DNA of 64,000 bases, taken from the NCBI RefSeq assembly GCF_008326305.1, contig NZ_BIXY01000014.1, forward strand, positions 1 through 64,000, in the 5' to 3' direction. Below the pieces are notes generated by a model, which saw only the letters and a program-made list of their open reading frames with translations, had not been told where the DNA came from and did not search any database. Position numbers and translations under genes: made by a program. Every line of letters begins with the position of its first letter. The stretch's first letter is position 1. Source of the DNA: Dictyobacter arantiisoli. Lineage in GTDB: Bacteria; Chloroflexota; Ktedonobacteria; Ktedonobacterales; Ktedonobacteraceae. Positions 1 through 64,000 of this stretch are shown one piece after another.

Positions 1-1
1 T

Positions 2-661
2 TTCTCGGGCACGCGTGCCCGACTGCTGAGTCAAACGGTCAAGCATTGGTATGTCGATCCCCAGGATCCTGCTCGTCAATTCGGGTGGATCACGGCCCAG
101 GCACGAGACTATGATCGCCCCGTGCTTCGCATTGGCGTGCGTGCTCGCAAGAACAATGGGCAATGGGCCTATTCGACGGTGTTGGTTGCCGCTCTCTCGC
201 TGGAACAGGCTCGGCAGATGTGCCAGCAAGCGGGTCTCACGGTCCATGATGATGACCCGCACGTCGAAGAGATACTGACCTATCTACGCTTATACGATCA
301 ACGTGGCGGTGGGATCGAAACCTCTTTTCGCGGGGACAAATCGGGCTTAGGCGTGATCAAACGCAGCAAGAAGCGGGTAGCAGCTCAGCAGATGGTGACG
401 CTCTTGGGCAGTCTCGCGCACAATGTGCTGATCTGGTTTCGTCGCGGACTCGCGGCGACATCCGAACAGTTTGCTCGCTATGGCATCAAACGCCTGGTGC
501 GCGATGTCTGCCAGATCAGTGGCAAGCTTCGTCTTGCTCCCGATGGTCACGTGCAGGCGCTCACCTTAAATTGCCGCGCGCCTGCAGCTGGGGCCTTGCT
601 TCACGCATTGCGGTCACTCCTTGCACCATTGCATCTGGCTCTTAATTTGGACCAAACTTAG
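2..661 (+). CDS. IS4-like DDE transposase, C-terminal part (cut by left window edge)
   Basis: The reading frame is open from base 2 to the TAG at 659-661, so the gene starts outside the window. The visible 219 residues contain the end of an RNase H-like transposase core. The signature Y-D-Q-R followed by IETSFRGDK fits the Y(2)R(3-4)E(6)K motif of IS4-superfamily transposases, whose Glu is the third catalytic acid. A helical tail with a hydrophobic stretch (AHNVLIWFRR) follows. The stop codon abuts a palindromic repeat (668-750), which may be the end of the insertion sequence or a later insertion next to it. Family assignment rests on the motif only. Whether the element is intact cannot be judged here. 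Confidence 0.75.
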   Translation, partial: FSGTRARLLSQTVKHWYVDPQDPARQFGWITAQARDYDRPVLRIGVRARKNNGQWAYSTVLVAALSLEQARQMCQQAGLTVHDDDPHVEEILTYLRLYDQRGGGIETSFRGDKSGLGVIKRSKKRVAAQQMVTLLGSLAHNVLIWFRRGLAATSEQFARYGIKRLVRDVCQISGKLRLAPDGHVQALTLNCRAPAAGALLHALRSLLAPLHLALNLDQT

Positions 662-664
662 GCG

Positions 665-790
665 TGCGCGCCTGCGCCCTTTTTAGTGTATGGTGCTGTA
701 AATGTGCCATGTACCTTCCCAACACCATACAATAAAAAGGGCGCAGGCGCAGGCGCGAAAACTCATGCACAGAGATGGTGGAGGCCACGA
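665..790 (-). repeat. Palindromic dispersed repeat, copy 1 (reverse orientation)
   Basis: An arm at 668-695 (GCGCCTGCGCCC, then a T run, then GTGTATGGTG) pairs with 723-750. The loop side carries GCTGTAAATGTGC. The same core (GCTGTAAATGTGC, AAGGGCGCAGGCGCG, and GCATGAGTTTT on the outer flank) recurs at 57657-57863 and 57962-58170 in the opposite orientation, so this is a member of one dispersed family. This copy lacks the TGTTTGATTCCC terminal inverted repeats seen in the other two. It lies directly behind the transposase stop. Confidence 0.8.
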
Positions 791-893
791 GAGGCTGACA
801 CTCTCTAAAGCTACAGACAAGTGTGGTACGCACCTGCTACAATATGTTACAAGAAGCTTGAAATCTTTAGCCAGCAAGCATCATATACTCATC

Positions 894-928
894 ATGAGCA
901 ATGAGCAATGAGCAATGAGCAATGAGTA
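894..928. repeat. 7-bp tandem repeat, five units
   Basis: Four units of ATGAGCA in a row (894-921) are followed by a variant ATGAGTA (922-928). It is a short microsatellite-like run in the region upstream of the DUF983 gene. No function is evident. Confidence 0.85.
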
Positions 929-958
929 ATCTGAGGAAAGTTATAGAGACGGTATACG

Positions 959-1372
959 ATGAGAAGATTTCGGACCCTTTTACTGCGCGGCCTGACTCAA
1001 CGCTGTCCCATCTGTGGGCGCGGCAAACTCTTTTGTGGTATCTTCAAAATGAATGAACAATGTCCTGTGTGCCACTTTACCTTTGAACGTGAGGAAGGCT
1101 ACTACACCAGCGCCATGGCGATTAATCTGGTCATCAGCGAGTTCATCGCCGCAGGCATTGTGCTCCCGATGGCCTTCAATCCAGGTATACCGGTCCTGAC
1201 AGCCATGCTGATTGGTTGTCCGATTGCCTTGATCTTACCACTGCTACTCTATCGTCCCAGTCGCGGCATGTGGCTGGCAATGGACCATTATCTCAATCCT
1301 ACCACTGGCAGCGATCTGCCCGATGAATCGCCCTTGCTACAGCAATCGAGAGGCATCTCCGATGAGCGGTAA
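959..1372 (+). CDS. DUF983 family membrane protein
   Basis: 137 residues. Two CxxC pairs in the N-terminal third (CPICGRGKLF and CPVCHFTFEREEGYY) probably form a zinc ribbon. The EREEGYY block and the following hydrophobic region with two membrane segments (about residues 55-75 and 80-100) are the hallmarks of DUF983 proteins. The family's biochemical role is unknown; members are small inner-membrane proteins, often near cytochrome oxidase genes, which are not seen here. The purine-rich GAGGAAAG lies about 20 bp before the ATG, so the ribosome site is weak. An ATG overlaps its end (1362), next to the following coiled-coil gene. Confidence 0.8.
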   Translation: MRRFRTLLLRGLTQRCPICGRGKLFCGIFKMNEQCPVCHFTFEREEGYYTSAMAINLVISEFIAAGIVLPMAFNPGIPVLTAMLIGCPIALILPLLLYRPSRGMWLAMDHYLNPTTGSDLPDESPLLQQSRGISDER

Positions 1373-1416
1373 GGCTTACCCACATTCAGCAGAGTCGCCA
1401 TGAACAGATACATGAG

Positions 1417-2130
1417 TTGCGAACACTGGGTAATCATCTCGAACAATATCATCAGTTGATGGCTCGATTGGAAGAAAATCTCGCTCAAAAAGCTCAACAT
1501 CTGGTTGCTGGGAGTATTGAAGCGTGGTTAAAGACGAAACCCGTAGCACCGCGATTGGAAAAAACACTCTATCAGGAGCTGGCTGAAGTGAAAATCGAGC
1601 ATCAGGAAGCGCATAAACAAAAGCTACAGCAGCGTTTTCAGCCAGAACGAAATAGCGAGAAGCTAAAAGTAATTTTCCGAGAAGAGCAATCCCAGAAAGA
1701 AGATATGCAAAGGCTGGTTGGATTTAGCGCCGGTTTGCAGAATCGCTGGGGTAAGCTAGATCCACGAGAACGCCTCTCCTATGCGGAACTGAGAAATCGT
1801 GTGCACACCAGTCTCCTGGAAATTTTCCAAAGCCATCATGACCAACTACAACAAATAATGCAGGAATGGCCAGGGCAGGAAATAACAACCAGACCACCCG
1901 CGCCCTTAGCGGACACAAGCCTGAAGAGGATTAACGATGCTCGTGCTGAGCTCATAAAGGATGTCCATACAGTTGCAGACTATCTTCAAGAATGCGCCTC
2001 ACTTCACGCCGATCTGCAGGCCATCCAGAGTGAAGAAATAAACAGTAAGGCGCAAGACCTGCTCGCTCAATCCATGCTGAGATATATGCAATCAGTAGCC
2101 CTTAAATATCAAGCTCAGCTCATGGAATAA
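1417..2130 (+). CDS. Hypothetical coiled-coil protein
   Basis: 237 residues from a TTG start, rich in Glu, Gln, Leu and Lys, almost entirely predicted helix with heptad-like spacing (for example LEQYHQLMARLEENLAQKAQ). No signal peptide, membrane segment or known catalytic motif is visible. The true start is unclear: the frame stays open and coiled-coil-like upstream to 1366 without an ATG. An ATG at 1362 overlapping the DUF983 stop opens a different frame and ends at a TGA at 1401-1403, so a frameshift near the 5' end is possible. I do not recognise a family. Position close behind DUF983 suggests co-transcription. Confidence 0.6.
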   Translation: MRTLGNHLEQYHQLMARLEENLAQKAQHLVAGSIEAWLKTKPVAPRLEKTLYQELAEVKIEHQEAHKQKLQQRFQPERNSEKLKVIFREEQSQKEDMQRLVGFSAGLQNRWGKLDPRERLSYAELRNRVHTSLLEIFQSHHDQLQQIMQEWPGQEITTRPPAPLADTSLKRINDARAELIKDVHTVADYLQECASLHADLQAIQSEEINSKAQDLLAQSMLRYMQSVALKYQAQLME

Positions 2131-2204
2131 TGCGGGTGGACTGAACAGCAAAAAAGAGGCACCCCTTGCCTATGCCAGGCATTCTATGGTTAAATGCCTG
2201 AAGC

Positions 2205-3104
2205 ATGACAGATAATTTTTCACAACAACCAACCGCGCAGCAACGCACATATCAGGCTTTTGCCGCGCAGATAATGAATGACGAGAGCTCAATAGATCTG
2301 GCCAGGGCCGCGCTTTTAATCGCGAGCATTGCCTATCCCAATTTAGATCCGGTACCGGCACTCACGCAACTCGATGTGCTGGCAAACAGGGTCAAATTGT
2401 TGCTCTCGCTTCCCGAAACTGAGCAATTGCCATCCCCATTGCCCGAGGATATTTCACCTTTGACCGTCATCGCCGCCATCAATCAGGTCATCTTTGAAGA
2501 AGAGCAATTTTCTGGCGCAAGCGATGATTATCGCAATCCCGACAATAGCTTTTTGCATAAGGTGCTTGAAAGGCATACAGGCTTGCCGATCATGCTCTCA
2601 CTCGTCTATATGGAGATTGGCAAGCGCATCGGTTTTCCTATTGATGGCATGGGCTTCCCCTATCACTTTATGGTGCGCTATCACTGGCCGGAAGGCACTA
2701 TCTATATTGATCCCTTTAACAACGGCTTGCTTTTAAACGAGCAAGAATGTCGAGAACGTATACAAGAACTTACACAGCAGCATCGCCCGCTGCATCCACG
2801 CTGGCTGGAGCCTGTCGGCCCGCAACAGATGCTATTGCGCATGCTCAATAATCTTAAGGGTGTCTATATTCATCGTAGCGACTTTGAACACGCGCTGGCC
2901 GTAATCGATATGATTGTCTTACTACTCCCCCAGTCCGGTGTGGAACGACGGGATCGTGGCTTCCTCCATCTTGAACTGAAACATTATGGAAAAGCTATGT
3001 ACGATCTTCAAGCTTATCTGGAACTTGATCCCAGGGCAGATGACCGCTATGAGATCCGCAATCATATCAAAGGTATTCGTCAGACCATTGCACAGCTAAA
3101 CTAA
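2205..3104 (+). CDS. SirB1-like transglutaminase-fold/TPR protein
   Basis: 299 residues. Residues about 80-190 match the transglutaminase-like core 2 domain of the SirB1/YchA family (NSFLHKVLERHTGLPIMLS, then GMGFPYHFMVRY and IDPFNNG). Residues about 200-295 look like tetratricopeptide helices (MLNNLKGVYIHRSDFEHAL and HLELKHYGKAMYDL). The classical catalytic Cys of transglutaminases is not evident, as is usual for this family, so a scaffold role is more likely than catalysis. The exact function of the family is not established. It is followed by a strong terminator at 3107-3144, shared with the convergent MutS-like gene. Confidence 0.8.
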   Translation: MTDNFSQQPTAQQRTYQAFAAQIMNDESSIDLARAALLIASIAYPNLDPVPALTQLDVLANRVKLLLSLPETEQLPSPLPEDISPLTVIAAINQVIFEEEQFSGASDDYRNPDNSFLHKVLERHTGLPIMLSLVYMEIGKRIGFPIDGMGFPYHFMVRYHWPEGTIYIDPFNNGLLLNEQECRERIQELTQQHRPLHPRWLEPVGPQQMLLRMLNNLKGVYIHRSDFEHALAVIDMIVLLLPQSGVERRDRGFLHLELKHYGKAMYDLQAYLELDPRADDRYEIRNHIKGIRQTIAQLN

Positions 3105-3106
3105 AA

Positions 3107-3144
3107 AGGGCCGGTTCCCCTTTGTAGGAAACTGGCCCTTTTCA
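3107..3144. terminator. Bidirectional intrinsic terminator
   Basis: AAAGGGCCGGTTCC pairs with a GGAAACTGGCCCTTT arm and is followed by a T-rich stretch. It lies between the convergent SirB1-like gene (+) and the MutS-like gene (-). Confidence 0.75.
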
Positions 3145-3173
3145 TCTTTTTTACAACCGCTCAACGGCAGTCA

Positions 3174-5027
3174 CTAGCCGTCGATAGGTAAACCCTCGAG
3201 CGCCATAATCTTCAGCGCATTCGTCGTGGGACAAGGCCCATCGCGCAGGATATAATCAAAGGCCATATGTCCCTCAATCACCTCTTCGCGGAAATGCTTA
3301 TTGCTGACTTGCGGCACACTATCGGCCAGCTTGACCAGTTCAAGATCATGGGTCGAGATCAAGCCCACGCAGTTTCGGCCGACCAGGGCCTTCACAAACG
3401 AGCGACTGCCAATTAAACGTTCACGATTATTTGTGCCCTTAAAGATTTCATCCACCAGGAAGAATAACGGCAATTGAGCAGACTCATTGAGCGCATCCAG
3501 CAAGGCATGCAAGCGTCTGACCTCGGCATAGAAATAGGAATAACCATCCGTCACCGAATCGGTAACCCGTAGACAGGTAAAGAGGCGGAAGAGCGCGGTA
3601 TCAAAGCTACGCGCATTCACCGGACCACCCGCATAGGCCAGACATAGATTGACACCCAGCGTGCGCAGGAAGGTACTCTTACCAGCCATGTTGGAGCCTG
3701 TCACAATCACAACCTCGCCCAATATATCCAGGCCAAAGCTATTCGAAATCTTCTTCTCCACTGGAATCAAAGGATGGCCCAGCTCTTCTGCCCGGAAAAC
3801 CGAGGCTTGTGCGGGATTACCAGCCATCTGCTCGTGTACCTCGGGCATGATATATTCAGGATTGAGATAGGCAAAGGAGGCCAGGGAGCAGAGTGCTTCC
3901 AGTTCAAACCAGGTATCTAACCAGACAGGCAAACGCGACTGCAATTGAGACTTCTGCTGCAACAATTTATCCGCGCAATAGAGATCCCAGGGCACAAAGG
4001 CATTGACCAGTATCCATGCCAGACCATTATTCTTAAGAGTAGCCGCCGAAGAGATACGCGCCATCCCCTGCAGGAGAGCCGTTGGACCACTTTCGGACTG
4101 CTGATAAAATGGCGCACAGAGCTTGCTTAACTGTGGATGCGATTTGTAGGGATACTTCTCTAAATAGGAAAAGATCAGACTGAGCGTGCCAAAACCATAG
4201 CGAAGATAACTGGCATCCTCAAAAATATCCCCCCGCTTATTGCCGGTTCCAAAGAAGAGTAGAACACCCGCAACTAATGTATAAATCCACAGAGGAGGCA
4301 TTGAGACAAACAACGAGACAACCAGCAAGACAATCGTCAACAGATTCAGCCCCGCTGAGATCCATAACAGGGGACGCAAGGAACTGGCAGGATCTTGCTT
4401 GCCCAACCACTGTAATAAACGCTCCCCATCCAGTTGTTCAGATTTTCCACGCGCGGCAAACAAAGAATTCAAAATCAGCCGATCACGGAAACGTGTCATG
4501 GGAATCAACTCGCGTACAAGCCCTTGCCGCTGCTGGATCGTTGTGAGATCAGGTTTCGTCTGAAGCAGCCAATCGCGCAGGCGTAGGCTCCCCTCACGCG
4601 AAATCCCTGTATTTACCAACCGATGCAGCGAACGCGAACCAGTCATATCCAGATCTATCTCAAAAGGATGATCTTCAATCGGGGCTTCAGTAAACGTCGT
4701 CGGAATATGATCCCAATCCAATTTCATGCGTGCCAGATGGGCCGACTTGATATGTTGCCAGAGCGTGTGACGCGCAATACTACGCTCAATCAGTCCATGA
4801 TAGTGTGCCACGACGCCAAATAACACCATTGCCAGTGCAAACACGATCAGGCCAATCCACCAGATCGTGAGCATAGCCACAATCAGGCTCAGAGCGATCC
4901 CGACAAAGAAAATCGCCACCCGCGACCATGAATAAACATTACTCCGTGGAGTCTGGGCATCCACACGTCGTTGCAGGCGAGCAATCTGTGCTTCGAGCAG
5001 TTGAATTCGTTCTTGCTTTATATTCAC
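3174..5027 (-). CDS. Membrane-anchored MutS-like ATPase
   Basis: 617 residues. The C-terminal quarter carries a MutS-type ABC ATPase: Walker A GSNMAGKST near residue 445, Walker B LPLFFLVDEIFKGTNN, and the H-loop LISTHDLELV. The middle is helical and resembles the MutS lever/clamp region. The N-terminal mismatch-recognition domain (Phe-x-Glu) is absent. Instead residues 1-30 are a coiled coil, followed by two membrane helices (about 35-55 and 60-80), and more hydrophobic segments lie near residues 225-265. This architecture matches the membrane-associated MutS-family proteins of unknown function, not MutS1 or MutS2. A role in mismatch repair is therefore doubtful; nucleic acid or membrane-linked ATPase function is inference. 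Confidence 0.8.
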   Translation of the reverse strand: MNIKQERIQLLEAQIARLQRRVDAQTPRSNVYSWSRVAIFFVGIALSLIVAMLTIWWIGLIVFALAMVLFGVVAHYHGLIERSIARHTLWQHIKSAHLARMKLDWDHIPTTFTEAPIEDHPFEIDLDMTGSRSLHRLVNTGISREGSLRLRDWLLQTKPDLTTIQQRQGLVRELIPMTRFRDRLILNSLFAARGKSEQLDGERLLQWLGKQDPASSLRPLLWISAGLNLLTIVLLVVSLFVSMPPLWIYTLVAGVLLFFGTGNKRGDIFEDASYLRYGFGTLSLIFSYLEKYPYKSHPQLSKLCAPFYQQSESGPTALLQGMARISSAATLKNNGLAWILVNAFVPWDLYCADKLLQQKSQLQSRLPVWLDTWFELEALCSLASFAYLNPEYIMPEVHEQMAGNPAQASVFRAEELGHPLIPVEKKISNSFGLDILGEVVIVTGSNMAGKSTFLRTLGVNLCLAYAGGPVNARSFDTALFRLFTCLRVTDSVTDGYSYFYAEVRRLHALLDALNESAQLPLFFLVDEIFKGTNNRERLIGSRSFVKALVGRNCVGLISTHDLELVKLADSVPQVSNKHFREEVIEGHMAFDYILRDGPCPTTNALKIMALEGLPIDG

Positions 5028-5319
5028 GCTATTGTTCTGTCCTTTAGCTCTCTGTTCTGTATCTACGCGCTGATAACGGTCCTAATAATCATCTGTCTGA
5101 ATAACTAGAGTCTAGCACGTCATCCAAATAGCGACAAGAGACAACACACCTGGTATGCATCTCTTATCAGCAGGTATGATAAAATCACAGAAGAGTGTAG
5201 ACAGGAAGGAAGGGCATAGCAAACACACCATCTGCCATTATAGCAGGCACATGCAGCCTTCTTTCTGGATATATCGAGCCACTGGATTGTTTCGCATCAA
5301 CGCAGAAAGGGAACACCAT

Positions 5320-6081
5320 ATGCAACTCATCAACAAAACATTCCTGGTCACAGGAGGTGCCTCTGGCCTGGGAGCAGCCTGTGTCCGCCTGCTTGCACAA
5401 TCAGGAGCCAGAGCCATTATCGCTGATCTCAATGCAGAGATTGGGAGCACCCTGGCGCAAGAGATCGGAGCAGCGGCGCTCTTCTCGGCCACCAATGTCA
5501 CCGATGAGAACAGCGTTCTTCATACGCTACAAAACGCCCGCGAACACTTTGGCGACCTGCATGGTGTGATCAATTGCGCTGGCGTTGCCACTGCCGAAAA
5601 GGTCCTGGGCAAAAGCGGTCCATCCAGCCTGGAATCCTTTAGCCGCGTCATCAACATCAATCTGATCGGCACCTTCAACGTCATACGGCTGGCGGGAGAG
5701 GTCATCAGTAAAAATCAACCTGGAGAAAATGGCGAACGAGGAGTGATTATCAATACTGCCTCCGTCGCAGCCTTCGACGGACAAATCGGACAGGCAGCCT
5801 ACTCCGCCTCCAAGAGTGGCATCGTCGGCATGACCCTGCCCATTGCGCGTGAATTTGCCCGTTATGGTATCCGTGTGATGACTATCGCCCCCGGTATTTT
5901 TGACACCCCTCTCATGGCGGGACTGCCAGAACCTGCCCGCAAAACGCTTGAACAGCAGATTCCCTTCCCCTCACGCATGGGACGACCCGAAGAATACGCA
6001 GCCCTTGCCAGGCACATCATCGAAAACGAAATGCTCAATGGAGAAGTAATACGCCTCGACGGAGCGATACGTATGCCTTAA
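5320..6081 (+). CDS. Short-chain dehydrogenase, HSD10-like 3-hydroxyacyl-CoA dehydrogenase
   Basis: 253 residues from the ATG at 5320, which has an AGAAAGG ribosome site; a longer frame from 5155 adds a tail not typical of the family. The Rossmann motif TGGASGLG, the NAG-type CAG block (VINCAGVA), the catalytic Ser (NTASVAAF) and the YSASK active site (Tyr and Lys) are all present. [19 protein letters not shown] and the Asp following TGG-type cofactor strand (IIADLN) indicate NAD preference. Length and the closing [18 protein letters not shown] block match the type II 3-hydroxyacyl-CoA dehydrogenase/HSD17B10 group, which oxidises short 3-hydroxyacyl-CoA esters in fatty acid or isoleucine breakdown. 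No other beta-oxidation gene is adjacent. Confidence 0.85.
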
Positions 6082-6151
6082 CTTTAAGCATGTATCCAAT
6101 TTACTATCTTTTTTATAACATCGAATACTTACTGCAAACAAGGCATTTAAA

Positions 6152-6210
6152 TTCTTATTGCATGATGCATGAAATATCCTAATGATATTTCATGCATCAT
6201 GCAATAAGAA
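6152..6210. repeat. Perfect 27-bp inverted repeat with 5-bp loop
   Basis: Arm 6152-6178 (TTCTTATTGCATGATGCATG, then AAATATC) is perfectly complementary to 6184-6210, with loop CTAAT. Such a long perfect hairpin is more than a normal terminator and has no T run after it. It follows the dehydrogenase gene and could act as a bidirectional terminator, a recombination site or the remains of a mobile element. Confidence 0.85.
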
Positions 6211-6224
6211 AAGATAGGCTCTCT

Positions 6225-6375
6225 CCTTCCGGGGGATTGAGAGGAGGGAGAGTTTGCGAGGACTGTCATGCCCCCGGCATGCCTGCCATCGCGCTCCGTC
6301 ATGGGCTGCCGCCCCTGCACCCCGCTTTCACCCGCAAGGACGGAGATCCAAAAGATAGACCACAGGCACGCTAAT
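6225..6375. other. GC-rich non-coding block with small hairpins
   Basis: This intergenic stretch between the dehydrogenase and the SRPBCC gene is much richer in G and C than the flanks. It includes the hairpin CATGCCCCCGGCATG and a CGCCCCTGCACCCCGC string. A comparable block (CGCCCCTTGCAACCCC) occurs at about 55890-55910, suggesting a dispersed non-coding repeat family. An open frame here (6192-6374) shows no protein-like composition. Confidence 0.45.
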
Positions 6376-6392
6376 ATCTGAATAAAGAGGGG

Positions 6393-6980
6393 TTATGCGT
6401 TTTTTGCCTGCTTCCTTTGAAGAAGGCTAATGGCCAGGGCCACCGCAACCACAGCGCCAAAAAGCGCCAGAAAGGCAGCAGTATTTTGAGATGGACTATA
6501 CTCTTTTCCTTGCACCGCAGGAACCTCTTCGTCCGATACATTTAACAAACCGACCAGAGATTCCAGCATGCTTCCATATATACGGCGCAGGCCAAGGGGC
6601 GCAAAGATACGTTCAAAGAAACCTTTAGTGCCAGAACCACCTTCCCATTCGCTGGTGACGCGCACCTTTGACTTCTGGCCACCGCGCATCGGCTGGACAT
6701 TCCAGGTCGTGACCAGCGTAGAATTGCTATCCCGCTCGGTCAGGATGCGCCCACGCACAATTTCATCGACACGCATATGATAAGCTCGTCGGCGACCAGC
6801 GGCCTCTAAAACATAATGGATCACCGTCCCGCTGCCCTGACCGCCTTTCTCTACCGTATAATTCTGGAAGTTCGGTGTGAGGATACGTGGACGCTGTACT
6901 GTGTAATCTGATACCAGAGCAAAAACCTTGTCAGGCGTAGCATTTATAATACGCTCTTTTTGTGCGAAAACTCGGCTCAT
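6393..6980 (-). CDS. SRPBCC (START/polyketide cyclase-like) protein with C-terminal membrane helix
   Basis: 195 residues from an ATG at 6980, preceded by GAGAGG about 8 bp away; an in-frame TTG two codons earlier is less likely. Residues about 8-150 show the pattern of the SRPBCC fold: an opening strand with INATPDKVFALVSDY, alternating strands, and a long C-terminal helix (RRIYGSMLESLVGLL). The fold binds hydrophobic ligands. Residues about 165-190 (NTAAFLALFGAVVAVALAIS) form a single membrane helix followed by a basic tail, so the ligand domain is tethered to the membrane. Substrate is unknown. Confidence 0.75.
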   Translation of the reverse strand: MSRVFAQKERIINATPDKVFALVSDYTVQRPRILTPNFQNYTVEKGGQGSGTVIHYVLEAAGRRRAYHMRVDEIVRGRILTERDSNSTLVTTWNVQPMRGGQKSKVRVTSEWEGGSGTKGFFERIFAPLGLRRIYGSMLESLVGLLNVSDEEVPAVQGKEYSPSQNTAAFLALFGAVVAVALAISLLQRKQAKNA

Positions 6981-7218
6981 ATACAACCTCTCAATCTACT
7001 TGCAAGCCATTTGGAATCAGCTTGCCAGACGCTTTTCCAGCCTAATCTAAGCATAACACTGGCAGATAATCTGCTAGCATACATACGCCTGACCCGGCAC
7101 GAGACCTCACGTTGAGTGGTACTGTTGGTACTGTTGAAAGCTTTTATCTATGTCTTAAAAATCGTTACTTGAGAATATGTAAGAAAAGAGATAACTGTAT
7201 AATACGAACTCTTGTTAC

Positions 7219-7246
7219 TTGACTTACAATGAATTACATTTATAAT
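7219..7246 (+). promoter_or_regulatory. Sigma70-type promoter
   Basis: TTGACT (7219-7224) and a perfect TATAAT (7241-7246) are separated by 16 bp. It lies in the AT-rich gap 6981-7322, about 75 bp upstream of the hypothetical gene at 7323, and is the only clear signal in that gap apart from a short direct repeat (GGTACTGTT twice) near 7120. Confidence 0.65.
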
Positions 7247-7322
7247 TATATATAGCAACTATTGATCATAGTATCGATATCCTCTTAGATACTCCTCTTG
7301 TGTATATTATCGAGTAAACAGT

Positions 7323-8114
7323 ATGCATCGTTATGGAAGGCATGGATCAGGTGCGTGGCTACGAAGGCATCAGAAACGCTGGCGAAAGCAAGCAACTACG
7401 CCAATTATAGTAGGAAAAACCTCTGTTCCTTTTGCTGTAGCACATATTCCTCTTCCTGTTGGAGTGGGAAGGATTATTGTTATCGTGCTTAGAACACCAG
7501 ATGACTTTGACGAGACAAACCGCTTTGAAGTTCAAAGCTATATAGAGGATACTCAACCAGCACTACAGACAGATGAAAATCCTAAAATAACACGTGAAGT
7601 ACAAGAGATAATACGATTGGCTCAGTCTAATGCTAAAGGGTGGATAGAAACTATCCAATTGCTCTACGCTGATACATATGTCAATTTGAACGAGGGTAAG
7701 CTTCGTCTTCTCGCCAGAAAAGAAGGCAGGAAGATTGCAGAAGAGCTAAGCAAATCAAACTCGTATGAGGGCTTAGAGGAACTGCTTGATATCTATGTCG
7801 AGCATTTCTTGGGCCAATTTGCTGAAACGAGTAAAGACGATGAACATATTGGGCCTATGCTCTCAGCTCAAGATTGGGAAATACAAAGCATCGTAGCCAG
7901 GGATAAAGAAGATGCCCCACCTCGTCATATGCGCCACTACCATCAACGGGATCTTGGAGTTATCCAGGCTATACGCCACCTCCATATAAGTCTGGATGAC
8001 GCGCCCAACCATCTGGAAGAGATACATTCATGGGCAGACAAATACGATAAAATGTACTCAAATCCACGGAAGGGGGTGGAGTGGCCGACACCTGACACGT
8101 TTCCCGGCAAATGA
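7323..8114 (+). CDS. Hypothetical protein
   Basis: 263 residues, no recognised family. The N-terminus is basic (many Arg and Lys), followed by a short hydrophobic strand region (VGRIIVIVLRTPDDF, about residues 48-62), then an acidic, helical body. No catalytic motif is seen. A promoter with a perfect -10 box lies 75 bp upstream, which supports a real gene. An overlapping frame continues past the stop and encodes a hydrophobic helix (see 8104-8277), so the C-terminus may be a frameshifted membrane anchor. Confidence 0.55.
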   Translation: MHRYGRHGSGAWLRRHQKRWRKQATTPIIVGKTSVPFAVAHIPLPVGVGRIIVIVLRTPDDFDETNRFEVQSYIEDTQPALQTDENPKITREVQEIIRLAQSNAKGWIETIQLLYADTYVNLNEGKLRLLARKEGRKIAEELSKSNSYEGLEELLDIYVEHFLGQFAETSKDDEHIGPMLSAQDWEIQSIVARDKEDAPPRHMRHYHQRDLGVIQAIRHLHISLDDAPNHLEEIHSWADKYDKMYSNPRKGVEWPTPDTFPGK

Positions 8115-8277
8115 GGTCGAGATAAACCAGATTACTACACTACACGTACCTCTCGTACCTGCAGTTGTACAGCCCGGTCCTCGATTGAACAGCCTGAGAA
8201 TCATCGCCCTGACAATTATCGGCACTGGATTGGTTGAACTGCTTGTATGGTTGATTTATTGGTTAATCTGGCGCTAA
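8104..8277 (+). other. Possible frameshifted C-terminal membrane segment of the preceding gene
   Basis: In the +1 frame relative to the 7323 gene, the reading continues from about 8098 (RFPANEVEINQ) to a stop at 8275-8277 and ends with a convincing membrane helix, IIALTIIGTGLVELLVWLIY, followed by WLIWR. The crossover would fall at TTTCCCGGCAAATGA (8100-8114). It has no good start codon of its own. Either a separate small membrane protein, a programmed shift, a mutation or a sequencing error could explain it. Confidence 0.35.
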
Positions 8278-8308
8278 AAAAAGAGGTGGCTTTTTCGCTG
8301 CCTCTTTA
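8278..8308. terminator. Intrinsic terminator
   Basis: AAAGAGGTGGC pairs with GCTGCCTCTTT (two G-T pairs) around a T-rich loop. It separates the plus-strand hypothetical gene from the convergent minus-strand gene at 8345. Confidence 0.55.
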
Positions 8309-8344
8309 CTCTTGTATGTTCTATTTTGTTGGAGGTTACACGTC

Positions 8345-8581
8345 TTATCTGGTCTCTGGTTCTTCCAGGCAGGCATAGACAGCAAGGGTGTCGGCCAGGG
8401 CGATTCTAGTCCACGTTCTGAGTTGAATCGGCACTGCAATGTGCTCATAGAGCTGGCGGTTCTCATGCCATTCCCGAGCCTGCTGGCTCATCTGCGCCTC
8501 ATCGTGGTCCTGGCTATTGTCATCCTGTCCATCGGGCACATAAATAAAAAACTCGTTGGGTGGCAACATCGTAGCGTTCAT
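8345..8581 (-). CDS. Small hypothetical protein
   Basis: 78 residues starting at the ATG at 8581, which has an AGAAGGAG site 8-9 bp upstream; an upstream in-frame ATG at 8605 lacks such a site. The sequence (MNATMLPPNEFFIYVPDG, then an acidic Asp/Gln/Glu stretch, then a helical LRTWTRIALADTLAVYACL block) has no recognised family. The good ribosome site and balanced composition support coding. Confidence 0.55.
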   Translation of the reverse strand: MNATMLPPNEFFIYVPDGQDDNSQDHDEAQMSQQAREWHENRQLYEHIAVPIQLRTWTRIALADTLAVYACLEEPETR

Positions 8582-8734
8582 GGAATTTACTCCTTCTCTC
8601 TTCATTGATCGGCAAGAAGAACTATCGACTACATTTCATCCACACCATAGAGTATGGCAGCTAAATATGAAGAGAAAATCAAGCGATTGTAATAATTTTC
8701 CAAAAAGCTGTCAACCTTCGTATGATCAATAACT

Positions 8735-8772
8735 CCAGCATATGATATCTATAAATTTATAGCATATGATGC
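8735..8772. promoter_or_regulatory. Palindrome and direct repeat upstream of carbonic anhydrase
   Basis: CTATAAATTTATAG (8749-8762) is a perfect 14-bp palindrome flanked on both sides by AGCATATGAT. It is 80 bp before the carbonic anhydrase start and may be an operator or part of the promoter. No regulator is assigned. Confidence 0.35.
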
Positions 8773-8845
8773 ACGAGATATGGTATTCTGTAAGTAGATT
8801 GGAATGTTTTGAGGTGCTAGCTCACTTGAAGAATGGAGAAATGTC

Positions 8846-9337
8846 ATGCCAGTTGTTGATGAGTTTATCAAAGCAAACAGTACATATGCCTCCGACTTTC
8901 ACAAAGGTGGTCTACCCTTGCCGCCAGCCCGCAAAGTCGCCGTCCTGGCCTGTATGGATGCACGACTGGACCCGGCAAAAATTTTGGGTCTTGAAGAGGG
9001 TGATGCGCACGTTATCCGCAATGCCGGTGGCCGGGCCACAGACGCCTTACGTTCCCTGGTCATCTCTGAGCTATTGTTAGGGACACAAACGATTGTAATC
9101 ATCCATCACACCGATTGCGGTATGCTTACCTTTAGCGACGAAGACATCCACAAAAAGGTTCGACAAGAATTGCACGCCGATGCCGACCATATCTCCTTCC
9201 TCCCTTTCACCGATCTCGAACAATCCGTACGCGATGATATCGCCTATCTGAAGGCCACAAGGCTGATCCCAGACAGTATTGAGATCAGGGGCTTTATCTA
9301 TGACGTCAAAACTGGCCGCTTGAATGAGGTTCAATAG
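8846..9337 (+). CDS. Beta-class carbonic anhydrase
   Basis: 163 residues. It interconverts CO2 and bicarbonate in the cytoplasm using zinc. The conserved ligands are visible: Cys36 with Asp38 and Arg40 in ACMDAR, then His88 and Cys91 in HHTDCG. The length and the absence of an N-terminal extension match the short bacterial/mycobacterial type beta-enzymes. The start has GGAG nine bases upstream. It is monocistronic, facing the lysyl-tRNA synthetase gene, with a hairpin between them. Bicarbonate supply to carboxylases is the general role; no partner gene is adjacent. Confidence 0.9.
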   Translation: MPVVDEFIKANSTYASDFHKGGLPLPPARKVAVLACMDARLDPAKILGLEEGDAHVIRNAGGRATDALRSLVISELLLGTQTIVIIHHTDCGMLTFSDEDIHKKVRQELHADADHISFLPFTDLEQSVRDDIAYLKATRLIPDSIEIRGFIYDVKTGRLNEVQ

Positions 9338-9381
9338 TTCTCAGATACAGAGAACGAACGGAAAGCTTACCTGAAACAACA

Positions 9382-9418
9382 GGGGCCGACGGATAGAGAA
9401 TAGCATCTGTCGGCCCTG
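9382..9418. terminator. Hairpin between convergent genes
   Basis: GGGGCCGACGGAT pairs with an ATCTGTCGGCCC arm around a short loop, midway between the carbonic anhydrase and lysS ends. There is no long T run, so termination strength is uncertain. Confidence 0.45.
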
Positions 9419-9438
9419 CCAGTTCAATAGCGCTGCAA

Positions 9439-11124
9439 CTATTGGATAGTCATTTCCTGATCTTTCTTTTCGTTCGCCTCATCGACGGATGGCGTAAGCA
9501 GTTGTTTGGCTCGTTCCAGACCGATAGAGAGCAGCAAGGTGGGAATACGTGGTCCCGTGTCTTTACCGCAAATGAGCGTATAGAGTGCAACAAAGAAAGA
9601 GCGCTGCGCCTGCTTGAGCTCATCGTTGGGAGGCGTATCAATATCCATGCCGCGTACGATCTTGGGAATGCTGTACATCAATGAGGTCAGATCATGCAGA
9701 TTCCACGAAGTATCCAGGCGCTCGGCGAGCATGCGAATGCTGGCCTGATCCATCTCTACGAATTGCGCAAAGGCTTCACTATTAAAGTGTTCGCCGATCT
9801 GCGTGCGCTCATCATCTGGCAGATAATTATTGACCCAGTTTAAGGCACAGGTGAAACGTGGCTCAAGTTGTTCGCGTAGCACAACCTGACCATCCGCTAC
9901 CTCTGGCAACGTCTGGGAGATGATGCGCAAGACTTGCTCCTCATTCGCCTGTGTGACGTCGATGACAGAGGTCAGCAGTGGGAAGGGAACGGGATGATGG
10001 GTATAGAGAATCTCCTCGCTTACTGTCCTGGTAGCACGCTCGAATAACCTCTGATTGCTCTCATTGGCCGCCCCTTTGGCGATCTGCCGAACCAGCGCAT
10101 CCCACTCCTCATAGAGGCGCAGCAAACCCTGACCATAGTCGATCTCAAAGGCTTGATTATTGGCACGGCGCGCATAGAGCCAGCGCAGAATCGCAGGCTC
10201 GATAATATTCAGGGCCGAAGTGACGGTCGCGGTAGTACCAGCCGAGCTTGAAATCTTGGAACGTCCACCCATGCCGACAAATGCATAACCAATGAACTGT
10301 GGGGCTTTCCAGTTATACAACTGGACAATACGCTGTCCAACGGTATAGCTGCTACCAGGGGAGGAATGATCCTCACCGCCGGGCTCGAAGTCCACCTGCT
10401 CATAGCTCCAGCGCATCGGCCAGTCAATTTTCCAGGCCAGCTTGCCATCCACCTTGTCATTCAGGCTATAGCCAGACTCGTGTCCACAATTATCACAGAC
10501 ATACGTAAAAGAGGCATCCTCATCACGATAACTGGTGAGGTGCGTCATATCCTTATGGCAGTTTTCACAATAGGTCTTAAAAGGATAATAGGCGGCGCGG
10601 CGATCTTCAACCGATTCTTTCTGACCTTCCAGATTCTGATACTCGGCCAGAATATCGAAGATCTCAAAACGCTGGCGGATCGCCTGTTTGATCTGCTCGA
10701 CATAATCACCACGGCGATAGGCTTCCGATTGGCGCACAAAACGTGGATGCACACCTAAACGATCCAATCCGGCGGCAAAGTCGCTGATATAGCGCGTCGC
10801 ATACGAATCGTATTCGCCAAAGGGATCAGGGATATCGGCGTATGGCATGCCAATATATTGCGCAAAGTCAGCGGGGGTACCAGCTGGCACCTTGCGCAAG
10901 CGATCATAGTCGTCCCAGGAATGGATATGATCGACTTTCCAGCCACGTCCACGCAATTCTTCCGCGACCAGATGAACGGTCATAGGCTCGCGCAGGTTGC
11001 CCAGATGGATAGGACCAGAGGGACTAATACCCGATGCACACACAATAGTGGCATCCTCACCTTTACGCTGCCGCACACTGGCTTCTACACGGTCAGCTAC
11101 TTTTGTAACCCAATCAGCTTTCAT
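9439..11124 (-). CDS. lysS: Class I (archaeal-type) lysyl-tRNA synthetase
   Basis: 561 residues. It charges tRNA-Lys with lysine. The class I signatures are present: the HIGH-type motif PSGPIHLGNLRE near residue 35 and the KMSKS-type KISSSAG near residue 290. A zinc-ribbon insertion with two CxxC pairs (CENCH and CDNCG) lies between them near residues 190-220, as in archaeal and spirochaete LysRS-I. The class II enzyme used by most bacteria is not seen here. It follows the lysine operon on the same strand, but a terminator at 11307-11341 separates them, so it probably has its own promoter in the 11125-11306 gap. Confidence 0.93.
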   Translation of the reverse strand: MKADWVTKVADRVEASVRQRKGEDATIVCASGISPSGPIHLGNLREPMTVHLVAEELRGRGWKVDHIHSWDDYDRLRKVPAGTPADFAQYIGMPYADIPDPFGEYDSYATRYISDFAAGLDRLGVHPRFVRQSEAYRRGDYVEQIKQAIRQRFEIFDILAEYQNLEGQKESVEDRRAAYYPFKTYCENCHKDMTHLTSYRDEDASFTYVCDNCGHESGYSLNDKVDGKLAWKIDWPMRWSYEQVDFEPGGEDHSSPGSSYTVGQRIVQLYNWKAPQFIGYAFVGMGGRSKISSSAGTTATVTSALNIIEPAILRWLYARRANNQAFEIDYGQGLLRLYEEWDALVRQIAKGAANESNQRLFERATRTVSEEILYTHHPVPFPLLTSVIDVTQANEEQVLRIISQTLPEVADGQVVLREQLEPRFTCALNWVNNYLPDDERTQIGEHFNSEAFAQFVEMDQASIRMLAERLDTSWNLHDLTSLMYSIPKIVRGMDIDTPPNDELKQAQRSFFVALYTLICGKDTGPRIPTLLLSIGLERAKQLLTPSVDEANEKKDQEMTIQ

Positions 11125-11306
11125 GTCTCAACTATCTCCAGATTATAGCTCGCGTAAGCTTATGTTTTTTCTTGATGCTCATTTTATCAGTTTAGCTTGC
11201 AATAGTCTTTATGACAGGGCAAGAATTGCTATAAGGGGATTACCTTGATCACACATCTACACTGCGAGCAGTTTCTATAGCGAGCCTCATGACCTGTACA
11301 GGACAG

Positions 11307-11341
11307 CAAAAAGCCTCAGGCCGAGGGGAAGGCTTGAGGCT
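11307..11341 (-). terminator. Intrinsic terminator of the lysine operon
   Basis: On the minus strand AGCCTCAAGCC pairs with GGCCTGAGGCT and is followed by TTTTTG. It lies 37 bp after the homoisocitrate dehydrogenase stop and before lysS. Confidence 0.8.
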
Positions 11342-11377
11342 AATCGAAAAACGTAACAGGTCTTCTTCTACAACTAG

Positions 11378-12469
11378 CTAATTCCTCGGCAAACGCGCCG
11401 TGATCGCCTGTACAAATTCCGTTGTACCGGCCTGCCCGCCTTGATCGACTGGCAGCAGAGATCCGTCCCGATAGGTTTGTTCAATCGCGGTCTCTAAGGC
11501 ACGTGCCTCTTCATTATACCCCAGATAAGCAAGCATTTGCGCGCCCGATAATAACATAGCGGTAGGATTAATAATACCCTTGCCAGCCAGATCAGGGGCC
11601 GAACCATGGACTGGCTCGAAGTAGGCATAGTGCTCACCATAGCAGGCACTGGGAGAAAGTCCCAATCCACCAATAGTCCCACTGGAAACATCAGCCAGGA
11701 TATCGCCGTGCTCGTTGCCCAGCACCACAACATCCAATGTTTCCGGTGAAGCTACCAGACGCCGGGCCATATCATCAACCAGAAATTCTTGATAAGTCAA
11801 ACTCGGATGCTGACTGACAGCCTCTTTGACGAGCGTACGGAAGCGTCCATCGGTGCGGGGCTGGATCGAATATTTCGCGCCCAGCGTCACGCGACCGGGA
11901 TAGCCCGCCTGCTGACGCTGCAACGCCAGTTCACAGGCATAGGCCGCCACCCGTTGCATCTGTTCATCCGTGCTGACTTTGATAGAATAGGCTCCAACCT
12001 TATCAACTGGAGGAGCCATCCACCAGGAGCTACTGCTGGTCAGGGTCGCCAGTTCCGCCACATCACCCTCACGTGGCGGATACATACCTTCCAGATTATC
12101 GCGTGCAATCACATAGTCGATACGCTCTGGATTGAGCATAGGACTACGATAACCAGGAATCCAGCGTACCGGACGCACGTTAATAAACGTCTCTTTATTC
12201 CAGCGCAGATACCAGAGAATCGGACGGCTGGGTCCGCCGCTGGCCCCAAACAATGTACAATCGGCGTTATCGATAGCCTCTCGCGTCACGTCGGGGAACG
12301 GCGTTCCATACTGCGCCTGTGCCTCACGGCCACAGGGCGCTTCGACAAAATTGATCGAAGGAGCCAGGCGCTGCAAAATCTCGACGGTGGGACGCATCAC
12401 CTCGGGGGCCGCGTCATCGCCAGGAATCACACACACAGTCGGGGGATTTTGGAGTTGACGCTGGCTCAT
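11378..12469 (-). CDS. Isocitrate/isopropylmalate dehydrogenase family, probable homoisocitrate dehydrogenase
   Basis: 363 residues of the beta-decarboxylating dehydrogenase family. The family elements are an N-terminal IPGDDAAPEV, the substrate region YVIARDNLEGMYPPREG, and the C-terminal NEHGDILADVSSGTIGGLG and FEPVHGSAPDLAGKGIINP blocks. The latter holds metal-binding acids and the NAD site. In this operon, with homocitrate synthase and homoaconitase, it should oxidatively decarboxylate homoisocitrate to 2-oxoadipate. Sequence alone does not exclude isopropylmalate dehydrogenase. It overlaps the small homoaconitase subunit by 4 bp (ATGA), indicating translational coupling. The GAKYSIQPRTDGRF block differs from the usual AN-V/L-K arrangement and is somewhat divergent. 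Confidence 0.85.
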   Translation of the reverse strand: MSQRQLQNPPTVCVIPGDDAAPEVMRPTVEILQRLAPSINFVEAPCGREAQAQYGTPFPDVTREAIDNADCTLFGASGGPSRPILWYLRWNKETFINVRPVRWIPGYRSPMLNPERIDYVIARDNLEGMYPPREGDVAELATLTSSSSWWMAPPVDKVGAYSIKVSTDEQMQRVAAYACELALQRQQAGYPGRVTLGAKYSIQPRTDGRFRTLVKEAVSQHPSLTYQEFLVDDMARRLVASPETLDVVVLGNEHGDILADVSSGTIGGLGLSPSACYGEHYAYFEPVHGSAPDLAGKGIINPTAMLLSGAQMLAYLGYNEEARALETAIEQTYRDGSLLPVDQGGQAGTTEFVQAITARLPRN

Positions 12470-12954
12470 CGCAGGGTTCCTTCCATCTCAATGTAATTGA
12501 TAATGCCACCTGCGGCTACGATACGTGCCACAAAGGGATCAAGCGGCTCGGCCTGGAAGGTCTGGCCGGTGGTCAAATTGCGGATCTCACCAGTCTCCAG
12601 ATTGACATCCAATTCCTGACCATCCTCACTGTTCAGTACCGCCTCTTCGCAGACCAGCACCGGCAATCCAATGTTGACGGCATTGCGATAGAAGATACGT
12701 GCAAAGCTGCGTGCAATGACAACTTTGACTTTGTTAGCGAGGATGGAGGTCGGTGCATGCTCACGCGAGGAGCCACATCCAAAGTTATGACCGCCTAAGA
12801 CGATATCCCCGGGTTTCACCTGCTGCGAGAATTCAGGATAGGCCTCATATAAACAATATTTGGCTAACTGTGCATGATCGGTCGTGACATTATACCGTCC
12901 AGGAATGATCAGGTCGGTATTAATATTGTCTCCAAGTTTCCAAATGCGCCCCAT
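12466..12954 (-). CDS. lysU: Homoaconitase small subunit (LeuD/LysU type)
   Basis: 162 residues, the swivel subunit of a heterodimeric aconitase-family hydro-lyase. The substrate loop GRYNVTT (about residue 19) and the strongly conserved GGHNFGCGSSREHAP block near residue 55 are present. With the large subunit it would isomerise homocitrate to homoisocitrate through homoaconitate. The loop after the conserved Tyr determines substrate length in this family; NVTT is not the typical isopropylmalate YLVY form, which is compatible with homoaconitase but not proof. It sits 48 bp after the large subunit gene and overlaps the dehydrogenase by 4 bp. Confidence 0.87.
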   Translation of the reverse strand: MGRIWKLGDNINTDLIIPGRYNVTTDHAQLAKYCLYEAYPEFSQQVKPGDIVLGGHNFGCGSSREHAPTSILANKVKVVIARSFARIFYRNAVNIGLPVLVCEEAVLNSEDGQELDVNLETGEIRNLTTGQTFQAEPLDPFVARIVAAGGIINYIEMEGTLR

Positions 12955-13002
12955 AATACTCTGTTCCTTTCGTTGCTATGGCTGTGTTGAGCCGGTTACG
13001 AC

Positions 13003-14271
13003 TTATGCTCTGCTCTCTTCAAGTAAGATAGCGCGGGGATCGGTGATATAGCCGGTCAACGCGGTTGCCGCAACGGTGGCGGGGCTACCCAGGTAGATCT
13101 CAGCGGTAGGATCGCCCATGCGACCAGTAAAATTGCGATTCATGGTAGTCATTGCGCGCTCGCCGGGAGCCAGTACACCAAAGTGGCGTCCAATGCAGGG
13201 TCCACAGCCAGGCGTACCGACTGAAGCGCCAGCCCGGGAGAAGATTTCTAGATATCCCAGACGCATCGCCTCAAGATAGATCTCACGCGAGGCAGGAATT
13301 ACGACCATGCGGATATCGGGGCTAATGGTGCGTCCAGCCAGGATACCAGCCGCGATCTCCAGGTCATCCAGACGACCATTGGTGCAGGTGCCCAGGAAAA
13401 CCTCATCGATCTTGACGTTGGTCACCTCTTCCGCCGGATGAACGATATTGACATCCGGTGGGCAGGCCACCAGGGGTTTGAGATTAGTAACATCAATCTC
13501 AATTACACGCTCATAATGAGGATTCACCGCTCGCAAGAGAGGATATTCCTGATCGGTACGGCCCTGCAGCCAGGCGCGTGTCGTCTCGTCGGCGGCGATC
13601 AGGCCAGCCTTGCCGCCCATCTCGATAGCCATATTCGAGAAGGTCATACGCTCGCTCATCGAGAAGTTCTCAATCACCTCACCGGTATATTCGATGGCGC
13701 GATAATTGGCTCCATCGACGCCCAGATGGCGTACGATCTCCAGGGATACGTCTTTGGCGTAAACACCGGCGGGCAGAGTGCCTGTAATGTTGACATTGAT
13801 GGTCTCAGGGACGCGGAACCAGCTCCGGCCGGTCGCATAGGCCACACCGATATCGGTGGAACCCATACCAGTTCCAAAAGCTCCAAAAGCGCCATACGTA
13901 CAGGAATGGCTATCAGCACCGACAATCACGCTGCCCGGCACGACAAAACCTTTCTCCGGCATCACCTGATGGCAGATACCCTCTTGTAGAATGGAAATAT
14001 CCTGCTCTTTGGCGAAGTTACGCACCTCGCGATGGAGGGTCGCGGCGGCAATCGTCGCAGCCGGAATGATATGGTCAAAGACAATATGCGAACGCTTGCT
14101 ATCAAATACCTTGCCCGTTTTTTGTCCAGTCAATTTCGCAAAGGCTTTAATCGCCAATGGAGTGGTCGTATCATGGCTCATGACATGATCGACATCTACC
14201 ACAACAGTTTCGCCCGCATGAACAGGACGACCTAATTTGTAACTAAAGATTTCTTCGGCTAGCGTTCCCAT
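13003..14271 (-). CDS. lysT: Homoaconitase large subunit (LeuC/LysT type)
   Basis: 422 residues, matching the short LeuC2/LysT class. The [4Fe-4S] ligands are visible as Cys in FLGTCTNGR (near residue 300) and the CxxC pair in TPGCGPCIGR (near residue 360). VGADSHSCTYGAFGAFGTG and NRNFTGRMG are further family blocks. It forms the catalytic half of the homocitrate to homoisocitrate isomerase with the downstream small subunit. Its start overlaps the homocitrate synthase stop by 13 bp, so the two are translationally coupled. Leucine-pathway isopropylmalate isomerase is the main alternative, disfavoured by context. Confidence 0.88.
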   Translation of the reverse strand: MGTLAEEIFSYKLGRPVHAGETVVVDVDHVMSHDTTTPLAIKAFAKLTGQKTGKVFDSKRSHIVFDHIIPAATIAAATLHREVRNFAKEQDISILQEGICHQVMPEKGFVVPGSVIVGADSHSCTYGAFGAFGTGMGSTDIGVAYATGRSWFRVPETINVNITGTLPAGVYAKDVSLEIVRHLGVDGANYRAIEYTGEVIENFSMSERMTFSNMAIEMGGKAGLIAADETTRAWLQGRTDQEYPLLRAVNPHYERVIEIDVTNLKPLVACPPDVNIVHPAEEVTNVKIDEVFLGTCTNGRLDDLEIAAGILAGRTISPDIRMVVIPASREIYLEAMRLGYLEIFSRAGASVGTPGCGPCIGRHFGVLAPGERAMTTMNRNFTGRMGDPTAEIYLGSPATVAATALTGYITDPRAILLEESRA

Positions 14272-15407
14272 ACCAGACTCCCTTTCTCTGCATACCAGTC
14301 ACGGATAAATGTATTTACTTCATCGTCGCTTAAAGATCCCGCCTCGGCATGCTCTTTAATAGCCTGCGTCAGATGTGACACCTCTTCAGCGGTAAGTTGA
14401 AATCCCAGTGAGACAGCGCGATGACCCACGGCGTAGCGGCCCGTAAAGCGCGAACCAACATCGACATGACGCACAATCCCAAAGTCAGTAGGATTCAATA
14501 TTTCGTAGGCATTCGGATTGCGTAGCACTGCTTTTGTGTGCACTCCCGCACGATGCGTGAAGGCGTTGGGAGCAGTGATCGGCATGTTATAAGGAATAGT
14601 GATATTTAAGCTATCAGCAACATATTGATCCAACTCAACCAGGCGAGTGACATCATACGTTGCCAGCTGATCAGGATGATGAATATAGAGTTGCGAGATA
14701 ATACCACTCAAGGATGCAATACCATTGCGCTCACCAATGCCCATCACGGTCACATCCAGACAATCAGCGCCCGCCTCGTAGGCGGCGATGGTGTTGGCGA
14801 TAGCACAGCCGGTATCATTATGTCCATGAAACTCGATGCCAACCTGTGGATAGCGACTGGCGATCAGGCTAACCAACCGGTCAACCTGACGTGGGGTTGC
14901 TATACCAACAGTATCCGGCAAACCAATACGTTCGACACCGGCATCGACAACCGCATCGAAAACCGTCAGCAGATCCACCAGATCGCTACGGAAGGCATCC
15001 TCAGCGGAGAAGCGTACATAGCGACCAGCTTCGCGGATACGGCGGATCAGCGGAACCGCTTCATGGGCAATCTGTTCAATCCCACGTCCATGGCTGAATG
15101 AGCGCAGTTCAGTAGAGGTACCGAAGAAGAGGTTCAGGCCATAGACGTCTGTCTCCAGAGCGGCCTGCACATCGGCCTCAGCACAGCGCACATGCGCCAC
15201 AACGTGCGATTTCAAATGTAAGTCACAAATAGCCTGGACAGCTTCACGCGTCTCAGGAGACGCAATAGGAGAGGGTACCTCGATAAATGTCACCCCGATC
15301 TGATCCAGTAAGCGAGCGATGTTCAGTCGCTGCTCCAGGGTGAAAAAGGTTTTGATAAACTGCTCCCCCTCGCGCAAGGTGCTATCAAGAATAGCTGGTG
15401 ATCTCAT
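14259..15407 (-). CDS. hcs: Homocitrate synthase
   Basis: 382 residues from the ATG at 15407; a longer frame to 15476 would overlap the upstream gene and adds an untypical leader. It condenses acetyl-CoA with 2-oxoglutarate, the first step of the aminoadipate pathway. The DRE-TIM signature LDSTLREGEQF is at the N-terminus, and the metal-binding HGHNDTGCA and the VMGIGERNG motif follow. HRAGVHTKAVLRNP matches the C-terminal region of homocitrate synthases. The lack of a long LeuA-type regulatory domain (about 500 residues) separates it from alpha-isopropylmalate synthase. The stop overlaps the homoaconitase large subunit start. Confidence 0.88.
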   Translation of the reverse strand: MRSPAILDSTLREGEQFIKTFFTLEQRLNIARLLDQIGVTFIEVPSPIASPETREAVQAICDLHLKSHVVAHVRCAEADVQAALETDVYGLNLFFGTSTELRSFSHGRGIEQIAHEAVPLIRRIREAGRYVRFSAEDAFRSDLVDLLTVFDAVVDAGVERIGLPDTVGIATPRQVDRLVSLIASRYPQVGIEFHGHNDTGCAIANTIAAYEAGADCLDVTVMGIGERNGIASLSGIISQLYIHHPDQLATYDVTRLVELDQYVADSLNITIPYNMPITAPNAFTHRAGVHTKAVLRNPNAYEILNPTDFGIVRHVDVGSRFTGRYAVGHRAVSLGFQLTAEEVSHLTQAIKEHAEAGSLSDDEVNTFIRDWYAEKGSLVWER

Positions 15408-15454
15408 GATGCTTTTTCCCTTTGTGATGCAATAGTATACGTTTCTGACTGCAT

Positions 15455-17752
15455 TTAAATGGTATTCAGAACGCATTCGAGCACATCAATAGCATGGGTA
15501 TATTCGGCCACACGTATATGTTCCTGAGGGGTATGATCGAGGCTTGAGTCTCCCGGCCCATAAGCCACCATATTCTGTCCCCAATGCGGACCTACGACAT
15601 TCATATCCGATGTTCCCGTTTTATATTTAAAAGTGGGCTGTTCTCCTGTGGCTCGAATAGCTGAGATAAAGGCTCGGGCCAGGGGAATGGCACGTGTTGT
15701 CTGATAGGCGACCTCTTCACCGGAAAAGGTCAGATGAACATCGTCTTCCAAGGCCCAACGCTGCAATTGTGTTCGCAAGTTGGCAATATCCAGATTGGGT
15801 GGAAGGCGATAGCTGATCGTAAAGCTTGTGCGCTCCGCCAGACCATCCTGCTCACTATTGATGGTCAGGAGGGCGGGCAACAGGGCTGCGAAGGACGACT
15901 TGCCAGCATGCTCTTGATTCCACTCATCGGCATGGCGGCGGACTCGTCCCCAGAAGGCGGCAGCGATTTCATTGCTCCGTTGCAAGGGTCCCGCGCTATG
16001 GCTGGATTGCTGTGTGACACAACCATCTAATAACAGGCGGCCTTTATACCCGATCGTGACCGCCTGACTGCCACTCGGCTCCCCAATGATGCAGGCCGAG
16101 GGTTGATAGCGCTTGATGACGCCCCGTGCGCCTCGTGAGGTCGCTGCCTCCTCTTCTACCGCACCTACAACCACAACAGGTCGTGAGTGGCCTCCCTGAC
16201 GCGCTACGCGGGCCGTAGCGCAGACGAAAGCCGCCAGTGGACCTTTAGCATCCACCGCGCCACGCCCATAGAGAATACCATCCTCCAGGCGAACCGGTAT
16301 ATTGCCAGGCACGGTATCCATATGTCCCAGCAGGACCACCGGTTGTTGATCCGTAATCTCGGCATGTGTGCTGGCGACAAAATTGCCTACCTCATCGACA
16401 TAAGCATGCAAGCCCATCTGTCGGGCTTGCTCAACCATAAAATGGGCCAGCGCCCCTTCGTGGGTAGAAAGGCTGGGAATAGTGAGCATCCGTTGTAAAA
16501 GCGCAACTTCCGCCGTGGGGGATGAGCTTTCCTCATGTGTCTCTGCGACGGATTGCGTTTCGCGCTCAGGATTTGGAGTCGCCCCCAATACCTCGGCGAC
16601 AATATCCAACGCCCGGTCAAGTTGGGCTTCAGTGATGACCAGCGGAGGCAAGAGTCGCAGTACATTGGGTCCAGCGGGCAGGGCCAAAACTCCACGCTCG
16701 ATCAATGCTTCGAGATAGGGCTGGACACGTTTCTTTAACTCAATGCCAAGCAACAAGCCCAGGCCGCGTACCTCGCGGATCACAGGAGATTGCAGAGCTT
16801 GCAGACGCTTCAGGGCATGTGCTCCAAGCGCAGCGGCCCGTGCGGGCAGATCTTCCTGCTCAAAGATATCCAATGTTGCCAGCGCGGCGGCACAAGCGAG
16901 GGGATTTCCCCCAAAGGTGGTGCCGTGTGAACCCTTTGAGATATGTCCACTCTCCATGACGCGTGCTCCCAGACCAATCGCTCCCATGGGAACACCACCG
17001 GCAATGGATTTCGCCAGACACAGGATGTCGGGCTGGACGCCATATTGCTCGCAGGCAAAGAGGGTGCCGGTCCGACCAAAGCCGGTCTGCACTTCATCGA
17101 TAATTAAGAGTGCGCCGCGCTCGTGGCAAAGGGCCGCCAGTCCCTGTACGTAGGCTTGCTGACCGATATGCACGCCACCCTCGGCCTGAACCAGTTCAAT
17201 GATCACAGCCGCTGTATGTTCAGTGATCGCCGCTTCAGCCGCCGTCAGATCGTTATAGCGGATATGCGAGACATCTGGGATCAGGGGCGCGAATGGTTCA
17301 CGATAATGTTTTTCCCAGGTCGCTGAAAGCGCGCCCATGGTTCGACCATGGAAGCCGCGTAGCGTCGCTACGATGCCGGTGCGTCCGGTCGCCAGACGTG
17401 CGAATTTTAATGCCCCCTCAACCGCTTCAGTACCACTGTTACAGAGGAAGAAATGCGAGAGTCCCTCCGGTGTTACCTGTACCAGGCGCTCAAGCAAACG
17501 AGCGCGTACATCATTATAGACAATTTCAGGGCAGGTAATCAGCCGTTGGGCCTGAGCGGCCAGCGCGGCAGCGATCTCTGAACGACCATGGCCGATATTA
17601 GCCACTCCATGGCCCGCCGCGCAATCGATATACTCTCGTCCCTCAGCATCCCACAGTATCGCACCCTGACCGCGTACAATAGCTAGCAAACGCTTCCCGT
17701 AGACACCGCTGGTGTAGGTATCCTCTTGTTCAATAATTGTTGTTGTGCTCAT
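15455..17752 (-). CDS. lysJ-lysK: Fusion of LysJ (LysW-lysine aminotransferase) and LysK (LysW-lysine hydrolase)
   Basis: 765 residues, two enzymes in one chain. Residues 1 to about 390 are a class III aminotransferase of the ArgD/LysJ type: FFLCNSGTEAVEGALKFAR, LIIDEVQTGFGRTG, and the PLP lysine in LAKSIAGGVPMGA. A Glu/Ser/Pro-rich linker (about 392-412) follows. Residues about 413-765 are an M20 metallopeptidase of the LysK/ArgE type: LLGHMDTVPG (His, Asp), GRGAVDAKGP, the catalytic EEE of VGAVEEEAATSRG, and GEPSG. The parts would convert LysW-aminoadipate semialdehyde to LysW-lysine and then release lysine. These are the last two steps of the pathway and are usually separate genes. Ornithine formation by the same protein is possible. 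Confidence 0.9.
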   Translation of the reverse strand: MSTTTIIEQEDTYTSGVYGKRLLAIVRGQGAILWDAEGREYIDCAAGHGVANIGHGRSEIAAALAAQAQRLITCPEIVYNDVRARLLERLVQVTPEGLSHFFLCNSGTEAVEGALKFARLATGRTGIVATLRGFHGRTMGALSATWEKHYREPFAPLIPDVSHIRYNDLTAAEAAITEHTAAVIIELVQAEGGVHIGQQAYVQGLAALCHERGALLIIDEVQTGFGRTGTLFACEQYGVQPDILCLAKSIAGGVPMGAIGLGARVMESGHISKGSHGTTFGGNPLACAAALATLDIFEQEDLPARAAALGAHALKRLQALQSPVIREVRGLGLLLGIELKKRVQPYLEALIERGVLALPAGPNVLRLLPPLVITEAQLDRALDIVAEVLGATPNPERETQSVAETHEESSSPTAEVALLQRMLTIPSLSTHEGALAHFMVEQARQMGLHAYVDEVGNFVASTHAEITDQQPVVLLGHMDTVPGNIPVRLEDGILYGRGAVDAKGPLAAFVCATARVARQGGHSRPVVVVGAVEEEAATSRGARGVIKRYQPSACIIGEPSGSQAVTIGYKGRLLLDGCVTQQSSHSAGPLQRSNEIAAAFWGRVRRHADEWNQEHAGKSSFAALLPALLTINSEQDGLAERTSFTISYRLPPNLDIANLRTQLQRWALEDDVHLTFSGEEVAYQTTRAIPLARAFISAIRATGEQPTFKYKTGTSDMNVVGPHWGQNMVAYGPGDSSLDHTPQEHIRVAEYTHAIDVLECVLNTI

Positions 17753-17788
17753 ATGGGACCTCCTTCCTCATCATTCCTATTGCTAGTT

Positions 17789-18661
17789 TTAACTGAGCGA
17801 TACCATTTCGCGTACCACTGTGTGGACAGGCTCAAGCTGGTTCGCTGCTTCTTCATGTACAGTATGGGCAATCATGGTGCCAGCGCCGTTGACGACATCC
17901 TGTAGCGAGGCGCTACCGATGCAGACGCGCTCAACGCCGCCCTGCAAGGCTTCCTGGGCTCCTAGCAGTTTTTTACGCATACGCCCTTTGGCATAACTCA
18001 TATAGGTCTCTAGTTGATCGGCCGGAATCGTACGGATCAGCGTTGAGGCGTCCTGGGGATCTGCCAGCAGGCCCGCAACGTTGGTCATAATGACCAGGGA
18101 CTCGGCATGCAGGGCAGAGGCAACAGCGGCTGCGGCCCGGTCTCCATCCACGTTCAGGCGCTCGCCCTGATGGCTCAAGGCCAGCGGTGCGATTACCGGC
18201 GTATAACCGGCATCCAGCAGATATTCCAGCAGTCCACTATTGACCTGCTCGATCTGGCCGGTATAGTCGTCGCGCAGGATCTGTACCCGTCCCTCAGGTG
18301 TAACGGAACGTACGACAGCTTTACGACGCGCTACCAGCAAACGGCCATCCACCCCGGCCATACCAAAGGCATTGACGCCCTGCTGCTGGAGCTGCGCCAC
18401 CAGATCGGTGTTGATCTGTCCCGCGACCGCCATCGCAAAGATCTGCAAGGTCTCGCTATCGGTATAGCGGCTCGTCATACCGCTGGGCGATGTGATCATA
18501 CGCATTGGATGTCCCAATTGCTCGGACAGAGTATTGGTCAGATCAGAGCCGCCGTGCAACAGCACCACGCGTTGCCCTTCAGCGACATAGCGGGCGATTT
18601 CCTGCACAATATTGGCTGTAGCGACGCCCGCGCCTCCGCCAATTTTTACCACCAGTGTCAT
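17789..18661 (-). CDS. lysZ: LysW-aminoadipate kinase
   Basis: 290 residues of the amino acid kinase family (ArgB fold). It phosphorylates the side-chain carboxylate of LysW-bound aminoadipate. The N-terminal VVKIGGGAG, the HGGSDLTN nucleotide/substrate region, and LNVDGDRAAAAVASAL and MTNVAGLL near the C-terminal half are the expected blocks. The early SPSGMTSRYTD region corresponds to the substrate loop of LysZ/ArgB proteins. Context (lysW, lysX, lysY) points to LysW substrates rather than free N-acetylglutamate. It lies 36 bp before the LysJ-LysK fusion. It may also use LysW-glutamate for arginine synthesis. Confidence 0.9.
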   Translation of the reverse strand: MTLVVKIGGGAGVATANIVQEIARYVAEGQRVVLLHGGSDLTNTLSEQLGHPMRMITSPSGMTSRYTDSETLQIFAMAVAGQINTDLVAQLQQQGVNAFGMAGVDGRLLVARRKAVVRSVTPEGRVQILRDDYTGQIEQVNSGLLEYLLDAGYTPVIAPLALSHQGERLNVDGDRAAAAVASALHAESLVIMTNVAGLLADPQDASTLIRTIPADQLETYMSYAKGRMRKKLLGAQEALQGGVERVCIGSASLQDVVNGAGTMIAHTVHEEAANQLEPVHTVVREMVSLS

Positions 18662-18753
18662 TGCAAGCTCCGTTTCTCTGTACTTTATCCAGCGTTACAA
18701 TCAATGCTTCAAATACTTCGTTCTCATGCCCTCAGTCAGTCAATCAATCAGGC

Positions 18754-19815
18754 TTAGACGGGATGCAGACCGGGGAAGGTCAGGCCCAATGACTCATCCC
18801 AACCAAACATGCAGTTCAAAGCCTGTACACCATTGCCAGCCGCGCCCTTCATCAAATTATCCAGGGCTGCGATCACTACCACGCGCTGCTGCTCACGATC
18901 GACTTCAAATCCGACATCGCAATAGTTGCTGCCGGAAAGGATCTTGGGCTCGGGATAGCGATAGACGCCGTTGCGCTCTTTCACCAGGCGTACAAAGGGT
19001 TCGCGCTGATAGGCTTCGCGGAAGATACGCCAGATGGCTTTCTCTTCCAGGTTCTCATTTAAGAACACATGGGCCGTCACCAGGATGCCGCGTACCATTT
19101 CAACCGCGGTAGCCGAGAATGCCACCATCTGCTGGAGTTCGCCGCCCTCAAACTGTCCCAGTTCCTGAATCAGCTCAGCCGTATGTCGGTGGCCGGTTGG
19201 CTCAAACGAGCGCACCGCCCCACTGCGATCTGGATGGTGGCTGGATGGTCCAGCTTTAGCACCAGCTGCCGATGAGCCAACCTTGGCCTCCAGGACCAAC
19301 GGAATGGATTGATTTACGACACCAGCCCGGTAGAGCGGGGCCAATCCCAGGATCGATGTGGTTGCCATACAGCCGGTACCGCTGACCAGTGCTGCTTCAG
19401 GCAACTCGGCCCGATGCAATTCTGGCAGTCCGTAGACTGCTTCGCTCAACAATTCAGGTGCTGGATGCTCATGTCCATACCAGCGGCGATACAGATCCGG
19501 TGTGCGCAGACGGAAATCTCCAGAGAGATCAATCACGCGGGGAGCCAATGTGCGATAGCGTTCAATCTCACCCGATGAAACACCATGTGGCAGGCAGAGA
19601 AACAAGACATCGCACGTTGTCAGGTCGTCGGGATGACAGAAACGCAGAGTGCTAATCTTGCGCAGGTTCGGATGGGCGCTATGCACAAAATGTCCGGCCT
19701 GGCTGCCCGAAGCAACCTGACTGATCTCAACCATTGGATGGAAGAGCAACAAACGGATCAATTCGCCACCAGTATAACCGGAACCGCCAACAATGGCGAC
19801 ACGCACTCGACTCAT
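18754..19815 (-). CDS. lysY: LysW-aminoadipyl phosphate reductase
   Basis: 353 residues of the ArgC-type semialdehyde dehydrogenase family. The N-terminal Rossmann [15 protein letters not shown], the catalytic Cys in [18 protein letters not shown] (near residue 150), and the [13 protein letters not shown] and [16 protein letters not shown]-terminal blocks are conserved. It reduces LysW-aminoadipyl phosphate with NADPH to the semialdehyde that LysJ then aminates. It overlaps lysX by 4 bp and is 92 bp upstream of lysZ. Sequence alone cannot separate LysY from ArgC; the neighbours decide. Confidence 0.9.
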
Positions 19816-20675
19816 AACGCGACCCCTTCATGAACACTGCTTACAACATACTCGATCATCTCTTGTGGAATGTTGACACCGGTAGGAGCGATACTATTGC
19901 GGAACTCCATGGTGGCGTTGATCTCATTGACCAGCAAACCGCGCTCAGGATCTTCAAACACATCCACAGCCAGTATGCCCCCTCCAACCGCTTGCGCCGC
20001 CTGTACACACAGGCGATCCAATTCCGGGGTCACGGGACAATTATCTGTCACCGCTCCACGCGCTGTATTGGTCACCCAGTGCTCACTATGGCGATAGATC
20101 GCGCAGGCCGTACGGCCTCCCAGCACAAAGGCGCGAATATCGCGGTTCGGCTTGTCGATGTGTTGCTGAATATAATGAATGTGATGCTGTACTGATCCCA
20201 ATGTTTCAGCGTGCTCAAGCACCGCTTCAGCCGCGTCACGATCATTGATCCGGGCCAGCAACCGTCCCCAGGAACCACTGACGGGTTTGAGGACCGCGGG
20301 ATACCCTAATGTCTCGATACCCTCAATCGCATGCTCGGCATCAAAGGCCAGCATGGTGCGGGGAACCGGTATGCCAGCGCGTTGTAGCGCCAGCGTTGTC
20401 AATAACTTATCGTTACAAAGAGCGGTGACGGCGGCCGAGTTAAAAACAGGGATGCCCCAATGCTCCAGTACGTGTAAGACAGCCAGGCCACGAGACTGAC
20501 TCACGCTACGGCAGAGCACGGCATCATAGGACTGCCAGCGCTCCTGCGGCTGCGCCAGATCGAATAACAACTCACCATCATCAATCAAGTCGAAATCGAT
20601 TGAGCGCTGTCGCAACGCTTCCACCAACAATTTCTCTTCCACGCGAACGCGCGATGTCAGAATAGCCAGGCGCAT
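19812..20675 (-). CDS. lysX: LysW-aminoadipate ligase (ATP-grasp)
   Basis: 287 residues from the ATG at 20675, with GGGGAGAG 8 bp upstream; an upstream in-frame extension would overlap lysW. It is an ATP-grasp ligase of the RimK/LysX type that joins the alpha-amino group of aminoadipate to the C-terminal Glu of Lys[16 protein letters not shown] is the ATP-grasp glycine-rich region, and [22 protein letters not shown] holds the metal-binding Glu and Asn. The gene begins 4 bp after the lysW stop, so carrier and ligase are made together. A dual LysX/ArgX activity is possible because no separate ArgX is visible here. Confidence 0.92.
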
Positions 20676-20679
20676 AGGG

Positions 20680-20844
20680 TTACTCTCCCCAATCTTCCTC
20701 GACCTCAGGGGCCAGGGCAACTTCAGGATGCTCTACATTCAGAACTTCCAACTCTGCATTACAGTCCGGGCAAAAGGTAATCTCGCCCACAATCAAATTC
20801 TCAACTTCAACCGCTGCTTCGCATTCTGGACAAACTGCTGACAT
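20680..20844 (-). CDS. lysW: LysW amino-group carrier protein
   Basis: 54 residues, start ATG at 20844 (GAGGAG nine bases upstream; a second in-frame ATG at 20853 is too close to that site). Two CxxC pairs (CPEC at 5-8, CPDC at 25-28) form the zinc-binding globular part. The acidic tail ends in EEDWGE, the diagnostic EDWGE terminus whose last Glu receives aminoadipate. LysW protects the amino group and presents intermediates to LysX, LysZ, LysY, LysJ and LysK. It is the first gene of the operon and lies only about 60 bp after the proximal T-box terminator. Confidence 0.95.
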
Positions 20845-20900
20845 AATCTTCATCTCCTCTTTAACTGATCTTCAACTGCTTTTACCGCCAAATTTTCGGT

Positions 20901-20936
20901 ATAAAAAAAAGCCCTTCATCCCCTTGTAAGGACGAA
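20901..20936 (-). terminator. Terminator of proximal T-box
   Basis: On the minus strand CTTCGTCC pairs with GGATGAAG and is followed by GGGC and eight T. It mutually excludes the antiterminator helix involving AGGGTGGTACCACGAG (20951-20966). Confidence 0.85.
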
Positions 20937-21190
20937 GAACAAATATTGTTCTCGTGGTACCACCCTCGTTCACCCACACATTGCTGTATGAGCCTCAATG
21001 TACAGAGCAGCATTGCTGTTCTGTACTGACCCGCTAACGGAGGTCCACCGACAAAGTTCTACTTTCGCTGACGCGATTTCTTCTTGTAGCTTAGGGTTCT
21101 TATTCACGGAATGGACATACGAGCTTTCCACCAGCTGCTCGCTCTCTAGATGTACCAGAGTCCGTTACTTATCCCTGCATCGCTTGCATC
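20901..21190 (-). promoter_or_regulatory. T-box leader, proximal copy (lysine)
   Basis: The T-box sequence AGGGTGGTACCACGAG (20951-20966) and the downstream terminator are textbook. Upstream it has the stem I elements GGATAAGTAACGG, AGAGAGCGAGCAGCTGGTG (AG bulge and GNUG-type loop) and the specifier region GTGAATAAGAACC. The most likely specifier is AAG (Lys), matching the downstream operon. Between stem I and the antiterminator it shares a long, nearly identical block (AAGAAGAAATCGC, TCAGCGAAAGTAGAACTT) with the distal copy. Uncharged tRNA-Lys should stabilise the antiterminator and let RNA polymerase proceed into lysW. Confidence 0.9.
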
Positions 21191-21239
21191 TCTATGATTT
21201 GTTATGTACGCATTTCCTTTTAAAAGGAGATGTCTCGGA

Positions 21240-21558
21240 CATACAAAAAACCCTTCATCCTATCAATCAGGACGAAGAGTGTTGTGCTCTCGTGTTGCCA
21301 CCCGGGTTCATTGATATCTCACGATATCAACCTCAGCAAGTATATAATCTGTGTATATTACTTATATACTCTTAACCTGTTACGGAGGTCACCGGCCAAG
21401 TTCTACTTTCGCTGATGCGATTTCTTCTTGCAGCTTCAGGTTCTTATTCACGACCGATTAACGTGTAGAATTTTCACCAGCTATCTACTCTCTGTCCGCA
21501 ATGGATGGTCGTTACTTGTCCTATCAAAGCCTGTCTCTATGCGGTTGTTTATTGACTT
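21240..21558 (-). promoter_or_regulatory. T-box leader, distal copy (lysine)
   Basis: Minus-strand leader beginning just after the promoter at 21565-21593. It has the stem I elements GGACAAGTAACGACC, AGAGAGTAGATAGCTGGTG, and the same specifier context GTGAATAAGAACC (AAG at 21443-21445). The T-box proper is CCCGGGTGGCAACACGAG near 21287-21305. Its own terminator follows at 21243-21277, then the second T-box begins about 55 bp later. No convincing second promoter is seen between them, so both appear to act in series on one transcript. Confidence 0.88.
21243..21277 (-). terminator. Terminator of distal T-box
   Basis: Minus strand CTTCGTCCTG pairs with an AGGATGAAG arm (loop ATTGAT) and runs into GGGTTTTTTG. 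It is nearly the same hairpin as in the proximal copy. Confidence 0.85.
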
Positions 21559-21564
21559 GTGCTA

Positions 21565-21593
21565 GTTATAACATGCAGTATTCTCATTGTCAA
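21565..21593 (-). promoter_or_regulatory. Sigma70-type promoter of the lysine operon
   Basis: On the minus strand TTGACA (21588-21593), a 17-bp spacer, and TATAAC (21565-21570). Transcription would start near 21557, exactly ahead of the distal T-box stem I. Confidence 0.8.
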
Positions 21594-21599
21594 GGGAAT

Positions 21600-22063
21600 C
21601 AAAGAGAGATTTCAGCCACACGTCTAAATAGTGATACTCTCTACAGTAAAAGCATTTTTTGTATGGACAAAACCACCACTACGATTCTAACAAGGCAGAG
21701 AGCATAGTATGTCAAGGAGTAAATAATTTGTAACAAAAGTTCGTTGCCTGTGAACTTAACGAGCCTACTCGTCAGCAAATCAAATGCAAATGTATCAATA
21801 ATTGTAACTTCTAGCTATCTTGCATTAAAGCTCCAACAACGCTTCTTCTTATTGCGCATTTTTTATACCCGTTTTTAGTCGAGTAGCTGTAAATTAATTT
21901 ATACATTACATTATTGAATGCTGTTCTCTAATTTCACTAGAGCGATTTTAGTAGTTACTACTTCTCCATAAATTCGTATATATATTTGAATCTATACTAA
22001 CTAGTAGTGGATTCTACGTAATTTGCTTGATATAGTCTAAATAGAAAAGGATGGATTCTTTTT
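21600..22063. other. AT-rich intergenic region
   Basis: Divergent spacer between the lysine promoter and the CHAP/lectin gene, markedly lower in GC than the operon. The only clear signal is an AAAAGGATGG ribosome site before the ATG at 22064. No gene or strong hairpin is seen. Confidence 0.5.
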
Positions 22064-24373
22064 ATGCCTCGATTTGTTTGCAGTTCTATAATATCTAGGA
22101 AGATAGAAGTAAGAAGTATTTACTGTTTTTCTCTTCTTTTTATCTTACTATTAGCTCCTTGTTTTACAGGGTTATTTAGTAATGCATATGCATCTTCTTC
22201 AACATACACATATGTAGATCCTAAATTAGGCTTTAGTTTACAAGTTCCAAATGCTTGGAAAGCGCACACTGATCTAGGTGTTAGTAATTCCACAACAACA
22301 TCGGGTGTTATGTTTAGTATTTCTTCAAACACACAAGATCAAATAGGCATAAGCGTGATTCGCAATAAACAGAATCCTCAAGGTTTCGCTCAACGAGGAA
22401 CTCCAGCGCTTCACATCGGAAATTATCCTGCATTTAAGTTTGACACCCCCAAACAGAAACAGTATCCGTTGGCTTGTGTTGTCCGAGTCATGCTTTCAGG
22501 TGTGGACTTAGTCACTGCCGCTTGGTGTTCTCCTCATCCAACAGCACAATCTCATCATTTTGAAAGTATCCTTGCAACGTATCAGTCACAAAGTGGTATC
22601 AAACCCAACCCCATTCATGCAAATACAGTAAACCCTGTAGAAAGTTGTCAGGATGTTATCAATGCAAATAATGCAACATACCAGGGGGGTGATTGGGGAA
22701 TACAAGAGGGAAATCCTACTGATTCACAATGGACGAGCACATTTAGTCCTGGGGCCGCAGTTTGTGACAACTTTATCACTAGTTCAACTTACTCTGGTGG
22801 TTACCTTTTCCAATGTACCGAATTAGCGAATCGGTTTGTTCGTGAACAATGGGGTATAACCCCTGGTTTCCAGGTTAATGCAGCACAATATTTTGACTTT
22901 TATCCAACTGATATCAATAACGGTGGACAATCTACACCAGGCGATGCAACCAAACTTTATGGAAATAATGTACAATTATCAAGCGATGCATCTCAAGAAA
23001 CAAGTAGCTTCGCACCAACACCAGGGGATTTGTTGATCTGGCAAAGCGTTACAGACCCTAGTAGGGGATGGACATCAGGTCTCACCTCTGGCTCTGGGCA
23101 TGTGGCTGTCATTACAAATGTAGACGCATCACATGTCTATATTGCGCAGCAAAACTACACAGAATCGCAGTACTATGCTACGCTTTCTTTAACAAAAGTA
23201 GCAAATGGATGGAAGGTCAGTGGTCAAATTTTTAATGACCCAGGCATCATCACCCGTGGTTGGATCCACTTTAATGCTAACCCTCATTCCATTGTAAAGG
23301 CTACCTCAGGGGACACAGATGCATCCACGAAGTATGTTGCAAAAAATACTGATGGGCGTCTTGAAGTCTTTGCTCGTGGCTCCGATAACAACATCTGGCA
23401 TAACTATCAATTAAACGCCAATGGTGCCGGAGGTTGGGTCGGTTGGGGAACTCTTCAATCCAATCAAACATTCAATGGAAACCCTGTCGTAGCAGTCAAT
23501 AAAAACGGGACGCTTGAAATCTTTGCTCGTGGCTCCGATAACAACATCTGGCATAACTATCAGGCGCAACCTGGTGCAGGATGGGTTGGATGGGGCACCC
23601 TTCAATCTGGCCATACATTTAGCGGTGACCCTGATGTTATCATGAATACTGATGGACGTCTTGAAGTCTTTGCTCGTGGCTCCGATAATAACATCTGGCA
23701 TAACTATCAGGCACAGCCCGGTGCAGGATGGGTTGGATGGGGCACCCTTCAATCCGGTCAAGTATTCCAAGGCCATCCGTCTGCTGTCCTTAATACAGAC
23801 GGACGAGTAGAGGTCTTTGCTCGTGGCTCCGATAACAACATCTGGCATAACTATCAATTAGCAGCAGGAGGAACCGGAGGTTGGGCTGGTTGGGGAGCTA
23901 TTCAATCTGGTTACCAATTCAAAGACAGCCCTACAGTAGGAATGAATGCTGATGGTCGTGTGGAAATTTTTGCCGTAAACAACGATAACAACATCTGGCA
24001 CAACTATCAGGTAAATGCAGGGGCTGGCTGGAACAATTGGAGTGCCGTGGTACCTGGATATCAATTTACGAGTAATGCAGCTGTTGCCTACAACTCAGAT
24101 GGTCGAATGGAAATTTTTGCGCGTAGTACTGATAATACTATCTGGCATACTTACCAAAAAGCTGCCAATAGCGGCTGGTCTACAACCTGGCAACAATTAC
24201 AAACAACAACCTTCCAAGGCACACCAGCTGCCATTGCAAACAGTAATGGTGTCCTTGAGACCTTCGCTCTTGGAAATGATTCCAATTTCTGGCACACGTA
24301 TCAGTTAACAGCAGGTACCGGAAATTGGAATAGTTGGGGAACGCTACAAAACGGTTTTACGTTCCATCAGTAA
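22064..24373 (+). CDS. Secreted CHAP-domain protein with seven-bladed PLL-like lectin propeller
   Basis: 769 residues. Residues about 17-43 are a signal peptide ending in NAYASS. Residues 47-175 resemble a PsbP-like fold (DPKLGFSLQVPNAW). Residues about 205-405 form a CHAP amidase/peptidase domain: Cys251 in FQCTELANRF, His346 in GSGHVAVITN, and the polar YIAQQNY at 359-365. Residues about 423-769 hold seven repeats of 49-51 residues with the core DGRLEVFARGSDNNIWHNYQ, starting near 430, 481, 530, 579, 630, 679 and 728. Seven such DUF346-type repeats make a complete seven-bladed propeller, known to bind sugars in PLL lectins. It is probably an exported wall hydrolase targeted by carbohydrate binding. 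Its base composition is lower in GC than the neighbours, suggesting transfer. Confidence 0.85.
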   Translation: MPRFVCSSIISRKIEVRSIYCFSLLFILLLAPCFTGLFSNAYASSSTYTYVDPKLGFSLQVPNAWKAHTDLGVSNSTTTSGVMFSISSNTQDQIGISVIRNKQNPQGFAQRGTPALHIGNYPAFKFDTPKQKQYPLACVVRVMLSGVDLVTAAWCSPHPTAQSHHFESILATYQSQSGIKPNPIHANTVNPVESCQDVINANNATYQGGDWGIQEGNPTDSQWTSTFSPGAAVCDNFITSSTYSGGYLFQCTELANRFVREQWGITPGFQVNAAQYFDFYPTDINNGGQSTPGDATKLYGNNVQLSSDASQETSSFAPTPGDLLIWQSVTDPSRGWTSGLTSGSGHVAVITNVDASHVYIAQQNYTESQYYATLSLTKVANGWKVSGQIFNDPGIITRGWIHFNANPHSIVKATSGDTDASTKYVAKNTDGRLEVFARGSDNNIWHNYQLNANGAGGWVGWGTLQSNQTFNGNPVVAVNKNGTLEIFARGSDNNIWHNYQAQPGAGWVGWGTLQSGHTFSGDPDVIMNTDGRLEVFARGSDNNIWHNYQAQPGAGWVGWGTLQSGQVFQGHPSAVLNTDGRVEVFARGSDNNIWHNYQLAAGGTGGWAGWGAIQSGYQFKDSPTVGMNADGRVEIFAVNNDNNIWHNYQVNAGAGWNNWSAVVPGYQFTSNAAVAYNSDGRMEIFARSTDNTIWHTYQKAANSGWSTTWQQLQTTTFQGTPAAIANSNGVLETFALGNDSNFWHTYQLTAGTGNWNSWGTLQNGFTFHQ

Positions 24374-24425
24374 AAGACCAAACATGATATTGTAACTGCT
24401 ATCAATAAGTCTCATTACTATTAGA

Positions 24426-24480
24426 ATGCAAGCATAAGCCTCACTTCAACCGAAGAAAGTTAATGCTTGCATCACTTTTT
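24426..24480 (+). terminator. Intrinsic terminator after the CHAP/lectin gene
   Basis: ATGCAAGCAT (24426-24435) and ATGCTTGCAT (24463-24472) are complementary and followed by CACTTTTTTA. The rest of the gap to 24757 is AT-rich with nothing else recognised. Confidence 0.65.
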
Positions 24481-24756
24481 TAACATACCAAACGATAATA
24501 ATTTCGATGTAGATAACCACTATATTTAGCTTGTATAAGAAAAAAAGATATAACAGCTCTTTGCTGTTGTCAATTGGAAGGAACAAACAACAACTTCACA
24601 ACATTTAACTAAAATGATCGTATTATCTATGTAAAATGGTTGCATGTTACCATGATAAGAATGAGCAGAAACAGGCGAGACTTGCAGGCAGTCCTATGCT
24701 AAAGAGAGAGTATCTACTCAAGAGAAGCGCGATATACTGCGCAGGGAAGGAAAAAC

Positions 24757-25458
24757 ATGTCTGAGGACAACCCCGAACAGGATCAGGAGCTAGAGGATAA
24801 AATAGACTCGTCGGCCAGCCTGGCGAGTCTATCGCAAGACAAAACGGGGGCGCTTTTTTTTCGCCTGCTCAGTTTCTTGCTCCTCTTTTGCATACTGGTG
24901 ATCATCATCCTGCAACTGCCCATCAACGACAACACCAGAGTCACTTTATACGTCATCATACTCCTCGCAGGCTTCTTTATCATCGGGCTCACACTGCCCA
25001 AACAAGCATCTGCACAACCCGAAGACAGTGTGGAAGATGAGATTGAAATGGCTGAGAGCTCAGACACTGATCCAGATGCCGTCCCTTCAGAAATATCAGA
25101 TGACTACTTTGGACAGCTCGTTCAGGAAGCCATAAGCACCATTCCTGATACATTCCTACCCTATATGGCGAATCTCGCACTGATCATCGAAAATGAGCCA
25201 GATGAGGCGACAAAAAAAAGCGCCGGGATCGGGCATGGTCAAACCCTCTTTGGACTTTACCAGGGCACACCGCTTACCAGTTCGGGATACCACTACAGTA
25301 CCCTGCCCGAACGTATCACCATCTATCAAAAACCGATTGAACAGCACTGTCATGGAGAACCCAATCGTATACGCCAGCAGGTTCGCGCCACTGTCCTGCA
25401 CGAAGTAGCCCACCACTTCGGCATCGACCACGATGAGATGCCCCATTGGATCAAATAA
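24757..25458 (+). CDS. Minimal zincin metallopeptidase with membrane N-terminus
   Basis: 233 residues. Residues about 1-30 are acidic, then two membrane helices (about 35-53 and 60-80) are followed by an acidic linker and a C-terminal domain. The domain carries VLHEVAHHFGIDHDEM, a full HExxHxxGxxH zinc site, and the preceding RITIYQKPIE and RQQVRATV blocks. These are typical of the short minimal-zincin/DUF1025 family, which is usually about 120-130 residues and soluble. The membrane anchor is an addition. The substrate is not known for the family. The ATG follows a GGAAGGAAAA site. Confidence 0.85.
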   Translation: MSEDNPEQDQELEDKIDSSASLASLSQDKTGALFFRLLSFLLLFCILVIIILQLPINDNTRVTLYVIILLAGFFIIGLTLPKQASAQPEDSVEDEIEMAESSDTDPDAVPSEISDDYFGQLVQEAISTIPDTFLPYMANLALIIENEPDEATKKSAGIGHGQTLFGLYQGTPLTSSGYHYSTLPERITIYQKPIEQHCHGEPNRIRQQVRATVLHEVAHHFGIDHDEMPHWIK

Positions 25459-25522
25459 CCAATCCAGGCTACCAGATAACTGCGGCAAAGCGAGCGCAAG
25501 AACAAATTGGTTACCCTCTAAT

Positions 25523-25897
25523 ATCTTCCATGCGGACAATGGGCATTCAGTGCTGGCATGCTGTTATCCCTGGTATACACAGCAATCCTGGACGCGTACA
25601 CAGATGTCTGATTTACCAACCATTCAATATAATTCTGGCGACGACACAACCATTACACGGCAATTGAATTTTGCAGCCAGCGCAGGCATCACTGGCTTCA
25701 TCAGTTCCTGGTGGGATGCCGGAGATAAGACAGATATTAATTTTACGAAACTGTTAGCACATGCTGCGAGTCTGGAACAACAAACACACGATCACTTTGC
25801 ATCAAGTCTGTATATCGAGAATGACGCGCCTGCCCTCAATACACCAGCTAAAATGATCACACAACTCAACTATATAAAAACACAATATGGGTTGTGA
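25523..25897 (+). pseudogene. GH99-like glycosidase fragment
   Basis: A frame overlapping the zincin end encodes GHSVLACCYPWY, the SWTRTQMSDLP block and SAGITGFISSWW, which match the N-terminal part of GH99-like (endo-mannanase fold) proteins. It ends at 25897 after about 120 residues where the family continues for 200 or more. No proper start or signal peptide precedes it. It is best read as a truncated remnant. Confidence 0.6.
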
Positions 25898-26190
25898 TCT
25901 CTAATCTCTTTGACCTCTGAGATAACACTCTTCCTTTCATTGCATCTATGGCTCTTGATGATGAGTGGATACTGTTGCTAATTTGCCTTCGGTGCAAATC
26001 AAACAAAAATTTGCACGACGATGCCCTGATGCCTTTGATTATTTTCTCCATAATTAGAGATGTTGTGTCACCATATCTACATCAGAGAGCGTGCTATGTA
26101 ATGAATGGGTATCATTTCAAAGCTCAGAGAGTGCGATACAACAAGGAATGTTACATACTCGGTTTTTTGCGAATGAGCCGTTCTTTTTGA

Positions 26191-26499
26191 ACGTTTCCTA
26201 ATCTCTATGTCTATACTCCATTTCTCGCTCCTTTTCTTGAGACGAGCATCTATGATATTACAGCACTTCGCCGGACTCTGGGCAATCTCATCGATCTCGA
26301 TCAACGCAACCAGAGCCCGATTCATCTTGTGGTAAGTGCTGTTGATATTGGGACTGGTGAGGTTGCGTATTTTGAAAATCAGGAAAAAAATCCACTCTCT
26401 ATTGAGCATGTTATTGCCAGCGGGGGACTGGCCCCAGGCTTTCCCATGATCACTATCAAGGACCCACAGACTGGAGAGGAGCGTCAGCGTTTCTCATAG
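26191..26499 (+). pseudogene. Patatin-like phospholipase fragment
   Basis: The frame from 26191 to the TAG at 26497-26499 reads SIYDITALRRTLGNLIDLDQ, SAVDIGTGEVAYFENQE and then IEHVIASGGLAPGFPMI. This corresponds to the central/C-terminal part of patatin-like phospholipases (the DUF3734-containing group), where the ASGALPPGFP block contains a conserved region. The N-terminal GxSxG nucleophile region is missing and no start codon fits. It is a decayed fragment. Confidence 0.6.
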
Positions 26500-26639
26500 G
26501 GGTTGGGCTCTGCCTTTAGCTGCGACTCAGGGAACTCCGCCTCCCTATGCATCTTACCTGGTAGAGCGTCTGGCTCATCCTGTGCTCTGTGGGCAAATCC
26601 CTCACATTCACTGAAAGCAGAAGAGGAGAAAAGACGTCA

Positions 26640-27620
26640 ATGGCGATCCTTAACGATACTAGATTCCAAAAAGAAACGCGTCAAGCAGAGGTAGTCGTTA
26701 TTGGAGGTGGATTAGCAGGACTGAGTGCGGCTCGAACACTCGCCCGTGAATGGTTGACGGCTTTTCTCTTTGAGAATGTCTTTTCCGCTGCGCCTCAGAG
26801 TCTTTCGCTCCTACATGTCCTGTTTTACATCCATTCCAGCGGAGGAGTACAGACATTGCTTGCGACCACAGGAGGAGCACAGGATCGGCGCTTCCGAGGA
26901 GGAGCACAACAGGTTGCGTTGGCAATCGCTGGGGAGTTGGGAACACGTGTTATGCTCAATCAACCCGTCTCTACCATAAACCACCATCAGCAAGGCGTCG
27001 AGATTTACAGTGATCGGCTCATGGTCAAGGCGCAACATGTCATTGTAGCACTTGCACCGACTCTGGCTGGCCGTTTACGGTATCAACCAGCTTTGTCGGG
27101 TCGCAGAGATCATTTGACTCAGCAGTTTCCGATGGCGGCCGTGATCAAAGTACACTGCATCTATGATCGGCCTTTCTGGCGCGAAGAAGGACTTTCGGGT
27201 CTGGCTATAGGTATACCCGGGGCACTGAGTGCGGTGCTTGATAATTCCCCAGAAGATGGAAGTCCAGGCGTGCTTGTCGGTTTTGTCCACGGAGACAAAG
27301 CGTTGAAATGGAGTGCAAAAAGTGCTGAAGAACGACGAGCGGAAATCCTGAACTGTTTCACCCGTTTCTTTGGACCACGAGCAGGACAGCCAGAAGAATA
27401 TCTGGAGCAGTCCTGGATTGAGGAGCCATTTATTCGTGGAGGCTACGTAGGCTATCTTCCTCCGGGAGCATGGATCAGTTGTGGCGAAGAACTCCGCAAA
27501 CCCGTGGGTCGTATTCACTGGGCTGGGACAGAGACCGCGACGGTTTGGAGTGGATACATGGATGGAGCAGTACAGTCCGGTGAACGGGCTGCTTCGGAAA
27601 TTCTCGCTGAAGCTCACTAA
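26640..27620 (+). pseudogene. Flavin amine oxidase with large internal deletion
   Basis: Start ATG at 26640 with an AGAGGAG site gives 326 residues. The N-terminal FAD motif VVVIGGGLAGLSAARTLA is intact, but the sequence then jumps straight to a region that in flavin monoamine oxidases lies about 150-200 residues later. The adenine-binding Glu and the GGR motif (RVGGRT-like) are therefore missing. The C-terminal half is well preserved: the substrate region with AAVIKVHCIYDRPFWREEG, and the FAD-binding GRIHWAGTETATVWSGYMDG. The usual length is about 450. The in-frame deletion should abolish FAD binding, so the product is probably inactive. It closes a run of remnants. Confidence 0.7.
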
Positions 27621-27988
27621 ACGTACTAGACAAGGTCAATTGATTGCAACAAAACGAAATCTCTCATGTTCGAAAATGACAGGAATCCCACATTCCGCAG
27701 TTCAAAATGATACTTTTTTGAATAACAAGGATAGCCACACACTTTTACCCTTATTACTTGTTGTGAACTTATTGCAAAAGAGCAAAAAAGGCGAATGAGC
27801 CAACTCAGATCAAACATTCTTGCTTCTAGGCTTTTATCTACCAGGCAAAAGATGTAAAAGCATTATTTGTTAATATCCAAAAAGTCGTTTTTCTGGGTGT
27901 GGAATGTGGGTTACATCATTAGCAAATTTACCCTGTCGTGTTTTCACCACTCAGCTTCATCTTTTCACAGCGCGTAAACGGCGGCTCA
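27621..27988. other. Intergenic, no feature recognised
   Basis: AT-rich spacer between the amine oxidase remnant and the RibD/DHFR-like gene. I see no coding frame with a plausible start and no strong hairpin. Confidence 0.4.
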
Positions 27989-28570
27989 TCATGCGCGTGC
28001 GTAGCGCATGAGCACCACGCCTGATGGCAGTGGCCTGGATTCGATCAGGCGCAGAGAAACGTGCAGCCCCTCAGGAAAAAGCTTCTTGCCACTGCCGAGC
28101 ACAACCGGGTACACAAACAGGCTATATTCGTCAATCAGATCGTGCCTGGCCAGGGTATGAACCAGCACGCTGCTGCCATCGATGACAATGTTCTTGCCTG
28201 TCTGTGCTTTCAAGGTGCGTACTTCCTCGACCACATTGCTGCTCATCAAGATTGAGTTGCGCCAGGCTGAGGCCGTGGTCAGGGTGGTGGAAACCACGTA
28301 CTTCGGCATGGTGTTTAAGACATCGGCAAAAGGGTCACCAGCTGGCACGGGTTCAAATGCCCCGCCGTGGATCTGCCAGGTTTTGCGCCCCAGAAGCAGC
28401 GCGTCACATTGGCGCATTTCCTCAAAGAAGTGCGCGCCAATGTCATCGTGCCAGAACGGCCCTGTCCACCCGCCGTGGGTGAAGCCACCTTCGGTATCTT
28501 CTTCTGCGCCACCAGGGGCTTGCATGACATTGTCCAACGACACAAACTCTGAGACAACGATCTTTCGCAT
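27989..28570 (-). CDS. RibD C-terminal/dihydrofolate reductase-fold protein
   Basis: 193 residues from the ATG at 28570, with GGAGGG 6 bp upstream. The frame extends upstream to 28855 but that part is not homologous to the family. The opening MRKIVVSEFVSLDNVMQAPGG, the central DALLLGRKTWQI, and the C-terminal DGSSVLVHTLARHDLIDEY and PVVLGSGKKLFPEG are typical of the COG0262 group. Members are NADPH-binding proteins of mostly unknown substrate. It probably shares a transcript with, or is controlled by, the AraC-type regulator upstream on the same strand. Confidence 0.88.
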   Translation of the reverse strand: MRKIVVSEFVSLDNVMQAPGGAEEDTEGGFTHGGWTGPFWHDDIGAHFFEEMRQCDALLLGRKTWQIHGGAFEPVPAGDPFADVLNTMPKYVVSTTLTTASAWRNSILMSSNVVEEVRTLKAQTGKNIVIDGSSVLVHTLARHDLIDEYSLFVYPVVLGSGKKLFPEGLHVSLRLIESRPLPSGVVLMRYARA

Positions 28571-28769
28571 GATTCCCTCCATAGAGAACAATAACTCTCG
28601 GCTTTCAACCGGAGAACACACCGTACGCCGCCTGTTGTCTCTTGGATCAACGGGCTCGCATCCGGCCAGATGGAGAAAGTATAACTCATCCAAAGAGCGC
28701 TGTCTTGTAGAAAAACGCAACGGCTCGAGTCGGCTTTGCTTGTCAATGTGATACATCGTTGTCTCATCT

Positions 28770-28865
28770 TTTTTGACCATTGGGTGACGTCGTAGCTCAT
28801 CAGGGGAAGCATAGCCTGAGCAGGCGTCGCGAGAGGACTTTGATAGGTCACCCAATGGTCAAAAA
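28770..28865. repeat. 96-bp element with perfect 19-bp inverted repeats
   Basis: TTTTTGACCATTGGGTGAC (28770-28788) is exactly complementary to 28847-28865. It lies between the AraC gene stop and the DHFR-like gene. The 58-bp interior has no coding capacity. It may be a MITE-like remnant or a terminator for the AraC gene (the minus-strand arm runs into TTTTT-type sequence). Confidence 0.75.
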
Positions 28866-29567
28866 CTAGAACGCGAAGGTTTGCAGTTGACAGCTATGCT
28901 CTCGGATCTGGGCAGGGGTTTGTCCGATGAGGTACTTCAGCGATCTGCTCAGATGCGGCTGATCGGAATAGCCTGCCTCGAAAACCACATCGAGGATGGG
29001 CATTCCCTGTTCTAACAGGCGAGCGGCGAGCCTCGCACGTTCAATTTGCAGGAGAGTACGGCGTGTCAGTCCGGTGACGTGCACAAAACGATATTGCAAC
29101 GAGCGGAGGGACAACTCCTGGGGGTGGCCTTGTAAAAGTGCATCCACGACGGGGTCACGGCTGAGCAGTCCGTTGCGAATCAGTTGGTCGACAAATCCAT
29201 CTGCATGTTCATAGTCTGGATATTGCCAGGCCGAACCGTGCAACCGGAAAGATTTCCTGGTTGCCTCAGGCAAGATACCATCGTGTAAATCTCTGACCTT
29301 TCCTGGTGGAAGATGGGGCATATAGGTGCCGGGCTGAAAGGTAATGCCAACAATTTCGGCTTCTGTCCATGAATAATTCACTGGCGTGGCTTTTGTCTCC
29401 GGCCCCCGCACGGTGAGGGTCATCTTCCCTTGATGTTTTGTGACAACGATTTCCCAACAGCTCGTCGCCTTCGAGACAAAGGTACCAGTGCCATCATGGT
29501 GAACGCGCCAGATGGTGTCAACAAAAGAGGTGTTTAATCGTTGTACTTCTTCGAAAAGAAAGCTCAT
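28866..29567 (-). CDS. AraC-family transcriptional regulator
   Basis: 233 residues from the ATG at 29567 (AGGAG 12 bp upstream). The N-terminal part resembles the sensor domain of DUF6597-type AraC regulators (SWTEAEIVGITFQPGTYMPH). The C-terminal 100 residues contain two helix-turn-helix motifs: RRTLLQIERARLAARLLEQG, then VVFEAGYSDQPHLSRSLKYL. The last resembles the AraC signature. It should control nearby genes, most simply the RibD/DHFR-fold gene downstream. The effector is unknown. Confidence 0.87.
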   Translation of the reverse strand: MSFLFEEVQRLNTSFVDTIWRVHHDGTGTFVSKATSCWEIVVTKHQGKMTLTVRGPETKATPVNYSWTEAEIVGITFQPGTYMPHLPPGKVRDLHDGILPEATRKSFRLHGSAWQYPDYEHADGFVDQLIRNGLLSRDPVVDALLQGHPQELSLRSLQYRFVHVTGLTRRTLLQIERARLAARLLEQGMPILDVVFEAGYSDQPHLSRSLKYLIGQTPAQIREHSCQLQTFAF

Positions 29568-29689
29568 GGTCTGTGACTCCTGACTATCGCTGATCCCATT
29601 CACAAGGATCAATCAGCTCACGAGGGAAGGGAGATCCCACCCCTCCTCCCTCCATTCAATGTTATACTGGACCATTCTTTTTTGGCAAA

Positions 29690-29900
29690 GAAAAACACAT
29701 TCTGAGGGCGGAATGTGTTGTTTGTCGAAATACCTGGCTCATGCCCACTTCGAGGGCTTAGTGTCAGCTTGCCCTTTGCCAATGAACCTGGGTCTCCCCC
29801 ACTTTAAGTGGGCCTGCTCTAAACAAGCAGGGAATGAGAAGGTTCTTTCCTGGAGAAGCCTTCTCTGGGCGTGTCCCTCCTGCCCTGGGATAGATAACTG
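29690..29900 (-). other. Run of hairpins upstream of the AraC gene, ending in a terminator-like stem
   Basis: The stretch holds several small perfect hairpins: CCCACTTTAAGTGGG, CCTGCT/AGCAGG, GAGAAGG/CCTTCTC. On the minus strand the last is AACACATTC paired with GAATGTGTT followed by TTTTCTTT (near 29690-29717), an intrinsic-terminator form. This would fit a small RNA or an attenuating leader for the AraC gene. No known riboswitch was recognised. Confidence 0.4.
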
Positions 29901-29906
29901 TTGTGC

Positions 29907-29935
29907 TTGACAGCTGATGCATTGAATGGTACCAT
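29907..29935 (+). promoter_or_regulatory. Possible promoter of the ABC-F leader
   Basis: TTGACA and, after 17 bp, TACCAT (four of six -10 bases). It would begin a roughly 450-nt leader before the ABC-F gene at 30391, containing the short ORF at 29990. Confidence 0.45.
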
Positions 29936-29989
29936 TTAGGGTAGAATTCTAATCTTTAGGATATATATTTAGAATTTTAAAAGGACATC

Positions 29990-30031
29990 ATGAAAAGGGC
30001 TTTACCGATGATGGTCTATAACGCCGCATGA
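29990..30031 (+). CDS. Candidate 13-residue leader peptide (uORF)
   Basis: ATG at 29990 with an AAAGGA site 5 bp upstream encodes MKRALPMMVYNAA and a TGA at 30029-30031. Its last codons form the 5' arm of a hairpin (GCCGCAT 30023-30029 with ATGCGGC 30050-30056). Such uORF-hairpin leaders regulate some antibiotic-resistance ABC-F genes by ribosome stalling. That role here is inference. The remaining gap to 30391 has alternative pairings (GTAAAG with CTTTAC) but no clear terminator. Confidence 0.35.
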   Translation: MKRALPMMVYNAA

Positions 30032-30390
30032 GCGACCACGCCTGGGCTGATGCGGCAAGGAATGGCGCTTACAATGCCTGCTCGTTTTCTCCACTTATGT
30101 AAAGACGAGTATGGAGAAGTATGCCCTTTACGTCCTCTTTGTCCTTTTCCTTCCTGAACGGGTACTCACGATATCGCCCGCCTTTTGTGCGTGTGTCGCC
30201 GGACATCAATCCTCTCGTTGCTGATTGTCTGCGGCCTTGTGTGCTTCCCGTTTGCATTGAGCGATGAGAACAATCGCATCTCGCAGTGCAGCGCCGCATT
30301 TCATGCCCTTATCTCTGCACGCTCTAACTAAATTTTACTGAAAATACAACAAGCATACCCAGAAGCACACAGGGGAGAATGTAAGAACGT

Positions 30391-31998
30391 ATGTTACAGG
30401 TCAATCATATTAAACTTTCTTATGGTCCACGCGTTATTCTCGATGATATCTCGTTCACGGTCGCCCCGGGTGAAAAGGCGGGCCTGATCGGTGTGAATGG
30501 AGCCGGAAAAAGTTCCTTACTCAAAATTATTGGTGGCTATCAGGAGGCTGAGCGCGGCAATATCATGCGCCCCCGCACCTATGGCTATCTGTCACAGGAT
30601 GTCGCCCATGAGACTCCCGTCTCTGCCCATGGCACGGTTCGTGATTTCATTTATAGTGGTACCGGTCTAGATGCCGCCATTGCAAAATATGAAGAGCTCT
30701 CAATGGCAATCGCCGATCCTGAGATCGAGGATCTTGATGCAGCTTTACAAGAATTTGAGGAGGCCCAGACGGCACTAGATGTGCTGGGCTATTATGATGC
30801 CGATGCCCGTAGCGAACAGTTGATCAGTGGCCTGAATATCGGTGGCGTGACCCTGGATCGTGAGACACTTACGCTGAGCGGTGGTCAGAAAACGAAATTG
30901 GCTCTGGTACGCCTGCTTTTCCAGGCCCCGGAACTTCTGCTGCTCGACGAGCCGACAAACTTCCTGGACGTTGAGGCCACAATGTGGCTGATGGAGTTCC
31001 TCGAAACCTATAAAGGCGCGTTACTGATTATCTCCCATGATCTGGACTTATTGGATAATAGCATTAACAAGGTGCTGCGCCTCAATGAGTTTACGCATAA
31101 GCTCGAAGAATATAAGGGTAACTATACGTCATACCTGAATGCGATTGGAGATGCACAGGCTCTGGCCGAACGTACCAAACGCCAGCAGGAACGCGAAATC
31201 TCACGTTTGAAAAAGACGTCTGATCGCCTGCGTGGTTTCGGTGCCACACGCGTAAAACAGCGTATCGCGATGGATCGTCGTATCTCGACTCTGGAAGAAA
31301 ACAAGCCTCAGATGGCACAAACGAGCAAGAAGATGCACATTGATTTTCCAGTGCGCCAGCAAAGCGGACATATGGTCGTACAGGCCAGAGAGCTTTGCAA
31401 GAGCTACGGCCAGAAAATTATCTTCAATGATATCAGTTTCCTGGTGGATCGCGGCGAGCGCATGGTGGTGATCGGCTTGAACGGTGTTGGTAAAACAACG
31501 CTGCTACGTACCGTACTCGGTCTGGTTCCTCCAACTTCGGGTAAAGTTGAGATCGGCGACCGCGTCGATATTAGCTATTATGCTCAGGAGAGTGAAGGTC
31601 TCGATTATGAGAATACCGTGATCAATGAGGCCAATGATGTACTGCCTACGGATGCCCGGCGCGTGCGTAGTGTCCTGGGACGCTTCCTCTTTAATGGTGA
31701 TCGCGTCTTCCAGAAGATCAAAACACTGAGCGGTGGTGAAAAGACCCGTCTGGCCCTGGCAAAAATGGTGCTCGAAGGATCAAATGTGCTGGTCCTCGAC
31801 GAGCCAACCTCCCACCTGGATATGATGTCGAAAGAGATTATTGGTGAGGCACTCGGTAATTATAGTGGCACCATCCTGACCGTCACCCATGATGTCGATT
31901 TTGTACGCTTGCTCAAACCGACGTCCCTGCTCTTGATGCCAGAGGGCCGCCTCGTACCGTATGATTCTAAATACGATGAAATGCTTGAGCGCGCCTAA
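30391..31998 (+). CDS. ABC-F family ATPase
   Basis: 535 residues with two soluble ABC domains and no membrane segments. Domain 1 has GVNGAGKSS, signature LSGGQ and LLLLDEPTNFLD. A basic linker of about 80 residues (KRQQEREISRLKKTSDRLRG) follows. Domain 2 has GLNGVGKTT, LSGGEKTR and LVLDEPTSHLD. This is the layout of ABC-F proteins, which act on ribosomes at the tRNA exit region either as translation factors or as antibiotic protectors. The subfamily is not resolved. It stands alone, with an extended leader that may hold a uORF. Confidence 0.92.
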   Translation: MLQVNHIKLSYGPRVILDDISFTVAPGEKAGLIGVNGAGKSSLLKIIGGYQEAERGNIMRPRTYGYLSQDVAHETPVSAHGTVRDFIYSGTGLDAAIAKYEELSMAIADPEIEDLDAALQEFEEAQTALDVLGYYDADARSEQLISGLNIGGVTLDRETLTLSGGQKTKLALVRLLFQAPELLLLDEPTNFLDVEATMWLMEFLETYKGALLIISHDLDLLDNSINKVLRLNEFTHKLEEYKGNYTSYLNAIGDAQALAERTKRQQEREISRLKKTSDRLRGFGATRVKQRIAMDRRISTLEENKPQMAQTSKKMHIDFPVRQQSGHMVVQARELCKSYGQKIIFNDISFLVDRGERMVVIGLNGVGKTTLLRTVLGLVPPTSGKVEIGDRVDISYYAQESEGLDYENTVINEANDVLPTDARRVRSVLGRFLFNGDRVFQKIKTLSGGEKTRLALAKMVLEGSNVLVLDEPTSHLDMMSKEIIGEALGNYSGTILTVTHDVDFVRLLKPTSLLLMPEGRLVPYDSKYDEMLERA

Positions 31999-32241
31999 CA
32001 ACTGTGCGATCCTCTGCAACGCTGCGTTATAAAAGAATAAGGCACAATGACGTGCCCTTAATCTTTCCTCACAACCTTATCACCTCTTGAATGGCCTACC
32101 ACAGATAAGCTCCACCACTACAACCTGGCACATCGAATATCTGCTATACTAAAGATGGCACATTCCCTATACCCAAAACCAAATGCATAAATATCGTAGG
32201 TGCTACCCTTCAGGAGCAAGACCGCTTCAATAGGAGGAAAC

Positions 32242-32277
32242 ATGAAGAGAATTGCCCTTCCGGGTAGAGAGGCATAG
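32242..32277 (+). CDS. Candidate 11-residue small ORF
   Basis: MKRIALPGREA from an ATG with a very good AGGAGGAAAC site and a TAG stop. It is 180 bp before the ABC-2 permease. It could be a leader peptide or the first codons left from a decayed gene; the rest of 32000-32455 shows no conserved coding frame. Confidence 0.3.
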   Translation: MKRIALPGREA

Positions 32278-32455
32278 GAATCTCGCCCCGAAGACGCGCC
32301 AACAATAGCATGATGGAAGAGGGTCGGTTCTCTCCACCCGTGAAGAGTGGTTGCTACGCTATGGTGTAGGGATGCCGATCAATGGTAATACGCGGTCTCT
32401 TTCTATCGGCAGGGAATAGAGAAAATACTATAAAAGCGAAAGGATGTGTCCCTTG

Positions 32456-33409
32456 ATGACATTGCTTTCTCTCGTGACCAAAGAGATGCGCTTGCGCCTA
32501 CGCCGTGAACGAAGCATCTGGATTATTATTACCTATGTGCTCTTCATGGGCTTGCTAGGCTGGCTCTTCCTCAACAATGTCTCAAATAATTATACCAGTC
32601 CCACTACCAGCGGCTTGAGCGATGTCGGGACGAGCCTGTATACGCTGTTATCACAGTTGCAGCTTTTTATGATTATATTTATCACACCTTCGCTGACAGC
32701 AACGGCAATCAATGGCGAGAAAGAACGCCAGACCTATGAGATGCTCCTCTGCTCACGCCTCTCTGCCTTTTCATTAGTATTAGGAAAGCTCGGCGCGGGC
32801 CTGATCAACGCCCTGCTTCTGATTGCTGCCTCTATTCCTCTGTTTAGCCTGGTCTTTTTCTTTGGAGGGGTTGCCCCCACACAGGTCGCCAGTTCGCTCC
32901 TGATGTATATCGTCACCGCCCTCTGGCTAGGCGCCCTGGGTATCTTCTGCTCCACTGTCTTTCAACGTCCAGCAGTCTCAACCGTCATCACTTATTTGAT
33001 CGGTCTGATCTGGCTGCTCTTCCCTTTGATCCTCTCGATCATTCTACTGACCTCAAATAGTGGCTATCAATTCTTTCTACGCTATCCCACCCGCGCCAAA
33101 CTCTTCCTGGTGTGGAATCCTTTTGTCGCCCTGAGTACGAGCAGTGCATCCGCCAGCAATCCTTTTTCGACGCTCCTCATGCTCCTCAATTTTGGTGGTT
33201 ATGGGAACAGTGGTAATAGCGCAACTCCTTTCTATCTTGGCTCCTGGCACCTCACCTATTGGACCACCTATATTCTCATCAGCCTTGGTTTTAGCCTCTG
33301 CTTCTTTCTACTCAGCATGTGGATGGTGAAACCACGCCAGCATAGGCTATTCAAACGCAAAGTCAAGTTAGCAACCAATCAGCCAGAAAATTCCTCCTTG
33401 TCTGTGTAA
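32456..33409 (+). CDS. ABC-2 type transporter permease
   Basis: 317 residues from the ATG at 32456 (AAAGGA 11 bp upstream; an ATG at 32444 has no spaced site). Six membrane helices with the ABC-2 pattern: the N-terminal cytoplasmic basic segment (KEMRLRLRRERSIWI), a first helix, a loop with NGEKERQTYEMLL (coupling region of ABC-2 permeases), then clustered helices and a basic tail. Such permeases pump out small molecules, lipids or proteins with a separate ATPase, and none is encoded next to it. It is thus an orphan here. Substrate unknown. Confidence 0.85.
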   Translation: MTLLSLVTKEMRLRLRRERSIWIIITYVLFMGLLGWLFLNNVSNNYTSPTTSGLSDVGTSLYTLLSQLQLFMIIFITPSLTATAINGEKERQTYEMLLCSRLSAFSLVLGKLGAGLINALLLIAASIPLFSLVFFFGGVAPTQVASSLLMYIVTALWLGALGIFCSTVFQRPAVSTVITYLIGLIWLLFPLILSIILLTSNSGYQFFLRYPTRAKLFLVWNPFVALSTSSASASNPFSTLLMLLNFGGYGNSGNSATPFYLGSWHLTYWTTYILISLGFSLCFFLLSMWMVKPRQHRLFKRKVKLATNQPENSSLSV

Positions 33410-33546
33410 ACCAGTACACACCATCTCGGCCAGGCAGGAGAACAGAGCAGAGGAAAAGAGCATGTGTATCCACGGCATAGCTCTCGACGTGACTATACTA
33501 TACATAGATACCACTACAGCGTTTGCTGTAACATAAAGGAGATTTC

Positions 33547-34242
33547 ATGGCTGTAATACGTACCTCTACAGTTGATCTACATGTGAATGGCGCTGGCACA
33601 CATGCCTATATCGCCCAACCAGATGATGAACAGCAACATCCAGGCGTCGTCTTGATCCAGGAATGGTGGGGCATCGAACCACATATTCAGGATCTGGCAC
33701 AGAAGCTGGCAACCGATGGTTTTGTGGTCGCGGTTCCCGATCTCTATCATGGTAGGATAGCAACCGAGCCAAACGATGCGATGCGTATGATGATGCAGCT
33801 CCAGAAAAACGTTGATCTCGCCAGCAGAGAAATCAGTGGTGCACTGGAGAACATCAAAGCGTTGCCCTCGGTCCAACCCAAAAATTTGGGTTTAATAGGC
33901 TTCTGCCTGGGTGGCTTCCTGGCTTATACCGCTGCCGCGCGCGATAGCAATATCGGTGCGCTAGTCACATTCTATGGCGCTGGCTATGATCCCAGTCTCG
34001 AAGAAGTGAAGAAAGTCACCGCTCCTGTATTGGCCTTCTATGGCAAACAGGATGGCAGCGTTCCACCAGAACAAATTGCTAAGATTGAAAAACTCTATAA
34101 GCAAGCGGGGAAGGACTTCACGGTGAAGATCTACGATGCCGGCCACGCCTTCATTAATCCTACCCACGGTGCTGGCAACGAGCAGGCGGCAGCGGATGCC
34201 TGGCCACGTGCGGTAAGCTTCCTGAAAGAACATCTACACTAA
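33547..34242 (+). CDS. Dienelactone hydrolase family protein
   Basis: 231 residues with an alpha/beta-hydrolase fold. The nucleophile is the Cys in LIGFCLGGFLAY, the Asp is in FYGKQDGSVPPEQ, and the His is in IYDAGHAFINP, so the dienelactone hydrolase triad is complete. VLIQEWWGIEPHIQD is the conserved oxyanion-side block near residue 35. The family hydrolyses dienelactones in chlorocatechol breakdown and other esters, but most such single genes have unknown substrates and no aromatic pathway is nearby. AAGGAG precedes the ATG by 6 bp, and a terminator follows. Confidence 0.9.
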   Translation: MAVIRTSTVDLHVNGAGTHAYIAQPDDEQQHPGVVLIQEWWGIEPHIQDLAQKLATDGFVVAVPDLYHGRIATEPNDAMRMMMQLQKNVDLASREISGALENIKALPSVQPKNLGLIGFCLGGFLAYTAAARDSNIGALVTFYGAGYDPSLEEVKKVTAPVLAFYGKQDGSVPPEQIAKIEKLYKQAGKDFTVKIYDAGHAFINPTHGAGNEQAAADAWPRAVSFLKEHLH

Positions 34243-34261
34243 ACATGCTTCCCACCCCAGG

Positions 34262-34298
34262 AGCGAAGTCAGGTTATCTGACTTCGTTCTTTTTGTGC
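34262..34298 (+). terminator. Intrinsic terminator after dienelactone hydrolase gene
   Basis: GCGAAGTCAG pairs with CTGACTTCGTT (loop GTTAT), followed by CTTTTTG. Confidence 0.8.
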
Positions 34299-34475
34299 TC
34301 TTATTAAGTATCAAAACATGTTGACATAAGATTGGACATTTTGCACACAATTGTCGATACATCCCGTCGAAACGCTCGCTTCACGACGTTCTTTCAAGGA
34401 GAACTGAAAAAAAATAGTGCATGTTGGTAGGCATATATTCTCATCCATCAATTATAAAATATGAGGAGACCGGGG

Positions 34476-34697
34476 ATGCATCAAAGCGAGGTTGCGTTAT
34501 TAAAAAAACGTATTGTGGAAGAGTATGAAGCAATGAAAAATGGCTTGACGGGATTAGCCAGCGGCACAGCCCAGCATGCATTTATTGATGCCAAAATGCG
34601 TCGTGTGGATACGTATCATGCCCAACTTATTCAACAGGTAGGCGAACAAGAGGCTGGTCTGACGGTAAGTGAACTCTATATTCAGGTGATTGGCTAG
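34476..34697 (+). CDS. Small helical hypothetical protein
   Basis: 73 residues from the ATG at 34476 (GAGGAG 7 bp upstream; an ATG at 34461 overlaps that site). Mostly predicted helix: SEVALLKKRIVEEYEAMKNG, then a short loop and AQHAFIDAKMRRVD. No family recognised, soluble. Clear ribosome site and a strong terminator behind it support a real gene. Confidence 0.65.
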   Translation: MHQSEVALLKKRIVEEYEAMKNGLTGLASGTAQHAFIDAKMRRVDTYHAQLIQQVGEQEAGLTVSELYIQVIG

Positions 34698-34704
34698 CTC
34701 CTCC

Positions 34705-34766
34705 AGAGGATAGTGGAAATCTTTGATCACCGGTGTGCATAAAGATTTCCACTATCCTCTTTTCTA
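34705..34766 (+). terminator. Strong intrinsic terminator
   Basis: Perfect 20-bp arms, 34705-34724 and 34741-34760 (AGGATAGTGGAAATCTTT core), loop of 16, then CTTTTCT. It ends the small hypothetical gene. Confidence 0.85.
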
Positions 34767-34871
34767 TGCTTCAATCTTTGCATGTCCTCTGCTATACTAG
34801 GGGCACAAGGTACCGATGCACAACAATCCTCATCGTCGTTGAAACACCAATAGCAAAGGAATGTGATCGTT

Positions 34872-35771
34872 ATGCGCCTCAGACGTTCGGAACTCTCAAC
34901 TCCTGGCAGTAATGCTCATATGCTGGCGAAAGCGGCCAGCAGCGCCGCTGATCTCGTGCTTTTAGATCTTGAAGATGCGGTTGCTCCCAATGAAAAGGCG
35001 GCGGCGCGACAGCAAGTGATCCAGAGCCTGCGCACCCTCGCCTGGGGGAATAAGACGCGAGCGGTGCGCATCAATGACCTTGAAACTCCCTATGCCTATC
35101 AAGATATTATCTCAATCGTCGAAGAGGCTGGCGCATATCTGGATATCCTGATTATTCCCAAAGTGAAGTCAGCACGAGATGTCTGGTGGGTGGATACCTT
35201 GCTCAAGCAAATCGAACAACAACATGGATTGTCACGGCACATCGGCCTGGAAGTGCTGATCGAAGAAGTTGAGGCGATGCTGCATGTGGAGGAGATAGCG
35301 CAGGCCAGTCCACGTCTGGAGGCGCTCATTTTTGGTCCCGGTGATTATAGTGCTTCGCAGGGTATCGACAGTCAGGGTATCGGCGGAAGCCTGGAGGGAT
35401 ATCCCGGCGACCTTTTCCATTATGCGCGCAATAAGATAGCTATCGCTGCCCGGGCTGCGGGTATCGAAGCCATCGATGGAGCTTATTCCGATTTCAAAGA
35501 TGATGCTGGCTATCAGCGCGAGTGCATCAGGGCCAAAACATTGGGCTTCTCGGGTAAGTGGGCCATCCATCCCAATCAAATTGCCAGCGCGAACCAGATT
35601 TTCGCGCCCAGTACTGCCGAGATTAGCTATGCCCGCCGCCTGGATATAGCCTATACGCAGGCGCTCCAGCAAGGGAAAGGCGCCATTGCCTTTGAGGGAA
35701 AAATGGTTGATGCCGCTATTATCCGTAGCATAAAGAATATCCTGCTCAAAGCAGAAATGCTCGGTATGTAA
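34872..35771 (+). CDS. CitE-like HpcH/HpaI family lyase
   Basis: 299 residues from the ATG at 34872 (AAAGGA upstream). MRLRRSELSTPGSN and the DLVLLDLEDAVAPNEKAAAR block, with the metal-binding acidic region and the ALIFGPGDYSASQGI motif, are family hallmarks of the TIM-barrel CitE/malyl-CoA lyase group. FSGKWAIHPNQIASANQIFAP closes it. Members cleave or form CoA thioester bonds next to a carbonyl, for example citramalyl- or malyl-CoA. No citrate lyase alpha or gamma subunit is adjacent, so a free-standing acyl-CoA lyase is more likely than citrate lyase. Substrate not fixed. Confidence 0.88.
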   Translation: MRLRRSELSTPGSNAHMLAKAASSAADLVLLDLEDAVAPNEKAAARQQVIQSLRTLAWGNKTRAVRINDLETPYAYQDIISIVEEAGAYLDILIIPKVKSARDVWWVDTLLKQIEQQHGLSRHIGLEVLIEEVEAMLHVEEIAQASPRLEALIFGPGDYSASQGIDSQGIGGSLEGYPGDLFHYARNKIAIAARAAGIEAIDGAYSDFKDDAGYQRECIRAKTLGFSGKWAIHPNQIASANQIFAPSTAEISYARRLDIAYTQALQQGKGAIAFEGKMVDAAIIRSIKNILLKAEMLGM

Positions 35772-35848
35772 GCGAGCCAGCGAACTCAAAAGCATTGTAA
35801 TAGGTTCTTTCACCTGATAATAATCATAGCAACAGGCACACAGGGAAA

Positions 35849-35901
35849 GATGTGTCCCTTGCATCCTTTCACGATACGTTGTAGGATACAAGGGACACAT
35901 C
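35849..35901 (+). terminator. Long hairpin after the CitE-like gene
   Basis: GATGTGTCCCTTGCATCCT pairs with AGGATACAAGGGACACATC except for one position (35849-35867 with 35883-35901). It is 28 bp before the next ATG, so it may be a terminator or a structured 5' leader. There is no long T run. Confidence 0.5.
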
Positions 35902-35929
35902 GAATGGTTTCTTTCTCTAAAGGATCACA

Positions 35930-36697
35930 ATGATGGAAGATGCGCTTCATGAAAATGTTCACCAGCATCGGCCGCAGAAAAAGCGAACAGAGACACGTGT
36001 ACTGCCAGAAACACCACTTGTTACCGATCCTCTTCCCACGGGAATTCCGCCCGAGGGTGCGATTGTAGTGACGATTACGCGTCAATTTGGTAGTGGTGGC
36101 TCGGATATAGCACGTCTAGTGGCACAACAGGCTGGCCTGAACTATATTGACCAACAAATCATCGCTGAAGTCGCGCAACGGCTGGGAATAGATCTGGACT
36201 ATGCAACACGGCAGGATGAACAGTCCTCAAGCATGGCAACCAGCATCCTGGAAGCCTTACAATCCAGTAATCCTTTTAACTTGCATCAACTTTTTTCATC
36301 CAACAAAGTCCAACAACAATCGCAAGAACTGGTGTATTTTCACCTTACCCAGCGCGTCATACTAGAGCTTGCGACACAGGGTAATGCCGTTATTCTGGGA
36401 CGCGGCGCACAATTTTTGCTCCACCAAAATCCACGGACGTTGCACGTCTCGATCTTCGCGCCCTTAGATTTTCGTATCGAATATATCATGAAGCAGTTTC
36501 AACTCAATCACGCTGGTGCACGCCAACTCATCGAACAGCGTGATAACGAGCAGAGCAGCTATCAGCGCCACTATTATGGAGTTGATGGACACCAACCAAA
36601 TTTCTATCATCTGCTCATCAATACTGGCCTCTTTTCGTTTGAGAGCGCGGCTAATTTTATCTGTCAGGCCCTTCCAGCTGTGAGGAAACAGTTATAA
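35930..36697 (+). CDS. Cytidylate kinase-like (AAA) protein
   Basis: 255 residues. After a polar N-terminal 45 residues it has a P-loop-type start, IVVTITRQFGSGGSDIARLV, with the glycine-rich nucleotide-binding loop of the cytidylate-kinase-like family PF13189. The middle contains NAVILGRGAQFLL, another family block, followed by FDFRIEYIMKQF-like helices. Family members resemble CMP kinase but their substrate is unestablished; the canonical Cmk Asp/Arg CMP-binding residues are not evident. It lies between the CitE-like gene and an aldehyde dehydrogenase, suggesting a loose operon. The AAAGGA site precedes the ATG (a second ATG follows directly). Confidence 0.75.
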   Translation: MMEDALHENVHQHRPQKKRTETRVLPETPLVTDPLPTGIPPEGAIVVTITRQFGSGGSDIARLVAQQAGLNYIDQQIIAEVAQRLGIDLDYATRQDEQSSSMATSILEALQSSNPFNLHQLFSSNKVQQQSQELVYFHLTQRVILELATQGNAVILGRGAQFLLHQNPRTLHVSIFAPLDFRIEYIMKQFQLNHAGARQLIEQRDNEQSSYQRHYYGVDGHQPNFYHLLINTGLFSFESAANFICQALPAVRKQL

Positions 36698-36758
36698 ATC
36701 ATTGCGAGAGATCGTGCAAACCGCTATTGAATAGCGTAAACGATAAGGAAAGAGCAAT

Positions 36759-38159
36759 ATGAGTATACAATCTATTAATCCCGCCACGGAAGAGGTTCTT
36801 CAAACCTTTGAACCGTATACGCCCAGGCAAATTGATGATGCCTTACATGAGGCAAGTACCACATTTCGCGGCTGGCGCAAAACAACCTTTAGCGAAAGGC
36901 GCGAGCACTTTCACCATCTGGCACGCTATTTACGCGACAACAAGAGTCGCCTGGCACGTATTGCTACCCTCGAGATGGGCAAGCCGCTGGTCGAGGCAGA
37001 GGCAGAGGTCGAGAAATGCGCGCTGAACTGCGATTTTTATGCCGAGCGTGCCGAGGAATTTCTGGCGTCACAAAAATTGCCCAGCAACGCCACGACAAGT
37101 TATGCCACCTTTCAGCCGCTCGGTGTAATTCTGGCCTTGATGCCCTGGAACTTCCCTTACTGGCAGGTATTCCGCTTCGCTGCCCCAACCCTGATGGCGG
37201 GCAATACAGCCGTCCTTAAACACGCCTCAAACGTCTCACAGGTGGCCCTGGAGATCGAGCGTATGTTTGAGGCCAGCGGCTTTCCCAAAGGCGTCCTGCG
37301 CACTGTCCTGGTGCCAGGCGCCGAAACTGAGGCACTGATCAAAGATTCACGCATCGCCGCCGTCACCCTGACAGGAAGCGAGGCAGCCGGGCGCAAGGTT
37401 GCTGCCATCAGTGGGAGCGTCCTCAAAAAAAACGTGCTTGAGCTCGGCGGTTCTGACGCCTATATCGTCTTATCTGACGCCGACATTGATGCCGCCGCCC
37501 AGACAGCCGTCCAGGCTCGCAATCAGAATAATGGACAGAGCTGTATCGCCGCCAAACGCTTTATCGTCATCGACGATGTCTATGATAAGTTCCTGACAAA
37601 ATTTGTTCAGAATACAGCCAGGCTGCGCATCGGTAATCCACTCGAACGGGACGTAAATATCGGTCCTCTGGCGCGTGGCGATCTACGAGAAGGCCTGGAG
37701 CGTCAGGTTCAGGAATCAATTCGTCATGGGGCCAGTCTGGCTCTGGGAGGCCGGAGAGTCGGCAAACAGGGTTACTTCTATGAGCCAACCATCCTGGCAG
37801 ATGTAACACCGGATATGACCGTTTTTAAAGAAGAAACCTTTGGCCCGGTAGCGGCAGTCATTCGTGCTCGCGATACCGCCCATGCCATCGAGCTTGCCAA
37901 TAACTCCATCTATGGTCTCAGCAGTAATCTCTGGACACGCAATATCGAGCAGGCTCAGCGTCTGGTCGCACAGATCGAAGCAGGAGCGGCCTTCATCAAC
38001 GGCATGACCGCCTCCACACCCAGCCTCCCTTTTGGGGGCGTCAAACATAGCGGTTACGGACGCGAACTCTCCCATTTCGGCATCCAAGAATTCGTGAACA
38101 TCCAAACCGTATGGATTGGTCCCAAGGTTGAGGAAAATGCCACTCAGGAAATCGAGTAA
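36759..38159 (+). CDS. Aldehyde dehydrogenase, succinate-semialdehyde type
   Basis: 466 residues of the aldehyde dehydrogenase superfamily. The catalytic Cys is in NNGQSCIAAKR (near residue 270), the general-base Glu in VLELGGSDAYIV, and the cofactor lysine-containing block in PLGVILALMPWNFPYWQV and NTAVLKHASN. The closing EEAGAAFIN-type and PFGGVKHSGYGREL blocks are present. The short N-terminus, starting straight at NPATEEVLQTFEP, fits the Sad/YneI-like subgroup that oxidises succinate semialdehyde. Exact substrate and NAD/NADP choice are inference. AAGGAAAG precedes the start. Confidence 0.9.
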   Translation: MSIQSINPATEEVLQTFEPYTPRQIDDALHEASTTFRGWRKTTFSERREHFHHLARYLRDNKSRLARIATLEMGKPLVEAEAEVEKCALNCDFYAERAEEFLASQKLPSNATTSYATFQPLGVILALMPWNFPYWQVFRFAAPTLMAGNTAVLKHASNVSQVALEIERMFEASGFPKGVLRTVLVPGAETEALIKDSRIAAVTLTGSEAAGRKVAAISGSVLKKNVLELGGSDAYIVLSDADIDAAAQTAVQARNQNNGQSCIAAKRFIVIDDVYDKFLTKFVQNTARLRIGNPLERDVNIGPLARGDLREGLERQVQESIRHGASLALGGRRVGKQGYFYEPTILADVTPDMTVFKEETFGPVAAVIRARDTAHAIELANNSIYGLSSNLWTRNIEQAQRLVAQIEAGAAFINGMTASTPSLPFGGVKHSGYGRELSHFGIQEFVNIQTVWIGPKVEENATQEIE

Positions 38160-38200
38160 AGCGCCCTGACACAACAGATCAAATCAGAGGATTAATAAAC

Positions 38201-38257
38201 GCACAAAAAAGAAGGTGAGAGAAAAAATTTTCTCCTTCACCTTCTTTTTTGTGCACG
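38201..38257. terminator. Strong bidirectional terminator
   Basis: GCACAAAAAAGAAGGTGA pairs with TTCACCTTCTTTTTTGTGC, joined by a GAAAA/TTTTC stem extension. It separates the aldehyde dehydrogenase (+) from the peptide-transporter genes (-). Confidence 0.9.
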
Positions 38258-38289
38258 TTTGATCCCGATGAGAGGAATCAAACACCTTG

Positions 38290-39414
38290 CTAGTCTTTAG
38301 AACGTGGATCGAAGGCATCGCGCAGGCCGTCACCAAGGAATGAGAAGGCCAGTACAATAATGATAAGCACTATTGCTGGCATTAAGGCTTCCCAGGGATG
38401 GTATTGCATATATGATGTCGCATCGGAAATCATTAATCCGATACTAGAACCGGGAGGTTGTACGCCCAATCCAAGCAGGCTGATACCAGCCTCGCTGATA
38501 ATGGTATTGGCGATATTAAGTGTCGAGGCGATGATCACAATACTCAACAGGTTTGGCACCAGATGGCGCAGGATGATGATTAAATCTGAAGCACCGGAGG
38601 TACGAGCAGCTTCAATAAACTGCTGCTCTTTCAATTGTAGTGTCTGACCACGAACATAGCGCGCCATCGTCGGCCAGACCGTCACGGCCAGACCCAGCGA
38701 AACAAGGACCAGGCGGGCGTTACCATTGGCACCAATGACAGGAATATTTGAGAGCGTATCGATACGCGGTCCCAGGATACCTACCAGCAAAATAAGAAAT
38801 AGAATGCCAGGGAAGGCAAACATCACATCTGTAAAGCGTGCCAGGAAGAAATCAATCCAACCACCATAGTAGCCAGCCAGCACACCAACCGCAACCCCCA
38901 CCACAATATCAATGATCTCAACGATCACCGCAACCGAGATGGAAATCAACATACCTTGCATCAAACGTGAGAACAGATCTCGGCCAATCGAATCCGTTCC
39001 CAACCAGTATTGGGCTGAAGGCCCTTCATGCTTACGATCTGGCTCCTGATGAGTAAAATCTCGGTAGATCGTTGAAGAAATGGTAGTATTGGAAATATCG
39101 CTCTTATAATCCGCCCCGATATGGGTGTAGATAAATGGTCCAAACACCGCCACCAGGATATAGAGAACAATTACAGTAAAACATACCACAGCACGCTTAT
39201 CATGTCGCAAGCGCCGTAGCGACTCAGATAAAGGTGTCTGCGACTTCTTCTTTTTATCTTCAGCATCTTTAAGCGCCGACTCATCTACCAGAGCAGGTGC
39301 TTCATCAAGAATTGCTCCCTGTGGAGTTGCAGGTGGCACCATGGAGCCCTCAGGCTGGATAAAATTCGGCTTCGAAAACTTCGGTGATCTTTCTTTTTCC
39401 ATTTCAGTACTCAC
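38290..39414 (-). CDS. Dpp/Opp-type peptide ABC permease, DppC-like
   Basis: 374 residues. A long polar cytoplasmic N-terminus (about 75 residues) precedes six membrane helices, and the region EAARTSGASDLIIILRHLVPN contains the EAA-type coupling loop of importer permeases (EAA---G). It is the second permease with DppB, to which it is separated by 9 bp. With the substrate-binding protein upstream it would import peptides or related solutes (for example oligopeptides or nickel). No ATPase genes are seen in this operon, so ATPases would come from elsewhere. Confidence 0.9.
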   Translation of the reverse strand: MSTEMEKERSPKFSKPNFIQPEGSMVPPATPQGAILDEAPALVDESALKDAEDKKKKSQTPLSESLRRLRHDKRAVVCFTVIVLYILVAVFGPFIYTHIGADYKSDISNTTISSTIYRDFTHQEPDRKHEGPSAQYWLGTDSIGRDLFSRLMQGMLISISVAVIVEIIDIVVGVAVGVLAGYYGGWIDFFLARFTDVMFAFPGILFLILLVGILGPRIDTLSNIPVIGANGNARLVLVSLGLAVTVWPTMARYVRGQTLQLKEQQFIEAARTSGASDLIIILRHLVPNLLSIVIIASTLNIANTIISEAGISLLGLGVQPPGSSIGLMISDATSYMQYHPWEALMPAIVLIIIVLAFSFLGDGLRDAFDPRSKD

Positions 39415-39423
39415 CTTCTCACT

Positions 39424-40383
39424 TTATTCTGCTTTAATGCGGGGATCGACCAATGTATAACAGATATCTGACAATAAATTGCCGAAGACGACTCCAATCG
39501 CCAGAATGACCGTCGTTGCCTGCACTACAGGATAATCTAGACTATTGACTGCATCCAGAGTGACATTGGCAATCCCAGGAATCTGGAAAATACTCTCAAT
39601 AAAGAAGGCACCAGCCACCAGGAAACCCACAGACAAACCAATAATGGTAATCAAAGGAATCAATGCATTTCTAAAGGCATGCCGATACACCACAACACGC
39701 TCGTAGAGACCTTTGGCACGGGCAGTACGTACGTAGTCCTGACGCAATACTTCAAGCATGCTGGTGCGCGAGAGACGTGCGAAATAAGCCATACCCGCCG
39801 CGCCATAGACCAGAATCGGAGCCAGTTTATACTGAATATCCATCCAGCTGTACTGCCAGGGAACACCCCATTGGGAATTGGGCCACGAACCACCAAAAGT
39901 AGTATCCAACCAGATAATTAATAATTGTGCAAGAATACTCAGCACAAACGGGGGCAGGGCATAAATAATGAGAGACACACTCATGCTTGTTGTATCTACC
40001 CAGGTATTCGCTTTCAATGCCGATATAATACCTACTGGAACACCAATACCAACCTGGATAATCAAGGCCCAAAAACCGAGTTCAAGTGAGATCGGTAAAC
40101 TCTCTCCAATAATGTCATTCACCGGGCGGTTAATCGTTTTATAGGATGTGCCAAAATTGAAATGCAGCAAATGCACGATAAAGTTCCAGTATTGCTGGTA
40201 CCAGGGTAGATCCAGTCCATAGGAATGCATCAATTGAGCTTCAAGTGCTGGATTGGGATGGTCCCCTAGCATCACCTGTATCGGATTACCAGGGGCATAA
40301 TAACCGATGAGAAAGGTGATCAGGGTCACACAAAAGATGACAAAGATGAGCCCGAGTAATCTTTTTACCAGGAATTTAACCAT
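39424..40383 (-). CDS. Dpp/Opp-type peptide ABC permease, DppB-like
   Basis: 319 residues with six membrane helices. The conserved LVKRLLGLIFVIFCVTLITF opening, the APGNPIQ block, the coupling loop DYVRTARAKGLYER and the closing DPRIK are the standard OppB/DppB landmarks. It sits 307 bp downstream of the substrate-binding protein gene and directly before DppC-like. The gap holds a hairpin (40617-40659). Confidence 0.92.
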   Translation of the reverse strand: MVKFLVKRLLGLIFVIFCVTLITFLIGYYAPGNPIQVMLGDHPNPALEAQLMHSYGLDLPWYQQYWNFIVHLLHFNFGTSYKTINRPVNDIIGESLPISLELGFWALIIQVGIGVPVGIISALKANTWVDTTSMSVSLIIYALPPFVLSILAQLLIIWLDTTFGGSWPNSQWGVPWQYSWMDIQYKLAPILVYGAAGMAYFARLSRTSMLEVLRQDYVRTARAKGLYERVVVYRHAFRNALIPLITIIGLSVGFLVAGAFFIESIFQIPGIANVTLDAVNSLDYPVVQATTVILAIGVVFGNLLSDICYTLVDPRIKAE

Positions 40384-40616
40384 ATCAAGCTCCGTCCTCC
40401 TTCTTCATTCAAAAACCTGTGTCATATTAAGAAGGCCCGAGTAGAAGGAACACAGCTGATAAGCCACGTATCTTACACATTCTACTCTTTTTAGCGTATG
40501 ATGACATTTTGAGTTCATGGTTGAGATGCGAGATTCGCAAACGTAAAAAATATCCGCCAACGTGTTATCAAATTGAAGGCATCTACGTCGCGGATATGGT
40601 AGGTTACCGATGAATA

Positions 40617-40659
40617 GATATATCTGTAGATGGCTCGGAGAAGCCTCTACAGATATATC
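40617..40659 (-). terminator. Hairpin between substrate-binding protein and permease genes
   Basis: GATATATCTGTAGA (40617-40630) pairs perfectly with TCTACAGATATATC (40646-40659), with an inner GGCT/AGCC step. Likely a partial terminator or mRNA stabiliser that raises expression of the binding protein over the permeases. The rest of 40384-40691 has nothing else recognised. Confidence 0.6.
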
Positions 40660-40691
40660 ACTAACTTGCCAGATCTTTATCTATCCTGCGC

Positions 40692-42401
40692 TTATTGAAC
40701 GAGGTAGATATTGCTCCAATCATCTGGTGGGATTAACTGCTGAGAGTTGAGCTTCAGATTTTTGACATTAGGATTGGTCAAAGAGTGCACTTTTTCCTGC
40801 CACAGGGGAATCCAGCCAACAGAATTGATGATCAACTGCTCAGCCTGATTATACAGTTTCATGCGGGCGGTCTGATCCTGTGTAGTATCAGCCTGCTCCA
40901 ATAATGTCTGCACCTTCTGCTCTGCGGGAGCATCCGCAGATTGGTTCTGACCATAGTTGAATTGATTGTATGCTGAACCTTTGTCGAAGAAGGTGGTTAA
41001 CCAGTCTTGTGGATCGGGATAATCCGCATTCCAACCAGCCTGCCACAAAGGTAGGCTTTTATTATTTACAGTCGCATCTTCCAGAGTTGTCAAAGTAGCC
41101 CGAGCAACGGTCTGGACGTTCACTTTTATACCCAGAACACTCTGCCACATCGAGATAACCTGAGACATGGCGTCTTTATAGGTCTGCTCACGTGGGTAGT
41201 AGGTCAGAGTCAAAGCCGGGGCAACAGAGAGACCCTCTTCCTTCAAACCGGCTGTAAACAATTCTTTGGCTTTAGTCGGATTTCCAGTGGTCGTGGTCGA
41301 ACCATCAACATTCGTCAAAGCAGTATCGTAACCAGGCATACCCTTCGGGATAATATGGTTACTGGCGGTAAACGCATTGTTCAAGGCAGTTTTGACGATC
41401 AAGTCTTTGTTGATGGCCAGGGCAAGTGCCTGACGAATCTTGATGTTATCAAACGGCTTCGCAAGGTAGTTCAAGCTCAGATAACGAATGGTCAAGACAT
41501 CAGTGGCACTGTAATCAGGGCGGCTGTTGACATTGGCAACGTCCGCGGTCGGTACAAAGGTGAAGTCAAGCTGCTTGGCCTGATATGCTTTGTACATACC
41601 GTCCTCATTTTTATAGAAGTCAACGGAGAGACGACTCAGTTTTGGCTTCGGACCAGAGTAGTTGTCGTTGCGGACCAATTGAATGCCAGTGGTGTGAGAA
41701 TAGCTCTCAACTTTGAATGGGCCAGAGCCAGCACCCTCTTGCAGATGATCGGTCCAGAGAGAATTGCCAGTGCTATACTTTTCAACAATCTTGTGATTGA
41801 CAACGTAAGAGGTAGGATAAGAAAGAGTCTCAAGGAAATAAGCAGCTGGTTTACTGATTTTGATGATAACAGTGCTGTCTCCCTTGGTCAACAAGCTGTC
41901 ACCAATCAAGGTAGGAATTTTGCCTGTATTGACCGCAGTAAAATCTTTTAAAAGGCTCAAATAACCACTAACTGGTGAATTTAATTTCTTAGAAACAGCA
42001 CGGTTGATGCTATAAACCACATCACTGGCAGTCAGGGGGTCGCCATTACTAAATTTCAGCCCTGAACGCAACGTGAAGGTGTAGGTCAGGCCATCAGCAC
42101 TGACAGTCGGCAAAGCGGTCGCCAACTCAGGCACCACAGCCAGATTTTTGTCCAGCGTGACCAGACCAGTGAAGACATCCTGAATCGGAAAGTTAGAATC
42201 AGTATCCTGTACAGTGGCAGGATCGAAACTACCGATATCACCAATAACGGGGTAGTGCAATATTTGCTTGGCATCGGGAAGAGCCGTGCCAGAAGAAGTG
42301 CTACCAGTAGTGCCATTGCCGCCGCAAGAGGCCAGAAAAACGGCCATTAAGCACAGTAGACTGGTGAGGAACTGTAACGAGTGTTTCTTACCGGCTTTCA
42401 A
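40692..42401 (-). CDS. ABC transporter substrate-binding protein, family 5 (peptide)
   Basis: 569 residues from a TTG at 42401 (AGGGAG 6 bp upstream); the open frame extends to 42461 without a better start. Residues 1-27 are a lipoprotein signal ending in FLASCGG, so Cys would be lipid-modified and the protein anchored outside the membrane. The rest matches the large two-lobed cluster C/family 5 fold: HYPVIGDIGSFDPATVQDTD, LTASDVVYSINRAV, and the C-terminal RMKLYNQAEQLIINSVGWIP. It captures peptides or similar solutes for the DppB/C permeases encoded downstream. Confidence 0.88.
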   Translation of the reverse strand: MKAGKKHSLQFLTSLLCLMAVFLASCGGNGTTGSTSSGTALPDAKQILHYPVIGDIGSFDPATVQDTDSNFPIQDVFTGLVTLDKNLAVVPELATALPTVSADGLTYTFTLRSGLKFSNGDPLTASDVVYSINRAVSKKLNSPVSGYLSLLKDFTAVNTGKIPTLIGDSLLTKGDSTVIIKISKPAAYFLETLSYPTSYVVNHKIVEKYSTGNSLWTDHLQEGAGSGPFKVESYSHTTGIQLVRNDNYSGPKPKLSRLSVDFYKNEDGMYKAYQAKQLDFTFVPTADVANVNSRPDYSATDVLTIRYLSLNYLAKPFDNIKIRQALALAINKDLIVKTALNNAFTASNHIIPKGMPGYDTALTNVDGSTTTTGNPTKAKELFTAGLKEEGLSVAPALTLTYYPREQTYKDAMSQVISMWQSVLGIKVNVQTVARATLTTLEDATVNNKSLPLWQAGWNADYPDPQDWLTTFFDKGSAYNQFNYGQNQSADAPAEQKVQTLLEQADTTQDQTARMKLYNQAEQLIINSVGWIPLWQEKVHSLTNPNVKNLKLNSQQLIPPDDWSNIYLVQ

Positions 42402-42798
42402 ATTTTTCTCCCTGTAACAATCAAAGAGACATCTACAATAACATAACACGCAATGACACAATACCAGATAAAGATTAAAGTAAATAGTTCCCTGGAATGC
42501 CTGTGTCGCAACCCACTACAATCAAAATGATTGCTCACGTATGAAGGTAAAGGGCATCGTGTTGAAAACGTTCCATACACTATTAACTACGTCATCGAAA
42601 AAGACAAATCTCTCACAAAAAGATGGGGAAATCAGAAAAGTGCCCATAATTGAGCGTTACAGAGTGTACATTTTATCTTCATTGGGATAGTGCACCCGCT
42701 TAGAATGAATATATATGTGTCATTATCGACCATCTGATGAGTATAATAAATGAGCATCAAATGTATGCTTCAAATTACAGGCTGAAAGGAGCCTCTTT
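42402..42798. other. Divergent intergenic region, no firm signal
   Basis: AT-rich spacer between the peptide-binding protein gene (-) and the phospholipase D-like gene (+). Apart from the TTG-start ribosome site and the AAAGGAG before 42799, no promoter is convincing. Confidence 0.4.
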
Positions 42799-44517
42799 AT
42801 GGGTACCAGAGGCGAGAATAAAGAGTTTTCAGAGCCTTCAGAGGCGCAAATGACGCAGTGGTGGGCCGCTGGCGATACACCTGTGCGCACACATTCCGAG
42901 GTGACCTATTTCGTTGATGGGCGTGCAGCACTTTTAGAGATGTGTCGCCAGTTTGTTAAGGCGAAACAAACTATTTACCTGGCTAACTGGGGCATGGAAC
43001 CTGATATGTTACTGGTACGCGGGAAAGATGCCTTGCCAGATTCCTCGACACCCTGGAAACGTTCCGTTTTGAGCGAGAGCCTGCGGGCGGAAGGTTTCCA
43101 GGATGTGGATATTGAGTTCTGGCTGAACCATCCACTTTCGGTGAAAGAGGTATTGCGCTATGCGGTCAACAAAGGGGTCGAGGTAAAGGTACTACTGTGG
43201 AAAGCCAAGAAAGCCTTTGCCGTCTATGATTCCCAGGCAGCCTATGAAAAGCTGACAGAGGCAGGTATTACCTGTTTGCTTGATGATAGCGCCGAAGGCA
43301 TTCTCCATCATCAAATTGAGTCGCTGCATCAAAAGGTGACGATTGTTGATCACACCTATGCCTTTGTCGGTGGCGTTGATCCCTTGATTGAGAAAGAGGA
43401 CGATTTTGATCGCTGGGATACGCCTGAACATCCTTTCACGACTTCTTTACGCCTGACCAGTAGTGGCACGACGCCCCATGCCTGGCATGATGTCCATGCG
43501 CGCATTCATGGGCCAGCGGCGGGGGATGTGGAACTGAATTTCCGACAACGCTGGAATGATATGGTGCATCGCCATCACTTAGAAAAGCATCTCTCTGTGC
43601 CGGAGCATCCCCTACCAGAACCTGTGGAAAGCAAGAGTATCGTACAGATCGCACGTACAGTGCCTCAGCATACCTATAGCTTTGATAAAAACGCAATTCT
43701 GGGCATTACACAACTCTACCAGAGCGCGCTTCAGCAGGCCCAGCATTCAATCTATCTGGAAAATCAGTACTTCTGGCAGCGAGCCTACTACGGCGTGGAT
43801 GTACCATTTGTGGGCAAGGATAGTAAAGAAATGGAGATCCACATTGGACAGATTATCACGGCCTTGCGGCGTGGAGCATGTGCCAGCCTCATTCTGCCGG
43901 ATCATCCAAATGTAGGACGTGCCTTTAGCGATGCCTCGATCACTACCGTACGAGAGGCGGTTCCCCAGGCTGTACAGGAGGGTCGCTTCCAGGTCTTTAC
44001 GCTGGCGACCTCGCATTTTCAAGAGGATGATGGGCTCAATCATTACCGACCGATCTATGTCCATGCCAAGGTGGCAATTATCGATGACCACTGGTCCACG
44101 GTCGGCTCAGCTAATCTCAATAACCGTGGCATGCATGACGATACTGAGATCAATGTTGCGACACTGGATGCTGATCTAGCCTATGGTTTGCGCCTGTTGC
44201 TTCAGGGCGAACATCTTGGCTTGCTAGCACATGAGGATCTTGAGAACGCGCATCTTCTGTTCCAACGCACCCATCTGAACATGTTGGAGAGAAGGAAGGC
44301 CCAGAAAGCTTTCGATCAACTGGAAGAGGCACTCGAAGATCCTTTGCAGGCCTTGAAATTGATGCAGCAACGCGCCGCAGAAAATCTGCAACGCTATAAA
44401 ACCCATCACCCCCTGCTTGGACATCTCCTCCCCTATCTGACTGCGGGAGAAGCAACCGAACAAGGCTTACCATTCCAGGAAGAGCATGGCTGGCTCGAAG
44501 AAGCAGCCAACAAATAA
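42799..44517 (+). CDS. Phospholipase D/cardiolipin synthase-like protein
   Basis: 572 residues with two PLD motifs. The first HxKxxxxD is HQKVTIVD near residue 178 (with GGVD behind it), and the second is HAKVAIIDD near residue 421, followed by GSANLNNRGMHDDTEI. Two such motifs form one active site that transfers a phosphatidyl group. It has no evident N-terminal membrane helices, unlike classical cardiolipin synthases, so a soluble or peripheral PLD-type enzyme acting on phospholipids is as likely. GGAAAGGAGCC lies 8 bp before the start. Confidence 0.9.
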   Translation: MGTRGENKEFSEPSEAQMTQWWAAGDTPVRTHSEVTYFVDGRAALLEMCRQFVKAKQTIYLANWGMEPDMLLVRGKDALPDSSTPWKRSVLSESLRAEGFQDVDIEFWLNHPLSVKEVLRYAVNKGVEVKVLLWKAKKAFAVYDSQAAYEKLTEAGITCLLDDSAEGILHHQIESLHQKVTIVDHTYAFVGGVDPLIEKEDDFDRWDTPEHPFTTSLRLTSSGTTPHAWHDVHARIHGPAAGDVELNFRQRWNDMVHRHHLEKHLSVPEHPLPEPVESKSIVQIARTVPQHTYSFDKNAILGITQLYQSALQQAQHSIYLENQYFWQRAYYGVDVPFVGKDSKEMEIHIGQIITALRRGACASLILPDHPNVGRAFSDASITTVREAVPQAVQEGRFQVFTLATSHFQEDDGLNHYRPIYVHAKVAIIDDHWSTVGSANLNNRGMHDDTEINVATLDADLAYGLRLLLQGEHLGLLAHEDLENAHLLFQRTHLNMLERRKAQKAFDQLEEALEDPLQALKLMQQRAAENLQRYKTHHPLLGHLLPYLTAGEATEQGLPFQEEHGWLEEAANK

Positions 44518-44536
44518 AGAACGGGCGAAATGAGGA

Positions 44537-44575
44537 TCGATGTTGTAGCAGTCATGTGAGTTGCTACAACATCGA
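44537..44575. terminator. Hairpin between convergent genes
   Basis: TCGATGTTGTAGCA pairs perfectly with TGCTACAACATCGA (14-bp arms, 44537-44550 and 44562-44575). It is shared by the PLD-like gene and glutamine synthetase. Confidence 0.75.
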
Positions 44576-44580
44576 GAATA

Positions 44581-45966
44581 TTAGATTAATTCGAGATAGC
44601 GGCGGCGCTCCCAGTTGGTGACCGCCTTCTCATATTCCTGTACTTCCCAACGGCGCGTCGTGACAAAATGTTCCACGAAATCAGTACCGAGATACTCTTT
44701 AGCAACCGCACTCTGCTCAAAGAGATCCGTCGCTGTCGTAAGATTACGAGCCAGCGGATGCATTTCACCACGGGTAAGCGCCTGCTGAATCCGGGCGGGA
44801 CTATAGGCATTGCCATCCAGGCGGGACGGCAGTTCAAGCTTCTTTTCGATCCCATAGAGTCCACTTGCTAGCATGCCAGCAAAGACCAGATAGAAATTTG
44901 CATCCGCGCCAGGCACGCGATTCTCCAGGCGAATCGAGCGACGACCACTATTGATCACCCGTACCGCGCAGGTACGATTATCCATGCCCCAGGCAGTATT
45001 CAGCGGGGTCCAGGTGCCCTCGATATAACGCTTATAGGAATTGATAACGGGTGCATACAGAGCCATAAACTCGGGCATCTTTTGCAGCACACCGGCTAAG
45101 AACTGGCGCATCGTCGTCGACATATGATCTTGTGATGCGTCATCCCAAAACATATTGCGCTCATAATTGCGATCCCACAGGCTCAGATGCGAGTGGCCGC
45201 TACTGCCATCCTCCAGATCATTCCACTTCGCCATAAAGGTCGGTGTAAAACCGGTTTGATGGCAGATCTCTTTGACGCCCGTTTTAAACAACATAGTATG
45301 ATCAGCGGCGGTCAGGGCGCGATTGTAATGCATATTAATCTCATACATACCAGGACCATGCTCGCGGTTATAGCCCTCAATCTCAATGCCATATTTTTGC
45401 ATCTGACGCACAATCTGACCAAGCAAATAATCATCGGCGGTCGCATGGCTGATCACATAGCAATTCGTACCAGGACTCAAGGGAGTCAACTGCGGTCCAA
45501 AATCTTTGGCGCGTAGCGAAACTTGATCCTCCCGGAAGAAGCGCATCTCTAATTCAGAGGCCGCCATGGGAGCAAAACCCAGGGATTGTGCCCGCTCAAT
45601 TAACTTCTGCAAAACATAGCGAGGGGCCACCGTAATCGCTGCACCATGTTCCGTCCAGAGATCGCACACACAGGTCGCGACTCCCTCTTCCCAGGGCACC
45701 ACAGTGAAGGTTGAGAGATCAGGCTTCATAATAAAATCGCCGAAACCACGATCAATATTACTTACCTTGAGATCGGGCAACACATTCTCCGCGATATCCC
45801 ATCCAAACAGGACATCGGACTGCGCAAAACCATCTTCGAGCCCGTCGAGAAAAAAGGAGGCTGTCACACGCTTGCCGCGAAAGACGCCATCGATATCAGA
45901 AACGCCAAGCTTCACAAATTCAATTTTCCCCTCGGCAATGAGCAAATTCACCTGGGCGAGATCCAT
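44581..45966 (-). CDS. Glutamine synthetase family protein (possible gamma-glutamyl-amine ligase)
   Basis: 461 residues of the GlnA fold. The N-terminal beta-grasp domain (VKLGVSDIDGVFRGKRV) and the catalytic domain with the metal/glutamate-binding ASELEMRF, NREHGPGMYEINM, SSGHSHLSLW and NRTCAVRVI blocks are intact. RIRLENRVPGADANFYL-like RSIRLENRVPGADAN is typical of the GlnA3/PuuA/GlnT-type side group instead of canonical GlnA, which carries a longer adenylylation loop region. So it may ligate glutamate to a polyamine, ethanolamine or other amine. Upstream repeats resemble GntR operators (46095-46135), consistent with substrate-induced control. Specific substrate unknown. Confidence 0.88.
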   Translation of the reverse strand: MDLAQVNLLIAEGKIEFVKLGVSDIDGVFRGKRVTASFFLDGLEDGFAQSDVLFGWDIAENVLPDLKVSNIDRGFGDFIMKPDLSTFTVVPWEEGVATCVCDLWTEHGAAITVAPRYVLQKLIERAQSLGFAPMAASELEMRFFREDQVSLRAKDFGPQLTPLSPGTNCYVISHATADDYLLGQIVRQMQKYGIEIEGYNREHGPGMYEINMHYNRALTAADHTMLFKTGVKEICHQTGFTPTFMAKWNDLEDGSSGHSHLSLWDRNYERNMFWDDASQDHMSTTMRQFLAGVLQKMPEFMALYAPVINSYKRYIEGTWTPLNTAWGMDNRTCAVRVINSGRRSIRLENRVPGADANFYLVFAGMLASGLYGIEKKLELPSRLDGNAYSPARIQQALTRGEMHPLARNLTTATDLFEQSAVAKEYLGTDFVEHFVTTRRWEVQEYEKAVTNWERRRYLELI

Positions 45967-46085
45967 AGCATTCGTTCCTTTCAGTACAGCAATACACCGT
46001 GCTCTGTTCGTTCCTTCTCCATCGTAGCAATCTGTATGCGAGAGGGAGTAAAAAGCTCAGCATGTTTTTTCTGTTTTCTATAAAA

Positions 46086-46135
46086 AGCTTCCTTGAGCTT
46101 CCTTGTATACAAAGCGAGCTTCCTTGTATGCAAGG
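46086..46135 (-). promoter_or_regulatory. Tandem GntR-like operator repeats upstream of glutamine synthetase gene
   Basis: GAGCTTCCTTGTAT occurs at 46095-46108 and 46116-46129, with a partial copy (AGCTTCCTTGA) just before. The first contains the palindrome TTGTATACAA (46103-46112), the second CCTTGTATGCAAGG (46122-46135). TNGTNTACNA palindromes are typical GntR/FadR-subfamily operators. They lie about 130-170 bp before the glutamine synthetase start. No regulator gene is visible nearby. Confidence 0.5.
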
Positions 46136-46562
46136 CAGAGTAGCATGTGCCTGTCAGCACGTCAAGTAAGGCGCTGTGGGCATGAATCACCTGGCGCTAT
46201 CTTCTGTGCCAGCTCGCTAACGACATTGCTCCAGAGCTTCCTGATGTATCTATCTTGTCTTTCATATACCTTCTCTTTTCTACTCTAGCAGAGAACCATA
46301 AGAAATCTTTCAATATTTTGTAAAATCTTTCTCTAAAGGGGGTTTATTTCTATAGGGTAAAGCTGTAGATATCCGCTCAGAAGTTGACATTTCGACAAAT
46401 GTCTGAGTAAGATATACGAAAGTAATTCATCATTCAAGAAGATCATAAAGTAATAGATTTAAATATCTAGTAATCATATAAAAAACTAGCGTGTGCTTAC
46501 ACCAGCCTGGAAAAACAATTGGCAACATATCATTATTGGTATAGAAACGAGAGGATTGGCGG
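46136..46562. other. Intergenic, no further feature
   Basis: AT-rich spacer after the operator repeats up to the S11 peptidase gene. No coding frame with a plausible start was seen; the GAGAGGA before 46563 is the only clear signal. Confidence 0.4.
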
Positions 46563-48575
46563 ATGCATAGAACGCCACCACACGAAGATACCCATTCCGA
46601 TGGAGAGCCTGAACGCGATCTGAGGCGCCATAATTATAAAGATAAATTACAGCAAGAGTTAGATGATCCGGATAACTATGATCCTTATAATCATCCCGAA
46701 ATTCCGAGAATCAAACGGGCATCCCGCTATCTGGACCTTGAATCAACACCACCTCCTACGCGTCAGCCATCTCAAAACAACAGGCGAGCGCGCCTGGAAA
46801 AACCACGGGCGCATCAGACAGAAGATGAGCTTCAACTTGCGCGGCGCATGAAGGCCCGCGAAGCCCGTGAACAAACGGAGCGTGCACGTGTGCGGCGTCC
46901 CCCACCACATGCTGAAGCAGCGGATCAGGAGGAGCGTACACGCATACGGCGTCCTGTTCGTCGCGAGGAGCTAGAGGAGGAACAACGTCCTCCTACGCGC
47001 CGTCCTGCCCGACGCCCTATAGAAGAACAAGAAGTGCGAGCCTCTTCCCGCCGACCCATCGATGAGGACGACGAAACCCTTATCATAAATCAAAGCACAC
47101 GTCGCAAGCCCAGGGTCTATTTTGAAGATGAACCTGAGGCGCCAGTTATGCCAGCCAAAGCGACACGTGTACCACAAGCACAGGCGATAAAAGAGCATAC
47201 ACGACGACCTGCGGCTTATGAGCAGTCAACCATAGAAGAGGCGCATGAACGTGTTGCACGCCGGAATCGCCATACGCAACAGGTTATTTTTGACCAGGCA
47301 CAAAGAATTCTGCACAACCGTCCATTACTGGCGGTAATCTGTGGAATACTCATTCTCGGTGTACTCCTCCCATTGGGAATTCATCTGCTGAGCGCACCAT
47401 CTATCGGTTCTGGCGTACCACAGGGTGGTGCTCAATCCACATTAACCAGGACAGCAACGGCAGCCAAAAATCCCGCTGATCCACATGAGATTGTGATTAC
47501 ACCACCCGATACGGATCATCCCGCCCCTCCAGTACTGGCGACATCAGCCTATGTGCTGGATGCCGATACAGGCGCGACGATCTACGCCCATAATCCATTC
47601 ATGCACATTCCCATGATGAGCACGACAAAATTGATGACCGCCCTGCTGGCAGTTGAACATGGGAATTTGGATCAGAAAGTCACCATTAACCGCACCATCG
47701 CCAGAGACCTCACGACCCTTTCTGCCGATAGCGCCCTGATGGGCATCAAACCTGGCGAAACGTATACGATGCGTGAACTACTATATGGACTGTTCCTGGT
47801 CTCTGGCAACGATGCCGCCCTGGCTATCGCTGATGCCGATGCGGGCAGCGTGCCCAACTTTGTCGCGCAAATGAATCAGCGTGCCAAACAATTGGGCATG
47901 AATGATACACACTATATGAATCCCCATGGTTTGATGGCAGATGGACAATATTCCAGCGCGCATGATCTGGCAATTATTGGTCAGCATAGCTTCGGAAATG
48001 CCACCATACAACAGATCAGCGATACCGAGTTTTATACTATTCCCGCAACAAAGGAGCATGCGGTTCATTATCTGCAAAATGAAGATCAGTTTATGTACTG
48101 GTATCCCGGCGTCATGGCCGGGAAAACAGGTTGGGATACGGGAGCAAATTTCCTGCAAGTCGTCAAAGCGTCCTACCACAATAAGCATTTGATTGGCGTA
48201 ACCATGCATACGGTAGATTGGTGGACGGATATGCGCGATTTAATGAACTACGGCTTCAACAATTTCACCTGGATCTCACCACGTGAGATCAATGCCAGCA
48301 TCAAGGCCATTCCTTATGCGGCGCTCTGGTCCTACTTCCAAAGCGATACCCGGCAACGCATCATTCCAATGGGGAAACAGGGACGCTTTTACATCTTTAC
48401 CGAATATGCGATCTCTGGCGTGATCATGAACTACTTCGATAAAAATCATGGGCTGAACAAATTTGGCTATCCCACCAGTTCCCAGACAGCGCCCAACACA
48501 ACTATCCTCATGCAACATTTTCAGCATGGGACAATTCAATGCAATCTACAAACCAAAGAATGCGGAACGGTGTAG
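46563..48575 (+). CDS. D-alanyl-D-alanine carboxypeptidase (S11) with long Arg-rich cytoplasmic tail
   Basis: 670 residues. Residues 1 to about 255 are polar, dominated by Arg, Glu and Pro (RRPxRR-type repeats such as RRPARRPIEEQEV), and look disordered. A single membrane helix follows (about 259-280, LLAVICGILILGVLLPLGIH). The extracellular part has the penicillin-binding S11 motifs: SxxK in MSTTKLM (near 353), SGN in LVSGNDAAL, and KTG in MAGKTGWD. The last about 60 residues (KFGYPTSSQTAP) resemble an LGFP-like wall-binding tail. It trims the terminal D-Ala of stem peptides outside the membrane. It precedes murT, gatD and a phosphodiester glycosidase, so this looks like a cell-wall block. 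Confidence 0.88.
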   Translation: MHRTPPHEDTHSDGEPERDLRRHNYKDKLQQELDDPDNYDPYNHPEIPRIKRASRYLDLESTPPPTRQPSQNNRRARLEKPRAHQTEDELQLARRMKAREAREQTERARVRRPPPHAEAADQEERTRIRRPVRREELEEEQRPPTRRPARRPIEEQEVRASSRRPIDEDDETLIINQSTRRKPRVYFEDEPEAPVMPAKATRVPQAQAIKEHTRRPAAYEQSTIEEAHERVARRNRHTQQVIFDQAQRILHNRPLLAVICGILILGVLLPLGIHLLSAPSIGSGVPQGGAQSTLTRTATAAKNPADPHEIVITPPDTDHPAPPVLATSAYVLDADTGATIYAHNPFMHIPMMSTTKLMTALLAVEHGNLDQKVTINRTIARDLTTLSADSALMGIKPGETYTMRELLYGLFLVSGNDAALAIADADAGSVPNFVAQMNQRAKQLGMNDTHYMNPHGLMADGQYSSAHDLAIIGQHSFGNATIQQISDTEFYTIPATKEHAVHYLQNEDQFMYWYPGVMAGKTGWDTGANFLQVVKASYHNKHLIGVTMHTVDWWTDMRDLMNYGFNNFTWISPREINASIKAIPYAALWSYFQSDTRQRIIPMGKQGRFYIFTEYAISGVIMNYFDKNHGLNKFGYPTSSQTAPNTTILMQHFQHGTIQCNLQTKECGTV

Positions 48576-48960
48576 AAAGGGCCTCTCTATTCATTCAAAT
48601 GGGTGTGCATCTATGGTGAATTAGAACCATAAGGCAGAAAGAGACGTACATGTCATACATATAGTGAACACGGTCCGGTATAGAAACCATAGTCGCAAGT
48701 GACACGTTGTTTGTATAAAGCGGCTAGACCTGACCATGTGCCTAATTCACTTGCTCGCTATACTCATGTTTGTTATACTTCGAACTGCGTACCTGTAGGA
48801 ACTGGTATCCTTAAAAAGAAGCCCCTACATACATGCTCTCTCGCCCTAAAAAGCAATCGTCAAGAGTATGGCGCTCATTTCCGTTTATACGCGGCGTGAT
48901 CCACCGGGACTACTCCCATCGGTACGCCTTGCAGCATTTTTAGTCAGGGTATGGGTATCT
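48576..48960. other. Intergenic, no feature recognised
   Basis: Spacer between the S11 peptidase and murT. A frame opens at 48868, before the murT ATG, but its extra residues are not homologous to MurT. No strong hairpin or promoter is visible. Confidence 0.4.
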
Positions 48961-50403
48961 ATGCAAACAGATAATTCAAACAATGACAGCACAACGCCAA
49001 ATGGATTACGCAAAGCCCGGTTGGCCTTCGCGATATCAGCAGGCAAAATTGCCGGCGCGTCAGGGCGTTTATTTCATATTGGTGGCGGCACCAGTCTCCC
49101 AGGCATGATTGCCCGCCGTATTGATCCTAATGTATTAAAATCGGTAGTTGGCGATAGTAAAGCGAAAAAAATTGTCATCACTGGCAGTAATGGAAAAACA
49201 ACTACCGCTCGCATGACGGCGGCAATTGCTGATGCCGCCGGTCATCGCGTTTCGCAGAACCGCACAGGCTCTAACCTGCTTCAAGGTGTGACCTCGGTTG
49301 CTGTGAACTTTGCGGATCTCTTTGGCCGACTCGAAAGCGATGTCCTGCTCTTTGAGATCGATGAAGCAACCATTCCGCTGGCCGTGCCTGAGATTCAACC
49401 TGATGTTGTGGTGATTACCAATATTTTCCGTGACCAGTTGGACCGCTATGGCGAGCTGTATTCCGTGGCTCAGGCACTCAATTCAATGCTTGAGAGTCTA
49501 CCAGAGACAGCAACGATCCTGCTCAATGGCAATGATCCACAAGTTGCGAACTTTGGGGTCAACGCCAAAGCCCGCCGCATCTTCTATGGTCTGGAGACCA
49601 AGGATATCGGCACACCTGTTCCGGAGCAGTCTGCCGATATTATCCGCTGTATCCACTGCAATAGCGATTTCCTGTATGAAGTGGCGTATATGTCGCACCT
49701 GGGTCTCTACCGCTGTCCTGAGTGCGGTTATACATTGCCGCCTCTCGATGTAGCAGTCACTTCGGCGGCGTTAGCGGATAATGGTGAGGGTCCCAGCCAT
49801 ATCAAATTGCGCACCCCACTGGGAGAGATGAAACTCGATATTCCCCTACCAGGCGTGCATAATATTTATAATGCAACAGCAGCAATTGGTGCTGCGGTAG
49901 CCCTCGGTTTCCCATTAGATTCAGTACAGACGGCGATGAATAACGTACGGACCGCCTTCGGTCGTATGGAAAAAATTCAGGCTGGCGACAAAACAATCTT
50001 TCTCTCATTCGTCAAAAATCCAACATCCTTTAATCTGATGCTGCGTCTGATCGCGAAACATGAAGGCAAAAAGCATCTCTTACTCTCCATGAGCCATACC
50101 GTGGTCGATGGTCAGGACTTCGCCTGGCTGTGGGATGTAGAACTGGAAGATATCGCACCCGATATTCTCGATGCGGTCTGTAGCGGCAATAAGTCTGAGG
50201 AACTGGCGTTACGCCTCAAGTACGCGGAAATCCCGACCGATAAGATCATAGAGGTCGAAGATCGCGAGGCTGCATTGGATGAAGCGATCAAAAATGTAGA
50301 ACCAGGCGGCACACTTTATATCATGAGTGGATATACTCCTACCCAGGAGTTGCGCCGAATTATGCAGAAGCGCGGTTGGGTCAAGCACTTCTGGGAGGAA
50401 TAG
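48961..50403 (+). CDS. murT: Lipid II isoglutaminyl synthase, ligase subunit MurT
   Basis: 480 residues from the ATG at 48961. It is a Mur-ligase-like ATPase: P-loop VITGSNGKTTTARMTAAI near residue 60, with NIFRDQLDRYGEL and HNIYNATAAIGAAVALG blocks. The MurT-specific zinc ribbon is present in the middle (IRCIHCNSDF and YRCPECGYTLPP). The C-terminal DUF1727 part includes FLSFVKNPTSFNLML. With GatD it amidates the D-Glu of lipid II to D-isoglutamine. The start region lacks a strong ribosome site. The gatD start follows 4 bp after its stop. Confidence 0.93.
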   Translation: MQTDNSNNDSTTPNGLRKARLAFAISAGKIAGASGRLFHIGGGTSLPGMIARRIDPNVLKSVVGDSKAKKIVITGSNGKTTTARMTAAIADAAGHRVSQNRTGSNLLQGVTSVAVNFADLFGRLESDVLLFEIDEATIPLAVPEIQPDVVVITNIFRDQLDRYGELYSVAQALNSMLESLPETATILLNGNDPQVANFGVNAKARRIFYGLETKDIGTPVPEQSADIIRCIHCNSDFLYEVAYMSHLGLYRCPECGYTLPPLDVAVTSAALADNGEGPSHIKLRTPLGEMKLDIPLPGVHNIYNATAAIGAAVALGFPLDSVQTAMNNVRTAFGRMEKIQAGDKTIFLSFVKNPTSFNLMLRLIAKHEGKKHLLLSMSHTVVDGQDFAWLWDVELEDIAPDILDAVCSGNKSEELALRLKYAEIPTDKIIEVEDREAALDEAIKNVEPGGTLYIMSGYTPTQELRRIMQKRGWVKHFWEE

Positions 50404-50406
50404 GTT

Positions 50407-51210
50407 ATGAGCGAGCAGAAAACAGATACGGGCATGGTGATCAAGATCGGACACCTCTATCCGACATTGATGAGCGTGGCAGCCGACCGGGGCAATCTCT
50501 TTTCGATTGAGCGCCGCAGCCGCTGGCGTGGCATCAGTATCGATGTTGAGCCGATCTATGTCAAACAGACACCAGACTTCACCAAATATGATCTCATCCT
50601 GATCCATGGTGCAGCTGACCGTGAGATGGAGGTTGCATCCAAGGACATTCAGCACAAAGCCTCCTCACTCAAAGAGGCCGCAGAATCCAATACGGTCTTC
50701 TTGAGTGTCTGTGCTGGCTTCCAGTTGCTGGGACATTACTATAAACCCTTTGATGGTCCTGAGTTAAAAGGAGTCGGTCTCTTCGATCTGTATACTGAAG
50801 GTAGCACCACTCGCTTCATGACGCATATGGCACTGGAATGCAAGTTCCCGGAGACTGGCACGAAATTGTTGGTTGGCTATGAAAACCATAGCGGTCGCAC
50901 CTTCCTGGGTTCAAAAACACAGCCACTGGGAAAAGTTCTGGCGGGCTGGGGCAACAATGGGAAGGATGGTGTCGAGGGCGTTGTCTATAAAAATGCGTTT
51001 GGAACCTATACCCATGGTCCAGTTTTGCCCAAGAATCCCTGGTTTACTGACTTAATCATTCAGCGCGCACTGGAGCGCCGTTATGGTAAAGTAACACTAT
51101 TACCATTGGATGATAGTACTGAGAATGCGGCACACGCAGCAGCTTTGAAGCTGGCCATGGAGTTCAAAGGCACCATGTCAGCCATTGAAGCAACCGCCTG
51201 GAAGCATTAG
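50407..51210 (+). CDS. gatD: Lipid II isoglutaminyl synthase, glutaminase subunit GatD
   Basis: 267 residues of the class I glutamine amidotransferase fold. KIGHLYPTLMSVAADRGN at the start, the nucleophile Cys in FLSVCAGFQLLGHYY, and the His in GTYTHGPVLPKNP near residue 203 are present. It splits glutamine and passes ammonia to MurT. GGGAGGAATAGG within the murT end serves as its ribosome site, showing tight coupling. The pair is typical of Gram-positive and actinobacterial walls and here indicates amidated peptidoglycan. Confidence 0.93.
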   Translation: MSEQKTDTGMVIKIGHLYPTLMSVAADRGNLFSIERRSRWRGISIDVEPIYVKQTPDFTKYDLILIHGAADREMEVASKDIQHKASSLKEAAESNTVFLSVCAGFQLLGHYYKPFDGPELKGVGLFDLYTEGSTTRFMTHMALECKFPETGTKLLVGYENHSGRTFLGSKTQPLGKVLAGWGNNGKDGVEGVVYKNAFGTYTHGPVLPKNPWFTDLIIQRALERRYGKVTLLPLDDSTENAAHAAALKLAMEFKGTMSAIEATAWKH

Positions 51211-51239
51211 TTTCCAGTAGAGCAAGGAAAAGAATCGCC

Positions 51240-52052
51240 ATGCCAGCAAAACACGCCTTCAAGCTCGCGCTACTTATTGGCCTTCTGGTCTGTGCATTGC
51301 TGGCTTGCGATGTGTTGCCCAGCATCACATTGAATGGAACACCCGTTACCTCATCCTCCCAGTCAGGGACACTGAACCAATGGACGACAGCCCAGCCAGG
51401 CGTCGAGCTACGCAGTGAGCACTGGAAAAGCGCGGGTGGAAATGAGGACACCGTCTCGATTGCCCGCTTTGACCTCAATAAAGTCCATCTCAGTGTTGGC
51501 TATCAACCCGACAAACCACTGGCACTCAAGGATTGGATGAAGCAGACAAATGCGCTGGCCGTGATCAATGGTGGCTACTTTGATCAACAGAATCAGTCAA
51601 CAGCCCTGATAGTGGCAAACAGTCAGGTATATGGCACATCCTATGCAAATTGTTGTGGCATGTTCTCAGTCAACAGCCAGGGTCAGGTATCGATCCGCTC
51701 GCTGGCCGACCAACCCTATGATCCCAGCACAGAACAAATCACACAAGCCACCCAGAGCCGTCCCATGCTCATCGTGAATGGCAAACGCACCCAATTCCAG
51801 GAAACCACCGCCGCCAGTCCACGCAGTGTCGTCGCCATGGACAACCAGGGCCGCCTCCTCTTCATAGTCAGTCCTTCACAGGCCTTCTCAATGGATGAGT
51901 TAGCCGATCTTCTCATCCAATCAGATCTCAACATCAAAAACGCCCTCAATCTGGATGGAGGCACATCCACAGGACTCTACGTCAAAGCAGGCAGTCAGCG
52001 AGTAACCCTCGACTCCGTCAATCCCCTCCCTATCGTCATCATCGTCAAGTAG
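51240..52052 (+). CDS. Phosphodiester glycosidase (NAGPA-like) lipoprotein
   Basis: 270 residues. The N-terminal 24 residues end in LLVCALLACD, a lipobox, so it is anchored outside the membrane. The domain from about 60 to 270 matches the phosphodiester glycosidase family (DUF2233), with VINGGYFDQQNQSTAL near residue 98 and the C-terminal NALNLDGGTSTGLYV motif. Animal members remove N-acetylglucosamine from phosphodiesters; bacterial ones are largely uncharacterised. Its place directly after murT-gatD suggests a cell-wall or wall-polymer substrate (inference). Confidence 0.85.
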   Translation: MPAKHAFKLALLIGLLVCALLACDVLPSITLNGTPVTSSSQSGTLNQWTTAQPGVELRSEHWKSAGGNEDTVSIARFDLNKVHLSVGYQPDKPLALKDWMKQTNALAVINGGYFDQQNQSTALIVANSQVYGTSYANCCGMFSVNSQGQVSIRSLADQPYDPSTEQITQATQSRPMLIVNGKRTQFQETTAASPRSVVAMDNQGRLLFIVSPSQAFSMDELADLLIQSDLNIKNALNLDGGTSTGLYVKAGSQRVTLDSVNPLPIVIIVK

Positions 52053-52069
52053 ACCCGATCATTTCAATT

Positions 52070-52144
52070 GCATAATCCAATCATGCCAATTGTAGCCTCT
52101 GACCGAAATGGTTGGGGACTAAGATTAACATGATTGGATTATGC
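52070..52144. terminator. Long inverted repeat between convergent genes
   Basis: GCATAATCCAATCATG (52070-52085) is perfectly complementary to 52129-52144. The right arm overlaps the stop codon of the amino acid permease gene, so a terminator for both strands is embedded in its 3' end. There is no typical T run. Confidence 0.6.
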
Positions 52145-53035
52145 GTGGTCCGGGGTCAGGCGACGCTCCATCATACGTGCGGCTACTGAGAGAGGGTAAC
52201 ACATGACGAGGTAGAGTAGCGCACCAAGCACAAAGACGTACATTTTTTGATTGGAGTCGGCCTGGGGTAAGGCAAAACCGATGGTAATATACTCCAGTTC
52301 GATGACCGCAATCACAGATAAAAAGGCACTGTCCTGGATCAGGGTAATAAAATTATTGGTTAAGGGCGGGATGATCGAACGAATCGCTTGCGGCAATATG
52401 ATATAGCGCATGGTTTGACGCTCGTCCAGACCAAGACTCAGCGCAGCCTCAGATTGTCCTCGCTCCACTGAGAGTATGCCGGTACGAAAGACTTCAGTTA
52501 GATAGGCTCCATAGTTAAAGCTTAATCCAAGAATGCCATAGAAAAAAATGTTAAAGCTATCCGGTACCAGACTATTGCTCTGTAAAACAGTCATGCTATT
52601 AAAAAGCATATCATGGGGATCAAAGCCAATATTCGAGAGCAACAGGCGTATTCCATAATACCATAAGTACAACTGGACAAGCAGCGGAGTACCACGAATA
52701 ACCTCTACATAAATCCCTGTGAGCCAGCGCAGAGGTCGGAAGCGGGCCAGACTGCCAAAGGCTCCCAGTAGTCCAAAGATAATGGCACAGATACCGCTCA
52801 GGACGGACACCAGCAGGGTCACCAGCGCGCCACGTATCATCTCCGGCAGATAGAGCAATGAAAGATCCCGATAGGTGTAGAGATAATAACCAAAGGCTCC
52901 GATGACCGCCGCCAGCAGAATGTAATAGAGATAATTTGCGCCAACCATACGATTGCGCGGCCAGAGGTTGCGCTTGCGCGCTATATCCGGCGGCTTTTCC
53001 TGCTTATAGTGCAAATCTAAACTCATAAATAGCAC
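52139..53035 (-). CDS. Polar amino acid ABC permease (HisM/GlnP type), second
   Basis: 298 residues. After a polar N-terminal tail the membrane domain has the importer signature with coupling loop EAALSLGLDERQTMRYIILP, and VIRGTPLLVQLYLWYYGI in the first half. This is the amino-acid transporter HisMQ/GlnP class. It is one of two permeases in a full operon with an ATPase and a Tat-type binding protein. The last gene of the operon. Confidence 0.9.
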   Translation of the reverse strand: MLFMSLDLHYKQEKPPDIARKRNLWPRNRMVGANYLYYILLAAVIGAFGYYLYTYRDLSLLYLPEMIRGALVTLLVSVLSGICAIIFGLLGAFGSLARFRPLRWLTGIYVEVIRGTPLLVQLYLWYYGIRLLLSNIGFDPHDMLFNSMTVLQSNSLVPDSFNIFFYGILGLSFNYGAYLTEVFRTGILSVERGQSEAALSLGLDERQTMRYIILPQAIRSIIPPLTNNFITLIQDSAFLSVIAVIELEYITIGFALPQADSNQKMYVFVLGALLYLVMCYPLSVAARMMERRLTPDHA

Positions 53036-53046
53036 TCCTTCCTTCC

Positions 53047-53718
53047 TTACAACGCAGCTCGTAGTCGACGCTCGAGGCGCTTGGCTACATATGAGACGGG
53101 TAAACTCATCACGAGATAGAGCACAATTGCCAGCAGAAAAAAGGGTAAAGGATTACTGGCATGTGTGCGCACATAACTATTCAAAACCGACGTGAGATCA
53201 CTCCCTGCAATCACGCTCACGATAGCAGAGTCCTTCAGTAAATAAATAAAATCATTTACAAAAGGCGGAATCATCAATGGAATAGCCTGCGGCAACTGTA
53301 TATGAAAGAAATTTTGGCTCGGCGAGAGACCAAGAGAAAGGGCGGCTTCCGCCTGCCCCTGCTCCACTGAAAGAAAACCTGCGCGATAAACTTCGGCCTC
53401 ATAGGCGGCATAGTTCAAGGCCAACGTACCAATACCAGCCGTCCAAACATTGATCAGTAAGGCCCAGGAGGGATTAATCAAGCCTAACAAAGCCCCCAGC
53501 CCATAATAGATAATAAAAATCTGGGCCAGAATGGGCGTACCACGCACCACTTCAATGAAAATACGCGCTGGACCATGCAACCAGACTATACGCGAGCCAT
53601 CCATCAACGCTAAGAACATACCCAGTACCAGGGCGATAGGAAAGGACGCCAGGCAGTAAAAAAGAGTATTCCGAGTACCTACCAAAAAATCAGGAATGGT
53701 AGGCCAGATTACATCCAT
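53047..53718 (-). CDS. Polar amino acid ABC permease (HisQ/GlnP type), first
   Basis: 223 residues, with five or so membrane helices. EVVRGTPILAQIFIIYYGLG and the coupling loop EAALSLGLSPSQNFFHIQLP are nearly parallel to those in the next gene, so the two form a heterodimer of related subunits. It begins 15 bp after the binding-protein gene stop. The start MDVIWPTIPDF lies directly before a membrane helix. Confidence 0.92.
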   Translation of the reverse strand: MDVIWPTIPDFLVGTRNTLFYCLASFPIALVLGMFLALMDGSRIVWLHGPARIFIEVVRGTPILAQIFIIYYGLGALLGLINPSWALLINVWTAGIGTLALNYAAYEAEVYRAGFLSVEQGQAEAALSLGLSPSQNFFHIQLPQAIPLMIPPFVNDFIYLLKDSAIVSVIAGSDLTSVLNSYVRTHASNPLPFFLLAIVLYLVMSLPVSYVAKRLERRLRAAL

Positions 53719-53733
53719 ATCATCATCCTTCGA

Positions 53734-54663
53734 TTATTTGATCCCAATTTCAGGCTGCGCATCGGTCCATAAGCCCCAACGATTGTAGATGTCTTTCAGA
53801 GTACCGTTCCCTTTAAGTATGGTTAACGCCTGATCAATCTCTTTCTGCAATGTAACTGCATTAGGACTGTTTTTATCGAAGGCAATCACATAATCGCTAT
53901 TATCAAATGGCTTCCCAATCAGTTTCAAAGCAGCATTCTTTGAACCGCCAGAACCATAGCCCAGGGCATAATAAGTAACGGTCGAATAATCAATCAGGAC
54001 AGCATCGATACGGCCCAGAGCCAGATCGTTAAATGGTAAATCGGGATCATAGGATTTCAGGGTAATCTTCTTGTCAGAAGCCAGAAGAACTTCAGCTCCA
54101 AAACCAGCCCCCGTGCCCACGGTATAGCCCTCAAGATCCTTCAAAGAGAGGTTATCATTGGCTGTTTTACTGGCAAAACGGGGATCATTGGCACGCACGA
54201 CGATTTGCTGACCATTGCGATAATAGGACTGTGAGAAAAGCTCGGTCTTCTTGCGATCCTCTGTAATTTCCCAGCCATTGAGAATAACATCAAATGCGCC
54301 GGTCTGTAAGGATTGATCTAACTGGGCATAGTCAATCTCAATTTGCTTTTGCGTCACCCCCATCAAAGACGCGATGGCAGCCGCAATTTCCATCTCAAAG
54401 CCAACCAGTTTACCAGTTTTCGGATCGCGATAGACATATGGCGCACCATTATTTGAAGTGGCCCCCCACTGCAAGACACCAGAGAGCTTTAATCCCTGAT
54501 TGCCCACCTTCGTAGTCTTTGTAGCACCATTACTATTCCCACTGGTTGGAACATTGCCCCCACAAGCCGCGAGGAGAGATTCTGCCACGCCACCCGCCAG
54601 AACCAGGCCGCCTACCTGGCTTGCACGCTGCAAAAATACACGGCGCTTTACATTATGAGTCAT
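53734..54663 (-). CDS. Amino acid ABC substrate-binding protein (family 3), Tat-type signal
   Basis: 309 residues from the ATG at 54663 (AGAAAGG upstream). The N-terminus KRRVFLQRAS carries the twin-arginine signal, followed by a hydrophobic stretch and the lipobox LLAACGG, so it is a Tat-exported lipoprotein. The body has the family 3 pattern (GVLQWGATSNNGAPYVYRD, KLVGFEMEIAAAIASLMGV, and the closing LTILKGNGTLKDIYNRWG). It should bind a polar amino acid for the two permeases and GlnQ-like ATPase. Which amino acid is not clear. Confidence 0.88.
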   Translation of the reverse strand: MTHNVKRRVFLQRASQVGGLVLAGGVAESLLAACGGNVPTSGNSNGATKTTKVGNQGLKLSGVLQWGATSNNGAPYVYRDPKTGKLVGFEMEIAAAIASLMGVTQKQIEIDYAQLDQSLQTGAFDVILNGWEITEDRKKTELFSQSYYRNGQQIVVRANDPRFASKTANDNLSLKDLEGYTVGTGAGFGAEVLLASDKKITLKSYDPDLPFNDLALGRIDAVLIDYSTVTYYALGYGSGGSKNAALKLIGKPFDNSDYVIAFDKNSPNAVTLQKEIDQALTILKGNGTLKDIYNRWGLWTDAQPEIGIK

Positions 54664-54726
54664 GATAATACCTTTCTCAGGACACGGAAAAAGAGACATA
54701 TAAGAAACAAGGAAATATCTGTTTAT

Positions 54727-55545
54727 TTATGGCAAAACCGAGAGGACACGTTCCAAAAATAGCTGGGTACGCTTCTCTTTAGGATGGCGAAAAAGATCAT
54801 CGGGATCACCTTCCTCGACAATCATTCCATCTGACATAAAGACAACACGATCAGAGACATCACGGGCAAACTGCATTTCGTGGGTAACGACGACCATGGT
54901 GCTACCTTCGTAGGCGAGATCTTTCATCACTTTCAGCACTTCACCCACCAGTTCGGGATCTAAAGCGGAGGTTGGCTCATCGAAGAGTAAGGCTCGTGGC
55001 TGCATCGCCAGGGCTCGTGCGATTGCTACACGTTGCTTCTGACCACCAGAAAGGCGGCCAGGATAGATATCGCGTTTCTCTAACAGTCCTACTTTCGCCA
55101 GTAAACTTTCGCCCAGAGCATGCGCCTGCTCTTTGGGCATTTTACGCACCAGCAAAGGGGCTTCGATCACATTTTGTAAGACCGTCATATGCGGAAAAAG
55201 ATTGAAGTTTTGGAAAACCATCCCCAATTCACGTCGAATCGGGCTTAGCTGTTTTACCGAAAGATTGGGGTCCAGGTGCTCGCCGTTGATATAAATATCG
55301 CCACTGCTCGCCTTCTCCAAAGCATTCAAGCAACGAATCAAGGTACTTTTACCAGAGCCGCTGGGACCAATCAAGGCGACAACTTCTCGCCTTTTCACTT
55401 CAAAATTAATATCTTTGAGTACATGCTTGTCACTGAAATATTTGTTGAGCTTCTCAGTACGAATGATAAGATCTCCTTCAATGGGGGTGAGATCTTGTAA
55501 GGACGCATTTTCAACAGTGCGATTGTGGTTCTGTTCGGGATTCAT
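54727..55545 (-). CDS. Polar amino acid ABC transporter ATPase (GlnQ type)
   Basis: 272 residues with Walker [13 protein letters not shown] near residue 55, the [16 protein letters not shown] signature, and Walker [35 protein letters not shown] is the typical H-loop region of the polar amino acid class. It heads the four-gene operon (ATPase, binding protein, two permeases). A short N-terminal tail of about 25 residues precedes the domain. Confidence 0.94.
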
Positions 55546-55710
55546 GCGTCACCCCTTTTTAGACGTTCGTTCATGTACAATTCAGCGCATAACCTCACTT
55601 ATTAAAAACTACGATGAGCGACCTTTCTTACGAAAATACTGCATCGTATAACCCCGGCAAATATTCTGATGAACACGATAGCCCACATATTGGCTCTGTA
55701 TGATACGAAC

Positions 55711-55970
55711 ATGAGTCATCCCGAAATCTTGAAACAAAAATTCGATAACATGGGAGTGCAGAGGGCGAAGCCTTCTGCCGGGGTGTGGGATGTCCCCACT
55801 CCTTCTTTTCCCCTCTTTGCATGCCGCCTGCGGCGGCGCGAGGAAAAAGAAAAAAGGGCAGGGAACACCCCTGCCACCCCGGCAAGGGGCTCGCCGCCCC
55901 TTGCAACCCCACTTGCGGAGCGGATTGAAGTGGATCGAATGCCTGTTCGAAAAATTCGGGATGATCCATG
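55711..55970. repeat. 260-bp element with imperfect terminal inverted repeats and GC-rich core
   Basis: ATGAGTCATCCCGAAATCTT (from 55711) and its partner ending at 55970 (TGTTCGAAAAATTCGGGATG core) are inverted copies. The core is GC-rich with hairpins (GGGTGTGGGATGTCCCC, GCCGCCTGCGGCGGC, GGCAAGGGGCTCGCCGCC). Open frames within it look non-coding. It is likely a dispersed non-autonomous repeat. The rest of 55546-56150 holds nothing else. Confidence 0.55.
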
Positions 55971-56150
55971 TTTATATCAATCTTCCAACCAGAAGAATTA
56001 TACACGATCTAGACCGGTTATGCATCTGAAACAACCAGGCAAAAATCAATCAGGGAAAAAACAAAAAAAAGCATTCCAACTCTAAGCACGAGATAGAACT
56101 GGAATGCGGACAGAAAACAAAGATGCTGGATATTCTCTCGTATTGATTGG

Positions 56151-56462
56151 TTATGATTCATCCATCACAATGTCAGGATTAAATTTTAGGAGATGATTTG
56201 GAGCGGTGGAGTGCCACAAAGTATGGGCGAGTCTGTAACTATCAATCTGATACTTACCCGCCTCAACCTGCGCTTTGAGTTGTCCCACCCGTTGTCCACG
56301 AAATTCACGCTCAATATATCGCATATTCTGCACTGGCGAAAAAATGGTGTACGCCATCGACGCTGAGGTAGCAATCATTGATGGTGTAGCAGTCGAGCAC
56401 TGATTTTCACTGGTAGCGTTACGCTCTAACAGATTAACATGTTTTTTTTGTACATTCATCAT
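56151..56462 (-). CDS. FlgM-like anti-sigma-type small protein
   Basis: 103 residues. The C-terminal half contains RGQRVGQLKAQVEAGKYQID followed by SYRLAHTLW, which has the pattern of FlgM (R--RV--L---V--G-Y-VD---LA--LL), the anti-sigma-28 domain. The N-terminal half (polar, Ser/Thr rich) has no match. Classical FlgM blocks the flagellar sigma factor; no flagellar or sigma factor gene is in the window, so a different partner is possible. AAGAGG precedes the ATG by 6 bp. The assignment is based on motif similarity only. Confidence 0.55.
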   Translation of the reverse strand: MMNVQKKHVNLLERNATSENQCSTATPSMIATSASMAYTIFSPVQNMRYIEREFRGQRVGQLKAQVEAGKYQIDSYRLAHTLWHSTAPNHLLKFNPDIVMDES

Positions 56463-56824
56463 TGATGGCCTCTTACCCTGCTTACGCTCATGTATACAAA
56501 GTTATTCTATACACACCTGCCATATGATTCTGATGTGGGTGCAAGACGAGAGTAGGACCGAGGTTATCCACCTCCACAACACCATACCTACTATCCAAAC
56601 CATACCATCGCCCATCTCCCAACCCTCCCCCGTCCTCTCTCGACTTACATAGAAAGCATAACTGAGGTGCGACACGATCAGTAGAGATATTTGTCACTGA
56701 ATTACAGGACAAAAGGTCCCAAGACGAAAAACATGCATGGTATTTGAAGGAAAAAAATAGCCAAAAAGCAGGAAAGAAAAGGCTGTCTGCCAGACAACCT
56801 CTTCTTTCCTGACTTTTGACTTGT
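56463..56824. terminator. Intergenic region with terminator for the KGG gene
   Basis: At 56769-56811 CAGGAAAGAAAAGG pairs with CCTCTTCTTTCCTG and a CTGTCTG/AGACA inner stem; on the minus strand it runs into CTTTTTGGC and then T-rich sequence. The rest of the gap has no gene. Confidence 0.65.
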
Positions 56825-57022
56825 CTATGCCTGAATATTGTATTTTGAACGACGGCGGCTAATTGACCCGCCTTTCCTTCCGGCTGCCTGTGCTTCCTCA
56901 CTCGTCCACTTATGTGCAGTGCCTAAGGCATGGGCTGCTTTGCCGCCCTTGCTGGCAATCTCACGTTTTTTCTCAGGACTCATTGAAGCAAATCCGCGGC
57001 CACGCCCTTTTTGTGTCTGCAT
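56825..57022 (-). CDS. KGG-repeat stress protein (con-10 family)
   Basis: 65 residues, start ATG at 57022 with AGGAGGAG 7 bp upstream. Two KGG-type repeats are plain: FASMSPEKKREIASKGGKAA and, near the end, TSEEAQAAGRKGGSISRRR. This is the stress-induced bacterial acidophilic repeat/Con-10 family, small hydrophilic proteins linked to stress and dormancy. No neighbour suggests an operon. It is basic and probably soluble and disordered. Confidence 0.9.
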   Translation of the reverse strand: MQTQKGRGRGFASMSPEKKREIASKGGKAAHALGTAHKWTSEEAQAAGRKGGSISRRRSKYNIQA

Positions 57023-57656
57023 ATCTTTCTCCTCCTAAGAGTGTTTGACTCGACACCCTTAACTCATTCAGGACGTAAGAGTACAGGTCAGCTACCCAGA
57101 CTCTCCTCCTTAGCACATGCATTCTCCCTGGTACTCATGAGAGGTTTTGTAGGATCTTGGCGACCTACTATTAACAACACGACTCATCTAGTAGTTTAGA
57201 TACACATGAGACGACCAATTTTCCCAGTATCTTTTTTTGATGTCTCCTGGGTCCCGCCATCTGATTACTACTACCATTTCAATCGGAAAAAAGATGTTTC
57301 TCTCATTGTGTCGCGGATTCGCAAGCAAAGAGGGCCATACGTTTTGAATATTTTAAGGATGCTGAACAATCCATTTCTTATGCCATCATCATTTACACGT
57401 TGCAATAGATTTGGCACTCAATGTCTATAGAATAACAGGTGAGCTTATCGCAGAACAAGACAGTGCAAAAAGTATCAGCATTCTCTAATGTTTACTCATC
57501 TATTTCTAAGGAAAAGACGTGAAGCGCAGGTTACTTTCAACTCAACAGCGACAATCACATGCGAATAAGCACAACCGTTTCTAAGGAAAAAGTACCCATA
57601 TGGCACTGCCATATTTCCTATCATGGCAGACCATCTTCATAAAAGAGAACGCTCTA
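57023..57656. other. Intergenic, no gene recognised
   Basis: About 630 bp with several short open frames, none with a plausible ribosome site and protein-like composition. No strong hairpin was seen before the MITE copy that starts at 57657. Confidence 0.4.
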
Positions 57657-57863
57657 TTACAAAGTGTTTGATTCCCATGGTCTTCGCCATCCTGGCGCAT
57701 GAGTTTTCGCACCTGCGGTGCTCAAAACTGTCTTTATTGTGTGGTGCTGTAAATGTGCATAGCACCTTTTCTGCACCACACAATAAAAAGGGCGCAGGCG
57801 CGCACGCGCCTGCCAGCAGGTGAGCCACACAATCCCGATGGTGATGGGAATCAAACACTATCT
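57657..57863 (+). mobile_element. MITE-like repeat, copy A
   Basis: About 207 bp. It begins ACAAAGTGTTTGATTCCCAT and ends GGGAATCAAACACTATC, inverted ends like copy B but with mismatches at the right. Inside it carries CTTCGCCATCCTGG, GCATGAGTTTT, GCACCTGCGGTGCTCAAAAC, the palindromic GTGGTGCTGTAAATGTGC region and GGGCGCAGGCGCGCACGCGC. No coding capacity. It shares this order with copy B (57962-58170) and, in part, with 665-790. Confidence 0.8.
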
Positions 57864-57981
57864 AACCTCGACTTTGTACAATTTGAAAATGTGAGCTCAA
57901 AAATGCGTCGCACTCGCCCTTTTTCTCAGGCTCAAAAGCCTAAAAATGTACAAAGTCGAGCTAACAAAGTGTTTGATTCCC
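57846..57981. repeat. Large inverted repeat at the junction of MITE copies
   Basis: GGGAATCAAACACT, then TAAC and CTCGACTTTGTAC (57846-57879), is mirrored by GTACAAAGTCGAG, GCTAAC and AGTGTTTGATTCCC (57948-57981). Thus the two copies are separated by a roughly 70-bp spacer inside a longer palindrome, which includes an extra 13-bp inverted pair (CTCGACTTTGTAC) outside the MITE ends. Confidence 0.7.
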
Positions 57982-58170
57982 ATGATCTTCGCCATCCTGG
58001 TGCATGAGTTTTTGCACCTGCGGTGCTCAAAACTGTCTATATTGTATGTTGCTGTAAATGTGCTATGCACATTTACAGCAACATACAATATAAAGGGCGC
58101 AGGCGCGCACGCGCCTGCCAGCAGGTGAGCAGCAAGATCCCGCTAGGAGGGGGAATCAAACACTTTGTTA
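57962..58170 (+). mobile_element. MITE-like repeat, copy B, perfect 20-bp TIRs
   Basis: TAACAAAGTGTTTGATTCCC (57962-57981) and GGGAATCAAACACTTTGTTA (58151-58170) are perfect inverted repeats. The inside is nearly identical in layout to copy A, including the palindrome GTTGCTGTAAATGTGC with GCACATTTACAGCAAC, and the GGGCGCAGGCGCG run. It has no coding capacity, so it depends on a transposase in trans. It ends 27 bp from the histidine kinase stop. Confidence 0.85.
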
Positions 58171-58196
58171 CAAAAGTTAAAAAACTAGGATTGCTA

Positions 58197-59531
58197 TCAA
58201 TAGGTTGAGACAATATTGCTCAGGGGAGTTGCAGCCTGTTGCGGAACAGGTATGGCGATAGGTAAAGTAAAGGTGACGCTGGTACCTTGTCCTTCCCCAC
58301 TCTGCACAACAATTGATCCATGCATAGCTTCAACGAGAACGTGGGAAATATATAAGCCCAGACCCGTGCCTGCCACATCGCGTACCGCTGGCTGTTGCAG
58401 ACGTACAAAGGGCTGAAAAACGGCATATTGTTGCTGGGAAGCAATGCCAACACCATGATCGCGAATGGTGATGCTGATATATCCTGGCTGCTCATGTTCC
58501 GCTGGTGGTAACCAGGATGGCGAGGATACGGGTAGAGTAGAGGCCAGGATCTCTATCGGGCCTCCGTCGGGAGAGTATTTGATGGCGTTCTCAATCAGAT
58601 TAAAGAGGATTTGCCGCACACGATCCTCATCAGCCCAGGCTGGCGGCAAGGGACTATCCAGAAGATAGTGCAGGCTGCAATGACCTCTCTGAAGCTGAAT
58701 CATATTGCTCTGCATATATTGCGAGACCCCCTGGCAGAGGGAGGCGATATCGATGGGTGCGGGATGCAGCAGCAATTGCCCAACCTGCGCCCGGGAAATG
58801 TCCAACACATCGCGAATTAAAATTTCCAGGTGTTCAACTTGTTCCATGATGGCGGTCAGATACGTTTGTTGGCATTGCGCGCTCATCATTTCCGTGGGAG
58901 CAATATCAATAGCAGCCAAACCGTAGGACTGCAACAGTCCTACATACCCTTTCATGACACTCAATGGCAAGCGTAAATCATGACTGACCATAGAGAGGAG
59001 CGTATCCTGTCCCGCTAATGTCAGTGGACTCTCGACGGAGGCGACGGGAGGAGTACAGGGATTGGCGGTGGTAGAAGTTAATCTTCGTGCTATACGAAGA
59101 TTATAGAGGATGTGCTCGATACGCTCAGCCAGCCAGGCGCGTTGTTGATCCAACAGACAATATTCGCTTACACCAAAGGATCGCTGTGAATGAATAATAC
59201 AGAGCATCACACCGAGCGTACCGGCCGGGCGTATCAGGGGAGCGAGGATTAATACGACATCTTTTGGTGTGCTATCTTCCGCGCCGATGCGTATGCGCTG
59301 CCACCAGATCCGTCCCGTTTGTATCACGATATCGCAGGTCGCTCGAACACATTCTATGGCGAGCCAACTTTCGGCATTATAGCCCATACCAGACGATGCG
59401 CTCTCCAGAAGAGGGTGACATAAGGCTGGATCGTTACAGGATAAAATAATCGAGATGCTATCACAACACAGAAGATCACGAATATAGACAACCGATTCAG
59501 TAAACGATGGCGACTGCATTTCTTCTATCAC
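58197..59531 (-). CDS. Sensor histidine kinase with N-terminal GAF-like domain
   Basis: 444 residues from a GTG at 59531 with a GGAGG site 9 bp upstream; an ATG four codons in has only AGAAGAA. Residues 1 to about 150 look like a GAF-type input domain. The phosphoacceptor is His in SMVSHDLRLPLSVMKGYVG (near residue 190). The catalytic domain has FNLIENAIKYSPDGG, ITIRDHGVGIASQQ and GTGLGLYISHVLVEAMHG. It has no membrane segment, so it senses a cytoplasmic signal. No response regulator gene is adjacent. A MITE lies directly at its 3' end. Confidence 0.9.
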   Translation of the reverse strand: MIEEMQSPSFTESVVYIRDLLCCDSISIILSCNDPALCHPLLESASSGMGYNAESWLAIECVRATCDIVIQTGRIWWQRIRIGAEDSTPKDVVLILAPLIRPAGTLGVMLCIIHSQRSFGVSEYCLLDQQRAWLAERIEHILYNLRIARRLTSTTANPCTPPVASVESPLTLAGQDTLLSMVSHDLRLPLSVMKGYVGLLQSYGLAAIDIAPTEMMSAQCQQTYLTAIMEQVEHLEILIRDVLDISRAQVGQLLLHPAPIDIASLCQGVSQYMQSNMIQLQRGHCSLHYLLDSPLPPAWADEDRVRQILFNLIENAIKYSPDGGPIEILASTLPVSSPSWLPPAEHEQPGYISITIRDHGVGIASQQQYAVFQPFVRLQQPAVRDVAGTGLGLYISHVLVEAMHGSIVVQSGEGQGTSVTFTLPIAIPVPQQAATPLSNIVSTY

Positions 59532-59651
59532 TCTTTTCCACCTCCTCTCTCCAACTTCCCCGTGCCGAATTCCCTTTTAGTATAGCGAAACAGCCAAGAA
59601 GCAACCGGCATTCATAGAGGAGTAATCAGACAGCAAACACGCTCTATTCCC

Positions 59652-59680
59652 TTGACCAGCCGACGAATGAACGGTACAAT
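59652..59680 (+). promoter_or_regulatory. Sigma70-type promoter
   Basis: TTGACC (59652-59657), 17-bp spacer, TACAAT (59675-59680). It faces the HEAT-repeat gene at 59932, which would then have a leader of about 245 nt. It is the only clear signal in the gap 59532-59931. Confidence 0.55.
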
Positions 59681-59931
59681 TAGAGCACGAGCACCAATAA
59701 AATGTAGGAACTTTCCAGCCAATTTCAGCCATGTTGAGGTACTATCTTTTTTATCGATGCATTCGGGCTTACAACTGGCAGTATGACATACTTCTTCAGT
59801 AAGATACAAGCAAACAAGTAAGTAGGTTGGACAAGGCCAGACCTGTCTGCACATCAGATAATGCTAGGTTCCCGTGCTATCATACTAATGTATGAGTATG
59901 CCATACCAGGGTAAGAGAGGGCCATACGTCT

Positions 59932-61848
59932 ATGTCTGAGAATGATAATGAGAATGAACAGGCACAACCTATGCTTCCCGCCGGAAATGATGCCGACCCA
60001 GAAGGCTTTCTGCATCTCGAACAAGAGGCTGATGCTCCTCAACACAAGGAGGATGATCCTGGCACGGCCAGAAATATAACGCCAATCGCCCCGCCAGTGC
60101 GAGCCCGGGACCGTGTGGGTACGATGGAGCATCTTGCAGCCCGTAAACCCGCCACGCCATTAGATCCGAATACCCCGGTGATAAAACAACGCCTGAATGC
60201 GTTGCGCACTGAGGTCACCCGTATCCTTACCAGCCTGCGCTGGGAAAACCAGTCAGTTGTGGAGACCGCGCAACGCCTGCAGCCATTACTCAATGTTGGC
60301 CCAATCAGACAATGGCAACCTCTGCTTATCCCTTATCTGTATGAGATTGATCGCGGCGGTATCCTGATCCCAACCTGGACCTATCTTATTGCACAGGGAG
60401 ATCCTGAGGCACCAACTATTTCTAATCCCGCTGAGACAGAACAGGGAAGAGCCAGACGGTATGCAATCCTGATGCTGGGCAATTATCGCACGACTGGTAT
60501 CGCAGGGCAGGGCTCACAATCTCGCTTCGCCAGTCGTGGGGATGAGGATGCTACATATGCGACAGATCTGACAGAGTATCTGGGACAACTGGCACGCGAT
60601 CCAGAAGTTTCACTTTATGCGACCCAGGCCCTGGTCAAACAGGCAACCATGTCTTCTTTGCAAGCCCTATTGGAGGCATTCAAAGACGCACAGGGTTGGG
60701 CTAAAGTGGATACCATCTCCAGTATTTTAGAGTTTAAGCAGGAACGTTTCTACGATCTCATCCTGGCCTCTGCCTTTGACAATGTGACTGGCCTGGAAAG
60801 TTATGTTTCAGTTCCTATATATCGTGCCATGCCACTCGCCAACTATCTAAGCAACAAAAACGTCGCGACCCGACTAAAAAGCAACACGGCGCAGATCTTC
60901 CAGTATATCTTACAAGAAAGCGCCACCCCACCACTTACAACCAATACTGAGGATGAAACTGCGCTCCCACCGCTTTTTGCGCGCCACTTTCCCTCTATCG
61001 CCACCGCCCTGCTACAGAGCGCCCAGTATGAGCCACACTGGCAATATGCAGTAGCCCTGCACTATCTTGGCATTGTGCTCGGCCGCTACTGGGGGGAGAT
61101 CAACCAGGAAAATATCAAGGATGCCCGCATTATCGAGCCCATCTACCAGGTGTTGCCGCTGATGAATGAGGTAGAACGCTGGATGAATGGACCTGGACGT
61201 GATGTGTTGCTCCAGACGATTGCTGATCCACAAGAAAAAAACATCCTTTCCACCGTCCGCGTACTGGGAGACCTGCGTGATCCCCGCGCCACCAATTTGA
61301 TTATCCAACGCATCGAAACTATCCAGAACATAGAGAACCGTGCGCAGGCACTGACCATTGGTGCGCTCTGCGACACCCTTGGACGTTCTGGCGAACAGCG
61401 CGCCGCCACACCCCTCTATCAACTTTTGATGCGCACAGTAGATGTAGCCCGGCGCAATCAACATCCCAAACGCAAAGATAATTTGCCCGCTGGCGATGCC
61501 AACATTCCCGGCAGTATCGTCTATGCCGCTATCATTCACGCCTGCGGCCTGATCGGTGATCGTACGATTATGCATGGTGTATGGGACGCCACCCAGGATC
61601 TCGATCCCTATGTACGCACCCAGGCACTAGAAGCATTGCGGCAACTCGATCCCGAAGGGAGCCTGCCCCAGAGCAAGCATGCCGCGCGCAATGCCCTGAA
61701 CGACCCACGCGAAACTATCGTGCGTCTGGCACTCCAACTCATCCTGCAATATGCCGATATGGAAGCCATCTCTACCATGGAACAAAGCGCCGAAGAACAT
61801 CCAGAACTCGCCAGCACCATCAATGACACGATCAGACAACTAAGCTAA
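59932..61848 (+). CDS. HEAT-repeat-like hypothetical protein
   Basis: 638 residues. The first about 75 residues are acidic and disordered. The body is all-helical with repeated pairs and Asp/Pro-centred turns: VRVLGDLRDPRATNLIIQRI near residue 445, CGLIGDRTIMHGVWDATQDL and DLDPYVRTQALEALRQLDPE near the end, which match HEAT/PBS-lyase repeats. Such solenoids bind other proteins. No catalytic motif or membrane segment. It lies 250 bp before a Ser/Thr kinase on the same strand, and could be a kinase partner (inference). Confidence 0.7.
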   Translation: MSENDNENEQAQPMLPAGNDADPEGFLHLEQEADAPQHKEDDPGTARNITPIAPPVRARDRVGTMEHLAARKPATPLDPNTPVIKQRLNALRTEVTRILTSLRWENQSVVETAQRLQPLLNVGPIRQWQPLLIPYLYEIDRGGILIPTWTYLIAQGDPEAPTISNPAETEQGRARRYAILMLGNYRTTGIAGQGSQSRFASRGDEDATYATDLTEYLGQLARDPEVSLYATQALVKQATMSSLQALLEAFKDAQGWAKVDTISSILEFKQERFYDLILASAFDNVTGLESYVSVPIYRAMPLANYLSNKNVATRLKSNTAQIFQYILQESATPPLTTNTEDETALPPLFARHFPSIATALLQSAQYEPHWQYAVALHYLGIVLGRYWGEINQENIKDARIIEPIYQVLPLMNEVERWMNGPGRDVLLQTIADPQEKNILSTVRVLGDLRDPRATNLIIQRIETIQNIENRAQALTIGALCDTLGRSGEQRAATPLYQLLMRTVDVARRNQHPKRKDNLPAGDANIPGSIVYAAIIHACGLIGDRTIMHGVWDATQDLDPYVRTQALEALRQLDPEGSLPQSKHAARNALNDPRETIVRLALQLILQYADMEAISTMEQSAEEHPELASTINDTIRQLS

Positions 61849-61989
61849 CCCATACGCATCAACTGAAGGGGTTCGGGCCTTCTTTGATTGGGAGAACTGG
61901 TAGGTCGCCAAAAACCTCTTCATCCATGATACCGGATCACGGACGACAATAGCACTATTGTCTTATACAGTCCTAAAACTTTTACTCTC

Positions 61990-62005
61990 TTTCAGTATAC
62001 TGAAA
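61990..62005. promoter_or_regulatory. 16-bp perfect palindrome upstream of the kinase gene
   Basis: TTTCAGTATACTGAAA is 95 bp before the kinase start. It could be an operator; a CAGTATGCTG relative lies nearer the gene. No regulator is identified. Confidence 0.35.
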
Positions 62006-62099
62006 ATAGGGAAGATGAGTATAATTCATTGGTTGAGAGTATGCCTATAATTCTGCAGTATGCTGCTCTCGCCGTCTTAAACATCACGAGGGATCAAAG

Positions 62100-63497
62100 A
62101 TGAATATGTTGGTGGGGAAACATCTTGGTGGGTACCGCTTACAACGGCTCATTGAGAGTGGTGGTATGGGTGACATCTACCTGGCTCAACACGCACGCAT
62201 CGGGCGTCGGGTGGCAATTAAAGTTGTCTGTGGAGATTTGCGTTCGGTCCCCAATACCCCGGAAGGGAAACAGGCCGCACAGCGTTTCGAACGAGAGGCG
62301 CGGGCCGTAGCCGAATTGGAACATGAACATATTTTGCCGCTCTATCACTTTGGCGAGGAAACGCTCGATGCCGGTACAGGACCCATTACCTATCTGGTGA
62401 TGCCTTATATTTCTGAGGGCTCACTCTGGAACTGGTTACAGCAGCGAACACAACAATTTGGCTTTGGCTGGCCTATTTCAGCCGAAGAAGCAGGCTATTA
62501 TCTCTTACAAGCTGCTTCAGCACTGCAATATGCTCATGATCATGGAATTATTCACCGCGATATTAAACCGACGAATTTTTTGATTCGCGTCGAGCGCGGT
62601 CCGTTAAGAGAAGAACAATATGCCTATCTGGCAAATATTTTTCCACATGGACGACCACATTTATTGCTGGCAGATTTCGGGCTGGCTTCTTTTTATCGCG
62701 CCGGTCGCTCGCTCCATCGCTCGGTAGGTACGCCACTCTATATGGCCCCCGAACAATTTGATGATCCTTCACTCGCCAGTTCCGTCCATGTCGGTCCGTA
62801 CGCTGACCAATACGCGCTGGCCGTGATGATGTATCAATTGATGACCGGACGAGCGGTCTTTGAAGGTACAGCGGCACAGTTACTGCATCATCACCATCAC
62901 ACACCACCGGAGCCACCCAGCAAATTTAATCCGACGATTCCCCGGGAGCTCGATGATGTCTTTCTACGCGCCCTGGCAAAAAAACCGGAACAGCGTTATC
63001 CAAATATCCTGTCATTTGCCCACGCCTACGATGAGGCTCTCCAACCAGCCTTGCTGACGCGTCAAACCCAGCATAGAAGCGCACGACCAGCTACAATTCA
63101 ACGCGAAACCAGCAAGGAGATCAGATCGTTTGCGATCCACAAACCCCGCGAAGTGGTTACCGTAGCAGTGCCAGGGGATAATAAAATGCTGCGTCAGGCC
63201 CCTTTACTGGCAACAGCGGAAAGACGCGCCGTCGCACAGGTAGCGGTTATGGAAGAACCCGAAAAAACGAAACAGCGACTATTAGAGCAACGGCCTGACA
63301 ACAAGGGCAAGATCATTGCCGATCATCCAACCTTGTTTTCAGCGATACCAACGTTAACTGAACTACAGAAAACCATTCCATTGCGTCTGATGCGTCTCTC
63401 GCCCACGCTCTCATTTATTCTGCTGGGCATTGTTATCCTATTACTGATGGCAGTTGGTATCTTAACAACCATGCTTATCGTCTTGCATGGACGATAG
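62100..63497 (+). CDS. Serine/threonine protein kinase with one membrane helix
   Basis: 465 residues. The kinase domain spans about 10-275: glycine loop [12 protein letters not shown] near 20, the catalytic Lys in RRVAIKVV, the [11 protein letters not shown] loop near 150, and DFGLASF with a following [12 protein letters not shown] loop between motifs has an insertion ([15 protein letters not shown]). A polar linker follows, then a membrane helix near the C-terminus (about 438-460, [19 protein letters not shown]), with only a few residues after it and no extracellular PASTA domain. So the kinase faces the cytoplasm. GAGGGATC precedes the ATG. Hanks-type kinases are common in this phylum. Confidence 0.92.
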
Positions 63498-63501
63498 AAA
63501 A

Positions 63502-63549
63502 GAAGAGTAGCATTCTATCTCAAATTACCAACAGGCCATGCTACTCTTC
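63502..63549. terminator. Intrinsic hairpin between convergent genes
   Basis: GAAGAGTAGCAT (63502-63513) pairs with ATGCTACTCTTC (63538-63549), between the kinase and the CocE-like gene. No long T run. Confidence 0.6.
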
Positions 63550-63592
63550 AGTAGTATGCTGCGTTACAGTTATACAGATCCCGGCATATCAA

Positions 63593-64000
63593 TCAAGCCA
63601 GCGGGATCAATGGCAAGGAGACAAACGAGGGATGGGCGGCATCATGCAGGATAGTCTGATGCGCCACCGCCAGTTCACTATCCACACCCAGATCATGGCC
63701 GGTATTAGGATTGCGATCCCAACGCGGGAAATTGCTGCTGGTGATATCCAGGCGGATACGATGGCCAGCCTGGAATACATTACTGGTTGCCCATAAATCA
63801 ATGGTATATTCATAAGCCTGACCTGGCTCCAGTAAGGAAGGCGCTTCACCAGCCGTAAAATTGCGATAGCGGGCACGGATAATTCCGTCCGTCAGATTAC
63901 GTGCAGAGCCATCAGGATACACATCCACCAGGCGCGCCACGAAGTCAGTATCCGGCGCGCTAGAGATAGCCCATAGTCGCACTGAAATAGGACCTGTGAC
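63593..64000 (-). CDS. CocE/X-Pro dipeptidyl-peptidase-type hydrolase, C-terminal part (cut by right edge)
   Basis: The minus-strand frame is open from the right edge (64000) to its stop at 63593, 135 residues. It covers the C-terminal beta-sandwich (PepX_C) of CocE/NonD-type serine esterases: APDTDFVARLVDVYPDGSAR, the EPGQAYEYTIDLWATSNVF stretch, GHRIRLDITSSNFPRWDRNP and NTGH. The hydrolase domain with the Ser-Asp-His triad lies outside the window. These enzymes hydrolyse esters, amides or X-Pro peptides. Confidence 0.88.
   Translation of the reverse strand, partial: VTGPISVRLWAISSAPDTDFVARLVDVYPDGSARNLTDGIIRARYRNFTAGEAPSLLEPGQAYEYTIDLWATSNVFQAGHRIRLDITSSNFPRWDRNPNTGHDLGVDSELAVAHQTILHDAAHPSFVSLPLIPLA

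Follow-up and report, generated by a model that had tools for sequence, protein, structure and literature searches.

The 64-kb window analyzed here (the whole stretch of 64,000 nt from Dictyobacter arantiisoli) has a leader region upstream of a lysine biosynthesis operon that resembles two T-box RNAs placed one after the other. The locus raises the question of whether these are two complete T-boxes that act in series on one transcript, and whether the two read the same signal.

Two T-box units in the leader of the lysine operon

The two units are on the reverse strand, and the positions of leader and operon features are listed in Table 1. In a covariance search both match the Rfam T-box model RF00230 over its full length (model positions 1–219), with E-values of 9.5e-19 for unit 1 and 2.9e-18 for unit 2. 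This bears out the sequence-only reading of the locus, which had proposed two units with a full set of elements. The matches come from a scan by E-value. The default Rfam scan applies the RF00230 gathering score, 93 bits, which neither unit reaches, and it accordingly lists no match in the window; of the 19 T-boxes of the whole genome, 16 likewise fall below this score. The lysine riboswitch (L-box, RF00168) has no match in the 64-kb window.

Table 1. Features of the tandem T-box leader and of the genes downstream, in window coordinates.
Feature	Position	Strand	Evidence or remark
Promoter TTGACA-17-TATAAC	21565–21593	-	28 nt 5' of unit 1
T-box unit 1 (Stem I, Stem II, IIA/B, Stem III, antiterminator)	21265–21536	-	RF00230, 85.4 bits
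Unit 1 specifier AAG (Lys), context GAA-U-AAG-A	21443–21445	-	Rfam alignment
Unit 1 T-box bulge UGGCAAC	21294–21300	-	C unable to pair with A73 of tRNA-Lys
Unit 1 intrinsic terminator	21250–21280	-	13 pairs, then T-run
T-box unit 2, complete	20925–21189	-	RF00230, 83.5 bits
Unit 2 specifier AAG (Lys)	21099–21101	-	RF00230 alignment
Unit 2 T-box bulge UGGUACC	20956–20962	-	Pairs with A73-C-C-A
Unit 2 intrinsic terminator	20911–20940	-	13 pairs, then eight T
lysW (amino-group carrier protein)	20680–20853	-	TIGR01206, 51.8 bits (cut-off 53.2); Pfam PF21344 above cut-off
lysX, start codon uncertain	19812–20720	-	TIGR02144, 342 bits
lysY (ArgC/LysY-type reductase)	18754–19815	-	TIGR01850, 383 bits
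lysZ ([LysW]-aminoadipate kinase)	17789–18661	-	NF010659, 340 bits
lysJ-lysK fusion (transaminase and [LysW]-lysine hydrolase)	15455–17752	-	NF042418, residues 6–389; NF003367, residues 413–764
Homocitrate synthase, homoaconitase large and small subunit, and homoisocitrate dehydrogenase type genes	11378–15476	-	TIGR02146, hacA_fam, HacB/LeuD, LEU3_arch
253-nt gap with terminator-like hairpin AGCCTCA...TGAGGCT-TTTTT	11125–11377	-	After the lysine genes
Class I lysyl-tRNA synthetase gene	9439–11124	-	PF01921, 358 bits; TIGR00467, 353 bits

The specifier is AAG in both units, as the sequence-only reading had it, and the context GAA-U-AAG-A is the same in each. For most of the other T-boxes of this genome that have an identified gene, the register GAA-N-SSS yields the correct amino acid. 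Both units display the distal elements of Stem I, which are also present in the family alignment, i.e., AGAGAG (the AG bulge) and UGGUG (the GNUG loop). A Stem II block and a T-box bulge are likewise present in each, and each has a separate 13-pair terminator followed by a T-run. Terminator energies in Dictyobacter are alike for the two units, here -17.0 and -17.1 kcal/mol; several other genera have a first terminator that is weaker than the second. The full-model match, a lysine specifier that fits the lysine operon, and a terminator with a competing antiterminator place both units among the T-boxes, and with one promoter upstream of two complete units that share a specificity, the leader represents a tandem T-box.

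Base changes in related sequences maintain the modeled stems. Eleven of the 13 pairs of Stem I are changed on both sides, with 94.5% of cells paired compared with 77.3% in shuffles (32 units), and the antiterminator is 96.8% paired with double changes in six pairs of the family alignment. As these alignments also served to derive the structures, the absolute percentages are biased towards them, but slid controls are far lower. In units whose 3' arm has CCUG, the outer pair of helix A1 has changed in step, with C-G in place of A-U.

Conservation and age of the duplication

LysW was searched for in the D. arantiisoli genome and in 60 related genomes, and the lysW loci were then scanned for T-boxes. 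Two T-boxes precede lysW in all 22 family loci that are fully assessable, the present locus included; three further family loci are cut by contig ends and were left out of this number. The tandem is found by name in Dictyobacter vulcani, D. aurantiacus, D. kobayashii, Tengunoibacter, Ktedonobacter racemifer, K. robiniae, Ktedonospora and Thermogemmatispora, in each with a unit-level match in both the Stem I and the T-box models. Wherever specifiers of family units were read they are lysine specifiers, AAG with a few AAA. Outside the family, a single T-box is present before lysW in three Chloroflexota genomes, two from the same order (G030, G036) and one from the same phylum (G060).

The sequence-only reading had noted almost identical blocks in the two units and attributed them to duplication. 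Origin by duplication is supported, but the near identity is local. It applies to the Stem II block, which the units share, whereas Stem I, the Stem II–III region and the T-box/terminator part are 60–63% identical overall. A Stem I tree was built on 109 columns only, and many of its branches are open. On it, the labels for first and second units require 4 changes compared with 11.2 in shuffles, and therefore the two kinds of unit appear to have descended for the most part independently from a duplication that took place no later than the family root. A recent duplication was rejected on the basis of this tree and of the tandem in 22 of 22 loci. In two genera (g4 and g8) the 3' halves of the two units are 94–97% identical within a genome, as against 70–79% for Stem I, which is best read as gene conversion. 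As judged from these alignments, the family is no older than the duplication, and the copies were apparently part-homogenized by gene conversion later in some genera.

Downstream operon and lysyl-tRNA synthetase genes

The genes behind the leader are in the order lysW-lysX-lysY-lysZ-lysJK-hcs-hacA-hacB-hicdh, in agreement with the earlier proposal of two units in series before a lysW operon. LysW is 1.4 bits below the TIGR01206 cut-off, and its Pfam LysW domain is above its own cut-off. The lysW, lysX, lysY, lysZ, lysJ and lysK functions of the LysW pathway are all present, together with homocitrate synthase and homoaconitase; the presence of the latter two indicates that the pathway is that of lysine and not arginine. 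Gaps between the genes are short or the genes overlap, except for 92 nt between lysY and lysZ. The lysJ and lysK genes are fused in a single reading frame of 765 aa that carries the transaminase and the hydrolase.

The class I LysRS gene starts 253 nt past the last lysine gene. It is situated behind a terminator-like hairpin with a T-run, and therefore its control by the twin T-boxes is only a possibility. The possibility that the class I LysRS gene has a T-box of its own was rejected, as its loci across the family show none. The single match there (L207) represents a T-box upstream of the homoisocitrate dehydrogenase gene of D. vulcani. This is an extra antiterminator (UGGU-AAC, L207:44-98) shortly before that gene; in the same species, the class I LysRS gene gives matches in two adjacent pieces. 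Linkage of the class I LysRS gene behind the lysine operon is restricted to Dictyobacter and Tengunoibacter, the same lineages that have UGGC-AAC in unit 1; in other family genera the gene is unlinked or was not found.

The sequence-only reading had considered the class I enzyme alone. This has to be corrected, as a class II LysRS is encoded elsewhere in the genome (C27:16449-17909, 582.8 bits, above the curated cut-off). No T-box is present in the 1.5-kb surroundings of the class II gene. The two LysRS genes would conform to the rule of Foy et al. (PMC2916919) only on the condition that the class I gene is co-transcribed with the operon.

The T-box bulge of unit 1

A UGGN sequence that matches the tRNA discriminator base and is followed by ACC is usual, although not universal, in T-boxes. 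Both tRNA-Lys species of the genome (CUU and UUU) have A73. Unit 2 with UGGU-ACC conforms to the usual pattern. Unit 1 departs from it at two positions, with UGGC opposite A73 of both tRNAs and AAC in place of ACC. Discriminator pairing, either Watson-Crick or wobble, is possible in 18 of the 19 T-boxes of the genome and unit 1 is the sole exception. The other T-boxes serve Leu, Val (two), Ser, Phe, Met, Ile, Pro, Trp, His, Arg (three), Gly, Asp and Thr (two), where four (L005, L007, L009 and L015) are assigned by specifier with little or no gene support and some registers were read by eye. L015 (C1:229995-230167) is a probable glycine T-box with the specifier GGC, situated before a gene with a class II anticodon-binding domain; its UGGG can form only a wobble pair with U73 of tRNA-Gly.

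UGGN is the tetranucleotide that pairs with NCCA, and stabilization of the domain is ascribed to ACC (PMC7583486); wobble is tolerated (PMC7778990). The A-C mismatch of unit 1 is neither a standard pair nor a tolerated wobble. Its likely effect would be a higher threshold for unit 1. UGGC-AAC is fixed in unit 1 of five Dictyobacter genomes and Tengunoibacter. UGGC-ACC is present in unit 1 of one further genus (G006), and UGGC is never found in unit 2 in the family alignment. A tRNA-Lys with G73 was rejected as the cause of UGGC, as all tRNA-Lys genes found in Dictyobacter and Tengunoibacter have A73. The UGGC-AAC bulge may make the Dictyobacter unit 1 a weaker reader of tRNA-Lys, with a threshold that differs from that of unit 2 and is probably higher. 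By descent and structure unit 1 is a T-box; that it reads the charging of tRNA-Lys is a weaker claim.

Proposed mechanism and alternatives

The two structures, their specifiers and terminators, the single promoter, the operon and the conservation are all properties of the sequence, and they indicate that the leader is very probably a tandem transcriptional T-box in which two serial termination decisions gate the lysine operon. For tRNA binding, antitermination and behavior in series we infer the following. RNA polymerase would start at the one promoter and meet two independent termination decisions. The anticodon of tRNA-Lys would pair with AAG in Stem I of each unit, and only with an uncharged 3' end would NCCA pair with the UGGN bulge, so that the antiterminator is held and the terminator prevented. 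Transcription of lysW and the lysine genes would require passage of both units, with read-through approximately the product of two probabilities. As both must be passed, a lower leak and a steeper rise as tRNA-Lys charging falls would follow, and the steeper response is a reasonable expectation for two serial units. Antitermination in series with multiplied read-through agrees with what has been proposed for tandem T-boxes (PMC12452182). A point against the model is that unit 1, with UGGC opposite A73 and AAC in place of ACC, might antiterminate less well; the operon would then depend on the leak of terminator 1.

The sequence-only reading had already proposed a single promoter. The site before unit 1 has p about 0.01 compared with shuffles, and the best site in the linker between the units has p 0.34. 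A promoter of the type TTGACA/TTGACT-17 to 19-TATA is found 22–36 nt before unit 1 in all 22 tandem loci (p 0.00–0.04 compared with shuffles in each). The alternative is that each unit has its own promoter and that the two represent alternative leaders. Room for a second promoter is available in five of six Thermogemmatispora loci, where the linker is 169–234 nt, and one Ktedonobacter linker has a weak site (p 0.04). However, the linker is about 54–88 nt here and in the other non-Thermogemmatispora genera, and across the 22 loci the best linker sites mostly do not exceed shuffles and show no recurrent position or sequence. With the promoter before unit 1 present at every locus, separate promoters are extremely unlikely. 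The sequence-only reading had named three outcomes that would speak against it, i.e., a covariance score for one unit only, a specifier other than AAG or AAA, and a promoter between the units, and none of them was found.

The mismatched bulge of unit 1 bears on what is read by the first of the two serial decisions. Unit 2 might be the sole sensor of tRNA-Lys, with unit 1 in this genus reduced to an attenuator, decayed or fixed, whose only effect is a constant-factor drop in transcription. The mismatch with A73 in all tRNA-Lys genes examined in Dictyobacter and Tengunoibacter is consistent with this. Decay, however, would be expected to cost unit 1 some of its parts, and in five Dictyobacter species and Tengunoibacter it keeps the Stem I parts, AAG, the pairing of the antiterminator (including the compensated A-U to C-G change in helix A1) and the terminator; a passive unit 1 is unlikely. 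Unit 1 might instead answer another uncharged tRNA with G73, such as tRNA-Asn (GUU), and the leader would combine two signals. UGGC can pair with G73, tRNA-Asn carries G73, and in Bacillus cereus the lysK T-box responds not only to tRNA-Lys but also to uncharged tRNA-Asn (PMC2916919). An Asn codon is included in the AAGAAC of unit 1 in this genome and two others, but this AAC codon is not conserved in three of the six UGGC-AAC loci, unit 2 with UGGU also has an AAC codon in the window, and the C of this codon would need to leave the Stem I helix. A tRNA-Asn signal is thus very unlikely. A broader reading is that the units are not redundant and that unit 1 of Dictyobacter and Tengunoibacter was retuned at the acceptor-end contact. 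The serial gate would then respond at two different thresholds of uncharged tRNA-Lys, or it would take two different inputs, tRNA-Lys and a G73 tRNA such as tRNA-Asn. This reading is tentative and rather improbable.

A tRNA-Ala gene within the leuS T-box

A separate observation was made outside the window. In the leuS T-box leader (L001:1501-1839, L053; C19:36387-36984), Stem II and the antiterminator are separated by a complete tRNA-Ala(GGC) gene that includes CCA, and a tRNA-Ala(CGC) gene is situated just upstream. The nesting is found throughout the family, with the tRNA-Ala(GGC) gene inside a T-box match of 79–110 bits in all 18 related loci tested. Release of this tRNA by processing would sever the leuS specifier domain from the antiterminator. 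A literature search found no paper on a tRNA-Ala gene nested in a leuS T-box. In our view, this arrangement is stranger than the twin lysine T-boxes.

Relation to known systems

Tandem T-boxes of Bacillota (trp, branched-chain and thrS operons; PMC12452182) also consist of two complete serial units for the same amino acid, each with a specifier and a terminator. The present leader differs in that it concerns lysine, the LysW pathway and Chloroflexota, is found family-wide, and has a non-pairing UGGC in unit 1 of one clade. The sequence-only reading had called tandem T-boxes on this pathway uncommon. This holds for lysine, as Lys specifiers are among the rarest in TBDB (PMC7778990), whereas the tandem arrangement in general is well established (PMC12452182). 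Of the lysine specifiers in TBDB, AAG is the one used less often (PMC7778990); it prevails among the lysine T-boxes of this family.

The lysK T-box of B. cereus (PMC2916919), which controls a class I LysRS, is likewise lysine-specific, and that genome also has both LysRS classes, with the other LysRS lacking a T-box. There, a single unit is directly before lysK; here, twin units precede biosynthesis genes and the class I LysRS gene is past a terminator-like hairpin. T-boxes of the same RNA family and phylum are those of Dehalococcoides ileS, trpE and trpB, and no lysine or tandem T-box was found among the Chloroflexi cases in the accessible part of that source (PMC2494555). The lysine riboswitch (L-box, RF00168) is also a leader RNA on lysine genes, but its ligand is lysine itself. 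A literature search for a T-box with LysW or Ktedonobacter gave nothing relevant; the founding T-box surveys may mention lysine tandems.

The leader extends a known tandem arrangement to a new pathway, amino acid and phylum. Tandem T-boxes have been documented mainly in Bacillota, and the 22 loci of this family provide natural paired lysine switches that bear on the purpose of tandem riboswitches. The conserved bulge mismatch of unit 1 is the part worth an experiment. It makes the strictness of the discriminator-base rule testable, in that one copy obeys the rule and its neighbor on the same transcript does not.
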